Source: Sphingomonadales bacterium
GTDB lineage: Bacteria; Bacteroidota; Bacteroidia; UBA7662
Direction of reading: 5' to 3'
Assembly (NCBI GenBank): GCA_016872215.1
Contig: VHAX01000020.1
Location: forward strand, 1 to 42,020
Length of the DNA: 42,020 nucleotides
Below the pieces are notes generated by a model. That model was not told the origin of the DNA, searched no databases, and saw only the letters and a list, made by a program, of their open reading frames with translations. The position numbers and the translations under genes were made by a program. Position 1 is the first letter of the stretch. Each line of letters begins with the position of its first letter. Below, in pieces: positions 1-42,020 of the stretch.

Positions 1-176
1 TAACAACCTCGGGCCATAGCGCATTTCTCGATAAATTATTGAGCTACAAACGGGGAAAAGGATCTGTGCAGTTACCGATTGATGAACCCATTTCCTACGA
101 CCTAATCAGGCGTAAAATTCTGCTCCGAAAAGCGGAGAATGAAGCTAAGTGTGGGAAAAAAAGACGAGTCGACTAA
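1..176 (+). CDS. DUF1801-family protein, C-terminal fragment (cut by window start)
   Basis: A reading frame is open from base 3 to a TAA at 174-176 and gives about 57 residues. They include GKGSVQLPIDEPISYDLI followed by an Arg/Lys-rich helix. This matches the C-terminal signature of the DUF1801 (YdhG-like) family, in which a KGxxxFPxDxPxPxxLI segment precedes a terminal 'RxxEN' helix; here that helix reads RKAENEAK. The family is small, cytoplasmic and of poorly known function; some members are called iron chaperones. The 5' part lies outside the window. The frame matters for the next gene, because it runs across the first possible start codon of that gene at 139. Confidence 0.6.
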   Translation, partial: TTSGHSAFLDKLLSYKRGKGSVQLPIDEPISYDLIRRKILLRKAENEAKCGKKRRVD

Positions 177-186
177 ATTCTACAAT

Positions 187-534
187 ATGATACACTGGCA
201 ATCTGGCGAGATGCCTCATATCCCCTATTGGGCGTCAATTTTCAACTACTATCTGTCGGACGATCTTGAGGGATATGCTGAATACGACGAAAAAACCCTC
301 TATGCAGCCAAAGAACAGCCAGGTTTTTTGGGATATGAGAGTTTTAAGTACGAAAGTCGCGGGTCCTTCATCAGTTATTGGCGAAGTGAAGCTGATATGG
401 CGGAATGGGCCAGGCACCCCTTGCACCGAGAGGCAAAGGAATTGGGAGTCAAAAGGTGGTATCATTATTATCATTCTCTTTTGGCTCGGGTAGAAACTCA
501 GCGGTTTCATGGCAATTCTCATCAGGAAGACTGA
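187..534 (+). CDS. Antibiotic biosynthesis monooxygenase (ABM)-fold protein, YqjZ-like
   Basis: This 115-residue protein has the ABM/dimeric alpha-beta barrel pattern: an N-terminal beta strand (IPYWASIFNYYL), a helix, QPGFLGYES, then ISYWRSEADMAEWARHPLHR and a C-terminal WYHYYHSLLARVE strand. The SYWRS...W...H run and WYxxYH ending are typical of the YqjZ-like branch, small proteins proposed to act as heme-degrading or quinone monooxygenases. Specific activity cannot be read from sequence. An ATG at 139 is in frame but lies inside the upstream DUF1801 frame, whose stop is at 174-176, so I prefer the ATG at 187, ten bases after that stop; ATG 211 is also possible. The two genes probably share a transcript. 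Confidence 0.7.
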   Translation: MIHWQSGEMPHIPYWASIFNYYLSDDLEGYAEYDEKTLYAAKEQPGFLGYESFKYESRGSFISYWRSEADMAEWARHPLHREAKELGVKRWYHYYHSLLARVETQRFHGNSHQED

Positions 535-638
535 TTGGGTACTGCGTTTAGTATACACATCAACAGGAGTAGAGGTGGTGAACATAGTTAAGTCGATTTA
601 TCACGATATTTGCGCCACACAAATAAATATTTGATGTT

Positions 639-1562
639 ATGAGTTTACTAGTGGTCGGTACGGTAGCGTTCGATTCGATAGAAACACCATTCGGTAAGGC
701 CGAGCGGATTGTAGGGGGGGCGGCGACCTATGCGTCATTGGCGGCTTCTTTTCTTACCAAACCCGTTCACATGGTATCGGTGGTGGGCAGCGATTTCCCA
801 GAAACACAGCTGGCGACATTTCGGGCGCATGGAATGGATACCAGCGGCATTCTGGTGCGACAGGGTGAAGAATCCTTCTTTTGGTCGGGCCGCTATCATA
901 TGGATATGAACAGTCGCGATACTCTGGAAACGCGGCTGAACGTGCTGGCTGATTTTGATCCACAGATCCCGGCTTCTTGTCAGAACCCAGACTTCCTTCT
1001 GCTTGGAAATCTTACGCCGGCCATACAGCACTCCGTAATGGATCGCATCGAAAAGCGCCCCCGACTGGTGGTTCTCGACACGATGAACTTTTGGATGACT
1101 ACAGCATTGGAGGACCTAAAGCGCACCTTCCCGAGAATCGACGTACTCACAATCAGCGAGGAAGAGGCCCGGATGCTGTCTAATGAATACTCATTGGTGA
1201 AAGCGGCCAAATCCATACTGGAAATGGGTATGAAATACCTCATAATCAAAAAGGGCGAGCATGGTGCGCTCCTGTTCAACAAACAAGAGGTGTTTTATGC
1301 TCCGGCATTGCCTTTGGAGGAAGTATTCGATCCCACGGGGGCGGGCGACACATTCGCCGGGGGATTTATCGGTTACCTGGCCAAATCGCGCGACATCTCA
1401 TTTGAAAACATGAAGCGGGCGCTGATTTATGGCTCCGCAATGGCCTCATTTTGTGTGGAACGATTCGGAATCGAGCGATTGGAGAACTTGTCGCGCGAGG
1501 ACCTCGACGCCCGGCTGCAGCTCTTCATCGATTTGGTGCAATTCGACATAGCCTTGGATTGA
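639..1562 (+). CDS. PfkB-family carbohydrate kinase
   Basis: The protein has 307 residues, normal for the ribokinase/PfkB fold. The N-terminal glycine motif (GGAATYAS, about 26-33) shapes the sugar site. The PfkB signature DPTGAGDTFAGGF at 231-243 carries the anion hole and the catalytic aspartate (D237). These enzymes phosphorylate a sugar or nucleoside hydroxyl with ATP in the cytoplasm. The substrate is not evident: relatives in this phylum are annotated only as sugar kinase, and no transporter or sugar pathway gene is next to it. A 104-base gap separates it from the ABM gene, and it converges on the AlkB-like gene. The start is ATG 639 directly before the first beta strand (LLVVGTVAFD). 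Confidence 0.85.
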   Translation: MSLLVVGTVAFDSIETPFGKAERIVGGAATYASLAASFLTKPVHMVSVVGSDFPETQLATFRAHGMDTSGILVRQGEESFFWSGRYHMDMNSRDTLETRLNVLADFDPQIPASCQNPDFLLLGNLTPAIQHSVMDRIEKRPRLVVLDTMNFWMTTALEDLKRTFPRIDVLTISEEEARMLSNEYSLVKAAKSILEMGMKYLIIKKGEHGALLFNKQEVFYAPALPLEEVFDPTGAGDTFAGGFIGYLAKSRDISFENMKRALIYGSAMASFCVERFGIERLENLSREDLDARLQLFIDLVQFDIALD

Positions 1563-1692
1563 ACTGAGAAAATCTATGGAGTAACACCCTAGATTGAATA
1601 AAGAAAATCAGTATATGGATCGTGAGCCTTTGTTGTCGGGTTCGAAGCGGGTAATGATGGGTCCGAAAATAAAATTTAAAGCAAAGACCTCT

Positions 1693-2703
1693 TCAGGATG
1701 GGACTGGAATCCGGGGATGTAGCAGGCGGAACCAGATTGGAGGTAACAATGCAGGTATCAAAAGAGCGGCGTAACCGCCTGGGAGTACGGGCACATCATC
1801 TATACTCCTGAGACAGTGGTAGGGTCGGGCTCCATTCACGTGGTGGTCGCTGTGTCGACTCAAATCATACAACAGAAATCGGCTAAACCAGGTGTCGCTT
1901 TGCCACGAAGTACGGTATGCGATCCGTGCATTGTCGGGACGAACCAAGCCGTAGTGCTCCAGATAATTCGTGTATTCCAAAAGAACATTGGAGGTGAATG
2001 CCGACAAGAGCCAAGCCGCAGCCGCCATCCAGCCCAATACCCATCCACAAATTGCAAGCAATATTATAAACAAGAGCGATTGGCGCACTAAATAATTGTG
2101 AAAGCCGTAGGGTAGGCACCCGTTTTTGCGCGCCGCTTCGGCCTCTATTTGGAAAGCCTCAGTCACTTGTCCCACAAGACTCCTATACAAAAAAGCATAG
2201 AAACTCTCACCATATCGAGCCGTGGCATGGTCGCGCCGTGTGCCCACATACCGATGGTGGACCCGAAGGTGATCCACAAAAAAATAGGGATTTCCCTGAA
2301 GCAAAAGGAGGAAATTACCAGCCCCGACCGATTTTTTATCCGATCGGTGGATCAATTCGTGGGCGGAAACAATGGACACGGTACCACCATGGAAGCCCGC
2401 CGACAACGCCCCAAGCACCAACTGCCATCCCTGCAAGGAACTGGAAGATGCGGCCCCAAGCAGCGATCCGAGCACGAGTAAAGTAGCCGGAAGCGATAGC
2501 CAGAGAATCAAATTTGGAATACTCGGATCCGCCTGCTCTACATTGCTGCGCGATTGAGGAAGCAACCACTCGGCCAGACCCAAAAACACCACCACAAAAA
2601 CCACGTTCATGGCCGCCCAATACCCACCCCATCCGAAACCCAGTAAGCAAAGCAGGGTTGGGACATACGCGAATAGATAGGAAAGGTGGCGGGGGGAGAG
2701 CAA
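1693..2703 (-). CDS. AlkB-like alkane monooxygenase / fatty acid desaturase-family membrane di-iron protein
   Basis: This 336-residue integral membrane protein has the full histidine set of the AlkB branch: HELIH (115-119), HLRVHH (145-150), NYLEHYGL (246-253) and RHSDHH (283-288), between hydrophobic segments near 8-45, 66-85, 95-112 and 205-245. NYxEHYGL and LxRHSDHH are more typical of alkane 1-monooxygenase than of acyl desaturases, so terminal hydroxylation of an alkane, fatty acid or other lipid chain is likely; no rubredoxin gene is adjacent. The start is unusual: the frame opens after an in-frame TAA and has no ATG before the first membrane segment, so TTG 2703 (or a CTG six bases upstream) is used. 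The 102 bases upstream are very AT-rich and probably hold its promoter. Confidence 0.85.
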   Translation of the reverse strand: MLSPRHLSYLFAYVPTLLCLLGFGWGGYWAAMNVVFVVVFLGLAEWLLPQSRSNVEQADPSIPNLILWLSLPATLLVLGSLLGAASSSSLQGWQLVLGALSAGFHGGTVSIVSAHELIHRSDKKSVGAGNFLLLLQGNPYFFVDHLRVHHRYVGTRRDHATARYGESFYAFLYRSLVGQVTEAFQIEAEAARKNGCLPYGFHNYLVRQSLLFIILLAICGWVLGWMAAAAWLLSAFTSNVLLEYTNYLEHYGLVRPDNARIAYRTSWQSDTWFSRFLLYDLSRHSDHHVNGARPYHCLRSIDDVPVLPGGYAALLIPALLPPIWFRLLHPRIPVPS

Positions 2704-2805
2704 AAGCAGGGGCGATTAATTTTTAATAATCAATTGTTATTGCTAAATGACTAATAAATATAAATAATAGAGGATTATTGGTTATCAGATACAATTAGTG
2801 TAAAG

Positions 2806-3804
2806 TTAGGGGTGGGAATGGTGAAATGGTGCGTTGGGAGAATCTCTGTGTAGGAAATCAGATATTTTGGCAGCGAGGATTTCAGAAATAGCCTGGTAAG
2901 ACTCGACGGACCAGCCAGCGGTATGTGGACTCACCACAACATTGGGGTGGGCGAACAGGTTGCCCATAAGGGTTGAGTTCCAGTTACGCGGATCCTCAAC
3001 AGGCAGAACATCGAAGCAAGCTCCCCAAAGCATACCCGACTCTAAGGCTGCGACTACATCCTCCAGCACAACGATCTCGCCCCGAGCAGCGTTCACCAAT
3101 ACCGGTTGTCTGGAGCAGCTCTTCAAAAAGGCAGCATCGACCCATCCTCGGGTCTCCGGACTTAATGGGACATGCAGACTCAGAATGTCGGCCTGTTGTT
3201 GCAGCACTTCAAGACTGCATTCAAATACCCCCCGGTCTGAAAACCCGTGGACGTATTTGTCGTAGGCCAAAACCCGGCAGCCGAGACCAGAGAGGAGCGC
3301 GGCCGTGGCCGATCCATTGTTGCCGTACCCAATAATCCCTACTGTTAATCCACTCAATTGTCGTCCCCGATTGCCCATACGATCCCAAACCCCCGAGCGC
3401 ACCTGCGCATCTGATTGGGGAATGCGATTGAACAGACCGAGCAACATCCCCACCACATGCTCGGCAACAGCCAGGCGATTCCCCTCCCCGGCATGGATCA
3501 AGGTGATGCCCCGCGCATGGGCGGCATCTTGATCGATGTTGTCGAGCCCGGCTCCGGCACGGGCAACCAGCCTCAGCCGAGGAAGTCCCGACAGCAGATC
3601 GGCATCCAGACGGATTTTGTTACGCATCAGAAGTCCATGACATTCCACCAGCTGGTTCAGGACTTCAGGGGCCGACAAATCAGGCCGATACACCATCTCC
3701 AGTTCCTGAATGTGCTGAAGATGGTCGAACAAAACGGGGTGAACGTCATCCACAACCAACAACCGAAACCGATGGCTAAACAAAGGTGAGTCAGGGGAAT
3801 TCAT
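2806..3804 (-). CDS. D-isomer-specific 2-hydroxyacid dehydrogenase (SerA-like)
   Basis: The protein has 332 residues from ATG 3804. The NAD-binding Rossmann motif is present as GIIGYGNNG. The catalytic set of the family is present: Arg in NAARGE (R241), Glu in VEDP (E270) and His in SPHTAGW (H294). The segment VARAGAGLDNID, before the NAD domain, matches 3-phosphoglycerate dehydrogenases. It probably reduces or oxidises a 2-hydroxy/2-keto acid such as phosphohydroxypyruvate; there is no ACT or ASB domain and no serC next to it, so SerA identity is not certain. The frame extends 16 codons upstream to 3852, but that hydrophobic extension does not resemble the family start. Confidence 0.85.
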   Translation of the reverse strand: MNSPDSPLFSHRFRLLVVDDVHPVLFDHLQHIQELEMVYRPDLSAPEVLNQLVECHGLLMRNKIRLDADLLSGLPRLRLVARAGAGLDNIDQDAAHARGITLIHAGEGNRLAVAEHVVGMLLGLFNRIPQSDAQVRSGVWDRMGNRGRQLSGLTVGIIGYGNNGSATAALLSGLGCRVLAYDKYVHGFSDRGVFECSLEVLQQQADILSLHVPLSPETRGWVDAAFLKSCSRQPVLVNAARGEIVVLEDVVAALESGMLWGACFDVLPVEDPRNWNSTLMGNLFAHPNVVVSPHTAGWSVESYQAISEILAAKISDFLHRDSPNAPFHHSHP

Positions 3805-4110
3805 TCCGAGTATAATCCCAATTAAGTGAATAACGCAAGCAGTGGATGGCAATCCAGACAGGAGGCTGCAGAAGAGTCAATTAGAACTTTCAAGCCCCCA
3901 CCGCACAAATGTCTGCACAATTTGATTATAACGAACTGAAACGAACAATAGCCAATAAAATTCTATGGAGGCAAAATAAATCTGACCAATCACGGGATCA
4001 AGAGGAAACGAAGTTCGGGCGCGGATTGGTATGTAGAGTTGCCATGAAGCGGGCCGGAACGAACATCGGGGTTATGCCCCAGCAGTACTTTATCAACTAT
4101 ATAGCCTCCC
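3805..4110. other. Intergenic gap with no supported gene
   Basis: These 306 bases separate the rsmA stop from the start of the hydroxyacid dehydrogenase, which lies downstream on the same strand. A plus-strand frame (3909-4166, 85 codons) crosses the gap and runs into the rsmA 3' end. It has no recognisable motif, and its tail is antisense to RsmA, so I do not call it. The bases just upstream of 3804 may hold a promoter for the dehydrogenase, but I see no clear TAnnTTTG box. Confidence 0.5.
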
Positions 4111-5118
4111 TCAGTGCACTTCAGTTACTGAAGAATCCGGAATGTGTCTCGCCACATCCTGTGTGAGCGCTACAAACATGTCGACCGAAAGCTGTTCGGC
4201 GCGCAGATCCATTAGGCGTAGCGAGTCGGGGTATTCGGCAGGCAAAACCGTTTTCAGAGCATTGCTAAGACGCTTGCGTCTTTGGTTGAATCCGGCCTTC
4301 ACCAATCGGCGCAGCAGATCCTCATTGCAATCGGCGGGTTGTGGAAGACGCTGAAGGCGAATCACGCCCGACTTCACCCTAGGGGGAGGGTTGAAAACCC
4401 CTTGATTGACGGTAAACAGGTACTCAGCGTGGTAATACGCCTGTGTGAGCACACTCAGAATGCCGTAGGTCTTGTTGCCCGGCGGGGCGCAGATGCGTTG
4501 GGCCACTTCGCGCTGAAACATCCCGCACACCTCAGGGATGAAAAGCCTTTGTTCCAGGACTTTAAATAATATCTGACTGCTGATGTGATAGGGGAAATTG
4601 CCCACCACCCCAATTTGAGGCAGAGGATGCACGGCATCACCCAAACGTCCACCCCCCATTTCATCCGAAGAACTGGAGGGAGGTGCATTCGTTTCGCCAC
4701 CCTTAAGAGTACGGTTCATAGGCGGACAGCTCGTCGGCAGATGGTTGTTCAGCAAACCTTTCAGGTCCAGCCGGAGAAAATCCCCCAAAATGGTCGAAGT
4801 ATCCACCTGCAACTGGTGAATCAGATGTACGATGGATTGCTCGTCGACCTCAGAAAGCCACAGCTGATAGGGTAAAGACAGAAGGTGTCGAGTGAGTATG
4901 CCCGTTCCGGCCCCCACTTCAATCAGCTGTGTGTACGAGCCAAAACCCGTCAACCCTCCCGCAATTCGCCCGGCGGTGGCTGAATCGGTCAGAAAATGCT
5001 GGCCCAAGTGCTTTTTGGGCCGCACAAAATCGACGGCTGCGCTGCTCTTCCGACCGGAGTCCTTGCGAAATGGCCCAACGGCGGGTAGCGATACTTTACG
5101 AAATGGGCGTTTATTCAA
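4111..5118 (-). CDS. rsmA: 16S rRNA (adenine1518-N6/adenine1519-N6)-dimethyltransferase RsmA
   Basis: RsmA (KsgA) dimethylates two adjacent adenines in the 3'-terminal hairpin of 16S rRNA during 30S maturation, using S-adenosylmethionine. Seen: KKHLGQHFL (35-43), the SAM motif EVGAGTG (67-73), catalytic motif GNFPYHIS (173-180), and the C-terminal NQRRKRLSNALK RNA-binding helix. Two things are odd. About 40 residues rich in Pro, Ser and Gly (126-166) sit directly before the catalytic motif, where the family has a short loop. There is also a basic N-terminal extension of about 30 residues that begins with TTG 5118; GTG 5025 would give a normal start just before KKHLGQ. It lies 27 bases downstream of the efflux pump gene on the same strand. 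Confidence 0.93.
   Translation of the reverse strand: MNKRPFRKVSLPAVGPFRKDSGRKSSAAVDFVRPKKHLGQHFLTDSATAGRIAGGLTGFGSYTQLIEVGAGTGILTRHLLSLPYQLWLSEVDEQSIVHLIHQLQVDTSTILGDFLRLDLKGLLNNHLPTSCPPMNRTLKGGETNAPPSSSSDEMGGGRLGDAVHPLPQIGVVGNFPYHISSQILFKVLEQRLFIPEVCGMFQREVAQRICAPPGNKTYGILSVLTQAYYHAEYLFTVNQGVFNPPPRVKSGVIRLQRLPQPADCNEDLLRRLVKAGFNQRRKRLSNALKTVLPAEYPDSLRLMDLRAEQLSVDMFVALTQDVARHIPDSSVTEVH
4650..4685. repeat. Imperfect inverted repeat inside the rsmA insertion
   Basis: CACCCCCC at 4650-4657 and GGGAGGTG at 4678-4685 pair with one mismatch across a 20-base loop. The repeat lies inside the stretch that codes for the extra Pro/Ser/Gly-rich segment of RsmA. This is consistent with, but does not prove, the insertion of a small palindromic repetitive element into the gene. 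Confidence 0.35.
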
Positions 5119-5145
5119 CGAAATGCAATGAAGTGGTTATCACAA

Positions 5146-8100
5146 TCAGGCAGTTTGACCACCCACCAAAGGGGCATCCTTTGCTATTCCAAAAGTGGCG
5201 CGCTCCAGTTTGCGTATTAGAAAACGACGACGAATCTGATTCCTATGTGTAATATAATATAATACCGGAACAAAAATCAGAGTGAGGAATGTTGCGAAGC
5301 TCAAACCAAAAATAATCGTCCAGCTGAGGGGGCCGAAAAAGGCTACGCTGTCGCCCCCCAGATAAATACCCGGGTTTAGTTCCGACAAAAGCTTACCAAA
5401 ATCCATGTTGAGTCCCACCGCCAGCGGCACTAGTCCCAACACCGTCGAAAAGGCCGTCAGCAAAACCGGCGCCATACGGATTTTTCCGGCTTGAACAATC
5501 GCTTCCCGAACACTGATCCGGCCTTCTTTCAGCAACAAGTCAGTGAATTCGACCATCAGAATTCCGTTTTTCACCACAATTCCGGCCAAAGCCACCAGTC
5601 CGATGCCCGACATTACCACCGACATATTCATGCCCGTCGTTACAAAGCCAAGAAGTACACCAATGATGCTCAAAACGATGCTGCTCATGATGATCAGCGT
5701 TTTGTTAAGCGAATTAAACTGTACTACCAGTATCAGAAAAATGAGACAGATGCTGATGAGGAGAGAGCGTGACAAAAATGCGGCGGCCGCTGCCTGTTCT
5801 TCCTGCTCGCCTGTTAACATAATCGAATAGCCGTCTGGCGCCGGGAAACCCTCCAAAGCCTCATTAATCTCGGCAACCACCTCATTCGCAGTATAGTCAC
5901 TCAGCACGTTGGAGCTGATAGTGACCACTCGTTTTTCATTCTTCCTGTGGATTGAGCCGTAGCTGTTGCCATATTCGAAGGTCGCAACCGACGACAAAGG
6001 AATCTGCCGGATGGCCCCACCACTGTTCATGTCGCGAAACGTAATCCGCGCGCTGATAAGTCGGTCGGCCTGACTCCGGCTGAGGGTGTCGTAGCGCAAT
6101 TGAATCGGAATCTCGTCATTTCCCACACGCAACCGACTCACTTCTTTGCCAAATACAGCGGCCCGAATCTCCGAGCCGATCTGGGCGGTACTGATGCCCT
6201 CATGTTGGGCCCGTTCCCGGTCGACCTTAATGGTCAAAACCGGTTTGTTGAGTTCCAGATCGCTTTTGAGTTCTTCTACCCCCGCAATGTTGAGCGAATC
6301 GAGGTACTTCTTCAACTGCACAGAGGTAGAAGCCAGGATGCTGAAGTCATCCCCCGCAATCTCAATGTTGATGGCTTTGCCCGTGGGGGGCCCTGCATGC
6401 TCCTGATCGACCGACACCTCCACGCCGGGGAGGTCACGCACCGCCAGACGTATCGAATCGAGCAGCGGTCTTGTGGACACCCCGTTGCGACGAGCATACT
6501 CCACCATCGCCACGGTTACTTTTGCCTTGTTGGTGGCAGCCGCCTGCTCACCCGCCATAGGATCGCCGGCGCCCACTGTTACATTAGCGATTACCGATTC
6601 TACCAGCGGATTGTTTGGCCCCAATACCCGCTCCACTTTGCCTTCAACTATTCGGGTCAGCGAATCGGTGTATTGCTGATCAGACCCGACGGGTGTACTC
6701 AAATAAACGTATACGAAATTGGGATCACCGCTGGGGAAGAAATCGACCTTCAACCGGCCATATTTCGCCGCCCATCCCGTAATAAACAGGGTAAAGGGAA
6801 ACAACAACACCATGCCGGTTACGATTTTAATCGGATTGCGACCCCTCAGGCAGATGCGCAGAAATCGGTCGTAGGCGGCCTGAACCGAGGGCCACAATCG
6901 GTTCTGGAAACCCATGATGAGGGGGGTGAACACATAGCGGTTCATCCAGAGGAGAAGGGCAACTAAAATCAAGAAATTGGCCATTCCCGGCGAACCTATG
7001 AGGTGCCCTAGGATTCCGGACAATACCAATCCGCCCGAAACCAAATAGAGTGTTTTGTTGCGGCGCTTCAATTGAGCAGGCCCCGGGTTCCGAACCTCTG
7101 GCTTCATGAATTGAACCGCAAATGCGGGATTGAACAGATAGGCCACCACCAACGAGGCGCTGAGAGTCAGGATTAGGGTGATAGGCAGGAAAAACATGAA
7201 TTTACCCACTACGCCGCCCCAAAATGCTAGAGGAAGGAAGGGAGCGATGGTGGTTAGGGTGCCGGCCAAAACGGGCATAAAAACTTCATCCGCAGCCTCC
7301 TTTGCCGCTTTGTCGATGCGTTTTTTCCCGTTGGCAAACAGGCGGTGGGTGTTCTCGATCACCACAATGGCGTCGTCGACCACCACGCCGAGGGCCATGA
7401 GGAGGGCAAACAGCACAATCATGTTCATGGTGAAGTCGATACCAGGCATGATCAGAAAGGCCAGAAAGCTCGAAAGAGGCACGGAAAGACCCACAAACAT
7501 GGCATTGGTGGTGCCCATAAAGAACATCAGAACCAGCGTCACCAGCAAAAAGCCGATGATGATGGTGTTTGTGAGGTCGTGCACTGTGGTGCGTGTGCGG
7601 GTACTTTGGTCACCTGTTATGGTGATTTTTAGCCCGTCGGGAAAGCGTTTTTTCGCCTGCTCCAGGCGGGCGTTGATTTCATCGGATGTGGTAATTAGGT
7701 TTTCACCTGAGCGTTTGATGACATTTAAGGTCAATACTGGCTGGCCGTTGAGGCGGGCAAATGACTCTTGTTCCTTGTAGCCGTCGGTGATCACCGCAAT
7801 GTCTCTCAGATAGATCCCTGCACCCGACATGGAGGTCACGAAAATGCCCCCGATTTCGTCGGCCCGCTCAAACTCGCCGTCAACCCGTATGGAGCGCTTC
7901 ATATTGCCGGTATTGACAGCGCCCCCCGAGATGGTCATATTTTCAAATCGGATGGCTCGTTCAATATCGTCCATGGTGAGTTTGGCAGCCTGCATCTTAA
8001 ACATGTCTACATCAACCCGTACCTCCCGGTCGAGTACCCCCACCAGATCTACGCGGTTCACGGTTTTAACGCCTTCGATGAGGTCCTGGATTTCCTCGGT

Positions 8101-8595
8101 GTAGGTCTTCAATCGACTCAGCTCAAGGTTTCCCGATACGTTCACATTCATCACCGGAATCTCGGAGAGGTCCACATCGATAACATTGGGGTCGGCGGGG
8201 AGGTCGGTAGGCAGGTCTGGCCGCGCTTTATCGACCGCGTCCTTCACCTTTTGTTTGGCCTCTGCAATGTCCACCTCTGTCCCGAACTCCACCACCACGC
8301 TCGAAAAGTCCTGCAGTGAGGTCGAGGTGAGCTTTTTTATGCCTGTGATGCCCTTGATTTGCTTCTCGAGTGGCCGCGTCACCAAATTCTCAATGTCGGC
8401 TGGGGAGCATCCGGGATAGATCGTGCTCACGTAAAGGGTTGGTATCACGATTTCCGGGAATTGCTCCTTTGGGATGCGGTCATAGGTTGTGACCCCTGCG
8501 AATATCAGGATTGCGGTGATGATGAAAATGGTGAAACGGTTGTCGATCGCCCAGTTGCTTGGGCCGAATCCTTTTGGTCTACCTTCTGCAGTCAT
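5146..8595 (-). CDS. RND-superfamily efflux transporter permease (AcrB/MdtB-like)
   Basis: This 1149-residue inner-membrane pump subunit exports hydrophobic compounds or metals using the proton gradient. It shows two repeated halves with a membrane segment near the start, large periplasmic loops, IPKEQFPEIVIPTLYVSTIY typical of Bacteroidota RND pumps, and the proton-relay aspartate pair in LGVVVDDAIVV (residues 407-408 from this start). It is longer than AcrB (about 1050) because of extra hydrophobic stretches between the halves and near the C-terminus; I believe this is usual for the subgroup. ATG 8595 lies seven bases after the adaptor stop. A TTG/ATG pair at 8649/8646 would overlap the adaptor by 46 bases. 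It is the last gene of a tetR-tolC-adaptor-pump operon; the substrate is unknown. Confidence 0.93.
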   Translation of the reverse strand: MTAEGRPKGFGPSNWAIDNRFTIFIITAILIFAGVTTYDRIPKEQFPEIVIPTLYVSTIYPGCSPADIENLVTRPLEKQIKGITGIKKLTSTSLQDFSSVVVEFGTEVDIAEAKQKVKDAVDKARPDLPTDLPADPNVIDVDLSEIPVMNVNVSGNLELSRLKTYTEEIQDLIEGVKTVNRVDLVGVLDREVRVDVDMFKMQAAKLTMDDIERAIRFENMTISGGAVNTGNMKRSIRVDGEFERADEIGGIFVTSMSGAGIYLRDIAVITDGYKEQESFARLNGQPVLTLNVIKRSGENLITTSDEINARLEQAKKRFPDGLKITITGDQSTRTRTTVHDLTNTIIIGFLLVTLVLMFFMGTTNAMFVGLSVPLSSFLAFLIMPGIDFTMNMIVLFALLMALGVVVDDAIVVIENTHRLFANGKKRIDKAAKEAADEVFMPVLAGTLTTIAPFLPLAFWGGVVGKFMFFLPITLILTLSASLVVAYLFNPAFAVQFMKPEVRNPGPAQLKRRNKTLYLVSGGLVLSGILGHLIGSPGMANFLILVALLLWMNRYVFTPLIMGFQNRLWPSVQAAYDRFLRICLRGRNPIKIVTGMVLLFPFTLFITGWAAKYGRLKVDFFPSGDPNFVYVYLSTPVGSDQQYTDSLTRIVEGKVERVLGPNNPLVESVIANVTVGAGDPMAGEQAAATNKAKVTVAMVEYARRNGVSTRPLLDSIRLAVRDLPGVEVSVDQEHAGPPTGKAINIEIAGDDFSILASTSVQLKKYLDSLNIAGVEELKSDLELNKPVLTIKVDRERAQHEGISTAQIGSEIRAAVFGKEVSRLRVGNDEIPIQLRYDTLSRSQADRLISARITFRDMNSGGAIRQIPLSSVATFEYGNSYGSIHRKNEKRVVTISSNVLSDYTANEVVAEINEALEGFPAPDGYSIMLTGEQEEQAAAAAFLSRSLLISICLIFLILVVQFNSLNKTLIIMSSIVLSIIGVLLGFVTTGMNMSVVMSGIGLVALAGIVVKNGILMVEFTDLLLKEGRISVREAIVQAGKIRMAPVLLTAFSTVLGLVPLAVGLNMDFGKLLSELNPGIYLGGDSVAFFGPLSWTIIFGLSFATFLTLIFVPVLYYITHRNQIRRRFLIRKLERATFGIAKDAPLVGGQTA

Positions 8596-8602
8596 TTCGC
8601 GC

Positions 8603-9754
8603 TTAATTGGGGTTTGAGGTACGAATGGCTTGTCCGGGCGCCACATCAAGGTATCCTACTGTAATCAGCCGGTCGCCCAAATGTAGTCCACCAAGCACTT
8701 CACTAAAGCCCTCATAGCTGCTTCCGAGTTTGAGAATCCGCTTTTCGGCCACCCATTGTTTTCCCTGCGTAACGGCCACGAGAGTGTAGACACCCTGCTC
8801 CGATTGCTGGATCAGGTTCACCGGAATGCGTATGGCCTTGGGGTTGTTGTAGTCGCGGATTTTCATAACCACCACCATATTGGGGTTGTAGCGTCCGCCC
8901 GATGGCAGATCTGATTCTACTTTGAACGTGCGGTTGATGGCGTTGATATTGCGCGCCACATAGCTCAGGCGGCTGTCCTCCTCTCGGTTGTAGTCCATGA
9001 ACATGAGCCGCACGGCATCGCCTGTCCGCACTTTGGCGATGTAGGTTTCCGACAATTCGGCCACCACCCGCATTTCGTTGTAGTTCACCACCTGAAAGGC
9101 AGGGAGGCCGGGACTAACCGCCTGGCCGATTTTGAGGAATACATCGTCGACCGTGCCATCGACCGGCGCCTTTATGCGGGACATGTCGATCTGGGTTTCG
9201 AGCGTTGAACGCCGAGCGAGCAGGGCCTCGTACTGTGTTTTTTGCTGTAGAAACTGCATTTCAGTTCCAATTTTCTGATTCCACAGCCGTTCTTGCTTGC
9301 GGTACATCTGTTCGGCGAATGTGATCTGTGTTTCGAGTTCCTCCAAACTCTTGCGCAACACGCTGGGGTCGAGTTCGGCCAAAACCGTTCCTTTGCGGAC
9401 GATATCGCCGGTTTTGACTTTCACGGAGCGGACAACCCCCATGGCTTCTGCTGTAACCTCCACATTTTGGCGGGCATCTACACGACCTTGTACCTCGATG
9501 TAGGTGGTGAAAGGACCAGTCTCTATGGTTTCAGTCACCACCAGGTGTACGTTACCACCGCCGCTTTCGCCCTTCGATACTTGTGCCTCCAGGGCCTTAA
9601 TTTCCTTGCCGATTTCCGCGTATTGGGCGCGCAGTTCGGCCAAGCGCTCAGTGGGATTTTTCGGAGGTTGTTGCTCGCCGCAGGAAGGAGCGATGAGGGT
9701 TGCGGCCAGGAATATGCATGATCTAACGAGGGGATGGGCGTGCTTGGGCGACAT
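8603..9754 (-). CDS. RND efflux periplasmic adaptor (HlyD/AcrA family), probable lipoprotein
   Basis: This 383-residue membrane-fusion protein links the RND pump to the TolC-like channel. The N-terminus is a lipoprotein-type signal (hydrophobic CIFLAATL then IAPSCGEQ, Cys25), so it is probably anchored in the inner membrane. Next come a charged coiled segment (about 36-62), the first half of the biotinyl-lipoyl-like domain (VEVTAEAMGVVRSVKVKTGD), a helical hairpin (about 112-185), the second lipoyl half (IKAPVDGTVDDVFLKIGQAV) and beta-barrel and membrane-proximal domains. It lies between the channel and pump genes and ends seven bases before the pump start. The 85-base gap upstream, before tolC's stop, is made of short ATTCATCAT-like words. 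Confidence 0.92.
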   Translation of the reverse strand: MSPKHAHPLVRSCIFLAATLIAPSCGEQQPPKNPTERLAELRAQYAEIGKEIKALEAQVSKGESGGGNVHLVVTETIETGPFTTYIEVQGRVDARQNVEVTAEAMGVVRSVKVKTGDIVRKGTVLAELDPSVLRKSLEELETQITFAEQMYRKQERLWNQKIGTEMQFLQQKTQYEALLARRSTLETQIDMSRIKAPVDGTVDDVFLKIGQAVSPGLPAFQVVNYNEMRVVAELSETYIAKVRTGDAVRLMFMDYNREEDSRLSYVARNINAINRTFKVESDLPSGGRYNPNMVVVMKIRDYNNPKAIRIPVNLIQQSEQGVYTLVAVTQGKQWVAEKRILKLGSSYEGFSEVLGGLHLGDRLITVGYLDVAPGQAIRTSNPN

Positions 9755-9839
9755 CTTTTTGTAGGATAAATGATGAATTATGAATGATAGATGGTGAATG
9801 ATGTGCTATAAACTAATGATGATGAATGTTTATGGGGGT

Positions 9840-11243
9840 TTAATGTTTTTCGAGAAGGCTTCCCCGTGCTTTTTCGAGGTCAACACGGGCCATCAACCAG
9901 TCGTAGACCGCACCGAAATAGTTTGATTCGGCTTCTGTGAGGGCGCTTTCGGCGGCTGTTACCTCTAATCCCGAGCCCACACCCTCCCGGTATTTGATTT
10001 GGGTAACCGACAAGACTTGGCGCGACAAGCGGAGGTTGTCTTCCTGCACCTCCAGTGAGCGTATTTGGTTGCGCAGTTGGGTGATAGCATGCGCTTCCTC
10101 CATCCAGGCAGCCTGCCGGAATTGGTCGGTCAGGTGCTGCGACTTCATCAACTCGATTTTCTTTTGCTGAATTTTATATTTCCTGTTGAAACTGTCGAAT
10201 ACATTCCAATTCACGCCCAGTCCCACCGATCCATAGGCAAACCAGGAGCCACCGGGGTCGCGAACCTGACTAAACGTATTTGATCCAGCCAGGGCGCCGC
10301 GCTGGGCCTGGAGGGCCAGAGAGGGCATATAGCCCGATTTAAGGCTCTTGATTTCGAAGTTCAGCCCGGTCTGCTGCAGCATCAACAGTTGCATTTCGGG
10401 GCGTTTGAGGATGTCGAATCCCGATTCGAGGGGTAGTGCGTGCAGGTTCACCAGTACCGAAAGGCTGTCGCTGAGTTCGATCGGCTGAGCAACGGGGTAG
10501 CCCATCTGAAATTTCAATAGGTTGAGACTGATGTCGCACAAGGCAGCCACTTTTTCCCGCTGCGAGCGTAGATTGTTCTGCTGTACACGGAGGCGGTCTA
10601 CGTCGAGTTGCTCCGCAAAGCCTTCCCTGTTGAGGGTTTGAAGTTCGATAAGACTTTGATTGATCCTTTGGAGGGCCGCATCGAGGGAGCGCAGTCGTTC
10701 GAAACTCACCAAGGCGCCATAGTAGGCTTTTTTCACTTGTTCCACTACTTGGGTGCGGGTCATTTCGCTGTTTTTTACGGCCAGTATACGGTAGGTTTTC
10801 ACTGCTTTTAGTCCTATGAGGTAGTTCCCATCGAAGAGCAACTGGCGTACGGAGACGGCCGCATTGCCTCCGTATCGGGGTTGAAACTGAAGTGCCAGAG
10901 GTTGCCCTTTGGGTATTTCGGGGTTAAACAGCGAGCCGTCGGGCACAATTACTTTCTGGATGATAAAATTGTCGCTCACCCCATAGGATGCGCTGATTTG
11001 CGGAAGGCCGATGGAGGTGATTTCTCGTACCTTCAAATCTGCTGCTTGTTCATCGAGGCGTGCGTTTTCGACCGCGACGTTTTGTTCAAGTGCGAAGTCG
11101 ATGGCCTGCGACAGGCTATAGTGGAGATTGGGATTTGACGTGTTTTGGGCTAACGCTAATGTGGGTATGGCCCAGAGAATCAGGAAAATAAACTGACCGA
11201 CAAACGTTTTCTTTAGGGGGGTCTGACAAGTGTGAGTGTTCAT
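9840..11243 (-). CDS. TolC-family outer membrane efflux channel protein
   Basis: The 467-residue precursor has a Sec signal peptide ending near ALA|Q (residues 30-33). The mature part has the duplicated long helices and short beta segments of the TolC/OEP family: LSQAIDFALEQN near the start, a repeat-like EVTAAESALTEAESNYFGA near the end, and VKKAYYGALV and TQLRNQIRSLEVQEDNLRLS as the helical hairpins. Three copies would form the outer-membrane and periplasmic exit duct for the RND pump encoded downstream. It starts 25 bases after the tetR stop, so the two are probably cotranscribed. Confidence 0.92.
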   Translation of the reverse strand: MNTHTCQTPLKKTFVGQFIFLILWAIPTLALAQNTSNPNLHYSLSQAIDFALEQNVAVENARLDEQAADLKVREITSIGLPQISASYGVSDNFIIQKVIVPDGSLFNPEIPKGQPLALQFQPRYGGNAAVSVRQLLFDGNYLIGLKAVKTYRILAVKNSEMTRTQVVEQVKKAYYGALVSFERLRSLDAALQRINQSLIELQTLNREGFAEQLDVDRLRVQQNNLRSQREKVAALCDISLNLLKFQMGYPVAQPIELSDSLSVLVNLHALPLESGFDILKRPEMQLLMLQQTGLNFEIKSLKSGYMPSLALQAQRGALAGSNTFSQVRDPGGSWFAYGSVGLGVNWNVFDSFNRKYKIQQKKIELMKSQHLTDQFRQAAWMEEAHAITQLRNQIRSLEVQEDNLRLSRQVLSVTQIKYREGVGSGLEVTAAESALTEAESNYFGAVYDWLMARVDLEKARGSLLEKH

Positions 11244-11268
11244 TTAAAAAATGTTGTACTATATAATA

Positions 11269-11880
11269 TTAATTCATTTCTTTTTCCATTTGTGCCATCA
11301 CATCCAGTCCCTTACGGGTCACAATCCCATGGAGAAACACGCTGATGATGTTGCGGATCAGGTCTGCCACCGGTCGTTCCAGTCTCGGCTGTTGACCAGG
11401 TTCGGTGAGCAAACGGATGTGTTGAAGATGCATGGTGGCTACAATTTCTATGTCAAGATTCGCGCGAAATAAGCCCTCCTGTTGCCCCCGTCGGATCACG
11501 TCTACTACTTGGGCGAAGATTTCGTGTGTACGGTAATGTTCGAAGCGTGCCCAAATTTCGGGGTAGGATTTGTTGAGGTCGAACAGGAAGGCGGGCGACA
11601 CCTGTTCCATGCGCGCACGGGCCAGCTGAGCCATCTGCAGAACCTGATCGATGGCGTGGCGCGCCTCAGACCGCACCCGTTCGGCATCATCTCTATGGGC
11701 AGAAAGGTAGTCTTGCACGATGCGGTCTACGAGGTGTTTTTTGTCGGGATGCCAATTATAGATGGTCTTTTTGGAAATGCCAATCCGGGAGGCGATGTCG
11801 TCGAGCGTGATGCTCTTGATGCCGTAGAGAAAGAGGAGCTCTCTAATGCGTGAAAGCAGGGACTTATGGGGATCTTTCAT
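11269..11880 (-). CDS. TetR-family transcriptional regulator of the efflux operon
   Basis: This 203-residue protein has an N-terminal TetR helix-turn-helix (ITLDDIASRIGISKKTIYNW, about 24-43) followed by an all-helical ligand and dimerisation region with no recognisable ligand specificity. The recognition helix ends in YNWHPDK where the family usually has Y-x-(H/Y)-F-x-(S/N)-K, a small variation. As first gene of the operon it very likely represses its own transcription and that of the channel, adaptor and pump. A promoter-like sequence and repeats suited to binding a TetR dimer lie directly upstream (11889-11942). The start codon is only eight bases past the predicted -7 box, so its mRNA may be almost leaderless. 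Confidence 0.9.
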   Translation of the reverse strand: MKDPHKSLLSRIRELLFLYGIKSITLDDIASRIGISKKTIYNWHPDKKHLVDRIVQDYLSAHRDDAERVRSEARHAIDQVLQMAQLARARMEQVSPAFLFDLNKSYPEIWARFEHYRTHEIFAQVVDVIRRGQQEGLFRANLDIEIVATMHLQHIRLLTEPGQQPRLERPVADLIRNIISVFLHGIVTRKGLDVMAQMEKEMN

Positions 11881-11888
11881 TTGGAGTA

Positions 11889-11919
11889 CAAAACTAAGGA
11901 AACTATTTTAGTATTCAAA
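11889..11919 (-). promoter_or_regulatory. Bacteroidota-type promoter of the tetR-efflux operon
   Basis: Read on the minus strand, TTTG (11919-11916) is followed by 19 bases and TAGTTTTG (11896-11889). This is an exact match to the Bacteroidota sigma factor consensus TTTG-N19-21-TAnnTTTG. The -33 element lies inside one of the repeated operator candidates, so a repressor bound there would block the promoter. Confidence 0.65.
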
Positions 11920-11942
11920 GTTTCCATAGTATTCAAAGTTTC
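11898..11942. promoter_or_regulatory. Repeats, probable TetR operator
   Basis: TAGTATTCAAAGTTTC occurs twice as an exact 16-base direct repeat (11909-11924 and 11927-11942), offset 18 bases. GGAAACT (11898-11904) is an exact inverted partner of AGTTTCC (11919-11925). The arrangement covers the -33 element of the tetR promoter and lies between the divergent tetR and purK genes. TetR dimers bind inverted repeats, so this is the natural operator; control of purK as well is possible but unproven. Confidence 0.6.
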
Positions 11943-11969
11943 TCTAATAATTTGTAACGGCCTATCCTG

Positions 11970-11977
11970 TATTTTTG
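11970..11977 (+). promoter_or_regulatory. Candidate -7 box for purK
   Basis: TATTTTTG matches TAnnTTTG exactly, four bases before the GTG start of purK. The nearest TTTG (11951-11954) is only 15 bases upstream, shorter than the usual 19-21, so the match is incomplete. If it is used, the transcript would be leaderless or nearly so. Confidence 0.3.
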
Positions 11978-11981
11978 TTTG

Positions 11982-13163
11982 GTGAAATCGCCATTTTCTT
12001 CAGATTTTGTTTTGGGTATTTTGGGGGGCGGGCAGCTCGGACGAATGCTTCTGGATGAAGCACGCCGGCTCAATTTAAAAACACGTGTACTCGACTCGTC
12101 TCACGATGCGCCTTGCGCGCATGTGTGCGATGAGTATGTTTTGGGAAACCTATTGCATGAGGAGGATGTGATTCGTTTTGGCCGCTCTTGTGATGTGCTT
12201 ACCCTGGAAATCGAACACGTGCACGCGGGCGCCCTGCGCAAATTGCGTGATGCAGGAGTGGTGGTTCATCCCAATCCGGAGGCGCTCACGACCATTCAGG
12301 ATAAGTCGCTGCAAAAACAGTGGATGATTTCCCGTGAAATCCCAACCACCCCGGTGCATTTCTACGATGGTCTACATCCACTTCGGGACGCTATTCGTTT
12401 GGGCCGTCAATCCCTGCCAGCCTTTTGGAAATCGTGCCGGTTGGGTTATGATGGCAAAGGGGTTCGCTCCATTCGCTCAGAGGCCGATATAATTGGACTA
12501 CCCGATCTGCCTTGTTTGGTGGAGGAGGCGGTGGATCTTGCCAGCGAAGTGGCTGTACTGGTGGCCCGCAATGCTTGGGGCGAAACTACGGCCTTTCCTC
12601 CCTGTGAAATGGTTTTTCATCCTGATGCCAATCTGGTGGAGGAGGTGCTGATGCCGGCGCGACTACCGGCAGACAGGCTGAGAGAGTCCGTTGACATTGC
12701 AAAGCGCATTATTACGGATTTGGACGTGTGCGGATTGCTCGCCATCGAGTTTTTTTACACCCGCGATGGCCGTTGGCTGGTCAATGAGATGGCTCCAAGG
12801 CCTCATAACAGTGGTCACGTCACAATCGAGGTTTGTAACTATTCCCAATATGCGCAGCACCTCCGGGGTATTTTGAATTTGCCGTTGCATACACCGGAGT
12901 GCCTGCACAACGGACTTATGGTGAATCTGATGGGGGCCGAGGGCCACGTCGGGCCGGCCTGGTTTGAGGGTGCAGACGCGCTCCTTGGCGAGCCGGGGGT
13001 GTATTTGCATGCCTATGGGAAGTCTGAAACGCGTCCGATGCGGAAAATGGGCCATTTTACCATTGTGGGTAGCGATCCAGAGACTATTATCCACCGGGCG
13101 AGAGAACTCAAAAAGCGCATTCGGGTGGTTGCCACTTCCGGTAAGTCTAGGGCCAATCCATAG
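11982..13163 (+). CDS. purK: 5-(carboxyamino)imidazole ribonucleotide synthase PurK
   Basis: PurK is the ATP-grasp enzyme that makes N5-CAIR from AIR, ATP and bicarbonate in de novo purine synthesis. Seen: the N-terminal GILGGGQLGRM (about 12-22) typical of the PurK/PurT/biotin carboxylase group, EIEHV where the family has its (E/D)xE motif, the ATP-grasp loop RLGYDGKGV, and the C-terminal metal/ATP site VNEMAPRPHNSGH. The length, 393 residues, is slightly above the usual 355-385. The start is not an ATG: TTG 11979 and GTG 11982 are the only options before the conserved glycine loop, and GTG is chosen. purE follows after 18 bases, which gives the complete two-step AIR to CAIR route. Confidence 0.95.
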   Translation: MKSPFSSDFVLGILGGGQLGRMLLDEARRLNLKTRVLDSSHDAPCAHVCDEYVLGNLLHEEDVIRFGRSCDVLTLEIEHVHAGALRKLRDAGVVVHPNPEALTTIQDKSLQKQWMISREIPTTPVHFYDGLHPLRDAIRLGRQSLPAFWKSCRLGYDGKGVRSIRSEADIIGLPDLPCLVEEAVDLASEVAVLVARNAWGETTAFPPCEMVFHPDANLVEEVLMPARLPADRLRESVDIAKRIITDLDVCGLLAIEFFYTRDGRWLVNEMAPRPHNSGHVTIEVCNYSQYAQHLRGILNLPLHTPECLHNGLMVNLMGAEGHVGPAWFEGADALLGEPGVYLHAYGKSETRPMRKMGHFTIVGSDPETIIHRARELKKRIRVVATSGKSRANP

Positions 13164-13181
13164 TTTAATTCAGAACATTTC

Positions 13182-13823
13182 ATGATGAAAGCCACTACTT
13201 CTTTGAGAAAAAAAGCCCATTCTGATGAAAAATCCGGTAATATGGTGGGAAATACCACCATCGCCACGTTATCTGCACAATCCGAAAGGAGGCAAGTGGG
13301 TAAGGGGCCTGAAAATCCTGTAGTGGGAATCGTTATGGGTAGTAAATCGGATCTTCCGGTACTCAAACAGGCCGCTGAGTTGCTTCGTGAGCTGGATGTG
13401 CCCTGCGAAGTACGAATCGTTTCGGCACACCGCACCCCACTTCGGATGGTGGAGTATGCACAGACGGCCGCATCAAGAGGCATACGGGTGGTCATCGCAG
13501 GAGCAGGAGGCGCAGCGCATCTGCCGGGTATGATCGCCTCGGTTTGTCCACTGCCAGTAGTAGGTGTACCTGTCAAATCTTCCCAAAGCATGGATGGTTG
13601 GGATTCTGTGCTTTCCATCTTGCAAATGCCAGCCGGAATTCCCGTGGCCACGGTGGCCCTCAATGGGGCGAAGAATGCCGGCATTTTAGCTGCCCAGATT
13701 TTGGCCACGTCCGATTCGACCCTTGCGGAGCGCCTTGCTGCCTACCGCAACCATCTTCGACAGCAAGTAGAAAAGGATGCCAATCATCTGGAAAAGCAGG
13801 GATGGCAAGAATTTTCAGGTTGA
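13182..13823 (+). CDS. purE: N5-carboxyaminoimidazole ribonucleotide mutase PurE
   Basis: PurE converts N5-CAIR made by PurK into CAIR. Seen: VGIVMGSKSDLPVL (about 48-60), the active-site SAHRTP loop, AGAGGAAHLPGMIAS, and VGVPVKSSQSMDGWDSVLS, all conserved in bacterial class I PurE octamers. From ATG 13182 the protein has 213 residues, about 45 more at the N-terminus than the usual 160-170. The extra part is Ser/Thr/Lys-rich and resembles no domain. An in-frame GTG at 13296 has AAAGGAGG three bases upstream and would give a normal 175-residue PurE, so the true start is uncertain. The frame between purK and that GTG is fully open, which is why the longer form is kept here. Confidence 0.93.
   Translation: MMKATTSLRKKAHSDEKSGNMVGNTTIATLSAQSERRQVGKGPENPVVGIVMGSKSDLPVLKQAAELLRELDVPCEVRIVSAHRTPLRMVEYAQTAASRGIRVVIAGAGGAAHLPGMIASVCPLPVVGVPVKSSQSMDGWDSVLSILQMPAGIPVATVALNGAKNAGILAAQILATSDSTLAERLAAYRNHLRQQVEKDANHLEKQGWQEFSG
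13285..13292 (+). promoter_or_regulatory. purE: Shine-Dalgarno-like sequence that could set the purE start
   Basis: AAAGGAGG lies three bases before an in-frame GTG (13296-13298) that would start a family-length PurE. Strong SD sequences are rare in Bacteroidota, and the spacing is shorter than the usual five to nine, so it may be chance. Confidence 0.35.
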
Positions 13824-14110
13824 CAGGTATTTTTTTTTCGCCCAAGGGCCTTTTGAGGCGAGTGCCCTTCAATCTGTTTAAGGAGTATTTTCAATATTCT
13901 ATTCAATTCTCTCCTTTTATCCATAGATAATCTCAGCGGTCCGACCGCTAAAGTTGTTTCAATCGTAGCAATCTTCCCGAAACCCGAAACGAATTGGGGA
14001 AGGCTTTTTGAGCCCATTCAATTCATTGTGTAGCATCAAAAGGTCGCTGGACTAATGAGATTTGATATGCGATGAAATGAAAGAAAGTATGAGAGGAATT
14101 ATTGAGTGTT

Positions 14111-14326
14111 TTAAGGCTTTTCCGCCTTGGCCTCAAAACCGCAGGACTCCAAAACGACTTGCACTGCTTGAGGATCGATCTTGTCGCCCCAAACGCTGAG
14201 TAGTCGATGTTCGTGGGCCAAATCCACCTCCCATCGATCCATGCCGGGAAGTTGGTTGAGACCAGCTTCGATTTTGCGTATGCATCCCCCGCAATGGAGA
14301 TCGGTTTGAAAGAGAAGTTTTTTCAT
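14111..14326 (-). CDS. Heavy-metal-associated (HMA) domain copper chaperone, CopZ-like
   Basis: This 71-residue single-domain protein has the ferredoxin-like HMA fold. The metal-binding loop reads HCGGC (Cys12 and Cys15), a GGC variant of the common MxCxxC. WEVDLAHEHRLLSVWG and a C-terminal LESCGFEAKAE helix follow, as in small HMA proteins of this phylum. It starts three bases after the copA stop, so the two are translated from one message. The expected job is to carry Cu(I) in the cytoplasm and hand it to CopA. A 287-base gap to purE follows, with only weak hairpins. Confidence 0.88.
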   Translation of the reverse strand: MKKLLFQTDLHCGGCIRKIEAGLNQLPGMDRWEVDLAHEHRLLSVWGDKIDPQAVQVVLESCGFEAKAEKP

Positions 14327-14329
14327 TTT

Positions 14330-16939
14330 CTATTTTTTAAGTAAACGTATGCTGTTTCCCACAACGCTCACCGAGCTAATGGCCATGGCGGCGGCGGCGA
14401 GGGATGGATGCAACAGGATTTCGAAAAAGGGATAAAGTAGGCCCATAGCCACAGGAATCCCAATGACATTGTATGCAAAGGCCCAAACCAGATTCTGGCG
14501 CAAGATGCGGTGGGTGCGAGCAGCCAGATCGAAGAAGGTCGTTAGCGCGGATAGTTCGTTGCGGGTTACAACCAGTCCGGATTGATGCTTGCTCAGGGCG
14601 CTGCCAGTACCCATGGCAATGCTCAGGTTTGCAGCCGCTAACGCGCCGGCGTCGTTGAGCCCGTCGCCCAACATGGCTACGACCTTTCGCTTTGACTGCC
14701 AGGCATGCACCTCGGCGAGCTTATCACTCGGTAACAGATTGCCTTTGTACTCCTGCACACCAACTTCTTGAGCTAGCGATGCCACCCGGGCCCGACCATC
14801 ACCGCTGATGATCATCATTTGTATGCCCCTATTTTTCAGGTGACACACAAATTCCCGGGCATCGGTCCGCAATGGGTCATCCACCAGCGCACAAGCGAGA
14901 ATGGTGCCGTTCGCCGCAAACCAGAGTTCAGCGGAAGCTGGCGCTTGATTTTGGATATAATCGCTCCAATCATCCGTACCCTGGGGTGAATCCAACTCAG
15001 GGGTTGAATCTACTGCATCTGAAGGTCGGTGTGTGACGAGGGGAAAAGCCCCGAGAGTTGAATCGGTCGAATCTGAGGAAGAAGGATCCCGCGTAGTTGA
15101 ATTTTGATTCGAGGGATTGTTTTGATGTGATGATTCTTTTGGATCTGTGTGGATAATTTCACGTGAGGAATGTTTTTGATCCGAGGGATTGTTTTGATGT
15201 GATGATTCTTTTAGATCTGCGGGGGTTATTTCACGTGATGAATCACACTGATCTGTGTGAATACTGTCATACGCGGAATGATCGTAACGATCGGATTGTA
15301 CCGATGTTGTCGCTTCGTTTCGCACGAATGATAGTCGACCCGAACGGTATTCGGTTTTCTGGTGGCAAAATGACAGGCCGAGGCCCACATATTCCTCGGT
15401 ATCGGTTATATGTAGGGGTGGGGGATTGTTTTGGCTACTGACTGCTGACCCTATATGGTTGTCTACGCTTGTTCCCTTAAATTGGGTCAATGACCGTGCC
15501 ACCGGGTGTGTGGAATGTTGGGAGGCTGACTGCCATAGATTGAGCAACGCCCGACGGCGGATGGGTGTAAGGGTTGGGTTCCAACGTATGGATCGCACGA
15601 TCGGGCAACCCGCAGTTAGGGTGCCTGTTTTGTCACACAATAGAATATCTATGGCTCCAGCTTTTTCCCATACTGAGGCATCGCGCACCAAAACACCTAA
15701 TCGGGCGGCTTTCGAAACGCCGGCCACGAGCGCGGTCGGTGTGGCGAGACCCATGGCGCACGGACAAGCGATAATTAGGGTGTTGACAAAAGCTAATAAG
15801 CCCAATGATAAAGCGTTTTCGGCACCAGAAATCGACCAAATGACAGCGGAAAGGAATGCTAATGCCAATACTCCGGGCACAAACCACTGGGTTATTTGGT
15901 CCACGCGATCTTGAATGGGCGCCCGTGCTGCCTGTGCCTCTCGTATTTGTTGATGAATTTGACCCTGTAGTGTTTCGGACCCTCGTCGCGATACCACCAC
16001 TTCCATGCTACCCGAAGTGGTTTGGCTTCCCGCACATACTTCGTCGCCTACCCCACGAGATACCGGAAAAGGTTCACCGGAAATCCACGACTCATCGACC
16101 TCAGCGCTGCCTGCTGCGACCCTACCATCCACGGGTATGCGCGCTCCGGCTTGTACCAAAACCCGGTCGCCCAGATTTAGGGAGGCTACTGCAACCCCTG
16201 TCCAGGCCTCGTTTCTCCAGCACAGAGCCACGGCAGGCTGATCGCTGAAAAGTTCACCAATACCTTGGGTGGCTTTGAGACGCGCCTTTCCCTCCAGCCA
16301 GCGCCCAAGCAGCAGAAAACCGATGATGGCTCCAATTCCTTCGTAATACACATGGGGTTCCAGACCCTGCTGACGCTGTAGGTGGGGGAACAGCGTATTC
16401 CATAGGCTGTAGGCGAATGCTGTTGTGCAACTGAGCGCCACCAGACTATCCATGCCCCAGGTACCTATTCGGAATTGCCCGACTGCCTTCACAAAAAACT
16501 GACGACCAGGGATGAGCATGATGGGCGTGGCAAGTGCGGGCATCAGCCATCGGGCCCATTCGGTGTGCATCCAAAGCATCCCCACAGCCATTAAGGGTAA
16601 TCCCAGCACTGCCGCCATTAGGGTATGATGGGATAGTTTTTTTAATTCCGAATGCAAGAGTTCTGCAGCAGTCGATTCGGCATCGCTTTCTGATTGTACC
16701 AAACTATAACCCGCTGACTGCAGTTTGTGCCCAATGGCTTCCCAATCTACCGCATCAGGATCGTAGCCGATTCGTGCTGTATGGTTGGCCAGTTGGATGT
16801 CGGCCGATTGAATGCCGGGTTGTTTTTCCAGAATGCGTTTCACGCCTGATGCGCAGGCCGCACAACTCATACCCTCAACGGCGATGTGCTTATATGTGCG
16901 GGATTGTGACGTGGGTTTGTTTGGATTAGGGTTCGACAT
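14330..16939 (-). CDS. copA: Cu(I)-exporting P1B-type ATPase CopA, with an enlarged nucleotide-binding domain
   Basis: This 869-residue inner-membrane pump couples ATP hydrolysis to copper export. Domains in order: an N-terminal HMA domain (GMSCAAC, 23-29), paired membrane helices, the actuator loop with ISGEP (286-290), the channel motif CPC (392-394), the phosphorylation site DKTGT (436-440), the HP motif (478-479), GLG (519-521), GDGLND (758-763), and the last helices with YN (823-824) and MAISS (852-856). These last two with CPC mark the P1B-1 copper type. Oddly, about 120 Ser/Asp/Asn/His-rich residues (545-668) sit inside the nucleotide-binding domain and include 24-residue tandem repeats. 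ATG 16939, 20 bases after the upstream stop, is preferred to 16999, which overlaps it. Confidence 0.94.
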   Translation of the reverse strand: MSNPNPNKPTSQSRTYKHIAVEGMSCAACASGVKRILEKQPGIQSADIQLANHTARIGYDPDAVDWEAIGHKLQSAGYSLVQSESDAESTAAELLHSELKKLSHHTLMAAVLGLPLMAVGMLWMHTEWARWLMPALATPIMLIPGRQFFVKAVGQFRIGTWGMDSLVALSCTTAFAYSLWNTLFPHLQRQQGLEPHVYYEGIGAIIGFLLLGRWLEGKARLKATQGIGELFSDQPAVALCWRNEAWTGVAVASLNLGDRVLVQAGARIPVDGRVAAGSAEVDESWISGEPFPVSRGVGDEVCAGSQTTSGSMEVVVSRRGSETLQGQIHQQIREAQAARAPIQDRVDQITQWFVPGVLALAFLSAVIWSISGAENALSLGLLAFVNTLIIACPCAMGLATPTALVAGVSKAARLGVLVRDASVWEKAGAIDILLCDKTGTLTAGCPIVRSIRWNPTLTPIRRRALLNLWQSASQHSTHPVARSLTQFKGTSVDNHIGSAVSSQNNPPPLHITDTEEYVGLGLSFCHQKTEYRSGRLSFVRNEATTSVQSDRYDHSAYDSIHTDQCDSSREITPADLKESSHQNNPSDQKHSSREIIHTDPKESSHQNNPSNQNSTTRDPSSSDSTDSTLGAFPLVTHRPSDAVDSTPELDSPQGTDDWSDYIQNQAPASAELWFAANGTILACALVDDPLRTDAREFVCHLKNRGIQMMIISGDGRARVASLAQEVGVQEYKGNLLPSDKLAEVHAWQSKRKVVAMLGDGLNDAGALAAANLSIAMGTGSALSKHQSGLVVTRNELSALTTFFDLAARTHRILRQNLVWAFAYNVIGIPVAMGLLYPFFEILLHPSLAAAAMAISSVSVVGNSIRLLKK
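15111..15254 (-). repeat. copA: 72-bp tandem repeat inside copA
   Basis: Two adjacent units of 72 bp (15111-15182 and 15183-15254) are nearly identical over the first 40 bases and then drift. Because 72 is a multiple of three they stay in frame and code for 24-residue units of the type ESSHQNNPSxQK...SSREI. They form the core of the low-complexity segment in the CopA nucleotide-binding domain. Confidence 0.85.
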
Positions 16940-16959
16940 CTTCGATTTCCTGTACTCCT

Positions 16960-17571
16960 TCAACTTCCAGTCGGGGGCGTGTCGAGCCATTGCATCCAAA
17001 CCGACTGATCAATGTAGGGCACCTGATTGTTGGTGCATATGGTCATGCTATGGCCTGTACCTCCAGTGCAGGGTTCGGCGAGGTTGTCGAAGAAAATGCT
17101 GAAGCTGGCGGGAGGAATCGCGCTGGAGGATCCGATCACTTTAATGGAGTCGTGTACCAGATATGCAGCTTTAATACTTACCCGATCGCGGTTGCCGCCT
17201 GCAAATCTGTCAATGAGCTTGTAGTTGCGACCCCCTGTCTTGCTCTGGTACACGATATCGGGTTCCGCGGCCAGATCGGTTTCGTCGAGCGAAAAGGTCA
17301 GTTGGGACTGATTAGCCTTGCTGCGGTGGCCACTGTAGGGGGTCACGACCTGCATACGCCTGGGGTCGACGGCTGTCACCCAGCTGGAAAAAAGTTCATC
17401 TGAACCAGATGCATTGCCTCTGCGAAAGGTAATATGCCGGGTTTGGGAGGCCAGCATCCGGCCCAATTCGGTGAGCAGGAAGCCATCTTTAGGGGCAACC
17501 CCCCGCTTTCCTTCCAGCAGCACCACAGGTCCTTCGAGGTCGTATTGTTCGATGAAGTCGATTAATGTCAC
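16960..17571 (-). CDS. Conserved-type hypothetical protein, possibly SLOG/Rossmann-like
   Basis: The protein has 203 residues and no signal or membrane segment. VVLLEGKRGV is followed by LLTELGRMLASQTRHITFRR, then GNASGSDELFSSWV and RMQVVTPYSGHR. A short beta strand, a Gly/Ser loop with GxxxGSD, and a second strand resemble the nucleotide-binding SLOG (DprA/LOG-like) superfamily, where (S/R)GxxxGxD is the hallmark; this is a pattern match only. The C-terminal half (PASFSIFFDNLAEP, TICTNNQVP) is not recognised. It starts with GTG and has a TATTTTTG box five bases upstream. copA follows after 20 bases, so it leads the copper operon, but a role in metal handling is only inferred from position. 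Confidence 0.6.
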   Translation of the reverse strand: MTLIDFIEQYDLEGPVVLLEGKRGVAPKDGFLLTELGRMLASQTRHITFRRGNASGSDELFSSWVTAVDPRRMQVVTPYSGHRSKANQSQLTFSLDETDLAAEPDIVYQSKTGGRNYKLIDRFAGGNRDRVSIKAAYLVHDSIKVIGSSSAIPPASFSIFFDNLAEPCTGGTGHSMTICTNNQVPYIDQSVWMQWLDTPPTGS

Positions 17572-17576
17572 ACCTA

Positions 17577-17584
17577 CAAAAATA
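17577..17584 (-). promoter_or_regulatory. Candidate -7 box for the SLOG-like gene and copA
   Basis: On the minus strand TATTTTTG matches TAnnTTTG exactly and ends five bases before the GTG start. The -33 partner is poor: TTTC lies 15 bases upstream. If used, the message would start at or next to the start codon. Confidence 0.35.
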
Positions 17585-17656
17585 CGATATGACTGACACG
17601 AAAGGATGCCCGGTCGTAGTAGGAAATTGGTATTTTAGTCCCCTTTTTATCCTTAT

Positions 17657-19723
17657 ATGAAGCCATCTTTTTCTGCTTTACTGCTCGTTTCATTTCTTTT
17701 CTCCCCAGAATTAGTGGCCCAGCAAGTTCCTTTTGGCTATCCGCAATCGGTGCCCTTTATGGCCACCACCGAATTGGCCGACGATACCGCCTGGGTGTCG
17801 CTTTTCAATCCGGGGAGCGATTCTCTTCCAGTATCCTTGAATACCTTGAGCGTTTTCGGATCACCGGCCTTTTTTGCGCCAGCATCAGAATTGATTTTGC
17901 CGCCGGGGCGGGTCACACGAATTCCGATTCGGTTTAGGCCTAGCCACAACATATATAATGTGTCGTCGTTGCTGATTGGGGCTGGGGCTGGACAAGCCTC
18001 TGTGGGTTTGGGTGGACAAGCATCGTATTCGCGGGCATATTACAGTTCGACCCAGAATTTGTCGGGCGAGGATCTGCGTCAGGCGCTGCGGCAGCGGGTT
18101 TCATTGCCTTACACACAATTGGGCTACAGCGGCACCAACAACGCCCGTTTGCGGATGTTTGGAACGATCGACAACTGGAAGGTGAATGGCCGGGAGCCTG
18201 CACATGCTAATCCCTACAAAAATGAATGCGTGTATACGGGCCGTACCATTTCCTACACGGCAACGGATTTTAGTACCGCCACCCTCAACAATGCACCCTA
18301 TTCCATGAATACAGAACATACCTGGCCGCAGAGTTTGGGTGCTACAAACGAGCCGATGGTGAGCGACTTGCACCATATTTTTATTTCAGATGGACCCACC
18401 AATTCGGCTAGGGGTAATAAGCCCTTCGGATGGGTACCCAATCCTACGCTTACCTACACAGGGGGCTCCAAGGCCAACAGCACAACTTTCGAGCCGCGCG
18501 ATGCCCACAAAACGGCCGCGGCATCAGCCATTTTGTATTTTGCCGTTCGCCACATGAACCAGGCCGGGGTCGACTTGTCGTTCCTGAGTGCCGTGCAGGA
18601 AATTGATTTGCGTGACTGGCTGCATATTTTCCCGGCCGACAGCGTTTTGCGACGCCGCAACGATGATATTCAGTCAGCCCAGTTGAACCGCAATCCCTTC
18701 ATCGATTATCCCGCCTTTCTCGATCGCATGACTCAAGTTCGGGGTATGGCCGCGGTGCCGCCCCACAACGGCCTGGTGGTAATCGATTCGGTGATTCAAT
18801 TGGGTGCGGTTTTGCCGGGAGATACGATTGTGTATCCAGTTGTACTGGGCAATCCGGGCACTGACTCGATTCGGATTACCTTTATTCAGCCGGTGGGTTC
18901 CGGATTATCGGTGCTGAATCCGTCGGTTCTTCCAGTGAGCATTGCTCCGGGTGCGGTGGCGAGCATAACTCTGCGCTATCAGGGTGGGCAATCGCCTCTG
19001 AACGGCTTAGTCAATCTGGGTGTGTTGGGTCAACCCGGCGGGGTGTTTGCGCTGGGGGTGCAAGCTTCTGTCGAGAACTTCATGGGCCGTTTTTCTTTGG
19101 TGGCCCCGGCAAACGAAGCCAGTCAAACCCTGGAGGGATCGGGTTCACAGAATTTGACTTTTCGTTGGAGCATACCTGGTCCTTCCGCGGCGGGTAGCCT
19201 ACGATTCGATTGGGTGTTGTATGGACCAGCGCCAAATCGCGATACGCTCTTGTGGCGAAATACGTTGGGGGATAGTCAGTTGACCTTCACATATGCGTAT
19301 TTGGACTCGGTAATGCAGGCCGCGGGTTTGTCGACCGCGATTGCACATGGTCTTGTATGGACTGCAACCGCTTATGTGGCATCCTCACATAGAGGTGCCG
19401 AGCGTGCTCATGTTTGGAATGTAGTGAGAGGGGCGCTCAGCACATCCTTGCAGGAGTCAGTGAAGGGTCATTTTGTCTTATATCCAAATCCGACCCGAGA
19501 TCGGGTTGTTTTGGGGCGCCTGGATGCGGTGAATGAGCCGATCCTATCGGGTAGTTTGCGGGTTCAGGATGTGATGGGTCGTCAGATTCCTGTCGAGTTA
19601 TGTGGGGAGGAGGATGGTCGATTGGAATGGTCTGTTGCCCAATGGCCTAGGGGAACCTACATCGTTCAGTTTGTTGCTGGAGCAGGGCACGCGCCGCGTT
19701 CGCTTCAGCTGATTGTGGATTAA
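17657..19723 (+). CDS. Secreted endonuclease I-family nuclease with T9SS sorting domain
   Basis: The 688-residue precursor has a signal peptide (1-22). A beta-sandwich-like region (about 30-110) precedes an endonuclease I domain (about 135-350) with NTEHTWPQS (218-226), SDLHHIFISDGPTNSARGNK (236-255) and a His/Asn set typical of the beta-beta-alpha metal fold. That domain cuts DNA and RNA nonspecifically with Mg2+. An Ig-like region (about 375-450), a fibronectin-like region (about 475-590) and a C-terminal type A T9SS domain (604-688) with YPNPT, VQDVMGRQI and WPRGTYIVQF follow. Export through the Sec and T9SS machineries to the surface or medium is expected, with a role in nucleic acid scavenging. 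It is transcribed away from the copper operon. Confidence 0.92.
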   Translation: MKPSFSALLLVSFLFSPELVAQQVPFGYPQSVPFMATTELADDTAWVSLFNPGSDSLPVSLNTLSVFGSPAFFAPASELILPPGRVTRIPIRFRPSHNIYNVSSLLIGAGAGQASVGLGGQASYSRAYYSSTQNLSGEDLRQALRQRVSLPYTQLGYSGTNNARLRMFGTIDNWKVNGREPAHANPYKNECVYTGRTISYTATDFSTATLNNAPYSMNTEHTWPQSLGATNEPMVSDLHHIFISDGPTNSARGNKPFGWVPNPTLTYTGGSKANSTTFEPRDAHKTAAASAILYFAVRHMNQAGVDLSFLSAVQEIDLRDWLHIFPADSVLRRRNDDIQSAQLNRNPFIDYPAFLDRMTQVRGMAAVPPHNGLVVIDSVIQLGAVLPGDTIVYPVVLGNPGTDSIRITFIQPVGSGLSVLNPSVLPVSIAPGAVASITLRYQGGQSPLNGLVNLGVLGQPGGVFALGVQASVENFMGRFSLVAPANEASQTLEGSGSQNLTFRWSIPGPSAAGSLRFDWVLYGPAPNRDTLLWRNTLGDSQLTFTYAYLDSVMQAAGLSTAIAHGLVWTATAYVASSHRGAERAHVWNVVRGALSTSLQESVKGHFVLYPNPTRDRVVLGRLDAVNEPILSGSLRVQDVMGRQIPVELCGEEDGRLEWSVAQWPRGTYIVQFVAGAGHAPRSLQLIVD

Positions 19724-20398
19724 GGAATGCGTAACTATTTGTTTTATCCGTGCGGATGCGACGGTTTTTTGATCAATTATCCCAGGTTGACCTGGGGTTG
19801 GAGTTGACACAAGTGTGACAAGCCTCTCGAAGGGGATAACCGGGACTCTATTGTATCGCCGGTTGACGAGACCTTAACACGATCCAGGACAGGATTTCAT
19901 TGTTTGATTTCACCGGTGTAGCCCGACAATACCCATACAGCGATTCTGTACGGCTCTTTTCATAGCAATCATGATGTTTGGCAATCCCAGATTTGCACCC
20001 GAATTCCGACTCAATTTAGGCATCAACGGAATCGCGCAAAGTTATGGTGCACAGAAGTATCGAAAATCTAATATGCCACCTTGGGATAACACTCCGCTAC
20101 TATTTCTGTGTGCCGCATTCCCTTTGAGCTCATAGGTGATGCAGGTACATTTCGAGGTGTCGGGCGACTTTTTTCTCAGGCAATCATGGAACCCCCCGAT
20201 ATTGAGCCGATTTATAGGTGAAAGTCAGGTTTCACTCGGAATTTCGGGTGATTATTTCCTGCAAACAACATTGAGCAATCTCGCCGACCGCAACCAGGAG
20301 GCAAACCGCAGACCTCGTGCGTTGATGCGTATAGCGAAATAATTCGGAATTGTAAAGAAATTTGTCCCAATTCGCGGCTTCCGCCTTATTTTTCGGCC
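19724..20398 (+). other. Gap without a clear gene; small frames and repeat-like words
   Basis: About 675 bases follow the nuclease gene. A perfect palindrome, CCCAGGT-TG-ACCTGGG (19781-19796), and a weak 4-bp hairpin before six T residues (19748-19770) lie just past the stop. Two plus-strand frames, 19971-20135 (54 codons) and 20136-20342 (68 codons), are in one phase split by a TAG, and match nothing I recognise. TCGGGCGACTTTTTTCTCAG and, about 90 bases on, TCGGGTGATTATTTCCT are related words. Such repeated 'GGTGATT' words sit at the ends of some IS21-like elements of this phylum, so a degraded element end is possible. Confidence 0.4.
20361..20394 (+). promoter_or_regulatory. Candidate promoter of the methyltransferase gene
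   Basis: TTTG (20361-20364), 22 bases, then TATTTTTC (20387-20394) is one base and one spacing unit away from the Bacteroidota consensus. It ends four bases before the ATG at 20399, which again suggests a very short or absent leader. Confidence 0.3.
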
Positions 20399-21136
20399 AT
20401 GGGATATAGGGAGTTGTTGTACCACCGTTACCATAGTCAACATACCAGCCAACACAGTGGTATGAATGCCGATTCGTTGCAGTCGACCGAATCGCATCAT
20501 TTTCAGCGTGAGTGGCAACCCATATTGGAAGAATTGAATCGCAATTCTATGATATTGGACGTGGGATGTGGAAACGGGAGTTTGATTCGGGCGCTTCATC
20601 AATTGGGATTTCATCAAACACACGGAATCGACATAAGCGAGGAGCAGGTCCAGATTGCAAAGCAGTCGGGCTTGGCCCAGATTGAAGTGGCAGATGCCAT
20701 TACCTTCATGACGGATAAATCTGCAGTGTATGACGCCGTGTTTTGCATAGACCTCATAGAGCATCTGACCAAATCGGAGCTGGTTGAATTACTGCTCCTG
20801 ATCCGAAAGGCTCTCAGGCCAAATGGTTGGTTGTATCTTCGTACGCCCAATATGGATTCGCCCTGGCCTCAATTGTTTGCTGCGGGTGATTTTACCCATG
20901 AAACGCTGCTCAACGCTACCTCCGTCCGCCAATTGCTGGGATCAGCGGGCTACCATGAGGTTCGCGTTTATCCCTCCCTCATGCATGTATCCCCTTGGTG
21001 GAAAGAAGTGGTTAGGCAGTTGATTTATGGTTTATTGTCGATTCGTTGGCGATTGGAGCTGCTCGCAACCGCAAGAAGCAGTCGCGGAATAGTGTTTACT
21101 CCCAACATTCTCGTTAGAGCCTGCAGTCGGGATTGA
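20399..21136 (+). CDS. Class I SAM-dependent methyltransferase
   Basis: This 245-residue cytoplasmic protein has a Rossmann-like methyltransferase domain: motif I ILDVGCGNGSL (52-62), a post-I acidic residue in GIDISEEQ, motif IV DAVFCIDLIEHL, and a post-motif RPNGWLYLRTPN. The N-terminal GYRELLYHRYHSQHTSQHSG resembles methyltransferases found in polysaccharide or sugar-modifying clusters, in which the DxxEHL and TPN segments are also common. The acceptor cannot be predicted. Its neighbour on the opposite strand, only 24 bases away, is a GT-C-like membrane protein, so a role in surface glycan modification is a reasonable but weak inference. Confidence 0.82.
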   Translation: MGYRELLYHRYHSQHTSQHSGMNADSLQSTESHHFQREWQPILEELNRNSMILDVGCGNGSLIRALHQLGFHQTHGIDISEEQVQIAKQSGLAQIEVADAITFMTDKSAVYDAVFCIDLIEHLTKSELVELLLLIRKALRPNGWLYLRTPNMDSPWPQLFAAGDFTHETLLNATSVRQLLGSAGYHEVRVYPSLMHVSPWWKEVVRQLIYGLLSIRWRLELLATARSSRGIVFTPNILVRACSRD

Positions 21137-21160
21137 TTTTGGAATAAGACCTTTTCAAAA

Positions 21161-22942
21161 TCAATTGGGTAGTTCTATCCCGATTTTTCTTTTCAATATT
21201 CGACAGTGCCTGGATCTGGTAACATGGTGATTCTGATAATGCTCTTCTAGCCATAGATTTAGCCTCTGGCGACATTCTGTGTTCCGGGAATCGGATTGCG
21301 ATCCATCGTCCCAAACGATCAGATAGTCGGGCAGTGGGGGTACTGTAAGTCGTTCTAGTTCTGTCGTGTCGGGACAAGGAGGCCAGTTTTTCCAGAAGTG
21401 ACCGTGGGTCATCCAAGGCTGGATCGACTCATTGCGCCATCCCACCGGAAAGTAATCGAGGTAGGCTTCGTAGTTTTTCAGGTGGATGATGTCCTTGCCG
21501 GAAACCGACATACTCAGATGCTCATACATCCAGTTGCTGCTGAAATTGACCTGATGAACAACACTTGCTGCAGGGATTTCCGCAGCTGCAACCCGGATTT
21601 CTGACAGATCGCGGCCCAGACTGCGTTCTACTTTCCAGTAATAGGCCACACGAACAGGCAACAACAGAAGGAGAAGGGCAATCAAAATATGCCGAACAAA
21701 GCGTGGAACTTCGCCAAGTAGTAGTACACCCCCCGCCAGCCAGAAAAGCTGACCAATAAGTGCGAGTCGACTGCTGAGATAGCCAGAGTTGCGACTTTCA
21801 TCCGGTAATATAAAATACATCAACAAAAATAGCCCTGCGCAGGTCAGGAGATACGCCCACGCATTTCCACCCGTATGCCGAGACTCAGTCAACCTAAACT
21901 GCTTTCTGGTGGTAGTCAACAAGGCCAAGGGGAGTGTGAGTATGCCGAGCAGAAAAAGGCTGGCCATAGGTCGCCACTCGACAGGGGGATTAAAGGAGGT
22001 AAGTGCTTCCAGCCGAATCCACTGCAACGCCAGATCAGAAAAGTCGATAAACCGGGTGGTTCCTGTGCCGCTGCTGTGCCACAGATAGTGAACATTGATG
22101 ACCAACACCGGCAAAGAAACGGCTAATAGGCATAGCATATGAATCAACAGCCGCCTCCGGTCACGCCCCTGCAACCAGATTAGCATGACTGCGAGCGAAA
22201 TTCCAGCCGCGGCGAATCCGACGATGTGACTAATCCCAAGCAGGGTGAGGAGTCCGCCCATTCGGGATAGCGGCCAGAGGGTTGAAAAGCGGCTGCCCGC
22301 TTTATTTTTAGCTCGAAATTCATATACGCCATCCACCAAAGCCACCTCCCCGCCCACCGCTCCCCCTGCCCCCTGCTTACCTCCTCCCGCCAGCCAGCGC
22401 CATGAATAGCCCAGGGTCCACCAAAGCAGCCCGACACCCATTGCGAAATTGTACTGACCCAGGAAAAAATGCTGATGAAACACCCCATACAAACCCACCC
22501 AGGAAGCCCACGTGGCTAATCGTCCGGCAGGAGAGAACCGCTCGCCGCCCACGATCTGCAATAGAAAAAACCGGAAACCTAGTCCAAACACAAGCACATG
22601 CAGGCTTGCCCAGAGTTTGTCGACCCACTCCGCTTCTAATATCCGGGAGAGGGGGGCGGCCAGCAAATAATACACAAGATTGGGAGCCGGTGGCCAACGG
22701 AGCTGGTAGAAGGAGTCCAAAAGCGGATGATCGATCCCCCACAAGAGCTCCCCGATCAACTGGGCGTTGTAGAGGTGCGCCGGCCCGTCAAATGTATACC
22801 ATCCCTCTGTGGCCCACACTGGGAGTAAGAGCATAACGAGTGCCCCAAAAAAGAGACGTGACTCATTCAGCGCAAGCCACTCTGCCCGCTCCCAACTGCC
22901 TCTCAACAGGGCATCACGAGTCAGCCGTTGATTTGCCTTCAT
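21161..22942 (-). CDS. Polytopic membrane protein, GT-C glycosyltransferase-like
   Basis: From ATG 22942 the protein has 593 residues with about ten or more hydrophobic segments in the first 430 and a soluble C-terminal domain of about 150. After the first membrane segment comes YTFDGPAHLYNAQ. An Asp in this first outer loop is where GT-C glycosyltransferases keep their catalytic aspartate, and the layout of many helices with a C-terminal extracytoplasmic domain fits that class. I do not recognise a named family, so lipid-linked sugar transfer is only inferred. A Gly-rich stretch (AGGGKQGAGGAVGGE) and a basic segment sit in one loop and look like added sequence. A longer start at 22969 is possible. 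Confidence 0.6.
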   Translation of the reverse strand: MKANQRLTRDALLRGSWERAEWLALNESRLFFGALVMLLLPVWATEGWYTFDGPAHLYNAQLIGELLWGIDHPLLDSFYQLRWPPAPNLVYYLLAAPLSRILEAEWVDKLWASLHVLVFGLGFRFFLLQIVGGERFSPAGRLATWASWVGLYGVFHQHFFLGQYNFAMGVGLLWWTLGYSWRWLAGGGKQGAGGAVGGEVALVDGVYEFRAKNKAGSRFSTLWPLSRMGGLLTLLGISHIVGFAAAGISLAVMLIWLQGRDRRRLLIHMLCLLAVSLPVLVINVHYLWHSSGTGTTRFIDFSDLALQWIRLEALTSFNPPVEWRPMASLFLLGILTLPLALLTTTRKQFRLTESRHTGGNAWAYLLTCAGLFLLMYFILPDESRNSGYLSSRLALIGQLFWLAGGVLLLGEVPRFVRHILIALLLLLLPVRVAYYWKVERSLGRDLSEIRVAAAEIPAASVVHQVNFSSNWMYEHLSMSVSGKDIIHLKNYEAYLDYFPVGWRNESIQPWMTHGHFWKNWPPCPDTTELERLTVPPLPDYLIVWDDGSQSDSRNTECRQRLNLWLEEHYQNHHVTRSRHCRILKRKIGIELPN

Positions 22943-22976
22943 GTGCCAAAAATAGGCAGCAGCCTGCATTAGTCCT

Positions 22977-22984
22977 TATCTTTG
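22977..22984 (+). promoter_or_regulatory. -7 box of the P5C dehydrogenase promoter
   Basis: TATCTTTG followed by CA matches the Bacteroidota TAnnTTTG element exactly and gives a leader of about 35 bases before the ATG at 23024. No clear TTTG is present 19-21 bases upstream, as is common for moderately strong promoters. It lies in the gap shared with the divergent membrane protein gene. Confidence 0.45.
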
Positions 22985-23023
22985 CATTTTCCCGTCCGCA
23001 CATTCCAAATTCAGTATTAATCC

Positions 23024-24646
23024 ATGTCCTACGGAATCTTCACCCCACCCCATGCGCGCAACGAAGCCGTGCGAAGCTATGCCCCCGGCAGCAGCGAGTC
23101 CCTCGCCCTCCAACAGAAAATCCAGGAATTCCGATCGCAGTCAATCGACATTCCTATGTTTATCGGGGGTAAGGAAGTCCGCACTGGGAAAACCCGCCGC
23201 TTAGCCCCGCCTCACGATCATGCGCATACCTTGGGCTACTACCATGAAGGCGATGCTTCACACGTTACCCAGGCCATAGTTGCGGCCCTCAAGGCGCGGA
23301 ACGAATGGGAACGACTGCCGTGGGAACAAAGAGCAGGGGTATTTCTGCGCATGGCCGAGCTGCTTGCCGGCCCGTACCGCGATATTCTGAACGCTTCCAC
23401 CATGCTCGGACAAAGCAAAAATCCCTTTCAGGCCGAGATCGATTCCGCCTGTGAGTTGATCGACTTTTTCCGCTTCAATGTGCAATACATGACCGAGATC
23501 TATAGGCAGCAACCCAAGAGTTCGCCCGGCACCTGGAACCGGCTCGAATACCGCGCACTGGAGGGCTTCGTTTTCGCTCTAACCCCCTTCAATTTCACCT
23601 CGATCGCCGGGAATTTACCCACCGCGCCCGCACTTATGGGCAATACTGTGGTGTGGAAGCCGTCGAATACCCAGATTTATTCGGCCTACTGGCTTATGCA
23701 GCTTTTCCGTGAAGCGGGTCTGCCCGACGGAGTCATCAACCTGGTGTATGTGAGCGGTCCGGTCGCCGGAGACGTTATCTTCCGTCACCCCGACTTCACC
23801 GGCATCCACTTCACCGGGTCGACCGTAGTGTTTCAGGATATTTGGAAGTCAATCGGAAACAACATCCAATACTACAAAAGTTACCCTCGCATCGTAGGTG
23901 AGACCGGCGGGAAGGATTTCGTGCTTGCCCACCGTTCTGCGAGGGTCGATGTGCTTGCGACCGCCCTTTCGCGCGGAGCCTTTGAGTATCAGGGACAAAA
24001 ATGCTCGGCTGCCTCCAGGGCCTACATCCCGGAAAGCATCTGGCCAGTCGTAAAAGACCGCATTTTGGCGGATTTGGCGGACATGAAAATGGGCGGGGTG
24101 GAGGACTTCACAAATTTCATCAACGCGGTAATCGATGAGAAGTCATTCGACAAACTCACAGCGCAAATCGAACAGGCGCGCCAAGACGGACAAGAAATCG
24201 TGGCCGGAGGGGGCTATGACAAGTCCAAGGGCTATTTCATCGAACCCACAATCATCAGGGCCAACGACCCGAAATACGTCACTCTTTGCGAGGAATTATT
24301 TGGCCCTATTCTCACGGTGTATGTTTACCCCGACAACCAATACGAGGAAATCCTTGAGCTGTGCGACCAAACATCTCCCTACGCCCTTACAGGAGCCGTC
24401 ATTGCTCAGGACCGCTACGCCCTCGATCTGGCCACAGAGCGTCTTCGGCATTCGGCCGGCAACTTCTACATCAACGACAAGCCCACCGGGGCCGTGGTCG
24501 GTCAACAGCCCTTTGGCGGAGCGCGCGGCTCAGGTACCAATGACAAGGCAGGGTTCTCGCTGAACCTCCTGCGATGGGTTTCTGTCCGCACCATCAAGGA
24601 AAATCTAGTGCCGCCAGTCTCATACCGCTACCCTTTTCAAGGTTGA
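23024..24646 (+). CDS. pruA: L-glutamate gamma-semialdehyde (delta-1-pyrroline-5-carboxylate) dehydrogenase
   Basis: This 540-residue aldehyde dehydrogenase oxidises glutamate semialdehyde to glutamate with NAD+, the second step of proline breakdown. Seen: the N-terminal region with FIGGKEV, the cofactor-binding ALTPFNFTSIAGNLPTAPAL (185-204), IHFTGSTVVF, the general base in GETGGKDF (Glu293), and the nucleophile in GQKCSAASR (Cys327). TPFNFT and the length near 540 fit the single-function P5CDH family (PruA/RocA type) of Bacteroidota and eukaryotes rather than the long PutA fusion. No proline dehydrogenase gene is adjacent. Confidence 0.94.
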   Translation: MSYGIFTPPHARNEAVRSYAPGSSESLALQQKIQEFRSQSIDIPMFIGGKEVRTGKTRRLAPPHDHAHTLGYYHEGDASHVTQAIVAALKARNEWERLPWEQRAGVFLRMAELLAGPYRDILNASTMLGQSKNPFQAEIDSACELIDFFRFNVQYMTEIYRQQPKSSPGTWNRLEYRALEGFVFALTPFNFTSIAGNLPTAPALMGNTVVWKPSNTQIYSAYWLMQLFREAGLPDGVINLVYVSGPVAGDVIFRHPDFTGIHFTGSTVVFQDIWKSIGNNIQYYKSYPRIVGETGGKDFVLAHRSARVDVLATALSRGAFEYQGQKCSAASRAYIPESIWPVVKDRILADLADMKMGGVEDFTNFINAVIDEKSFDKLTAQIEQARQDGQEIVAGGGYDKSKGYFIEPTIIRANDPKYVTLCEELFGPILTVYVYPDNQYEEILELCDQTSPYALTGAVIAQDRYALDLATERLRHSAGNFYINDKPTGAVVGQQPFGGARGSGTNDKAGFSLNLLRWVSVRTIKENLVPPVSYRYPFQG

Positions 24647-24848
24647 AGCAGATGTTGGTACGGGTTTTGCTAAAAGGAGGCGGACCATTCGCCGCAGGTT
24701 CGTGGAGAATGCCGATGGGAGAAGGGGCGGACGTAACCAAAACCTCACGAATTGAGTGAAATAGTGTTCGAAGCCGATGCTTTCATGCCCGAAAGGAATC
24801 TAAAGAGAGACCTTTCACGTGCTGCATCAACCTAATCCGACCCATGTT

Positions 24849-25790
24849 ATGCGATGCATCCATCTAAGATACCCGACCGGTTACTTTATTCAGTTAGCGT
24901 TAACACTGATACTGCTGTCCCCGGCTCGAGTTAAGGCACAACAAAACGACTCGATCCAAAGCCCGCGCCCGGCCTTTGAATGGTACGACCCCTACAAAAA
25001 GGACAATATCTATTATAGGGTGACGCTCCTCGACGGACAATTCCGCTACGGCTTTCTGATCCGCGAAAACGAATGGGAAGTGGTGTTGCGCACCAAAAGA
25101 CTAGGGGATGTGTCGATTCCCAAGCAGACCGTGGAATCGATTATGCCCTATCAGAACCCAAAAAACACTGATCGGCGCGACCCGCTATGCTCCAATCGGT
25201 ACTTTCTGATGAGCAGTGCGGAGCCGATCGATCCGGGAGACCACTATGTACTAATCAACCTATGGGGGCCTGAGCTACAGATGGGGGTGGTGCCCGGATT
25301 AACTGCCAGCCTGCAAACCACATGGATTGCCAATCCCATATTGGCCGGAATCCGCTATGGACACCTGATCAAGCCCTATCTGCATGTGGGGTCGGGACTG
25401 CTCTTTGGCGGTGATTTGTTTCAGGGGGGAAAAGGGAACATATTCCTGCCAACTGCTACAGCCACGCTGGGCGATCGGCGCTACAACCTATCGGTGAATC
25501 TGGGCCGACTACATGTAACCGAACAACCCCAGCTCAGAGGAACTTTCATGTCTACAGGCGGATTTGTTGCGGTGAGCGACCGTTTGGGGGTGCTTTTTGA
25601 AGCCGGACGATTGTCGGGGGGCAAAGCCAGTCTGCTCATGCCTGGTGTGCGCTGGCAGAGGCGTAGGGGAGGTCACATTCAGCTTGCCGCGGTTGGACTT
25701 TCATATTCTGATTCCCCCGCGGCCGGTTCCGGTGAGTCGCCCAATAAATTAATTCGATTTCCGTTTATTTCCTGGATCCGCCGATTCTAG
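24849..25790 (+). CDS. Hypothetical secreted/outer membrane protein
   Basis: This 313-residue protein has a signal peptide (hydrophobic YFIQLALTLILLSP, cleavage near VKA|QQ). ATG 24849 puts this signal at the N-terminus; a GTG at 24819 would add ten polar residues. The first mature part (YRVTLLDGQFRYGFLIRENE, then LGDVSIPKQTVESI) resembles a small beta-rich domain also found in other Bacteroidota envelope proteins. The rest has alternating, aromatic/Gly-containing strands (GIRYGHLIKPYLHVGSGLLF, YNLSVNLGRLHV) as in small outer-membrane beta barrels. I do not recognise a family and assign no function. It lies alone between pruA and tlpA. Confidence 0.65.
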   Translation: MRCIHLRYPTGYFIQLALTLILLSPARVKAQQNDSIQSPRPAFEWYDPYKKDNIYYRVTLLDGQFRYGFLIRENEWEVVLRTKRLGDVSIPKQTVESIMPYQNPKNTDRRDPLCSNRYFLMSSAEPIDPGDHYVLINLWGPELQMGVVPGLTASLQTTWIANPILAGIRYGHLIKPYLHVGSGLLFGGDLFQGGKGNIFLPTATATLGDRRYNLSVNLGRLHVTEQPQLRGTFMSTGGFVAVSDRLGVLFEAGRLSGGKASLLMPGVRWQRRRGGHIQLAAVGLSYSDSPAAGSGESPNKLIRFPFISWIRRF

Positions 25791-26003
25791 TGGACCGAAT
25801 TTTTCTTATCTTGCCCCTTTATTAAATTTTGCCCTGTTATTTAAAGCCAAACTCTAACGCGCAACGTATTTTGCTCATTCATTAAATGCCAAGCGCTAAC
25901 TCACATCAACGTAAAAATACTTACTAACAAACCCTTAATTCGGTAGAAAATAATTGTCACCAACCTTATAAAATAACAAATAAAATTTTACCTTAAAAAA
26001 AAC

Positions 26004-26540
26004 ATGAAACGCACCTTCATCGCCGCCGTATTGCTTCTAACGCTCACGGCCTTGAACCCGAACCGCTCACTCGCACAAATGCAGCCCGATCGTGGATTCA
26101 AAATTGGAGCCAAAGCACCTGAAATCACCATGAACAACACTGAAGGTAAGCCCATGTCGCTGAGTTCACTCCGTGGAAAAATGGTGCTCATCGACTTTTG
26201 GGCATCGTGGTGCGGTCCCTGCCGCATGGAAAATCCCAATGTTGTGGCTGCCTATAATCAGTTTAAGTCGACCAAATTCAAGAATGGAAATGGTTTCACG
26301 GTTTTCAGTGTATCGCTTGACAACAATAAAGAGAAGTGGGTACAAGGTATCGAGAAGGATGGTTTGGTTTGGCCCAACCACGTGGGTGATTTACAGGGCT
26401 GGCGCAATGCAGCCGCCATGGAATACCAAGTTTATGGGATTCCAATGAGCTACCTGATTGATGGTGAGGGTACGATTGTGGGCAAGAACCTGCGTGGCGC
26501 TACTTTGGAGGCCAAGTTGAAGGATTTTATGGCCAACTAA
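26004..26540 (+). CDS. TlpA/ResA-like periplasmic thiol-disulfide oxidoreductase
   Basis: This 178-residue thioredoxin-fold protein has a signal peptide ending near SLAQ (about 25), so it acts in the periplasm. It shows GAKAPEITM, LRGKMVLIDFWASWCGPCRM with the redox pair in WCGPC (69-73), and the cis-proline segment YGIPMSYLID. TlpA/ResA proteins usually keep cysteines reduced, for example for cytochrome c maturation or cofactor assembly. No partner gene is next to it. The 213-base upstream gap is AT-rich and carries no TAnnTTTG box that I can see. Confidence 0.9.
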   Translation: MKRTFIAAVLLLTLTALNPNRSLAQMQPDRGFKIGAKAPEITMNNTEGKPMSLSSLRGKMVLIDFWASWCGPCRMENPNVVAAYNQFKSTKFKNGNGFTVFSVSLDNNKEKWVQGIEKDGLVWPNHVGDLQGWRNAAAMEYQVYGIPMSYLIDGEGTIVGKNLRGATLEAKLKDFMAN

Positions 26541-26581
26541 CAGCGGCCGCACCCCAACTCAGAGCATTGTCCTGGTTAAGA

Positions 26582-26734
26582 TTACGACCCATTCACCCAT
26601 TCAATAAAGATCTCTAACCTAGTTGCCACATTAGTCCAGAACCCTTCGATACCGGACCTGGCATCATCTTCGGCATCGAATTGGATACTGATATCAACAC
26701 CCGCCCAGGTTCGATTGGTCGCCAAACGGCTCAT
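26582..26734 (-). CDS. Possible small protein (50 aa), divergent from polA
   Basis: A minus-strand frame runs from ATG 26734 to TAA 26582, in the gap between tlpA and polA. Its composition is protein-like: acidic, with FDAEDDARSGIEGFW and a hydrophobic helix-like end (LEIFIEWVNG). It has no known motif and no signal or membrane segment. It could be a real small protein or the remnant of a larger gene; an in-frame stop precedes the ATG by six codons. Confidence 0.3.
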   Translation of the reverse strand: MSRLATNRTWAGVDISIQFDAEDDARSGIEGFWTNVATRLEIFIEWVNGS

Positions 26735-26768
26735 TTTTTGTCCAAAGTCACATTAATCCCCCAAGACC

Positions 26769-29654
26769 GTGGGTGAAAACAAGCTCTTTCTTTTAGACGG
26801 AATGGCCTTGATTTTCAGGGCCTTTTTCGCTTTTGCCAATAATCCAAGGCTCACATCTAAAGGCCTGAACACCTCCGCAGCTTTCGGATTCACCATGGCT
26901 CTGATCGACCTTATTGAGCGGGAGAAACCCACCCATTTGGCTGTGGCTTTTGATACTGCCGAGCCTACACACAGGCACGTACGATACCCGTCCTACAAGG
27001 CACACCGAGATGAAATGCCTGAGGATCTGGCCTCTAATCTGCCGCTTATTGAGAGGATTCTGGCGGCATTGCAGATTCCATTGTTGAAATTGCCGGGCTA
27101 TGAGGCCGACGACATCATTGGCACTTTGGCTGAACGAGCCGAACAAGAGGGATTCAGGGTGTATATGGTGACATCCGACAAGGATTTCGCACAGCTGGTG
27201 ACGGACCGCGTACACCTATATAAACCCGCACGAATGGGCAATGGCATCGAGGTGATGGGTGTGGCGGAGGTCTGCGCCCGTTGGGAAATCGAGCGACCTG
27301 AGCAGATTATCGATATACTGGGCCTGTGGGGCGATTCGGTCGACAACATCCCGGGCGTTCCAGGGATCGGTGAAAAGACGGCAAAGGCTTTAATCGGTCA
27401 GTATGGAAGTGTGGAAAGGGTTATAGCCCATGCAGATGAGCTGAAAGGAAAACTGCAGGAGCGGATTCGGGAGTTCGGACAGCAGGCCCTGATGAGCAAG
27501 GAATTGGCAACTATTGACCGGGATGTGCCCGTGGCAGTAGGCATCGACGAGCTCAAAAGAACCACACCACATCTGTCCGAAGTAGAAGAGGTATTCACCG
27601 ATTTGGAGTTCAGAACCCTTTGGAAACGGGTGCAGAATTTGTTGGGCGGAGGAACACCAAACAGAGTCGTTGACGAACCAAATCCCACCGCAATCCCAAG
27701 AGAAGTGGCTCCTCAGGGATATCAAATGGAGTTGTTTGCCTACGAAGGGGATGTTTCGAACCCCGAAATGGGGAGCAGGTTGGTGCCGGGGCTCTTTGAT
27801 ACTCATGCATCGCCTCACACCCTACCCAGGTCGAAGCCCTGTCGCACTATGGCCGATGTGAAGGTCGACTATCAACTCGTTAATGATGAGCCCTCCAGAC
27901 AGGCGCTTGTAGAACGGCTCCTACAGGAAAAGATAATTTCGTTTGATACCGAGGCCACAGGCCTCGACCCGCTTACTGCAGAGCTGGTGGGGATGTCGTT
28001 CAGCTTCAGTGTGGGTACGGGTTATTATGTGTATTGTGGTACGGAAGAGGCGCAAATCGCACGGGTGGTTGACCAATTTCGGCCTTTTTTTGAACGAGAG
28101 GATGTGCGGGTGGTGGGGCAAAATCTGAAGTTTGACCTCCACATCATGCGGCGTTATGGGGTTGAGATCTGCGGAACCCTCTGGGACACCATGCTGGCCC
28201 ATTATCTGATGGACCCCGAGTCACGCCACAATATGGAACATATGAGTGAGGTGTATCTGCATTATAGTCCACAACCCATCTCGGAACTGATCGGCAAAAA
28301 AGGCAGCAGTCAACGCAGTATGCGCGACGTGGACCCACAAACTGTGGCTCGGTATGCCTCTGAGGATGCGGACGTGACGCTTCAGCTTTATCGGAAGTTT
28401 AGTCCCATGCTCCAAGAAAAAGGGGTCGGAAAATTATTTACCGAATTGGAGGTGCCGCTGGTACCCGTATTGGCCTCGATGGAATGGGAGGGTGTGCGGG
28501 TTGACCCGGCCGTGCTTCGGGATTTGTCGGCCGACCTCGCCCGTGAAATCCAGGAAAAGGAGCAGGAAGTGTTCGACTTTGCCGGGATGAAATTCAATCT
28601 GTCCTCCCCGCGACAGCTGGGTGATGTGTTGTTCGGTACCCTACGCCTCGATTCCAAGGCTAAGAAAACGCCGGGTGGACAATATAAAACTGACGAGGAG
28701 GTGCTTATGGGCCTGGCCGCTCGGCACCCGATTGTACGTGCCGTCCTCGATTTTCGCCAGGCGCAGAAACTACGCTCTACCTATACCGAGGCCCTCGCAA
28801 ACCTTATCCACCCCCAAACCGGACGGGTGCACACTTCCTACAACCAGGCGGTGGCATCCACGGGCCGTTTAAGCAGCAACCAACCCAATTTGCAGAACAT
28901 CCCGATCCGGACCGAAAAGGGCCGGGAAATCCGCAAGGCCTTTGTGGCCCGTGACCCCGACCATTGCTTGTTGTCGGCCGACTACAGCCAGATTGAGTTG
29001 AGAATCATGGCGTCTGTGAGCGGTGACCCCCATATGATGCAGGCCTTCACTGACGGTCTCGACATCCACGCAGCCACAGCCGGCCGTGTTTACGGAATCG
29101 ACCCCAATAAGGTCGACGAACACCTCCGAAGGAAGGCCAAAACGGTCAATTTTGGGATCATATATGGAATCTCAGCCTTTGGTCTGAGTCAACGCCTCGG
29201 AATCCCAAGGCAGGAAGCCGCCGACCTCATTAGCCAGTACTTTGCAGCCTATCCGGGCATAAAAGACTACATGCACGAAATCATTGCATCGGCCCGCAGC
29301 CGGGGTTTTGTGGAAACCCTCATGGGTCGCAGACGCTACATCCGCGACATTCTCTCGGCCAACGCTAACCTCCGTGGATTTGCCGAACGAAACGCCATCA
29401 ACGCCCCCATACAAGGATCGGCTGCGGATATGATTAAGATGGCGATGATCCGCATCCACCATGAAATGCGGCGCGCACAATTTCAATCGCGCATGATTCT
29501 GCAGGTGCACGATGAATTGGTTTTCGACGTTTACCGCCCCGAACTTGAGGCGGTCAGGGAATTGGTTTGCCGGGAAATGGTTGAAGCCCTGCCGCTGAAG
29601 GTTCCGGTAGTGGTGGACGCCGGCGTCGGAGAGAATTGGCTGGAAGCCCATTAA
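26769..29654 (+). CDS. polA: DNA polymerase I
   Basis: This 961-residue protein fills RNA primer gaps and repairs excised DNA. Three domains are present. The 5'-3' flap exonuclease (1-290) has LFLLDGMALIFRAFFAF, GYEADDIIGTLA and GDSVDNIPGVPGIGEKTA. The 3'-5' exonuclease (about 375-560) has FDTEATGLD with Asp393 and Glu395, NLKFDLHIM, and YASEDADVTLQLY, so proofreading should be active, unlike in Thermus Pol I. The polymerase domain has ADYSQIELR (motif A, about 738-746), RRKAKTVNFGIIYGIS (motif B) and HDELVF (motif C). The start is GTG 26769, directly before the conserved first strand. A hairpin after the stop may end transcription. Confidence 0.97.
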   Translation: MGENKLFLLDGMALIFRAFFAFANNPRLTSKGLNTSAAFGFTMALIDLIEREKPTHLAVAFDTAEPTHRHVRYPSYKAHRDEMPEDLASNLPLIERILAALQIPLLKLPGYEADDIIGTLAERAEQEGFRVYMVTSDKDFAQLVTDRVHLYKPARMGNGIEVMGVAEVCARWEIERPEQIIDILGLWGDSVDNIPGVPGIGEKTAKALIGQYGSVERVIAHADELKGKLQERIREFGQQALMSKELATIDRDVPVAVGIDELKRTTPHLSEVEEVFTDLEFRTLWKRVQNLLGGGTPNRVVDEPNPTAIPREVAPQGYQMELFAYEGDVSNPEMGSRLVPGLFDTHASPHTLPRSKPCRTMADVKVDYQLVNDEPSRQALVERLLQEKIISFDTEATGLDPLTAELVGMSFSFSVGTGYYVYCGTEEAQIARVVDQFRPFFEREDVRVVGQNLKFDLHIMRRYGVEICGTLWDTMLAHYLMDPESRHNMEHMSEVYLHYSPQPISELIGKKGSSQRSMRDVDPQTVARYASEDADVTLQLYRKFSPMLQEKGVGKLFTELEVPLVPVLASMEWEGVRVDPAVLRDLSADLAREIQEKEQEVFDFAGMKFNLSSPRQLGDVLFGTLRLDSKAKKTPGGQYKTDEEVLMGLAARHPIVRAVLDFRQAQKLRSTYTEALANLIHPQTGRVHTSYNQAVASTGRLSSNQPNLQNIPIRTEKGREIRKAFVARDPDHCLLSADYSQIELRIMASVSGDPHMMQAFTDGLDIHAATAGRVYGIDPNKVDEHLRRKAKTVNFGIIYGISAFGLSQRLGIPRQEAADLISQYFAAYPGIKDYMHEIIASARSRGFVETLMGRRRYIRDILSANANLRGFAERNAINAPIQGSAADMIKMAMIRIHHEMRRAQFQSRMILQVHDELVFDVYRPELEAVRELVCREMVEALPLKVPVVVDAGVGENWLEAH

Positions 29655-29679
29655 AGTGGGTTTTGCAGAACCGAGAAAT

Positions 29680-29701
29680 CAAAGAACCGATGGGTTTTTT
29701 G
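29680..29701 (+). terminator. Candidate terminator of polA
   Basis: CAAAGAACC (29680-29688) pairs with GGTTTTTTG (29693-29701) over nine positions with one G-U pair around a GATG loop. It lies 25 bases after the polA stop, and its descending arm contains six T residues. The stem is AT-rich and the T run is inside it, so it is not a classical strong terminator. Confidence 0.4.
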
Positions 29702-29798
29702 TAAAAGACGGGAAATATCGATCGGGTAATGAGTGACAATTGTTGCGGCAATGCTGCTATAAGGTCGCGTCGTATAAAATCAGGATAAGCTAAGGTCA

Positions 29799-31340
29799 TC
29801 ATGCGGCTTTTCCCCATCGGGTGGTGCGCATACTTCGGTATTGAAGGGCTTCCGCCACATCGATTGTGGTAATCTGGGGGCGTCCGTCGAGGTCGGCCAC
29901 AGTTCGCGCCACTTTCATTACCCGCTGGTGCGCCCGGGCACTGAGTTGCAGCGGCTCAGAGGCCTTCCGCAGCAAGGCAAGAGCCTGGGTATCGGGACGG
30001 CAGAATCGCTCCAGATCCGCTGCATGGAGATGAGCATTGGCTACAACTGCGCGCGGGGCATGCCGTTCCACTTGTCGCTGCCAGGCTGCCATTACCCGAC
30101 GACGCACCATTTCGGTCGATTCCACAGTGCCAGCGCCCATCAACTCATCGAAATGGGGTACATCCACATCGAGATGAAGGTCTATCCGGTCGAGGAGTGG
30201 GCCGCTGATCTTTGAAAGATAGCGTTGAATAGACATTGGGCTGCAGGTGCAGGGACGGCTTGGGTGGGTGAAATAGCCACACGGACAAGGATTCATGGCG
30301 GCAATCAGCACGAATCGGGCGGGGTAGGTGATCGAATGTCGGGAACGACTGAGGTGAATGACCCCATCCTCCATGGGCTGCCGCAGCATTTCCAGCGCGG
30401 TGCGACTAAACTCAGGCAGTTCGTCCAAGAACAGCACTCCCTGATGGGCCAGGCTCACCTCACCCGGCAGGGGTGGACTCGCACCGCCCACGAGGGCGAT
30501 GCCGCTTCCACTGTGGTGGGGACTGCGGAACGGCCTTCTGCCGCTGAGCAGAGTAGACCCAGCAGACGGATTCCGCACGGAAAGAATTTGCTGACAAGTG
30601 CGTGCCTGGTCTGGAGTAAGGAGCGGCATAATGCCCGGAATGCGTTGCGCCAACATGGTTTTTCCGGTCCCGGGCGGCCCCACCAGCAGGGCGTTGTGGA
30701 AGCCGGCGGCGGCCACCTCCAGCGCTCGTTTCACCCCCTCATGCCCTTTGATGTCCGACCAATCACCTCCAAAACCGCTCTGCGCTCCGGCTTCGGCTTC
30801 AAAGGGAATAGGCTCTGCCACCTCCATCGATCCCGGATTTCGGAAAAATTCAATCAGTTCACCCAGATGACTTAATCCATATACGGCGATATGCTCAGAC
30901 AGGGCCGCCTCCCGTGCATTTTCTGCCGGAAGAATGATCCCCTTAAATCCCTGTGACGCAGCTGAAATGGACATGGATAGGGCACCGCGGACGGGACGAA
31001 TACGACCGTCAAGCGACAATTCACCCATGATGATATAGTTCGAAATACCCCCTTCCGGAATGTAACCTGTTATGGCCAGTACACCCGTGGCGATGCACAG
31101 GTCATACGCTGCTCCCTCTTTGCGCAGATCGGCCGGAGCCATATTAATCACATACTTTTGGTACTTCATTGGGTAGCCCGTATGGCGCAGGGCCGATTGT
31201 ATGCGGTAAAGGCCTTCCCTCACGGCATTATCCGGCAGACCCACCAAATGATATCCGATTCCACCCGGGTGTAGGTCGATCTCCACCCGAATCTGTATGG
31301 CCTCTATACCCACAAGGGCGCTTCCAAAAACCGTCAGCAT
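29799..31340 (-). CDS. YifB/ComM-family Mg-chelatase-like AAA+ ATPase
   Basis: This 513-residue protein, from ATG 31340, has the three-part layout of the family. An N-terminal Lon-protease-like fold (1-170) includes GLPDNAVREGLYRIQSAL. The AAA+ core has Walker A GPPGTGKT (221-228), Walker B VLFLDELPEF (302-311) and a Cys cluster NPCPCGYF...CTCS (350-367). The C-terminal lid has SARAHQRVMKVARTVADLDG (467-486). ComM works as a hexameric helicase that extends branch migration during integration of transformed DNA; in many bacteria the role of YifB is untested. The frame stays open 72 codons further upstream to 31556, but that part does not match the family. Confidence 0.9.
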   Translation of the reverse strand: MLTVFGSALVGIEAIQIRVEIDLHPGGIGYHLVGLPDNAVREGLYRIQSALRHTGYPMKYQKYVINMAPADLRKEGAAYDLCIATGVLAITGYIPEGGISNYIIMGELSLDGRIRPVRGALSMSISAASQGFKGIILPAENAREAALSEHIAVYGLSHLGELIEFFRNPGSMEVAEPIPFEAEAGAQSGFGGDWSDIKGHEGVKRALEVAAAGFHNALLVGPPGTGKTMLAQRIPGIMPLLTPDQARTCQQILSVRNPSAGSTLLSGRRPFRSPHHSGSGIALVGGASPPLPGEVSLAHQGVLFLDELPEFSRTALEMLRQPMEDGVIHLSRSRHSITYPARFVLIAAMNPCPCGYFTHPSRPCTCSPMSIQRYLSKISGPLLDRIDLHLDVDVPHFDELMGAGTVESTEMVRRRVMAAWQRQVERHAPRAVVANAHLHAADLERFCRPDTQALALLRKASEPLQLSARAHQRVMKVARTVADLDGRPQITTIDVAEALQYRSMRTTRWGKAA

Positions 31341-31545
31341 AGCGGTGCAAACAACGCAAGAACGAACAAGAAACGCCCGAAAATGCGCCAAAAATGATAC
31401 GAAACAGGTAAAATGAAGCTGCATCTGGCAGAAAATATTGAAATTCTTTTGTGTTACGAAATCCGCCGGGAATCGATTTACACCCACAAGCCAAAACCGG
31501 GGAAAATCCCTATTTTGAGCTAACTTGATCCCCGGTAGCTTTTGA

Positions 31546-31690
31546 CTTGGTGCCAATAGTCTGGTTGCCCATTGCCTTGGTGCCAGAAGTATGGGAGCTC
31601 AATGCCAAAAGCCAAATTACACATTACCTAGGAGCCAGAAGCCTTGAGGCTCAATGCCAATGTGCAAGTAGCCTGGAGGCCAGACAATTG
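31546..31690. repeat. Imperfect 52-bp tandem repeat over the uvrA 3' end
   Basis: GCTCAATGCC occurs at 31597-31606 and 31649-31658, and GTGCCAGAAG / GAGCCAGAAG at 31580-31589 and 31632-31641, both offset 52 bases. Further shorter GGTGCCA and GGCCAG words flank them. The repeats cover the last codons of uvrA, its TAG stop (31628-31630) and the gap towards the next gene. Confidence 0.6.
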
Positions 31691-34537
31691 TTTACCGGTG
31701 TAGCTTTCAGGGCACTCCATTAGTTTCTCCGGGGTGCCATCGAACACTAAATGTCCACCGTCGAGGCCCCCTTCAGGCCCCAGGTCAATGACCCAATCCG
31801 CCGCACGTATTACATCCGGATTGTGTTCAATAATCCAAATCGAGTTACCCAATTTTTGCAGCGCCTTAAGGGCCTCCATCAGCTTACGCACGTCATGAAA
31901 GTGCAGACCGGTGGTGGGCTCATCGAAGATAAACAATGCGTTGCGTGCTTGTTGACCGTGGGTGAGATAGCTGGCCAGCTTCATGCGTTGCGCCTCACCA
32001 CCCGAAAGGGTACTGGACGATTGTCCGAGTGACATATACCCCAGCCCCACATCGGCCAGAGGCTTGAGTCGGGTGACTACCGAATTCTGGTCGTGGAAAA
32101 ACGACAAAGCGTCGTCCACCGTCATACAAAGAACGTCGTAGATCGTTTTCTCGCGGTAGCGCACCCCCAAAACGGCCGATCCGAAGCGCATACCGCCACA
32201 ATCTTCGCAGGGCAGGGTTAGGTCGGCTAGAAACTGCATGCTGATGGTTACCGTGCCTTCTCCCTGGCAAGTCTCACAGCGACCGCCGGGGACATTAAAC
32301 GAGAAATGGGTGGTCCCAAGGCCCATTGCCTGGCTGGCTGGCTGGGCTGCGAACAATTGACGAATGCCGTCGTAGGCTTTGGTGTAGGTGACCGGATTCG
32401 AACGGCTCGATTTGCCGATCGAGTCCTGGTGCACCAGTTCTATTAACTGCAGGCGCTGCACAGGACCCTCAATTCGGTCATGATCGCCCGCCTTTTCCGA
32501 CGACTCATTCCGCATACGCAGCATAGCCGGGTATGCGATTTGTTTGATTAAAGTTGATTTTCCCGATCCGCTAACTCCCGTAATCACAGTGATGCAGTGC
32601 AGCGGTAGGGTAACAGTCAGGTTTTTCAGGTTGTGAGCCCGTGCACCGTGCACTGTAATGCCGGTATGCCAGGCAGACCGGGTGGGCATAGCGTGTTCCG
32701 ATTCCAGGGCACGAAGTGCGGCACCGGTCGGACTATCAGCACAGGCCAGCAGGCCGGAGTAGTCGCCCTGGTAGATCAACTGCCCACCCCGACTACCTGC
32801 GGCGGGACCAATATCGATAAGGTGATCGGCCGCCCGGATAATGGTTTCATCGTGCTCCACCACCACCACGGTGTTTCCGGCATCTCGAAGGCGGCGCAAC
32901 ACCTCCACGAGGCGGGCGCTATCGCGTGCGTGTAGCCCAACACTGGGTTCGTCGAGTATATACAGGCTACCGGCAAGGGTACTCCCCAGCGAGGTAGCAA
33001 GGCGGATCCGCTGGTATTCGCCACCCGACAGGGTCTGCGTGGGGCGATGCAGAGTCAGGTAACTCAATCCCACCTCGCACAAAAGTCCCAGGCGGTTGGT
33101 GATCTCCTTGAGAAGTCGATCTGCAATCTGGCGTGTGGTGGGGGGAAGAGCAAGGTGGCTGAGGAAATGCAGTGCCTGGTCGACCGGCAGCAGGGTGAGG
33201 TCGGGGAGGTTCATGGAGACTTGCCCGTCGACCGTGGGCAGGTATACATAGCCTGCGTCTTTCCGGATTCGGCTGCCTTTGCACTCCGGGCAAATCGTGC
33301 GGCCCCGGTAGCGCGACAGCATCACCCGATACTGAATCTTGAAGGATTCCCGCTCGAGGTAGGCAAAAAACGCATGGAGGCCCTCAAACCAGCTGTTGCC
33401 CGTCCACAATAACTCTTTTTCATACTCGCTGAGCAGGTGGTATGGTCGGTGGATGGGGAAATCGAATTTGATTCCGTTCCGCACCAGGGGTTTGAGCCAT
33501 TCGCTCATTTTTTCGCCTTTCCAGGGGGCGATGCATCCATCGTAAACACTGAGGCTTTTGTCGGGTACCACCAGATCCGGGTCGATGTCGAGGATGGTGC
33601 CGAATCCCTCGCATCGGCGGCAGGCACCGTAGGGGTTGGAAAAGCTGAATAGGTTCACCGATGGCTCTTCGAAGACCTGTCCATCTGCTTCGAAACGATC
33701 GCTGTAGGTCAGCATCTGATCACCCCAATCGACCAGGCAGGAGCCATGCCCCTCGAAAAAAGCGGTTTGTACGGAGTCTGATAAGCGCGAGCGGAGGTCT
33801 TCATCGCTCCGATCGGTTGTTACCCGGTCCACCACCACCTCCACTACAAGGTCGGACGATGTTTCGATCGTGGACTGCCCCTTTTTCGCTCCGGAATGGG
33901 GTAATACAGCATTCAATCCGCCATGTTCCGAAAACCAGTCCTCGATTCGGAACAGTGCCCCGTCAATACGAACCCGTAAAAAGCCTTTCAGCAATAGTAC
34001 CTTGAATTCGTCGGACAGATTGCGGCGCTCATGGCGCACCAGCCGGCAACGGATCTCGCAGGTCAGCTCGTCGGGCCGGGCCAGAATTTCCCCCACCACC
34101 TGGTCGACAGTTTGCCTTTTCACAACCGCCCCACTTACGGGCGAATGGGTCTCCCCGATCCGGGCATACAAAAGTTTCAGATAATCATATATCTCTGTGG
34201 TTGTGCCCACAGTCGAACGGGGATTCCTCCCCCCTGTTTTTTGCTCAATGGCTACCGCCGGGGAAATTCCGTGGATGAAATCGACCTCCGGTTTCTTCAT
34301 GCGGTTGAAAAACTGACGCGCATAGCTCGAGAGGCTCTCCACATAGCGGCGTTGCCCCTCGGCATAAAGGGTATCGAATATGAGGGACGATTTGCCCGAG
34401 CCCGACAGGCCCGTCACAACCACCAAACGACCCCGCGGTATGGCCAAATCGATGCCTTTCAGGTTGTTCAAACGCGCATTTTTGATCAAAATGTGCGTGC
34501 GTGGACTACAATGCTCGATTGAATTGGACAATTCCAT
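31628..34537 (-). CDS. uvrA: Excinuclease ABC subunit UvrA
   Basis: UvrA is the damage-sensing ABC ATPase of nucleotide excision repair and loads UvrB on DNA. From ATG 34537 the protein has 969 residues. Seen: the first Walker A GLSGSGKSS (about 43-51), YVESLSSYARQFF, Cys pairs CRRC and CPEC, the first signature LSGGEYQRIRLATSLGS with Walker B LYILDEPSVGLH, the second Walker A GVSGSGKSTLI, the CETC...CEDC zinc module, and the second signature LSGGEAQRMKLAS with IFDEPTTGLHFHD. The tail after the normal end (SGLQATCTLALSLKASGS) is coded by a repeat and is not conserved. The frame continues upstream to 34633, but family alignment begins near 34537. Confidence 0.96.
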   Translation of the reverse strand: MELSNSIEHCSPRTHILIKNARLNNLKGIDLAIPRGRLVVVTGLSGSGKSSLIFDTLYAEGQRRYVESLSSYARQFFNRMKKPEVDFIHGISPAVAIEQKTGGRNPRSTVGTTTEIYDYLKLLYARIGETHSPVSGAVVKRQTVDQVVGEILARPDELTCEIRCRLVRHERRNLSDEFKVLLLKGFLRVRIDGALFRIEDWFSEHGGLNAVLPHSGAKKGQSTIETSSDLVVEVVVDRVTTDRSDEDLRSRLSDSVQTAFFEGHGSCLVDWGDQMLTYSDRFEADGQVFEEPSVNLFSFSNPYGACRRCEGFGTILDIDPDLVVPDKSLSVYDGCIAPWKGEKMSEWLKPLVRNGIKFDFPIHRPYHLLSEYEKELLWTGNSWFEGLHAFFAYLERESFKIQYRVMLSRYRGRTICPECKGSRIRKDAGYVYLPTVDGQVSMNLPDLTLLPVDQALHFLSHLALPPTTRQIADRLLKEITNRLGLLCEVGLSYLTLHRPTQTLSGGEYQRIRLATSLGSTLAGSLYILDEPSVGLHARDSARLVEVLRRLRDAGNTVVVVEHDETIIRAADHLIDIGPAAGSRGGQLIYQGDYSGLLACADSPTGAALRALESEHAMPTRSAWHTGITVHGARAHNLKNLTVTLPLHCITVITGVSGSGKSTLIKQIAYPAMLRMRNESSEKAGDHDRIEGPVQRLQLIELVHQDSIGKSSRSNPVTYTKAYDGIRQLFAAQPASQAMGLGTTHFSFNVPGGRCETCQGEGTVTISMQFLADLTLPCEDCGGMRFGSAVLGVRYREKTIYDVLCMTVDDALSFFHDQNSVVTRLKPLADVGLGYMSLGQSSSTLSGGEAQRMKLASYLTHGQQARNALFIFDEPTTGLHFHDVRKLMEALKALQKLGNSIWIIEHNPDVIRAADWVIDLGPEGGLDGGHLVFDGTPEKLMECPESYTGKQLSGLQATCTLALSLKASGS

Positions 34538-34667
34538 TTGATTTGGGGCGCAAAGTTCGTTACAAATAAAAATTCTTGTTGCGGTTGACTGAGATTTGCC
34601 GATTATTTCCGATTCATTCTCCTGGCTTTTCATTTTTAGCCACTACGGGGCGTTTCCTGCTCTTATT

Positions 34668-35105
34668 TCAGGTATACCAGAGGGAGAAGATGACCAGAAA
34701 GTAGGGGCCGCGGAGATGGTAGTCGTGCATCCACTGCAAGAAGGGCCAGTCCAGTCCCGACCAGGCGGTCAGGAATGCTATGCGAAATACATTCACGGCA
34801 TGCACAATTAGCAAGGCACTGGGCACAAACCACAGTATGTGACACATATTTCCGGGGTAGAGGATTAACAGGAAAGCACTTTGCAACAATTGTTTGAATC
34901 CGGAGCAACCCTCAATCACTGTGAGTCCACGCCCGTTGGCAAAATAGATTGTGCGATTCGAGAGTTCAGTCGGTTCTAGTCCCGCCCACCTGCACAAAAG
35001 GTAATTGACCTCACTGAGGTGTTCGGCGAGGCCCACCCGGATCGACTGCACCCAAGGCAGGGCCAGAAATGTATCCTCTATTGCATGATAGCTGAAGTGA
35101 AACAT
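34668..35105 (-). CDS. Exosortase/archaeosortase-family membrane protein (short type)
   Basis: This 145-residue membrane protein has about four hydrophobic segments. It carries the exosortase catalytic set: Cys67 in VIEGCSGF, Arg108 in AVNVFRIAFLT and a His in WMHDYH (127 or 130). VIEGC(S/N)G and (N)xxRI are the hallmark blocks. Exosortases are transpeptidases that process proteins with C-terminal PEP-CTERM-like sorting signals and are often tied to polysaccharide export; here no exopolysaccharide cluster or obvious target is adjacent. The size fits the short exosortases of Bacteroidota, which work in addition to T9SS. ATG 35105 is used; a TTG at 35111 would add two residues. A small frame precedes it by 18 bases. 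Confidence 0.78.
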   Translation of the reverse strand: MFHFSYHAIEDTFLALPWVQSIRVGLAEHLSEVNYLLCRWAGLEPTELSNRTIYFANGRGLTVIEGCSGFKQLLQSAFLLILYPGNMCHILWFVPSALLIVHAVNVFRIAFLTAWSGLDWPFLQWMHDYHLRGPYFLVIFSLWYT

Positions 35106-35123
35106 GAGCAAAAGTCCGGCGAA

Positions 35124-35258
35124 CTAAGCTTGGTCACCTGGGTAGTACCACTCGCCTGTGGTATACTGGCGCAGGTGGGCTAATAACAGACTGATGAAAG
35201 AACGTCCACGCTTAGAGGTGTCGTTTTGCGGGATGGGGTCGGCTTGGGTTGGCTTCAT
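35124..35258 (-). CDS. Possible small protein (44 aa) upstream of the exosortase
   Basis: A minus-strand frame runs from ATG 35258 to TAG 35124, 18 bases before the exosortase ATG. The N-terminus is polar and Pro-rich, and the middle has RGRSFISLLLAHLRQY, a short amphipathic or weakly hydrophobic helix, ending WYYPGDQA. It has no PEP-CTERM-like motif and no long membrane segment. Position and protein-like composition suggest a cotranscribed small protein, but chance is possible. Confidence 0.35.
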   Translation of the reverse strand: MKPTQADPIPQNDTSKRGRSFISLLLAHLRQYTTGEWYYPGDQA

Positions 35259-35321
35259 CTGGTTTCGGTTGATGTCATTCGGGCACTATTGGCTTCATTT
35301 TGAATGATTTAGAATTGAAGC

Positions 35322-35915
35322 TTATGGGTTCGCTGTGGACTCTTCATTCATCCGAAAGATGCCGAATACGCTTTTAAGGTCGAATTCTTCGATTCGTGCG
35401 GGTGTTTTGCGGTTTTGTCCGTAGTAGCTGAGCGTTAGACCCCGCCGCCGCTGGTAGTCGGTCCAGCACACGAATAAGGCGCTGTGGTCGACCCCGCGGT
35501 ATGAATAATTGATGTGGTAAATCCAATCGCCGGGCTGGATGAAATCCGCGGACGCATACGGCCCACCCTTAGGTTTGAGGTAGATTTTGGACTTTCCCTC
35601 GGGCCCTGTTGTGCGGCGGTACACTTCATTGGCAAAAGTCCAACAGGAACCTTTGATGATTTCCTTGTTGCGACAGCCCATAGCATAAGCAGTTTGAAGA
35701 ATGGGATGGGCCGCATCGAAGCAGGTGTCGCACGCCTGCAACTTCGCCGCATCCCCACAAACGCAGCGGTGTTTTTCGTCGGCCGTTAGTACAAATACGC
35801 TAGTTATCGAATCGCTTATAGGGACAACTTCCTGAGCCCGTGCCCATGGAGAAAAAATTACAAAAAGAGCGGTTATTATGTAAAAGGAAATATTCTTTAT
35901 ATATAATAATAACAT
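35322..35915 (-). CDS. Secreted Cys/His hydrolase-like protein (NlpC/P60- or CHAP-like)
   Basis: The 197-residue precursor has a signal peptide ending near ARA|QE (26-28). The mature part begins with a Cys-rich block (CVC, CDTC, a Cys near 81), then KGSCWTFANEVYRR (Cys91), PGDWIYHINYSYRGVDHSAL (His144) and SYYGQN (163-168). A Cys at the start of a helix, a 'PGD' strand and a later His-strand follow the order seen in papain-like NlpC/P60 and CHAP amidases, so cell-wall peptide or amide hydrolysis is possible. I cannot place it in a named family. It lies upstream of the small ORF and exosortase on the same strand, separated by 63 bases. Confidence 0.6.
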   Translation of the reverse strand: MLLLYIKNISFYIITALFVIFSPWARAQEVVPISDSITSVFVLTADEKHRCVCGDAAKLQACDTCFDAAHPILQTAYAMGCRNKEIIKGSCWTFANEVYRRTTGPEGKSKIYLKPKGGPYASADFIQPGDWIYHINYSYRGVDHSALFVCWTDYQRRRGLTLSYYGQNRKTPARIEEFDLKSVFGIFRMNEESTANP

Positions 35916-36085
35916 TATGCAATATAATATATATTAACGATATTCTTGGGGGACTTCTGAAGATAGAATTTTGGGGCGTTTGGGTTCAGGAAGTTGTCGG
36001 ATTGGGTTTGATATTCGATGCTGCAAAACTCCGTTTTTTCTTTCTTGAAACAAACCTAAATGCGTTCACCGATGTTTAGTAGGTT

Positions 36086-36270
36086 ATGTCACCAAAATCC
36101 GATGCGGTTATAGAGGTAAGGAGTTTACACAAGAGGTTCGGGTCGTTCGAGGCCCTTCGTGGGGTCACTTTCACGGTCTACAAATGGGATTTTATGGATT
36201 TCTGGGTCTGAATGGTGCCGGAAAAAGTACCAGCCTGCGCATCATTCTCAATCTCATCAGGGCCGACAGT
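36086..36270 (+). pseudogene. ABC-transporter ATPase remnant, frameshifted and truncated
   Basis: From ATG 36086 the frame reads AVIEVRSLHKRFGSFEALRG, the usual start of an ABC ATPase, then goes out of phase near 36190 and stops at 36209-36211. In the next phase the sequence continues GFYGFLGLNGAGKSTSLRII, the Walker A motif, and LNLIRADS, after which the match ends at about 36270. One base missing near TTTTATGG restores a continuous reading. Only the first 60 or so of about 230-300 residues survive, with no Q-loop, signature or Walker B, so the gene cannot work. It resembles drug or gliding-type transporter ATPases. Confidence 0.8.
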
Positions 36271-36522
36271 CGGTTGGTTTGTTTCCCCAAATTGGTGCAT
36301 AGACTCCAAAAAATGGTGGATTTCTTTTTCCTATAGCCACTGGTGCATAGCCTCGGTAGGTGTAGGGATGTTCGTGGTTGTGGGCATATCCTGAATTTAA
36401 AGCTAATATATACGTTTAGCGAAAATTCGCCAGAAATTGGTTTTGTCCAAAATTTCTTTTCCGGTATGCGTCATATTTTTCGCTTATTTCGTGATTGAAT
36501 TTTGAAAGATCTTCTTACTTTA
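36271..36522. other. Unassigned DNA between two broken genes
   Basis: These 252 bases hold no gene that I can support. TGGTGCATAG occurs at 36293-36302 and again at 36341-36350, and GCGAAAATTCGC (a 5-bp arm palindrome) lies near 36419. The stretch joins the ABC-transporter stub to the XRE stub and could be a scar of deletion or of a lost mobile element. No transposase piece is recognisable. Confidence 0.35.
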
Positions 36523-36933
36523 ATGGCCCTGCGTGAAGAGAACATTCGGCTGATTTTTGGCTTGAAAATGCGGCAGCTGCGCATCGATGCGGGTATGTCG
36601 CTCTCCGATGCCAACGCGTCTTCGGTCTTGCAACCTCTCGAAAGCAGCGTAGCCCTCGGCCTCAAGATGTGTCCGCAACTCAAGAAGGTAGTCCGATTCT
36701 GGAACGACGCAGCGATTCCTGTGCAGGTGGCGGGACAAACATGCGAGCGGTGCGGACTCAGCGATTGCCCCGACCGCGTGCCACCACCCGAGCAACTGGA
36801 ACTAAACCATCAACTCGAAGCCATGAAACAGGTATTGTTGTGCTGGCCCGCCTCCGATGAACCATCAAACAGTAGCGGAAGGCCTCGTTCAGGAAATCGA
36901 AATAAAAAGCTTAATAGTAGCCAAATGATATGA
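36523..36933 (+). pseudogene. XRE-family regulator with an internal deletion
   Basis: From ATG 36523 the first 31 residues (REENIRLIFGLKMRQLRIDA, then GMSLSDAN) are the start of an XRE helix-turn-helix of a long Bacteroidota regulator family. Directly afterwards, without the rest of the HTH and a few hundred residues, comes what I recognise as the C-terminal part of the same family: LGLKMCPQLKKVVRFWND followed by the Cys cluster CERCGLSDCPDRV. The frame is intact across the join, so a short product of about 136 residues could still be made, but it cannot bind DNA in the usual way. The stop overlaps the start of the next gene (ATGA), so it may act only as a leader for DUF502 expression. Confidence 0.65.
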
Positions 36934-37505
36934 AAAACAGACATTTAAAGCGGATTGGAATGCGCCTGTTCAAGTCATTCCTCAACGGGCTGCTGCTTGT
37001 GGCCCCAATTGCCGCCACGCTATATGTGGTTGCTCGTTTGTTCAAATTGTTCGATGGCTGGCTGAATCTTGGAATTCCCGGCCTTGGCCTGCTGGCAACT
37101 GTGGCGGGCATCACCCTGATTGGATTTCTGGGCTCCAACCTGCTCGTTGGCCCCCTGCTCGACCTCATCGAACGCATCCTCACCCGCGCCCCCTTCATCA
37201 AATTAATCTATACCTCCATACGCGACCTGATGGAGGCATTTGTGGGCGACAAGCGGAAATTCAACCAGCCAATCCTCGTACATTTCATGGACGGAACAGC
37301 CAAACCGGGCTTCCTCACCCAACCCGATCTCGCCCTGTTGGGCAAGCCCGGAATGGTGGCGGTTTATCTTCCCCATTCCTACAATTTTTCAGGAAATCTG
37401 TTTTTTGTGGATGCCAAACGGGTCGAGAAGGTTGACGTAGATTCTACCGCTTACATGAAGTTCATTGTATCTGGGGGGGTCACTGACCTAATCGAGAAGC
37501 CATGA
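36930..37505 (+). CDS. DUF502-family membrane protein
   Basis: This 191-residue protein has a basic N-terminus and two membrane segments (about 15-40 and 50-75), followed by a soluble domain. GLLLVAPIAATLYVV, GFLGSNLLVGPLLDLIERIL, PFIKLIYTSIRDLMEAF and PGMVAVYLPHSYNFSGNLFF are the conserved blocks of DUF502, a widespread inner-membrane family of unknown function in bacteria and plants. The start overlaps the stop of the broken regulator by four bases, and its own stop overlaps the acyltransferase start by four bases, so the three form one transcription unit. Confidence 0.9.
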   Translation: MKNRHLKRIGMRLFKSFLNGLLLVAPIAATLYVVARLFKLFDGWLNLGIPGLGLLATVAGITLIGFLGSNLLVGPLLDLIERILTRAPFIKLIYTSIRDLMEAFVGDKRKFNQPILVHFMDGTAKPGFLTQPDLALLGKPGMVAVYLPHSYNFSGNLFFVDAKRVEKVDVDSTAYMKFIVSGGVTDLIEKP

Positions 37506-38059
37506 AAAGAGCCATATCCAAGTTCATTTTTCACTGGATAATGGGCTGGCGAATTGTGGGTCGCTTTCCGGTTGAGGTTCCTCAGGCAATCATTGTGGTG
37601 GGCCCACACACCAGCAACTGGGATTTTTTAATTGGGGTGCTGTCGCGCAACGTGCTCGGGCAGGACATCAGCTTTATTGGCAAGGATAGCTTGTTTAAGG
37701 GGCCCTTTGGATGGCTGTTCCGGTGGTTGGGTGGCTACCCGGTCGACCGAAGCCAGAGTCAGGGTATAGTAGAAGTGGTGGTAAAGCTGTTTCGAACGCA
37801 TCCACGATTTTTTTTGTCGCTCTCGCCCGAGGGCACGCGCAAAAAGGCAGAGCGACTGCGTAGCGGGTTCTACCACATGGCGGTAGGAGCCGGAGTGCCG
37901 ATTATTATGGTGGGGATGGACTTCAAGCGGAAGGAGTTGCGGTTCGAACCGCCTTTGCATCCGACAGGCCATATTGAGGCCGATATGCGCATTATCCAGC
38001 AGTTTTTTTCTACTGTAACTGGAAAAATCCCTAGGTATGGTGTGGATGCTCCGAAATAA
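37502..38059 (+). CDS. 1-acyl-sn-glycerol-3-phosphate acyltransferase-like protein (PlsC family)
   Basis: This 185-residue protein has the glycerophosphate acyltransferase motif HTSNWD (36-41), motif III SPEGTRKKAERL (108-119) with the family's EGTR, and VPIIMVGMD at the motif IV position. A short hydrophobic N-terminus may hold it at the inner membrane. It would transfer an acyl chain to a lysophospholipid or related lipid, but short members of the family (185 against about 240 residues in PlsC) often have unknown acceptors. It starts within the DUF502 stop (ATGA), so it is translationally coupled. Confidence 0.85.
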   Translation: MKRAISKFIFHWIMGWRIVGRFPVEVPQAIIVVGPHTSNWDFLIGVLSRNVLGQDISFIGKDSLFKGPFGWLFRWLGGYPVDRSQSQGIVEVVVKLFRTHPRFFLSLSPEGTRKKAERLRSGFYHMAVGAGVPIIMVGMDFKRKELRFEPPLHPTGHIEADMRIIQQFFSTVTGKIPRYGVDAPK

Positions 38060-38099
38060 GGTTTCGGTAATGATAGGATGATTTCCGATTCGGACGGTT

Positions 38100-39290
38100 C
38101 TACCGGAAAAAAAACGCGGAACTGCCCCCCACCCAGTCGAGCCCCTCATTGTAGCGCACACCGATGAGCTTGCCGCGACTAAACCTAGCGAGGTTGGTGA
38201 TGATTTCAGGATTTCGGCTTTTTGAATCGATGAAGATCATCATCCGGATTTCGACTTTCACACCTCCTGAGCTACTGTTCACCACGGGCTCGTAGGTTAC
38301 CTTGCGCTGCAGTAAGAAATGTTTGCGATGTTCGATTTGTTCTAGTATTTCATGGGTAACATCCACCTGAACCCCACTTCCGGCGAAGGAGTATAGGGGT
38401 TTCAACACCCAATCGCCCAGATAATCGGGCACTTGAGTGATTTGGCTGAGGAGATGGGACTCGGGCACAAACGGGCTTTGTAGGAAGGGGAGGCTGAATT
38501 TGCTCAGGCGGAAGAACCAGTTGGGGTGACTCACCCACTCAGCTTGGATCGGGTCGAGCAGATTCCAATCGCGGATGAATTCGGGCCGTTGTTCGACTTC
38601 ATCGAAAATAATGCGGTTGTAGACCCGGTATATAGGCACCGATTTACCATCCTTTTCATAGTAGAGCCCGTGTCCGGAGCGGCGAATGGCACTCAGGCAG
38701 AGTGTTTTTACACCGAACAAGCGCTCCGTGGCATAGAAATCAGCTCTGGTTTTCTGATGGCCCGGGTCGATCTCGAGCAGCACAACATTTTCGGGTGAAT
38801 GGGTTCCGCAGATGACCCCTTTCAGTCGACTCAAATATGTGTCGTGGCTATAGTCCGATAAATACGGAGTGCCAGAATCATTAAGCCCCCAGATTTTTTG
38901 GTAGGACTGAGCCAGGATTGACTGGTAGGCATACAGCGATGGGAATCCCTGCAGTTCGATGAGCATCGGGTGTAGGTGCCCGCCCTCCGTTCGGGTAATC
39001 CCAAAATCGAGCACGAGTAGTTCGGGGAATTCGGTGCATCCGGGCACTTCCTGATGGGGGGGCACGGCCTTATGGCTTTCCTTCAGGTATTCAGGGGTGA
39101 GGAGCTGACTACAAATATCTTTGCAGGCCTGCTTGAGCTTGTGGGTGAGGTCTGCCGGCACGAAAACAGGACTCTCTGCTACCCGAAAATCGGGTACTTC
39201 GCCGATCCGTATCTTTAATTCGTCTAGCAGTCGCGTGTAGTGCCCGGGCGTGTAGAATTGGTTGATGTGCCCGCGAATTTCAGGGATCAT
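38100..39290 (-). CDS. ATP-grasp-like ligase of the amidoligase cluster
   Basis: This 396-residue cytoplasmic protein has an ATP-grasp look: VLKPLYSFAGSGV (295-307) is the Lys plus Gly-rich loop that covers ATP, followed by FLLQRKVTYEPVV, the hinge-like strand, and EIRMMIFID with metal-ligand type residues. An upstream acidic strand, PMLIELQGFPSLYAY (109-123), suggests a rearranged order like that of circularly permuted ATP-grasp proteins. Such enzymes join a carboxylate to an amine through an acyl phosphate. I do not recognise a named member. Its start overlaps the stop of a small basic frame (ATGA), and the amidotransferase and GCS2 ligase genes lie upstream on the same strand, so it probably shares their pathway. 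Confidence 0.6.
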   Translation of the reverse strand: MIPEIRGHINQFYTPGHYTRLLDELKIRIGEVPDFRVAESPVFVPADLTHKLKQACKDICSQLLTPEYLKESHKAVPPHQEVPGCTEFPELLVLDFGITRTEGGHLHPMLIELQGFPSLYAYQSILAQSYQKIWGLNDSGTPYLSDYSHDTYLSRLKGVICGTHSPENVVLLEIDPGHQKTRADFYATERLFGVKTLCLSAIRRSGHGLYYEKDGKSVPIYRVYNRIIFDEVEQRPEFIRDWNLLDPIQAEWVSHPNWFFRLSKFSLPFLQSPFVPESHLLSQITQVPDYLGDWVLKPLYSFAGSGVQVDVTHEILEQIEHRKHFLLQRKVTYEPVVNSSSGGVKVEIRMMIFIDSKSRNPEIITNLARFSRGKLIGVRYNEGLDWVGGSSAFFFR

Positions 39291-39487
39291 GAATGTTGGG
39301 TCTTTAGGTTATCGGTCTTCGATGCGCGGACTTTGTTGTTTTCCTGGTGTTTGGTGTGATGGGTCTGTAGTTTCCCTGTTTTTCGGTGAGTCTCACCAGT
39401 TGTTTTCCAGATTTTCGGTCTGCGAGGTCTGTGGTCTTCATGTTTTCGGTTTCTCAGGTCGGTTGGTTGCCTGATCTTTTGTCGCAA
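39287..39487 (-). CDS. Possible small basic peptide in the amidoligase cluster
   Basis: A frame of 66 codons fills the gap between the amidotransferase stop (39499) and the ATP-grasp start (39290). It begins with TTG 39487, and its TGA overlaps the ATP-grasp ATG. The product is extremely basic and rich in Lys, Arg, His, Thr, Gln and Asn. The minus strand here is poor in T, which keeps several frames open: an overlapping frame, ATG 39441 to TAA 39304, codes for 45 residues starting MKTTDLADRKSGKQ. Either may be real, or the gap may be non-coding low-complexity DNA. Confidence 0.3.
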   Translation of the reverse strand: MRQKIRQPTDLRNRKHEDHRPRRPKIWKTTGETHRKTGKLQTHHTKHQENNKVRASKTDNLKTQHS

Positions 39488-39498
39488 GTTTTTCGTAG

Positions 39499-40323
39499 TC
39501 AGGCCTCCTGAGCCTGCATGAGTCCCAATTCAAGAAATCGGGGGAGGATACCACGAAAGGTCTGCTCGAGTTTATCAGGATCGTTCAATTTCTGCAGCAT
39601 ATCCTGATAGGTGGCCTCTCCGTGTTGGCGGATAATGTTGGCGATTCGTTCGGGTTGATCCATATAATGCATCATGCCGGCCGGATCTGCCTCCGAATGA
39701 AACTGTGTTCCGAAAAAATGGGTGCCAAAACGGACGGCCATAAGGGCGCGCTCGTATTGGATGTGGTCACGCATGCGTTCTATGGCCAGTATTCTGGCAC
39801 CGAAGCGTTCGAATGCAGCGAAGTCGGGCTGCACCACTTGCCAATCGCGCATATCTACCGCCCATATGGGGTCGGGGAGTCCCACAAGGAGGGGGTCATG
39901 CACTCCATACTGGGTTTTGTGAACGTTAAATATGCCAAAGGATGGACTCCTCCTGAGGGATGCAGTGCCGAGCCCGAAGTGCTGGCAGAGCATCTGAAAA
40001 CTGTGGCAGATGAAAAAAACGGGTTTCGGTCGATTCAATGGGTTTTGGTTGTGTGTCCACAGCCGATCGAGCAGTTCACGGTATCCGAGTTCCCAGCCGT
40101 GACCAGCGAGTAGGGGTGAGCCAGGGCCACCGGTCGATACATACAAATCGTATTCGATCCCAGGCAGTTCGCGGCGGCTTCTGACTTCAAACTCGTCCCA
40201 TTCGATTTGATCCCCGAATTTCTTGAGCATATTCCGGAGGCTGTCCATACCCAGGTTGGGGGCACGGTCGTACATATCGAGTATGGCAACCCGAGCGGGA
40301 CGTACTTCTTCTTCGGTCAACAT
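39499..40323 (-). CDS. Class I glutamine amidotransferase-like protein
   Basis: This 274-residue protein has the GATase I core. VAILDMYDRAPN opens the fold, VSTGGPGSP (62-70) forms the oxyanion region, and the nucleophile is Cys106 in FFICHSFQMLC, with His209 and Glu211 in GTQFHSEADP completing the triad. The elbow reads CHSFQ instead of the usual CxGxQ, a variation seen in some GMP-synthase-like amidotransferases of this phylum. It would release ammonia from glutamine for a partner ligase. The C-terminal 60 residues are helical. It lies 42 bases downstream of the GCS2 ligase gene, which together with the ATP-grasp protein supplies the likely partners. Confidence 0.85.
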   Translation of the reverse strand: MLTEEEVRPARVAILDMYDRAPNLGMDSLRNMLKKFGDQIEWDEFEVRSRRELPGIEYDLYVSTGGPGSPLLAGHGWELGYRELLDRLWTHNQNPLNRPKPVFFICHSFQMLCQHFGLGTASLRRSPSFGIFNVHKTQYGVHDPLLVGLPDPIWAVDMRDWQVVQPDFAAFERFGARILAIERMRDHIQYERALMAVRFGTHFFGTQFHSEADPAGMMHYMDQPERIANIIRQHGEATYQDMLQKLNDPDKLEQTFRGILPRFLELGLMQAQEA

Positions 40324-40365
40324 GCGAAACGCGCCGGGCGCAACCTATAATACACGTTAATTTGG

Positions 40366-41457
40366 TTATAGTCCCGCTACGGTTTGCTCCACGTAATAGT
40401 CAACTACCGCCTTCAGGTCTTTGGTTTGCGTGAAAATATCTACCTGACGGTCGGCGCCGGTGCCTTGTTCGAGCATATTGTCTATGTAGTCCATGTAGGA
40501 TTGAGTCCCCATTTCGTCTACAGCGGTCGACACAAATTCGAGCAGTTCGTGAATCAGACTGCGGGTGTTCACCTCTGCTTCTTTGCCGAAGTCGATGAGC
40601 TTTCCATCGATTCCGTATCGACTCGCCCTCCATTTGTTTTCATTGAGGAGTTCGCGCTTGTAGATCATAAAATTCAGATTATTCTGTCGTAGCTGATACA
40701 ATTTCACCACAAGCGCCTGAATAAGTGCGGCAATGGCCACGGTTTCATCCGCTCTCATGGGCACGTCGCAGATTCTGAATTCGATGGTGTCAAAGAACGG
40801 ATGCACACGTATATCCCACCAAATTTTCTTGGCATTGTCGATGCAGTTCGTTTTCACGAGCATTTTGACGTAGTTCTCATACTCGGCATAGCTCCCGAAG
40901 TGATCGGGAATGCCGGTTCGGGGAAATTTATCAAATACTTTCGACCGATACGATTTAAATCCAGTATTTCGGCCTTCCCAAAAGGGCGAATTGGCGGATA
41001 GTGCGTAGATATGGGGCAGGAAATACCGAACAGAGTTAGCTATGTGCACCGCTATGTCTTTATCGGGTACGCCCACATGAACATGAAGACCGAAGATTAA
41101 ATTGGAGCGAGCGGTGTCCTGCAATTCGTCCACAATTTCGCGATACCGCGGATTTTCGGTGATCAATTGGGTCTGCCAGAGAGAAAAGGGATGCGTGCCC
41201 GCTGCCCCGATTACGAATCCTATGCTGCGCGCTACATCCGACACCACCTTCCTCAAATTTTTGATGTCTTGTTCTGCTTCTTGAATGTTTTTGCACACTT
41301 TCGTGCCAACCTCAACCACAGCCTCATGCATTTCGGCTTTGGCCTGATCGGGTAGAATTAGGTTCACCCCGGTAACAATCTGTTGTTCATGCGATACCAG
41401 TTCCCTGCTTTTTGGATTTATTACTTGGTATTCTTCTTCTATCCCAATGCTAAACAT
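40366..41457 (-). CDS. Carboxylate-amine ligase, GCS2 family (YbdK-like)
   Basis: This 363-residue member of the glutamate-cysteine ligase type 2 family has IGIEEEY (4-10) with the metal-binding glutamates, GTHPF (87-91), NLIFGLHVHVGVPD (119-132) with the conserved His pair, and FRICDVPMRADET. These enzymes form a peptide-like bond between a carboxylate and an amine using ATP; YbdK itself has only weak gamma-glutamylcysteine activity and no firm role. A GATase I and an ATP-grasp protein follow, and the basic repeat protein precedes it by 57 bases, all on one strand. The substrate is unknown. Confidence 0.92.
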   Translation of the reverse strand: MFSIGIEEEYQVINPKSRELVSHEQQIVTGVNLILPDQAKAEMHEAVVEVGTKVCKNIQEAEQDIKNLRKVVSDVARSIGFVIGAAGTHPFSLWQTQLITENPRYREIVDELQDTARSNLIFGLHVHVGVPDKDIAVHIANSVRYFLPHIYALSANSPFWEGRNTGFKSYRSKVFDKFPRTGIPDHFGSYAEYENYVKMLVKTNCIDNAKKIWWDIRVHPFFDTIEFRICDVPMRADETVAIAALIQALVVKLYQLRQNNLNFMIYKRELLNENKWRASRYGIDGKLIDFGKEAEVNTRSLIHELLEFVSTAVDEMGTQSYMDYIDNMLEQGTGADRQVDIFTQTKDLKAVVDYYVEQTVAGL

Positions 41458-41514
41458 CTTCGGTTGGTCTATAGGGAATATATTCTGCTAAGATTTCAAA
41501 ACGAATTAGATCGA

Positions 41515-42020
41515 TTAATTATCAGGGTTTTTCATCTTTTCAGAGAGATTCACTGCATCTATACCAAATTCTGAAATGGGAGGTCGCACAATCCGGGTTC
41601 TTTTACTGCCACCTGCTTTTTTAATTGGGGTTTTACTCCCCTTTTTCGCAGTGGATTTTTGACGCGTTAAATTCAATTTTTTAACCCTTCTCGGTTTGCG
41701 CTGCAATACCATTGCTGGTGCTTCTGATGGTTTAGTGGTTACGGCCATATTTTTCGCTCGTTTTCCCGCTTTTCCTTTCGATGCTTTACCCGTGGCTCTT
41801 GGCGGCCTTTCCTTTTTTTTGGCAGCTGTTTTGGCCGAAATATTTTCGGTTTTAGCGCTTTCTTTCTTTTTTCTACCGCGTTTTTTCGGTTCCGTCGTTC
41901 CGATTTTTACCTCTGCCCCGGCGCTTTCTTTCTTTTTTCTACCGCGTTTTTTCGGTTCTGTCGTTCCGATTTTTACCTCTGCCCCGGCGCTTTCTTTCTT
42001 TTTTCTACCGCGTTTTTTCG
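41515..42020 (-). CDS. Lysine/arginine-rich repeat protein with AT-hook-like motifs (cut by window end)
   Basis: The last 167 residues of a frame that enters from beyond 42020 are present. It carries a 22-residue repeat of the form RKKKESAGAEVKIGTTEP followed by KKRG, two complete copies plus a partial one, and then a Lys/Ala-rich stretch (AAKKKERPPRATGKASKGKA). PKKRGRKKK resembles an AT hook, and the overall make-up is like histone H1-type or nucleoid proteins. The C-terminus (RPPISEFGIDAVNLSEKMKN) is not basic and may be a separate short motif. It ends 57 bases before the GCS2 start on the same strand. DNA binding is the simplest guess; being the substrate of the ligases next door is speculation. 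Confidence 0.65.
   Translation of the reverse strand, partial: KKRGRKKKESAGAEVKIGTTEPKKRGRKKKESAGAEVKIGTTEPKKRGRKKKESAKTENISAKTAAKKKERPPRATGKASKGKAGKRAKNMAVTTKPSEAPAMVLQRKPRRVKKLNLTRQKSTAKKGSKTPIKKAGGSKRTRIVRPPISEFGIDAVNLSEKMKNPDN
41881..42020 (-). repeat. 66-bp in-frame tandem repeat
   Basis: Units at 41881-41946 and 41947-42012 differ at one base (TTCCGTCG against TTCTGTCG) and a third starts at 42013. The 66-bp period is 22 codons, so copies stay in frame. The near-identity points to recent expansion. The array runs past the window end, so the copy number is unknown. Confidence 0.92.

Follow-up and report, generated by a model that had tools for sequence, protein, structure and literature searches.

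A conserved Bacteroidota gene cluster predicted to encode three distinct ATP-using ligases and an amide hydrolase

Attachment of a gamma-glutamyl group by a ligase and its removal by a separate hydrolase are known from the EgtA/EgtC pair of ergothioneine biosynthesis and the BtrJ/BtrG-type pair of butirosin biosynthesis. EgtC and BtrG have folds that differ from that of the GATases, and the plant gamma-glutamyl peptidase GGP1 belongs to the class-I GATase fold class. GGP1 cleaves a glutathione conjugate (PMC3042935). Stand-alone GATase-like thiol peptidases with a Cys-His-Glu triad and no synthetase domain were described in 2008 beside carboxylate-amine ligases (PMC2588565), and gamma-glutamyl-cysteine ligase activity is ascribed to GCS2 relatives including YbdK (Lehmann et al. 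2004, as cited in PMC2588565). The operon analyzed here would share the general logic of a gamma-glutamyl ligase with a separate hydrolase, although it contains no sulfoxide synthase or aminoglycoside genes. Its GATase likewise carries Cys-His-Glu, lacks a synthetase domain and is encoded next to a GCS2-superfamily ligase; however, in the 2008 case the ligase is of the Amidoligase_2-like family and the two ATP-grasps are missing. The cluster is absent from PMC4431377 (CDC123/R2K), PMC2922099 (class-I AARS-like), PMC12316311 (sigma-54) and PMC10092738 (RimK), a comparison made without the main ligase survey (Iyer et al. 2009).

Layout of the cluster and its truncated fourth gene

The window, by which we mean the whole 42,020-nucleotide stretch analyzed, carries the following features at its end.

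38100..39290, minus strand: X, 396 aa, predicted GSS/GspS-like circularly permuted ATP-grasp ligase
39499..40323, minus strand: GATase, 274 aa, class-I GATase fold without a synthetase domain
40366..41457, minus strand: GCS2, 363 aa, YbdK-type GCS2 carboxylate-amine ligase
41515..42018, minus strand: C-terminal basic tail of C4, a LysX/RimK/Ddl-like ATP-grasp, running off the end of window and contig
41855..42020, minus strand: 66-bp tandem repeat encoding PKKRGRKKKESAGAEVKIGTTE, at which the assembly breaks

A reading made from the sequence only had proposed a three-enzyme cluster on one strand with short gaps. The three open reading frames are indeed present, all on the minus strand, and 42 bp separate GCS2 from GATase, but the GATase-X gap is not very short, at 208 bp. 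The count of three was too low: judged by gene content, the cluster comprises at least four or five genes, including three distinct ATP-using ligases and a putative amide hydrolase. The additions are C4, a second, unrelated ATP-grasp into which the cluster extends upstream of GCS2, and one or two alpha/beta-hydrolase esterases. The full cluster runs esterase, C4, GCS2, GATase, X, and a divergent esterase adjoins the start of C4 on another contig of the assembly, C24. By sequence and fold, the ligases fall into the GCS2/glutamine-synthetase, LysX/RimK/Ddl-type ATP-grasp and GSS/GspS-type permuted ATP-grasp classes.

The C4 tail in the window is 33% K+R; a 461-aa C4 from a locus of the same genus (L033) has its homologous C-terminal portion at the corresponding position and in the same frame. 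The assembly breaks at the tandem repeat (exact 66-bp unit, 2.5 copies, 99%), and the same repeat opens contig C24, where the rest of C4 lies (3-649, minus strand) with an internal deletion: the first ~68 residues are kept, the frame is then lost, and the protein is missing to about residue 283. With most of the C4 core gone, the pathway may be incomplete in this genome, or the assembly may be wrong. The operon could be decaying in this organism, with C4 broken and the other genes left as relics, and the contrast with intact C4 in two genomes of the same genus fits such a history. However, the other three genes (X, GATase and GCS2) are undamaged and retain every invariant residue, and the deletion junction shows 7-8 bp of microhomology in what is a draft assembly, so that an assembly or strain artefact is possible; we consider decay rather unlikely, if a serious possibility.

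The three ligases

The nearest folds to the C4 model (pLDDT 76.7) are ArgX/LysX, Ddl and RimK, with E about 1e-12, the Ddl and LysX matches being about equally good. C4 resembles these enzymes in fold and gives weak LysX and RimK profile matches, but it falls far under the family cut-offs (LysX TIGR02144, 31.8 against 275.6 bits; rimK_fam TIGR00768, 26.7 against 143.4 bits) and, unlike them, has in several lineages acquired basic tails that resemble AT-hooks or H1.

The identity of the GCS2 ligase was borne out, with matches to PF04107 (E 2.9e-67), to NCBIfam PRK13515 (526.7 bits, cut-off 371) and to YbdK in the PDB (1r8g, E 4.9e-51 over residues 2-333). Its G5-x-E7-x-E9, invariant in 18 relatives, corresponds to the GhExE signature (PMC2588565). 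The family model above cut-off and this active-site signature together place the protein with the YbdK-type ligases, whose catalytic residues it shares; it differs from YbdK in belonging to the PRK13515 subgroup and in its setting inside this operon. It does not classify as EgtA-type (TIGR03444, 15.7 against 370.8 bits).

As a single sequence, X gave no useful match in searches of Pfam (E<=0.1), NCBIfam or the PDB, and its hits to NAD kinase and methyl-CoM reductase were dismissed as chance. The permuted ATP-grasp fold suspected for 38100-39290 was recovered by structure prediction: the AlphaFold2 model (pLDDT 89.7, pTM 0.90) matches only GSS, GspS, YgiC or YjfC in the PDB, these making up all 20 of the 20 fold matches at E<=0.001. 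In a profile match to YgiC (E 0.036), VLKPLFSFAGKGV of X aligned with VVKPIFSREGANV of YgiC, and E112, K297, G304, G306, E347 and R349 are invariant among 39 relatives. X thus shares with GSS/GspS/YgiC-YjfC the fold, the KPx(F/Y)SxxGxGV ATP-binding segment and an acidic ExQ/ExN motif ahead of it. It is set apart by identities of 10-15%, by its place beside C4 and GATase, and by a metal-site motif that reads ELQ where GSS and GspS, compared by sequence motif, have EIN. Because no Pfam family matched at E<=0.1 and YgiC reached only E 0.036, we place X outside the curated GSS, GspS and YgiC families in spite of the likeness in fold, and its role as a ligase is predicted from the model. Recent paralogy of X and C4 was rejected, as their profile comparison gave E 0.15 over 21 columns. 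That no member of the cluster has a named substrate, as the sequence-only reading stated, still holds.

Conservation in Bacteroidota and the role of the GATase

That reading had named two outcomes that would refute it, a neighborhood not conserved across genera and a fold for 38100-39290 lacking an ATP-grasp core. Neither occurred: X is predicted to be a permuted ATP-grasp, and the surveyed neighborhood is conserved across genera and families. The survey found 24 genomes, from 7 families, in which X is linked to each of C4, GCS2 and GATase, and a further 15, also from 7 families, in which it is linked to C4 and GCS2 without GATase; median gaps across linked loci are 27.5, 43.5 and 30 bp. Against the pathway stands that X is unlinked to any of C4, GCS2 and GATase in 32 of 80 surveyed loci. 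Since GCS2, GATase and X have stayed joined in numerous families of Bacteroidota, their linkage lies far beyond chance. Among 297 phylum genomes, X occurs in 92, C4 in 108, GCS2 in 93 and GATase in 70, with X accompanied by C4 in 89 and by GCS2 in 87, and GATase by C4 in 69; the co-occurrence P values ignore shared ancestry. X, C4 and GCS2 are thus found almost only together, even where X is unlinked.

Some loci with C4 and GATase lack X and have a CP_ATPgrasp_2 protein, A5 (PF14403, E 1.8e-9), between the two. This other permuted ATP-grasp takes the slot of X. The profiles of X and A5 align over their full length, their catalytic motifs falling opposite one another, but the match is weak (E 0.0048, probability 7%), and the replacement is for that reason argued from position and the Pfam assignment.

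Genes upstream of unlinked X (SSF transporter, aminotransferase, NamZ, CNNM, cyclase, tRNA synthetase) have no common theme and were set aside as local neighbors, and a histidine ammonia-lyase beside C4, seen twice within a single family, was put down to coincidence. In 10 loci, most of which belong to just two families, the gene before X encodes a PF07969 amidohydrolase; locus L067, from a third family, has it between GCS2 and GATase. This is suggestive but carries no main part of the argument.

The GATase matches PF00117 just above the gathering score (E 7.8e-5). Cys106, within the CHSFQ elbow singled out by the sequence-only reading, His209 and Glu211 are invariant in a 25-sequence alignment, giving the cysteine nucleophile elbow and His-x-Glu of class-I GATases. 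Further profile matches are to 3l7n, MetA and the GATase domain of GMP synthase, and the protein has a conserved C-terminal extension of its own. It could hydrolyze glutamine and pass ammonia to GCS2 or X, yielding a primary carboxamide, as the sequence-only reading supposed; the PF00117 membership with an intact triad and the match to GMP synthase would suit that role. The absence of a fused synthetase domain speaks against it, as does the family-level group f17, in which the operon lacks the GATase and the gene is encoded elsewhere in the genome. In 5 genomes, spread over 4 families, the place between GCS2 and X is moreover held by an M29-peptidase-like gene, and none of these genomes encodes a GATase of the cluster's family. 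This occupation of the GATase slot favors hydrolysis over ammonia supply, even if the M29 fold also includes non-peptidases such as the NicX dioxygenase, so that the M29-like gene could have another role. We therefore judge ammonia donation unlikely and predict from sequence that the GATase is a gamma-glutamyl or peptide amide hydrolase.

Proposed pathway and significance

We somewhat favor the view that the operon makes a small molecule of non-ribosomal peptide or amide type by stepwise ligation and hydrolytic trimming. GCS2 would activate a carboxylate for ligation to an amine, the gamma-carboxyl of glutamate being the probable choice. C4 and X may each form one further amide bond via an acyl-phosphate; for X this could be the step that closes the chain, with an amino acid or amine added in the manner of GSS, GspS and YgiC. 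The GATase would cleave a gamma-glutamyl or peptide amide rather than donate ammonia, in which case glutamate may act as a handle that can be taken off, or the cleavage may trim the pool. The esterase would take an acyl ester off the substrate or product.

A peptide-like metabolite thus stands as the best reading of the product, and protein modification, offered alongside it by the sequence-only reading, has fared less well. C4 or X might modify the C-terminus or a side chain of a protein with amino acids or an amine, which the GATase would remove: the nearest folds to C4 include RimK-like enzymes and ArgX/LysX, whose substrate is the carrier protein LysW, and the long basic C4 tails could dock nucleic acid or another polyanion. 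However, no small conserved target ORF occurs in the operon across the surveyed loci, Ddl fits C4 about as well as LysX does, and a small molecule suits the esterases and GCS2 better, which makes such a modification system a distinctly unlikely explanation. Least probable is a glutathione or glutathionylspermidine pathway of this lineage, in which GCS2 would make gamma-Glu-Cys and X or C4 add Gly or spermidine: the activity ascribed to YbdK and the fold of X agree with it, but X has neither a Pfam GSS or GspS match at E<=0.1 nor the EIN motif, two ligase/hydrolase genes would be left over, and a search of the organism's own genome found BshC of bacillithiol synthesis, hence another thiol route, and no GshB-type glutathione synthetase (PF02955).

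More tentatively, the small-molecule product may be a peptide-type cofactor or signal that is widespread in Bacteroidota but so far undescribed, with a function like that of glutathione or a peptidyl-polyamine. Its synthesis would fall to GCS2 and two unrelated ATP-grasps and its processing to an exchangeable amide hydrolase, with the permuted ATP-grasp swapped for another such family in one branch and the second ligase having gained DNA-binding-like basic tails in several lineages.

About a third of the sampled phylum genomes (92 of 297) encode X, nearly all of them together with C4 and GCS2. Such wide retention of a pathway in which two of the four enzymes fall under every family cut-off speaks for a conserved and as yet unnamed metabolite or modification. 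The operon also offers a handle on the role, in at least one lineage, of the YbdK-type ligases, which are common yet have long been without a physiological substrate.

Four adjoining genes at the contig end

Three ORFs lie on the minus strand where the sequence-only reading had placed a three-enzyme amide-forming cluster (38100-41457); its three members stand, but its extent does not, as a fourth gene, C4, adjoins them at the window end.

Features of the cluster
38100-39290, minus strand: X, 396 aa, permuted ATP-grasp (predicted fold)
39499-40323, minus strand: GATase, 274 aa, PF00117
40366-41457, minus strand: GCS2, 363 aa, predicted YbdK-type carboxylate-amine ligase
41515-42018, minus strand: C-terminal tail of C4, with a counterpart in same-genus locus L033

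Sequence evidence places GCS2 clearly among the YbdK-type carboxylate-amine ligases (PF04107, E 2.9e-67; PRK13515 cut-off exceeded; PDB match YbdK 1r8g, E 4.9e-51), and its GhExE active-site signature (G5-x-E7-x-E9; defined in PMC2588565) is invariant in 18 relatives. The GATase clears the PF00117 threshold only narrowly; it is very probably catalytic, because Cys106, His209 and Glu211 are invariant across 25 relatives.

Single-sequence searches with X of Pfam, NCBIfam and the PDB gave no informative match. A profile of 39 X relatives found one PDB protein, E. coli YgiC (E 0.036), pairing KPLFSFAGKGV of X with KPIFSREGANV of YgiC. The AlphaFold2 model of X (22 sequences) was confident (pLDDT 89.7, pTM 0.90), and all 20 PDB matches at E<=0.001 were glutathione synthetases, glutathionylspermidine synthases (GspS), YgiC or YjfC, the first match outside this set having E 0.09. 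The model thus bears out the permuted ATP-grasp fold proposed earlier. X scores under the sequence models of these families and is therefore not filed with them; judged by its predicted structure, it is a permuted ATP-grasp that would work like their members. YgiC and YjfC are reported to ligate spermidine to peptides (Pederick et al. 2023, as cited in PMC12568646).

The window, one entire contig, ends within an ORF of basic repeats (41515-42018), whose counterpart in L033 is the C-terminal tail of the 461-aa ATP-grasp protein C4. An exact 66-bp tandem repeat lies at the break. Contig C24 of this genome begins with an identical repeat, after which come the N-terminal portion of C4 and then a divergent PF00756 esterase, the order seen in L033. 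The predicted C4 core has an ArgX/LysX, D-Ala-D-Ala ligase and RimK-like fold (pLDDT 76.7). In the window's assembly (C24:1-649), C4 keeps ~68 N-terminal residues and resumes out of frame at ~residue 283, with ~215 core residues missing and a frameshift at a short microhomology. The deletion may be real, in which case the cluster could be decaying in this genome, or an assembly or strain artefact; C4 is intact in two same-genus genomes.

The tails of this putative peptide ligase appear to have been gained repeatedly. In the window's family (41515-42018; L033, L034, L035, L157-L164) they carry AT-hook-like repeats KRRGRPAKPKAE, of which L162 has as many as roughly twelve. Other lineages have histone-H1-like KKA/KKP repeats (the L075 tail matches HC2, PF07382, E 2.6e-4), and many C4 relatives are tail-less.

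Elsewhere in the window, a short, perhaps incomplete exosortase EpsH-like ORF (34668-35111, minus strand; PF09721, E 2.3e-9) lies between a UvrA-like ORF (31628-34633) and a small secreted-looking ORF. A DUF502 gene and then a PF01553 acyltransferase-like gene (36930-38059, plus strand) converge with X; beside X, this pair was observed in the close relatives L031-L035 alone.

Conserved neighbourhood and exchangeable members

We surveyed the surroundings of X, up to 20 kb, in 80 genomes. These were drawn from the 92 that carry X in a set of 297 from the phylum, and 23 loci from a second collection were added. The neighbourhood proved conserved, contrary to the outcome that would have told against the sequence-only reading: the one-strand order C4, GCS2, GATase, X occurs in 24/80 genomes from 7 families, with median gaps of 27.5, 43.5 and 30 bp, and C4, GCS2 and X without GATase in 15 genomes from 7 families. 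One or two PF00756 alpha/beta hydrolases lie upstream of C4 in many loci.

Two further neighbours were seen. Several lineages have a PF07969 amidohydrolase immediately upstream of X or GATase (L067, 11640-13391; L109, L111, L112, L116-L118, L120, L122, L123, L155). It all but overlaps X (median gap -1 bp) and may be one more interchangeable hydrolase of the pathway. A sodium:solute symporter-like ORF adjoins X in one family, either fused with it (867-aa fusion ORF, L062 8037-10637) or as a separate copy just ahead of it (PF00474, L094 10687-12069), which could hint at substrate or product transport.

Fifteen genomes have GATase and C4 but no X. Most of the nine such loci examined read hydrolase, C4, n2, GATase, esterase. 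The n2 protein, 450-460 aa long, belongs to CP_ATPgrasp_2 (PF14403, E 1.8e-9); X's place is therefore held by another permuted ATP-grasp, with weak direct profile similarity between X and n2. In five genomes from four families, the position between GCS2 and X is occupied by an M29-peptidase-like protein of 339 aa (PF02073, E 2.1e-17), and these five yielded no GATase of the cluster's family. Replacement of the GATase by an amide hydrolase suggests that the GATase itself hydrolyses an amide, with the caveat that the M29 fold also includes non-peptidases; the rival reading makes it an ammonia donor.

Proposed pathway and co-occurrence

GCS2 would form a first amide, probably via gamma-glutamyl phosphate, C4 and X would add two further units via acyl-phosphates, the GATase would trim a gamma-glutamyl or peptide bond, and the esterase may act on an acyl ester. 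The cluster could alternatively modify proteins, or constitute a true glutathione route. BshC is present in the window's genome and a search of that genome found no GshB; bacillithiol therefore probably covers the thiol role, and the pathway need not be glutathione. The cluster is of the same broad kind as systems with a GATase-like peptidase beside a carboxylate-amine ligase, but differs from these in its ligase subfamily and in the addition of two unrelated ATP-grasps. No description of the C4/GCS2/GATase/X combination was found in the literature searched; an earlier prediction may exist, for example in the Iyer et al. 2009 survey, which lies outside that search.

Among the 297 genomes, counting strong matches only, X occurs in 92, C4 in 108, GCS2 in 93 and GATase in 70; X and C4 share 89 genomes, X and GCS2 87, and C4 and GCS2 90, and C4 is present in 69/70 GATase genomes (nominal Fisher P for co-occurrence 1e-21 to 1e-60, ignoring shared ancestry). 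The key point is that X, C4 and GCS2 persist together even where unlinked, in families whose genes are scattered around the genome.
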